Both the position numbers and the translations under genes were made by a program. Of a stretch of 9,558 bases of DNA, positions 1-9,558 are shown in pieces. Under the pieces are notes generated by a model. The model had not been told where the DNA came from and searched no databases. It was given only the letters and a program-made list of their open reading frames with translations. The DNA comes from Candidatus Lithacetigena glycinireducens (lineage in GTDB: Bacteria; Coprothermobacterota; HKB111): contig QLUP01000032.1 of the NCBI GenBank assembly GCA_018725485.1, positions 1-9,558 on the forward strand, in the 5' to 3' direction. Each line of letters opens with the position of its first letter. Position 1 is the first letter of the stretch.

Positions 1-10
1 TACTAAATGT

Positions 11-97
11 GCCGAAGTGGCGGAATTGGCAGACGCGCTACGTTCAGGGCGTAGTGGGAAAATCCTCGTGGGGGTTCGACTCCCCCCTTCGGCACCA
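11..97 (+). tRNA. tRNA-Leu, anticodon CAG, CCA encoded
   Basis: A complete class II tRNA that decodes CUG leucine codons. The acceptor stem GCCGAAG (11-17) pairs with CTTCGGC (87-93), the discriminator base is A94, and CCA is encoded at 95-97. The anticodon stem CTACG (38-42) pairs with CGTAG (50-54) around the loop TTCAGGG, placing the anticodon CAG at 45-47. The long variable arm (about 55-69) is typical of leucine tRNAs. The T stem GGGGG (70-74) pairs with CCCCC (82-86) around TTCGACT. Its promoter lies left of the window. The murC start codon is only 10 bases past the CCA, so the two are probably co-transcribed. Confidence 0.98.
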
Positions 98-107
98 ATA
101 ATTTTAT

Positions 108-1505
108 ATGCTTAAAGACTCAATTATTCTCAAAGATGTTAAAAAAGTTCACCTTATAGGAATCAAGGGAAGAGGAGTGGTTTCTTTAGCTAACCTTCTC
201 TGTCATCTCGGTTTGGAAGTTACAGGTTCAGACACCTCTGAAACCTACCTTACCGATAAATTGCTTTCCAGGTTACCAGTAAAGGTTTTTGAAGGTTTTA
301 ACCAGGAAAATATCACTGCAGCTACAGATTTAATTGTATCCTCAGTTGTTTATTACGACTACCGCAACCATCTTCCTTTGCTAAACAACCCAGAAGTTGA
401 CCACTCCCTTAAAAACCATCTTAATATTTATGCTTACCCCCAGTTTGTAGGCAAACTGTTCCAGGAATCCCGTGGTATCGCTATTTCGGGTACTCATGGA
501 AAAACTACCACTACCGCTCTTACAGGTTTAATTTTTGAAAGAGGGGGCTTAGACCCAACCACTATATGCGGTGGAGAAATAATTGAATGGGAAGCTAATA
601 GTCGTGTTGGAAAGAGTAATTACTTCATTCTGGAAGCTGACGAATACCGCGAATCCTTTTTAAACTATGAACCAGAAATACTGGTGGTGGGGTCGTTAAG
701 CTACGACCACCCAGATTATTTTAAATCCTTCGACGATTATCTATCTGCTTATGTAAAACTTGTTAAACAGGTTAAACCAGGAGGCATTATTTTTGTCCTG
801 GGAGATAACCCCAACTCCCTTAAAGCTGTTGAGTCTTTTGATAAAAACAAGATTATCACTTATGGGGTTTCTAAAGGTATGGATTTGACCATTCCTGAAA
901 GACAGGTTAACAATGGTTTTCAACAGTTTACCGTTCAATATAACGGTAAGTATGTAGGAAAATTCTCTTTTCCCCTTCCGGGTGTAGGATACCTGCAAAA
1001 TGCTTTGGTTTCTATCGGTATAGCTCTGGAAAAAGGGGTAAACCTTAAAGCAATAGAGTCCTCGCTTAAAGATTACCAGGGTACTAAAAGACGCTTTGAG
1101 TTAAAAAGACGAACTCCCTATCTGGTAATTGACGATTATGCCGGACTTCCCAGAGAAATTGAAACCACCCTTAAAGGTGTCCGGGAGTTTTACCCAAAAA
1201 GTACCATCTGGGCAGTATTTCAACCGCATACTTATAGTAGAACCGAAGCGCTCCTGGAGGATTTAGCCAAATCCCTGAATTATGCTGACAGGGCAGTGAT
1301 TCTTAATATCTATGCTCCCCCCCGGGAAAAGGAAGGAAAAGTTCATTCTCTTGATTTGGTAAAACTGCTCGGAAAAAAAGGTATCTACCAGAAAACTAAT
1401 TCAGAAGCTGTCGATTATTTACGGAACGAAGTAAAAGATAATGATGTAATAATTACCATGGGTATAGGAGAGGTCTGGCCGGTGGCAGATGCCCTGTCAC
1501 TTTAA
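108..1505 (+). CDS. murC: MurC-type UDP-N-acetylmuramate:L-alanine ligase, divergent
   Basis: A 465-residue cytoplasmic Mur ligase. MurC adds L-alanine to UDP-MurNAc with ATP, the first peptide step of peptidoglycan precursor synthesis. Visible in order: a Gly-rich UDP-binding loop GIKGRG (18-23) with a VTGSD strand (38-42), the P-loop GTHGKTTT (128-135), EADEY (176-180), DHPDYF (200-205), QNA (297-299), KRRFE (327-331), DDY (342-344) and FQPHTYSRT (371-379). The GIKG loop and EADEY/DHPDYF style resemble the Mpl-like MurC branch I recall from Patescibacteria and other deep lineages; this is memory, not a search. Oddities: the usual HN of HNxxN is G294-Y295, the HH of DDYxHHP is G346-L347, and the Asn of the TNI motif is S196. 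The start at 108 is the only good candidate; it has no Shine-Dalgarno sequence and lies 10 bases after the tRNA. The end overlaps the convergent lipoprotein gene by 9 bp. MurC class is likely; exact substrate is less sure. Confidence 0.88.
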   Translation: MLKDSIILKDVKKVHLIGIKGRGVVSLANLLCHLGLEVTGSDTSETYLTDKLLSRLPVKVFEGFNQENITAATDLIVSSVVYYDYRNHLPLLNNPEVDHSLKNHLNIYAYPQFVGKLFQESRGIAISGTHGKTTTTALTGLIFERGGLDPTTICGGEIIEWEANSRVGKSNYFILEADEYRESFLNYEPEILVVGSLSYDHPDYFKSFDDYLSAYVKLVKQVKPGGIIFVLGDNPNSLKAVESFDKNKIITYGVSKGMDLTIPERQVNNGFQQFTVQYNGKYVGKFSFPLPGVGYLQNALVSIGIALEKGVNLKAIESSLKDYQGTKRRFELKRRTPYLVIDDYAGLPREIETTLKGVREFYPKSTIWAVFQPHTYSRTEALLEDLAKSLNYADRAVILNIYAPPREKEGKVHSLDLVKLLGKKGIYQKTNSEAVDYLRNEVKDNDVIITMGIGEVWPVADALSL

Positions 1506-1886
1506 AACCCCAGCATCCTGGACCTCTAAGAAAACATAACTATCAGAAATTTTTACGAAAACTTCTAATCTCACTGGCACACCTAAATCAGCTTCGTTAA
1601 AAGGGTTTAATCCTCCAGTATAACCACCAACATAGATGGCTCCTGTTTTATCCTTTAATAACCATAACTCTCCTAATTTTGAGGGTGGCTCTTTTATTCT
1701 TTCATCTTTCTGAAAACCCCAGAACTCCCCAATAACCACAATTCTCTGGTTTTCATACTTCTGGGGATTCTTTAAGATACTGCTTATAGACACACTGCCA
1801 TCCTGGTTTTCAGACCGACAGGCATTAAGACCTGCTAAAAGGGTTAATATCAGCAAAAATAAGGTAATTCTTTTTAAATAAAACAT
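1497..1886 (-). CDS. Small lipoprotein with probable OB-fold domain
   Basis: A 129-residue predicted lipoprotein of unknown function. A positively charged N-terminus (K5, R6) and a hydrophobic stretch (about 8-20) lead to the lipobox-like L20-N21-A22-C23, so Cys23 would be lipidated and the mature protein held on the outer face of the cytoplasmic membrane. The mature part (about 33-129) begins with a short helix segment ILKNPQKY, then alternating strands (RIVVIGEFWGF, ELWLLKDKTGAIYVGGY, VPVRLEVFVKI, YVFLEVQDAGVL). This resembles the small OB-fold domains in many secreted bacterial proteins, where 'the domain of size about 90 residues follows a lipobox'. This is a resemblance only; no catalytic residues are evident. 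A near-perfect Shine-Dalgarno sequence precedes the ATG. It is monocistronic, convergent with murC and divergent from the lipid kinase gene. Confidence 0.85.
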   Translation of the reverse strand: MFYLKRITLFLLILTLLAGLNACRSENQDGSVSISSILKNPQKYENQRIVVIGEFWGFQKDERIKEPPSKLGELWLLKDKTGAIYVGGYTGGLNPFNEADLGVPVRLEVFVKISDSYVFLEVQDAGVLK

Positions 1887-1889
1887 AAA

Positions 1890-1899
1890 AACCTCCTTT
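1890..1899 (-). promoter_or_regulatory. Strong Shine-Dalgarno site of the lipoprotein gene
   Basis: Read on the minus strand this is AAAGGAGGTT, an almost full match to the 16S anti-Shine-Dalgarno sequence. It ends three bases before the ATG of the lipoprotein gene, with the GGAGG core five bases away. It shows that the host uses classical ribosome binding, which makes the lack of such a site at 108 and 1982 notable. Confidence 0.85.
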
Positions 1900-1970
1900 A
1901 TAATCTAATAAGAATAACATATTTAATTGAATAAAGACTATTTTCCTGTTACTTATAGCTACCACTGGTT

Positions 1971-1976
1971 TATAAT
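1971..1976 (+). promoter_or_regulatory. TATAAT -10 box of the lipid kinase gene
   Basis: A consensus TATAAT on the plus strand, with its last base five bases before the ATG at 1982. Transcription usually starts about 7 bases after the -10 box, which falls at or next to the A of this ATG, so the transcript would be leaderless. No convincing -35 box is seen 16-18 bases upstream. The A+T-rich region gives TATAAT by chance fairly easily, so the call rests on its exact position plus the absence of any Shine-Dalgarno sequence. Confidence 0.5.
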
Positions 1977-1981
1977 ATAGC

Positions 1982-2779
1982 ATGGAGTTAACAGTCCTGT
2001 ACCCACACACTAAAAGCAAGTTTATGGCTAAGTATTTACTTCACCAACATAAAATCAGGTGGGTTAAAATAGGTGAAGAGATACCCGACACTCCCCTGCT
2101 GGTTACTGCGGGTGGTGATGGAACCATTAATTATGCTGTTAATAATATAAACTTAGATAAAACTAAACTTTTAGTTCTCCCTTTAGGGCGAGGTAACGCT
2201 TTTGCCAGGATTTTTAATCTTCATATAGGCCTGCTATCTGACAACGATATCCTCACCGGTGTGGAGTTGGAAGCTCCACTCATGGAAGCCAACAATCTCC
2301 TGGCTATTTTTGGCGCGGGTATAGGTAAAGGTGGAGAGGTTGTGCACTATGCTAACCCTTATTCTCAATTTGGATTTCCATCCTACCTTTTAAGCGCCAT
2401 AAAAGCTATCCAGACCAATCCCTCCCATAATTTCAGAATTAATAATATCCTTTACGATGATTTGTTAACAGCAGAGATTTCTCTCTGGGGTAAGTCTGGC
2501 TTTGGTTTGCCTTATACTAATAACCCCGCTTTTGGTCCTTACCTGACCATGATAAAAGGAAACCCTTTAATGGCCGCTTTCAAATTTTTACTGGGCCAAT
2601 TTCCGGATTGGGAAGGAGCAACAACTATAAAAGGAGATGCATTTACCCTGGAAACCGAAAAAGAGATTAATGCTCATATTGATGGAGAAAGCTTTTTAAC
2701 CCGTTATTTAGAAGTAAAATTATCTACCAAAAAGGTAAAAATTATCAAGCCTCAAATTAATTCATTTACCAATTTTTGA
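1982..2779 (+). CDS. Diacylglycerol kinase catalytic-domain (YegS/DgkB-like) lipid kinase
   Basis: A 265-residue protein of the DAGK_cat family, which phosphorylates lipid alcohols such as diacylglycerol at the membrane with ATP. Seen: the nucleotide-binding motif GGDGT (44-48) in a TAGGDGTIN context, LPLGRGNAFAR (66-76) matching the usual PxGTGNDFAR loop, a Gly-rich segment GAGIGKGGEV (111-120), and DGE at 234-236 in the C-terminal beta-sandwich, a conserved feature of DgkB/YegS enzymes. It is somewhat shorter than the usual roughly 290-310 residues. Oddities: GTGND is GRGNA, and the DGxL motif normally found before the last third is absent (region 175-195). The ATG at 1982 has no Shine-Dalgarno sequence but sits just after a TATAAT; ATG at 2024 (Met15) is a weaker alternative. 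The end overlaps murD by 28 bp tail to tail. Substrate unknown: diacylglycerol or another lipid. Confidence 0.85.
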   Translation: MELTVLYPHTKSKFMAKYLLHQHKIRWVKIGEEIPDTPLLVTAGGDGTINYAVNNINLDKTKLLVLPLGRGNAFARIFNLHIGLLSDNDILTGVELEAPLMEANNLLAIFGAGIGKGGEVVHYANPYSQFGFPSYLLSAIKAIQTNPSHNFRINNILYDDLLTAEISLWGKSGFGLPYTNNPAFGPYLTMIKGNPLMAAFKFLLGQFPDWEGATTIKGDAFTLETEKEINAHIDGESFLTRYLEVKLSTKKVKIIKPQINSFTNF

Positions 2780-4104
2780 AATATTTCTCCCCGTTCTTCA
2801 AAGTTAGAGAACTGGTCAAATGATGCGCAAGCTGGAGAAAGTAAGACAGTATCGCCCTTTTTAGATTTCTCATAAGCTAATTGAACCGCCTCTGGGAGAT
2901 TTTCCAGCATAAAATAATTACTAAATCCAGCTAAGCAGAGCGCTTCAGCAATTTTATATTTAGTACTTCCTATAAGATAGACATGTACGACATTGTTATC
3001 ATAAATTTCTTTACCCATTTCTGAAAAGTCAATGTTCTTATCACTTCCACCTAAAATAAGGTGCTTGGGTCCTGGCACAGCTTTTAAGGCGGTAATGGTA
3101 GCCTGAGGGGTGGTGGCCTTAGAGTCATTTATATAGACTACGCCTTTTAATTCCCTGACTTTCTGTAAACGGTGAGGTAATCCGCTGAAATCTTTAATGG
3201 CTTTGGCTATTTGTAGAGATTGGACACCTACAAAAGAGGTTGCTGAAACAGCTGCCAGAACATTTTGCAGGTTGTGAAGCCCCGGTAAAGGTATATCTTT
3301 AATAGAAATCACCTGGGTTTCTTCACCTTCATAACGGGTATAAATAATATCATTTTTTACGAAAGACCCCTCCAGTCCATGCTCCTTAGTGGAGAAATAA
3401 GCTTTACGGGTATTAGCTTTTTCCATTAAAATCTGCACTTTGGTATCATCTAAGTTACCAATAAGCAAATCAGAAGGACCCATATTCTTAAAAAGGCGAG
3501 AGATGGTGGTTTCAAATTCTTCAAGGGTGCTATGCCTATCCAGATGATCGGGAAAAATATTGAGAATCAGGGCAATTCGGGGACAAAACGCATCAATAGA
3601 TTCCAGTTGAAAAGAGCTGACTTCCACTACCAACCAACCAGCAAATGAAACCCTGGAAATAACTTCGGTTAAAGCTGGTCGTATATTACCTCCCAGGCCG
3701 GTTGGAATGCCTGAGTCCTTAAGTATTTTGTAAATAAGTGATGTGGTAGTGCTTTTTCCATGCGTTTCACTTACCGCAATTATGGGAGTTCTGGTATTCC
3801 GATAAGCTAACTCGAGCTCTCCCCAAATTGGTATTCCTTTTCTTTTAGCTTCTTTAATTAACGGGATTCCAGGGGAAACCCCCGGGCTTAGAATTATCAA
3901 TTCTGTTTCTTCTAACAAATCTAAGGGATGTTTTCCCAGAACCAGTTGAACCTCATTCAGGGGGGGCTCATTAAAAAAATCTTTAACGGTAAGCTTCAAA
4001 TCAGTTCCTGTTACTTTAGCTCCTTTACTCAGCAAAAGCTTAGCAGAACCTATCCCGCTATCAGCTAAACCCACAATCAGACATTTTTTTCCTTCATATT
4101 CCAT
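2752..4104 (-). CDS. murD: MurD-type UDP-MurNAc-L-alanine:D-glutamate ligase with altered P-loop
   Basis: A 450-residue cytoplasmic Mur ligase, the usual MurD length. MurD adds D-glutamate to UDP-MurNAc-L-Ala with ATP. Seen: a Rossmann-like N-terminal domain with VGLADSG (11-17) and LSPGVSPGIP (72-81), GELELAY (95-101), the ATP region around GKSTTT (116-121), GGNI (138-141), EVSSFQLE (161-168), PDHLDRH (185-191), HNLQN (277-281), GLPHR (308-312), NDSKAT (326-331), GGSDK (352-356) and the C-terminal SPACASFDQF (423-432), diagnostic of MurD. Oddities: the canonical TGTNGK P-loop reads SETHGK (112-117), so the first Gly is E113 and the Asn is H115. The normally carbamylated Lys after the DHLD motif aligns with I201. 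GNIG is GNIR. It has a GAAGGTG Shine-Dalgarno sequence inside the end of murF, which it overlaps by 11 bp. Last gene of a four-gene operon. Confidence 0.92.
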   Translation of the reverse strand: MEYEGKKCLIVGLADSGIGSAKLLLSKGAKVTGTDLKLTVKDFFNEPPLNEVQLVLGKHPLDLLEETELIILSPGVSPGIPLIKEAKRKGIPIWGELELAYRNTRTPIIAVSETHGKSTTTSLIYKILKDSGIPTGLGGNIRPALTEVISRVSFAGWLVVEVSSFQLESIDAFCPRIALILNIFPDHLDRHSTLEEFETTISRLFKNMGPSDLLIGNLDDTKVQILMEKANTRKAYFSTKEHGLEGSFVKNDIIYTRYEGEETQVISIKDIPLPGLHNLQNVLAAVSATSFVGVQSLQIAKAIKDFSGLPHRLQKVRELKGVVYINDSKATTPQATITALKAVPGPKHLILGGSDKNIDFSEMGKEIYDNNVVHVYLIGSTKYKIAEALCLAGFSNYFMLENLPEAVQLAYEKSKKGDTVLLSPACASFDQFSNFEERGEIFQKLVNELI

Positions 4105-5437
4105 TATTTAGCACCTTCAATATCTCTTCCATATTAACCCCTCGAGAACCCTTGATAAGCACCAGGTCATCTGGCTTAAGGTTCTCTTTTAACCACCTAC
4201 CTGCCATTTTGGAGTCATTAAAATGGTTGCCCGGGGTACCTTTTGAACGAAATAACCTGGCGTTTTCTCCAACCGTGATAAGTACCTGGGGTGCTAAACC
4301 CTCAATAATTGGAGCAAATTTCCTGTGCTCCTCTTCTGCCAGTAACCCCAGTTCTCGCATCTCTCCCAGTATTAAAATCTTTCTTTTGCCTTCAAGATTA
4401 CTGAACAATTCAAGCGAAGCTTTTAAAGACAGGGAGTTAGAATTATAATAATCTACCAATAAGGTAGCTCCGAAACACTGTTTCTTTTCCATCCTGCCCC
4501 AGATTGGCTTAAAATTGGTTAAAGCTTTAGTTCCTTCCAGAGGAGGAATACCCATAAGGAAACCAATTGCTAAAGCACCTAAAGAGTTCATTGCCATATG
4601 CTTCCCCATTACATCTTTCATAAAATAATTGACCCCTCCTTCCGGGGTTGAGGCTATTATTTCCGTTCCTTCCAGGCTGGAATTAATTTTTTTCATCCTG
4701 AAATCCCGCCCCTTATAACCATAGGTAATAATCTTCTTTAAGCAACTACTACCCAACGACATAACCAGTTTATCATCAGCATTTAATACCACCCAGCCAG
4801 TTTCGGAAATTGATTTCAGCAAAACCCCCCCCTCTTCTTCTTTGACCCCTTCTAAAGAGCCAAAATATTCGGTATGAGAGGGACCAAGGGCAGTAATTAT
4901 TGCCGCTGATGGTTTTATAATGTCAACCAAAAGATTCAAATCACCTATTTTTTGAGCTCCATACTCTACCACTCTAACCTGTGGATTTTCTTCATCATTA
5001 AGTAGGTATAGAGGTATACCTATCTCGGTATTCATATTACCCGGTGTTGCGCTTACCTGGTATTTGCAGGACAATACTTCTCTTATCATTTCTTTGGTGG
5101 TAGTTTTACCCACACTTCCACCTACTCCAATAGTAAAGGTTGGGTTTTTTTGAGAAACCCATTTACCCAGGATAATTAAAGCTGAGAGCGTATTCTCTAC
5201 GATTATTTCCAAGGGGAAAACGCTCATTTTTTCTTTCAGCAAGGCTCCTTTAGCACCCCTCTCCTGAGCATCAGCACAAAAGAGATGCCCATCGGTATTC
5301 TCACCTTTTAAAGCAACAAAAAAAGACCCCTCTCGGGCCTCCCTTGAATCAGAAACATAATGGGAAAAACTGATACCTTCGTCCCCTATGAGTTTCCCTG
5401 AAACTATCTGGTTTAATAAACCTGCTTCAATTAACAT
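4094..5437 (-). CDS. murF: MurF-type UDP-MurNAc-tripeptide:D-alanyl-D-alanine ligase, divergent active site
   Basis: A 447-residue cytoplasmic ligase of normal MurF length. MurF adds D-Ala-D-Ala to UDP-MurNAc-tripeptide with ATP, completing the pentapeptide. Seen: N-terminal substrate domain with SDSREAREGSFFVAL (29-43) and GHLF (50-53), the P-loop GSVGKTTTK (107-115), GNMNTEIGIPL (133-143), EYGA (158-161), GPSH (185-188), GKH..N (278-284), GRMEK (314-318), DYYNSNS (329-335), LGEMRELG (357-364) and KGSRGVNMEEIL (429-440). Oddities: the carbamylated Lys of the usual AKAE stretch aligns with E202 (K199 is nearby), the following Glu with G204, the Asn of TNxG with A183, the first Asn of HNxxN with M281, and NANP with NSNS. 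A run of eight G (plus-strand C, about 4825-4832) encodes part of this region, but the frame continues correctly. Start overlaps the methyltransferase by 11 bp; Shine-Dalgarno is weak. Confidence 0.92.
   Translation of the reverse strand: MLIEAGLLNQIVSGKLIGDEGISFSHYVSDSREAREGSFFVALKGENTDGHLFCADAQERGAKGALLKEKMSVFPLEIIVENTLSALIILGKWVSQKNPTFTIGVGGSVGKTTTKEMIREVLSCKYQVSATPGNMNTEIGIPLYLLNDEENPQVRVVEYGAQKIGDLNLLVDIIKPSAAIITALGPSHTEYFGSLEGVKEEEGGVLLKSISETGWVVLNADDKLVMSLGSSCLKKIITYGYKGRDFRMKKINSSLEGTEIIASTPEGGVNYFMKDVMGKHMAMNSLGALAIGFLMGIPPLEGTKALTNFKPIWGRMEKKQCFGATLLVDYYNSNSLSLKASLELFSNLEGKRKILILGEMRELGLLAEEEHRKFAPIIEGLAPQVLITVGENARLFRSKGTPGNHFNDSKMAGRWLKENLKPDDLVLIKGSRGVNMEEILKVLNNGI
4112..4118 (-). 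promoter_or_regulatory. Shine-Dalgarno site of murD inside murF
   Basis: Read on the minus strand this is GAAGGTG, seven bases before the murD ATG and within the last codons of murF. It supports the chosen murD start and independent or coupled reinitiation at the 11-bp overlap. Confidence 0.7.
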
Positions 5438-6170
5438 TTTTCGCCAGTATCAACATCCGGGTTGATTCAAGATTCAAGGCTGTCCTGTTATAGTCCCCAA
5501 ATACCTTCTCCACCAAAAAACCTGTTTCTTCCAATATTCGTTTCATCTCGGCAAAGGAATAAAGTCTTAATTCCCTTTTAACTTCTTTCTTCTCTTCCTT
5601 ACGAAAGTAAATTCTTCGAGTATGTTGAATACCAGTGTGAATATCAAAGCGGTGTCTTTCCAATAGGGTAAAGGCAGGATATTCCCGAATTTCATCTGTT
5701 TTGAAGTATCTGATTATATGGTCGCGGTTCTCCAGGTCAAGAAATAAGTATCCTCCATTTCTTAACACCCGGTTAATTTCTAACAGAGTTTTGGCATCAT
5801 CTTCTTCGGTAAAATACCCAAAAGAGGTGAAAAATAAGGTTACTAAATCAAAAATATTGTCCTGTAAAGGAAGTTTCCTCATGTCCCCCTGAATCAAATC
5901 CATATTTCTACCTTTGCTATTACTTTTTTCCCGGGCTTTTAACAGGTAATTGCGATTAAAATCAAGCCCTACCACTCTATAAGAATGCTGGGAAAATACT
6001 TCCAAGTGTCTTCCATATCCACAACCAAGGTCAAGAATCAAACTATCTCTGGTAACCCCAGTTTCTGTAAGAACAAAGTTTACCTGCTGAATATTTCTTT
6101 GTGGATCGTCTTTAATAAGAAGTGTCCGGAGGTAATCTTGGTCAAAATATGAACCAGGCCAATCTTCCAA
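5427..6170 (-). CDS. Class I SAM-dependent methyltransferase
   Basis: A 247-residue soluble methyltransferase of unknown substrate. The Rossmann-type SAM-binding motif I is LDLGCGYG (46-53), with the acidic residue after strand beta-2 at D70 in VVGLDFN, QGDMRKLP (94-101), and FDLVTLFFTSFGYF (107-120). The C-terminal part has YSFAEMKRILEETGF (204-218) followed by NxTxxxxES (228-236), typical of small-molecule class I methyltransferases of the Methyltransf_11/25 type. The start is a TTG two bases after the stop of the preceding gene; no earlier in-frame ATG, GTG or TTG is available because an in-frame TGA lies three codons upstream, and no good Shine-Dalgarno sequence is seen, so translational coupling is likely. 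It overlaps murF by 11 bp. By position it may modify a cell-envelope precursor, but nothing in the sequence proves it. Confidence 0.9.
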   Translation of the reverse strand: MEDWPGSYFDQDYLRTLLIKDDPQRNIQQVNFVLTETGVTRDSLILDLGCGYGRHLEVFSQHSYRVVGLDFNRNYLLKAREKSNSKGRNMDLIQGDMRKLPLQDNIFDLVTLFFTSFGYFTEEDDAKTLLEINRVLRNGGYLFLDLENRDHIIRYFKTDEIREYPAFTLLERHRFDIHTGIQHTRRIYFRKEEKKEVKRELRLYSFAEMKRILEETGFLVEKVFGDYNRTALNLESTRMLILAKNVN

Positions 6171-6172
6171 CT

Positions 6173-7381
6173 TTATTCAAAAGATTTTATGGATAATCTT
6201 AAAGCTTTCCCCCTGGTAGTACCCACCCCCAGAAGGTCACCCCATTGAAAGAGAGAAAGAACAGGAATAGTTTTCAAAGAATATGTGCCTATACTCTCCA
6301 CCCGGCTATCCTGGGTAATCTGAAAAGCTTTCAGATTCCAGATGAAGTTGCCAGTTTCTTTATCTTTTTCTCCTCGGGTTGAGATAACAATTTCACCATT
6401 TCTCATAACAGCTACGGTTTCGCCTCGCAAAACATTGGTGGTAGTTTGATAACTCCATACCGTTTCCATCTTTTCCCCGCTCTTAATAAGGTACAGACTA
6501 AGAATATCCTTATGATCTGGGGTTGAATGGTAAGCAGAAACGAGAAAATGATCAGGTCGGGGGTGTTTATAAAAACTAAGGAAAATACCTTTTATTTCCA
6601 GCGACTGGTTATCGTTTCGGTTGAGAATAACCCTGTTTTCAGCAGGAACAGTAACAGCAAGAGTATGTTTTGAATCAAGCATAAGAAAGTCAATAGCATT
6701 TTTTACTTTAAAGACAGTTTTGTTATCCAGAGTGTAAACCCCGGTGGAAGAAAGGTAGTAAATATTGCCATCACTATGTTTATACAACTTAAACGGTGTT
6801 TCAGCGTATTTCAAAGTTTCTAAGATTTTAGCCTGAGATGAACTGATTTTATGAATAACCCCGCTTTTATCGGTTAGTTCAATAGAAGCGAGTAGAACAT
6901 CATCATCCTGAAAAACCACTGATTTTGGATTCCCATCCATAAACTCATAATAAAGAGGTTCTCCTTCCCTGGAAATGATACCGATACTTTTATCTTCTCC
7001 AGCAAAAGCCATCTTATCGCTGGTTACGGTCATAGAAACCAATTTAGGGGCTATAAGTGACGATAAACCCCCAGACTTATCAATATGATAAAAACGTCTA
7101 GCCATTTGCGAATAAAGATAACTAACTTCGCCACTTGGAAGGGATATCCCTGCATCCACCCAGACATCAAAGTAAGTAACTTGATTATCCTTCCCTTGAG
7201 ATTCAATTTTAGGTATTTCTATGACCAGTTCATCTGTTATAGAAGCCGTATTATTCTGACCATTTTTATCTACAGGTAAAAATGGTAAGCCACTAACTCT
7301 CGCAAAGTAATATATTCCTCCTGCCAAAGATATAATTAACACCGATAAACAAGCGATAATAAAAATATATTTTTTATTCAA
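6173..7381 (-). CDS. Membrane-anchored beta-rich protein, function unknown
   Basis: A 402-residue protein I do not recognise. A short basic N-terminus (K3, K4) and one hydrophobic segment (about 5-26) predict a single N-terminal membrane anchor with the rest outside the cytoplasm; there is no lipobox Cys. A polar linker (about 36-60) leads into about 340 residues of repeated short strands and turns (for example MAFAGEDKSIGIISREG, IYYLSSTGVYTLDNK, EIVISTRGE, LLGVGTTRGKALRL). This resembles a beta-propeller such as a PQQ/WD40-like fold, inferred from pattern only. No catalytic motif or metal site stands out. The start is TTG, chosen because AAGGTGGTG lies four bases upstream and an extended -10 box lies further up. 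First gene of the operon with the methyltransferase, murF and murD, suggesting an envelope role. Confidence 0.82.
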   Translation of the reverse strand: MNKKYIFIIACLSVLIISLAGGIYYFARVSGLPFLPVDKNGQNNTASITDELVIEIPKIESQGKDNQVTYFDVWVDAGISLPSGEVSYLYSQMARRFYHIDKSGGLSSLIAPKLVSMTVTSDKMAFAGEDKSIGIISREGEPLYYEFMDGNPKSVVFQDDDVLLASIELTDKSGVIHKISSSQAKILETLKYAETPFKLYKHSDGNIYYLSSTGVYTLDNKTVFKVKNAIDFLMLDSKHTLAVTVPAENRVILNRNDNQSLEIKGIFLSFYKHPRPDHFLVSAYHSTPDHKDILSLYLIKSGEKMETVWSYQTTTNVLRGETVAVMRNGEIVISTRGEKDKETGNFIWNLKAFQITQDSRVESIGTYSLKTIPVLSLFQWGDLLGVGTTRGKALRLSIKSFE

Positions 7382-7385
7382 TTAG

Positions 7386-7394
7386 CACCACCTT
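7386..7394 (-). promoter_or_regulatory. Shine-Dalgarno site deciding a TTG start
   Basis: Read on the minus strand this is AAGGTGGTG, one mismatch from AAGGAGGTG, four bases before the TTG at 7381. It is the main reason to accept a TTG start for the membrane-anchored protein, since it places the hydrophobic segment right after the initiator. Confidence 0.75.
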
Positions 7395-7415
7395 AAAAAA
7401 TTTTTGTATACTATG

Positions 7416-7424
7416 ATTATACCA
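7416..7424 (-). promoter_or_regulatory. Extended -10 promoter of the membrane protein-methyltransferase-murF-murD operon
   Basis: Read on the minus strand this is TGG TATAAT, a consensus -10 box with the TGn extension. Expected transcription start is about position 7409, giving a leader of about 28 bases that contains the Shine-Dalgarno site at 7386-7394. The hexamer 17 bases upstream (CATAAG) is a poor -35 box, which is acceptable for an extended -10 promoter. The site overlaps the upstream region of topB. Confidence 0.65.
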
Positions 7425-7430
7425 TAAAAT
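7425..7430 (+). promoter_or_regulatory. Possible -10 box of topB
   Basis: TAAAAT on the plus strand, with TTTGTA (7403-7408) 16 bases upstream as a loose -35 match. This would start transcription near 7437, leaving only about five bases before the topB ATG. TATGAT at 7412-7417 is an alternative -10 that would give a longer leader including the AGGTG site. The sequence cannot decide between them. Confidence 0.3.
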
Positions 7431-7441
7431 AACAGGTGCTT

Positions 7442-9558
7442 ATGAATACACTGATTATCGCAGAAAAAATGAGCGTGGCAGTTTCTCTTGCCCGTTTTTT
7501 AAAACTTGAAAAGAGTAAGGACGGCTTTTTTCAGGGGAATAATTATATTATCTCCTGGGCGTCTGGCCATTTACTTGAGCTCTATGACCCTGATGATTAC
7601 GATAAAAAGCTTAAATGGTGGTCCTGGAAAACCCTTCCCATAATTCCAGAGGTCTTTAAAATAAAATCCAAAGACAATAAACAACTCGAAATACTTTTAA
7701 AACTAATCAAGAAAAAAGATGTTAAACAGTTAGTAAATGCTTGTGATCCAGGAAGAGAGGGAGAATTAATCTTCCGATATATATATGAATACAGTCAATG
7801 CCAGACTCCTGTTAAAAGGCTCTGGTTAAATGCCTTAACTCAGGAATCTATAGCAGAATCTTTTAAAAATTTAATTAATCAGGAAACTTTAGACCCCTTA
7901 TTTTTAGCCGCTAAAAGTCGTGCTGAAGCTGATTGGCTGGTGGGTATTAATGGATCCCGCTCCTTTACTTTAAAGCACAAGCTTCTCCTTCCTGTAGGCA
8001 GGGTTCAAACACCTACCCTGGCAATAATTGCCAAACGAGACCGGGAGATAGAATCCTTTACCCCACAAACTTTCTACGAATTATTTGCAGATTTTTCAGC
8101 TGATAAAGGTTCTTACCGGGGAAAGTGGCAAGGAACTGAGGGAGATAGGTTATTTGATAAACAAAGGGTGGAAGAAATACATGCCCTAATAAAAAATAAA
8201 AAGGGTGCTGTAAAAACATTTAAAGAGACTGAAGAAAAAGTGGTGGCTCCCCTGTTATTTGACCTGGGAGCCCTACAAAAAGAAGCTAACCAAAGATTTG
8301 GCTTTTCCGCTTCTAGAACCTTGAAAATCGCTCAAAGTCTATACGAAGTGAAGAAACTAATAACCTACCCCAGAACTGACAGTAAATATCTCCCTGCATC
8401 TTATGTCAAAGAGATACCAGCAATACTAAAAGCGTTAAGGAACTCGATTTATTTTCCTTATACAGGTCCCCTAAAAAAAACAACTAACCTTAAAACCAGG
8501 ATTTTTAATGACAGTAAAGTAACTGACCATCATGCTATAGTACCTACCTCAACCGAACCGGTTTTAAGCACCTTAAATAAAGACGAACATAGAGTTTACG
8601 ATGCTATCGTAAGAAGATTTATAGCTGTTTTTCACGAACCAGACCTATACCGAAAAGTTTACATAGAAACCCTGGTAGAAAAAGAGTTGTTTATTACTTC
8701 GGAAAAAGTGATGGTTAAACCCGGATGGTCCGTAGTTTATGATAGGATACCTGGAGAAACTAAGATTACTTTCAAGTTGCATAAGGGTGACCCGGTACAA
8801 GTTACCAATTCCTATATCGAAGAAGGGATTACCCAACCCCCTCCTCATTATAACGATGGTACGCTTATTTCCATTTTGGAAACTGCCGGGAAACTAATTG
8901 ATGATGAAGAACTAAAAGAGGCTTTAAAAGACAAGGGGTTGGGCACTCCAGCTACCCGAGCGCAAATCATAGATAAACTAATTCTGCATAGGTATATAGA
9001 AAGAGACGCTAATTTTTTAAAGATTACCCCTAAAGGTAAAGAGTTCGTTGAAGTTATTGAAAAAGAAAACCCCGATTTGGCCTCTCCAGATCTTACAGCT
9101 GGGTGGGAATTCAGACTTAAAATGATAGAGAAAGAAAAAGAAACCAGGGACTCATTTATGAAAGATATTAAAGAGTTTGTAACCAATATGGTTGAAGGTA
9201 TTAAGACCTCCGAAGCCAGTTCTGCGCTTACGTTAACCAGCAGGATAACCCTGGGAATTTCCTGCCCCTTATGCGGGAAAAATATAAAAGAAAACCGTTT
9301 AGCTTACGCTTGTGAAGGATACAAGGAAGGCTGTAAGACGACTATCTGGAAAAGAAGTTTTGGTAGAACCATATCTTCTAAAGAAGCAGAAAAACTATTG
9401 GAAAATAAAAAGATTGGACCCTATTGGTTTACCTCCAAAGCAGGGAAAAAATATTCAGCTTCCCTGGTTCTTACTGAAAACGGAGTTACCCTGGAGTTTG
9501 AAAATAAACTTCCTTCCGAAAAAGGTTATCGAAAAAGCGACCAGAGAAATAAACAAAC
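7442..9558 (+). CDS. topB: DNA topoisomerase III (type IA), 3' end cut by window
   Basis: A type IA topoisomerase open for 705 codons and running off the right edge without a stop. It cuts and passes single DNA strands, relaxing negative supercoils and resolving or decatenating replication and recombination intermediates. Seen: the Toprim domain with LIIAEKMSVA (4-13, acidic E8) and ACDPGREGELIFR (100-112), EADWLVGINGSR (162-173), VGRVQTPTLAIIAKR (185-199), the active-site tyrosine Y309 in ITYPRTDSKYL (307-317), DHHAIVPT (362-369) and GLGTPATRAQIIDKL (499-513). A C-terminal CxxC-x12-C-x6-C cluster (C608, C611, C624, C631) ends in the GCKTTIWK style common in Gram-positive TopB proteins. Those are about 700-730 residues, so only a few residues are probably missing. 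Start ATG at 7442 has AGGTG only three bases upstream, a short spacing. Divergent from the mur operon. Confidence 0.96.
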   Translation, partial: MNTLIIAEKMSVAVSLARFLKLEKSKDGFFQGNNYIISWASGHLLELYDPDDYDKKLKWWSWKTLPIIPEVFKIKSKDNKQLEILLKLIKKKDVKQLVNACDPGREGELIFRYIYEYSQCQTPVKRLWLNALTQESIAESFKNLINQETLDPLFLAAKSRAEADWLVGINGSRSFTLKHKLLLPVGRVQTPTLAIIAKRDREIESFTPQTFYELFADFSADKGSYRGKWQGTEGDRLFDKQRVEEIHALIKNKKGAVKTFKETEEKVVAPLLFDLGALQKEANQRFGFSASRTLKIAQSLYEVKKLITYPRTDSKYLPASYVKEIPAILKALRNSIYFPYTGPLKKTTNLKTRIFNDSKVTDHHAIVPTSTEPVLSTLNKDEHRVYDAIVRRFIAVFHEPDLYRKVYIETLVEKELFITSEKVMVKPGWSVVYDRIPGETKITFKLHKGDPVQVTNSYIEEGITQPPPHYNDGTLISILETAGKLIDDEELKEALKDKGLGTPATRAQIIDKLILHRYIERDANFLKITPKGKEFVEVIEKENPDLASPDLTAGWEFRLKMIEKEKETRDSFMKDIKEFVTNMVEGIKTSEASSALTLTSRITLGISCPLCGKNIKENRLAYACEGYKEGCKTTIWKRSFGRTISSKEAEKLLENKKIGPYWFTSKAGKKYSASLVLTENGVTLEFENKLPSEKGYRKSDQRNKQ

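Follow-up and report, generated by a model that had tools for sequence, protein, structure and literature searches.

The question raised by this locus is why genes for three Mur ligases, MurC, MurD and MurF, lie outside a dcw cluster and carry changes at active-site positions. They could form a second, paralogous set with a product of its own, or they could be the only such ligases of a lineage that has diverged. The stretch of DNA analyzed here (the window) is 9,558 nucleotides long and makes up the whole of one 9.6-kb contig (C131) of a draft MAG of 1.24 Mb in 204 contigs (G000; completeness 83%, contamination 0.7%), and we compared it with the genome of a congener (G001; completeness 93%).

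Results

Gene content of the window

The genes of the window are the following.

11..97, forward strand: tRNA-Leu, anticodon CAG (ARAGORN; Rfam RF00005)
108..1505, forward strand: murC (TIGR01082, 388.6 bits), single copy in the genome, modeled with AlphaFold
1497..1886, reverse strand: putative lipoprotein of 129 aa, which adjoins murC in the congener too
1982..2779, forward strand: YegS/DAGK-like lipid kinase of 265 aa (PF00781, 36.7 bits), conserved in the congener
2752..4104, reverse strand: murD, UDP-MurNAc-L-Ala--D-Glu ligase of 450 aa (TIGR01087, 411.1 bits), single copy in the genome
4094..5437, reverse strand: murF, D-Ala-D-Ala-adding ligase of 447 aa (TIGR01143, 355 bits), single copy in the genome
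5427..6170, reverse strand: class I SAM methyltransferase (PF13649, 82 bits), conserved in the congener
6173..7381, reverse strand: protein of 402 aa with no known family by Pfam/NCBIfam, upstream in the same leftward gene run
after the leftward run, forward strand: topB, broken by the contig end

The tRNA-Leu gene ends 10 bp before murC begins, an arrangement repeated in the congener. Searches of the 129-aa putative lipoprotein with Pfam and NCBIfam profiles gave no match, and the top NCBIfam matches of the YegS-like kinase fall under their cut-offs. The kinase gene and murD are convergent, with overlapping stop regions. The leftward run consists of the genes for the 402-aa protein, the methyltransferase, MurF and MurD, and the last three are joined by short overlaps (11 bp between the methyltransferase gene and murF, 11 bp between murF and murD), so that these three are probably carried on one transcript.

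The preliminary description of this DNA, made from the sequence alone, had reported three open, full-length ligase frames, and we can confirm this, as all three exceed the curated NCBIfam cut-offs: MurC that of the TIGR01082 equivalog (335.1 bits), MurD that of the TIGR01087 equivalog (212 bits), which is also its top family score, and MurF that of TIGR01143 (288.6 bits). Each aligns over its full length with solved enzymes, and MurC has the same three-domain organization as the known MurC ligases (solved structures 6cau and 1gqq/1p3d). The AlphaFold models of MurC (pLDDT 92, pTM 0.91) and MurD (pLDDT 95, pTM 0.91) are of high confidence, and the MurD model superimposes on the solved MurD 7ti7 with a Z score of 43.6 and an rmsd of 2.7 Å over 427 residues (VIA-align). 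Identity of MurC to MurC matches outside the genus is only 24-34%.

A single set of Mur ligases and a split dcw cluster

A whole-genome search for the Mur ligase middle domain (Mur_ligase_M) returned four proteins, namely MurC, MurD and MurF of the window and a MurE encoded on contig C119. The congener likewise has exactly four, one each of MurC, MurD, MurE and MurF, and neither genome yielded a second MurC, MurD or MurF. Contig C119 carries the dcw cluster, with murE and genes that we take, from reading the sequences and from knowledge of the families, without a profile search, to be ftsI, mraY, ftsW, murG, murB, ftsQ, two DUF881-type genes and ftsZ. It thus accounts for murE, mraY, ftsW, murG and ftsQ, correctly described before as absent from the window. 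This cluster is otherwise complete and misses exactly murF, murD and murC. The dcw contig of the congener (C113; mraZ-rsmH-ftsL-like-ftsI-murE-mraY-ftsW-murG-murB-ftsQ) has the same gap; in that genome the methyltransferase-murF-murD run and the kinase gene lie on another contig in unchanged order beside topB, and murC again lies behind this tRNA-Leu and next to this lipoprotein gene.

These results bear directly on the proposal, made in the preliminary description, of a second, paralogous Mur set that builds a non-standard nucleotide-peptide together with the methyltransferase and the lipid kinase. The position of the genes outside the dcw cluster, the overlap of the methyltransferase gene with murF and the changed active sites of MurC and MurD would fit such a system. 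Against it, no other MurC, MurD or MurF is found in either genome, precisely these three genes are missing from the dcw cluster, all three proteins score above the cut-off as members of their own families, and the MurE that has stayed in the cluster has drifted likewise (see below). We therefore reject a separate paralogous system, which we consider highly improbable. At 83% and 93% completeness, the two genomes leave some room for a second set lost to assembly, though one is unlikely. The methyltransferase and the kinase do not gain standing as partners in wall synthesis either: the congener has both at the same location, but their families are generic, the kinase gene, being convergent with murD, is not co-transcribed with it, and proximity alone links them to the ligases.

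The alternative offered in the same description, that these are the only ligases of a lineage with a diverged wall pathway, survives in part. The set is the only one and it is diverged; an unusual wall, however, does not follow, since the housekeeping peptidoglycan set of MurA, MurB, MurC-F, MraY, MurG, FtsW and FtsI is all present. Each genome has a single MurA. A Ddl is encoded in the congener; none comparable was found in the genome that holds the window, where its gene may be located in the missing part.

The window genes and those of the congener share 81-87% identity, with the same genes, order and residues on different contigs. The substitutions discussed below are identical in the two species save for MurF A183T, so that a relative carries them in its housekeeping set, as would be expected if no separate system exists. 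This agreement also deals with the concern that the locus is an artifact of assembly, sequencing or binning. The MAG is a draft and the window is one entire contig, but an independent congener agrees in genes, order and residues and contamination is 0.7%. We regard such an artifact as scarcely conceivable, and sequencing error behind the substitutions is ruled out by the congener.

Relocation within the phylum

We compared the dcw cluster of the genus with seven further genomes of the phylum Coprothermobacterota, from families that include those we label f2 (with Coprothermobacter proteolyticus) and f3. The core of rsmH, mraY and murG is common to the genus and both families, and the genus resembles f2 further in an mraZ start and a DUF881-DUF881-ftsZ end. 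In contrast to the genus, from whose cluster murF, murD and murC are gone, f2 has murF-mraY-murD inside the dcw cluster, and f3 has murE-murF-mraY-murD, murG-murB and murC together. Because both families keep murF and murD in the cluster, the exit of these two genes is derived in the genus. In the literature, loss of genes from the dcw cluster to other sites is described as frequent (PMC8871954).

Active-site substitutions in MurC, MurD and MurF

Conservation was surveyed in 55-106 aligned homologues per protein, all from outside the genus and drawn from relatives and from 80 diverse MurD loci with their neighbors; the contig scan that supplied these 80 returned no near relative of the genus. 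The search patterns for the 80 MurDs contain N182, H187 and D327-S328-K329, so that conservation in those columns is biased upwards, whereas G113 and K201 are free of this bias. Every residue named in the preliminary description was found at the position given there, and those discussed further are encoded as follows.

693..695, forward strand: MurC S196, where PaMpl has the adenine-contacting Asn205 (mapped via PMC3060825)
987..992, forward strand: MurC G294-Y295, in place of the His-Asn of GxHNxxN, whose His is an adenine contact
1143..1148, forward strand: MurC G346-L347, in place of the His-His of DDY(A/G)HHP, whose first His is a triphosphate contact
3502..3504, reverse strand: MurD I201, which aligns with Lys198 of E. 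coli MurD, the carbamoylated residue (PMC4816537)
3760..3768, reverse strand: MurD E113-T114-H115, in a P-loop that reads SETHGKS, against TGTNGKS/T in others
4832..4834, reverse strand: MurF E202, at the position of the carbamoylated Lys (Asn in phylum mates, Glu/Asp in other phyla)

The claim that all of these positions are near-invariant held to varying degrees. For MurD, G113 and K201 are each kept in 106/106 homologues (N115 in 102/106), which makes Glu113 and Ile201 exceptional. For MurC, the column counts (H347 in 55/55, N295 in 54/55, H346 in 53/55, H294 and N196 each in 47/55) mark Tyr295, Gly346 and Leu347 as exceptional, and Ser196 and Gly294 less so. For MurF, the claim failed: position 202 is Lys in 43/55 homologues and Asn, Glu or Asp in the other 12, and thus the family is not defined by a carbamoylated Lys; position 281 differs widely among the homologues, and position 183, a Thr in the congener, is variable as well. 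Position 202 is Asn or Glu in every genome of the phylum sampled (Asn in each phylum mate). The Glu202 of the window's MurF sets it apart from the known MurF enzymes with Lys (solved structures 1gg4, 4cvk and 3zl8), but this state recurs elsewhere. MurF also lacks the adenine-contact Asn, as do several unrelated bacteria.

Mapped onto the nucleotide contacts of the Mpl/MurC structure paper (PMC3060825), the substitutions in MurC remove two of three adenine contacts (S196 and G294) and one triphosphate contact (G346). Its motifs read GVGYLQN and DDYAGLP in place of GxHNxxN and DDY(A/G)HHP, with Asn298 and Asp343 kept. We treat these motifs as ancillary, membership of MurC in its family resting on profile score and orthology. 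Like known MurC enzymes, it retains the P-loop GTHGKT (with Gly131 and Lys132), the Mg-site residues Glu176 and His201, Arg329, and Glu179, which stands in for the carbamoylated Lys. MurD shares with the known MurD enzymes (solved structures 3lk7, 4uag and 7ti7) the P-loop Gly-Lys, Glu161, His187, the Asp-Ser-Lys motif and the adenine-site residues Asn182, His277 and Asn281. It differs from them in Gly113 to Glu, Asn115 to His and the carbamoylated Lys, which is Ile201 in both species. The Ile weakens the case for canonical chemistry in MurD and leaves its orthology unaffected. In both species Glu113 brings a new acidic side chain into the P-loop, and it is the only obvious new carboxylate.

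Counted over columns conserved at 95% or more, MurC breaks 8/38 (1/54 others break as many), MurD 6/40 (4/106), MurE 3/48 (7/63) and MurF 0/19. MurE has lost its adenine-site Asn (N200S; Asn in 64/64 others) though its gene still lies in the dcw cluster, so drift follows the lineage and not relocation. To judge from the sequences, the drift is a property of the lineage that runs across relocated and dcw-resident ligases alike.

Purifying selection and the preferred reading

In trees, each of the four ligases sits on a long stem, of similar length throughout (MurC 2.28, MurD 1.72, MurE 1.66 and MurF 1.47). Unlike MurD, MurF groups weakly with its phylum mates, and MurC falls with a long branch (L024). 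With stems this long and placement this poor, we make no claim for either vertical descent or transfer. Between the two species, dN/dS is 0.144 for murC, 0.132 for murD and 0.148 for murF, inside the range of 0.09-0.19 found for murE, mraY, murG, murB and ftsQ, and the codons of S196 and L347 in MurC and of E113 in MurD differ silently. Given the low dN/dS, the silent codon changes and the confident folds, we take MurC and MurD to be working enzymes. It could be argued that MurC or MurD is decaying or inactive, with another enzyme taking over the step or with a reduced wall, since residues reported as essential are lost. However, the frames are open in both species, dN/dS of 0.13-0.14 equals that of other wall genes, the folds are of high confidence, the downstream pathway is complete and the genome holds no alternative ligase. 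Decay is thus very unlikely, and we reject it on the strength of dN/dS and fold.

A single set, a split dcw cluster, a congener that shares both the split and the substitutions, and dN/dS of 0.13-0.15 together point to a housekeeping set that is partly relocated. We conclude that these three are very probably the housekeeping ligases MurC, MurD and MurF, each in single copy, of an uncultured genus of Coprothermobacterota, relocated and drifted but of ordinary chemistry; their activity, substrates and any compensation we infer. By orthology, UDP-MurNAc would be extended stepwise, with L-Ala by MurC, D-Glu by MurD, the third residue by MurE and D-Ala-D-Ala by MurF, and the expected product would be the ordinary UDP-MurNAc-pentapeptide. 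In this lineage the three genes have left an ancestral dcw cluster, murC coming to lie after tRNA-Leu and murF-murD behind the methyltransferase gene. Drift in MurC and MurD has affected residues around ATP and the second Mg site, but the Gly-Lys of the P-loop, the Glu and His that bind metal and the Asp of the C-domain are retained. Ordinary acyl-phosphate ligase chemistry, with the second-shell changes compensated or tolerated, would be the likeliest mechanism.

Discussion

Published work describes the carbamoylated Lys of MurD as essential (Dementin 2001, as cited in PMC3060825 and PMC4816537), on the basis of chemical-rescue experiments with E. coli enzymes. At the position matching the compensating Glu of MurC, the MurD of the window has Ser164 and no Glu; we counted its absence, together with the Ile at the position of the essential-type Lys, against the preferred reading. 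Among the papers searched, none dealt with Coprothermobacterota Mur ligases.

A further possibility is that the set is indeed the only one, but that its four ligases have jointly changed their use of nucleotide or metal, for instance by accepting another nucleotide or by binding metal independently of CO2 with a carboxylate from MurD Glu113 or MurF Glu202. Such a change is suggested by the absence of the adenine Asn from three of the four ligases (MurC, MurE and MurF), which is unique in the case of MurE, by the missing carbamoylated Lys of MurD, by Asn or Glu at the MurF carbamoyl-Lys position throughout the phylum genomes sampled, by the acidic residue that the MurD P-loop has gained in the two species and by purifying selection. 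However, the adenine-site residues of MurD are intact, several unrelated bacteria have a MurF without the Asn as well, and such losses also occur in fast-evolving lineages; we consider a joint change unlikely. The same low probability attaches to its most specific form, in which the MurD of the genus would ligate D-Glu without a carbamoylated Lys, the P-loop Glu113 giving the carboxylate in a CO2-independent manner, as part of a coordinated remodeling of nucleotide and Mg sites across the four ligases.

On the preferred reading of a relocated, drifted housekeeping set, nothing in the findings points to a new wall polymer. Among Mur ligases, which are targets for antibacterial agents, a sole-copy MurD that is under purifying selection with Ile in place of the carbamoylated Lys and Glu in place of the P-loop Gly stands out as a natural exception. 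If such a MurD is active, conservation across phyla does not amount to absolute need. Rather than a new pathway, the losses in MurC and MurD provide a useful experiment of nature on residue requirements.

Neighborhood of the mur genes in the window

The following features accompany murC, murD, and murF.
11-97, tRNA-Leu(CAG)
1497-1886, putative lipoprotein of 129 aa
1982-2779, short YegS/DAGK-like lipid kinase
6173-7381, protein of no known family, 402 aa, apparently membrane-anchored

In both Candidatus Lithacetigena glycinireducens and its congener, murC starts 10 bp downstream of tRNA-Leu(CAG), and the tRNA promoter may thus drive murC expression. The putative lipoprotein, which had no matches in Pfam or NCBIfam, also adjoins murC in the congener. 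The kinase scores below every NCBIfam cut-off; in the two species alike, its gene and murD are convergent and overlap at their ends. The 402-aa protein, encoded 5' of the methyltransferase gene in both, was the fastest-evolving among the genes compared (75% identity and dN/dS of 0.26 between species).

Residues of MurF and MurE

The carbamoylated Lys is missing from MurF in every member of the Coprothermobacterota sampled, the residue being Glu in the Candidatus Lithacetigena genus and Asn in phylum mates (loci L040, L033, L041, L039, L096, L099, and L101). Outside the phylum, Glu/Asp occurs there in some Nitrospirota, one Bacteroidota MAG, and others.

MurE is encoded in the dcw cluster of the same genome.
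G000:C119 9407-10894, MurE (locus L035)

Its adenine-site Asn is replaced by Ser (N200S), the Asn being kept in all 64 others, and its substrate motif DNPR reads DNPK, with the same Lys in 4 of the 64.
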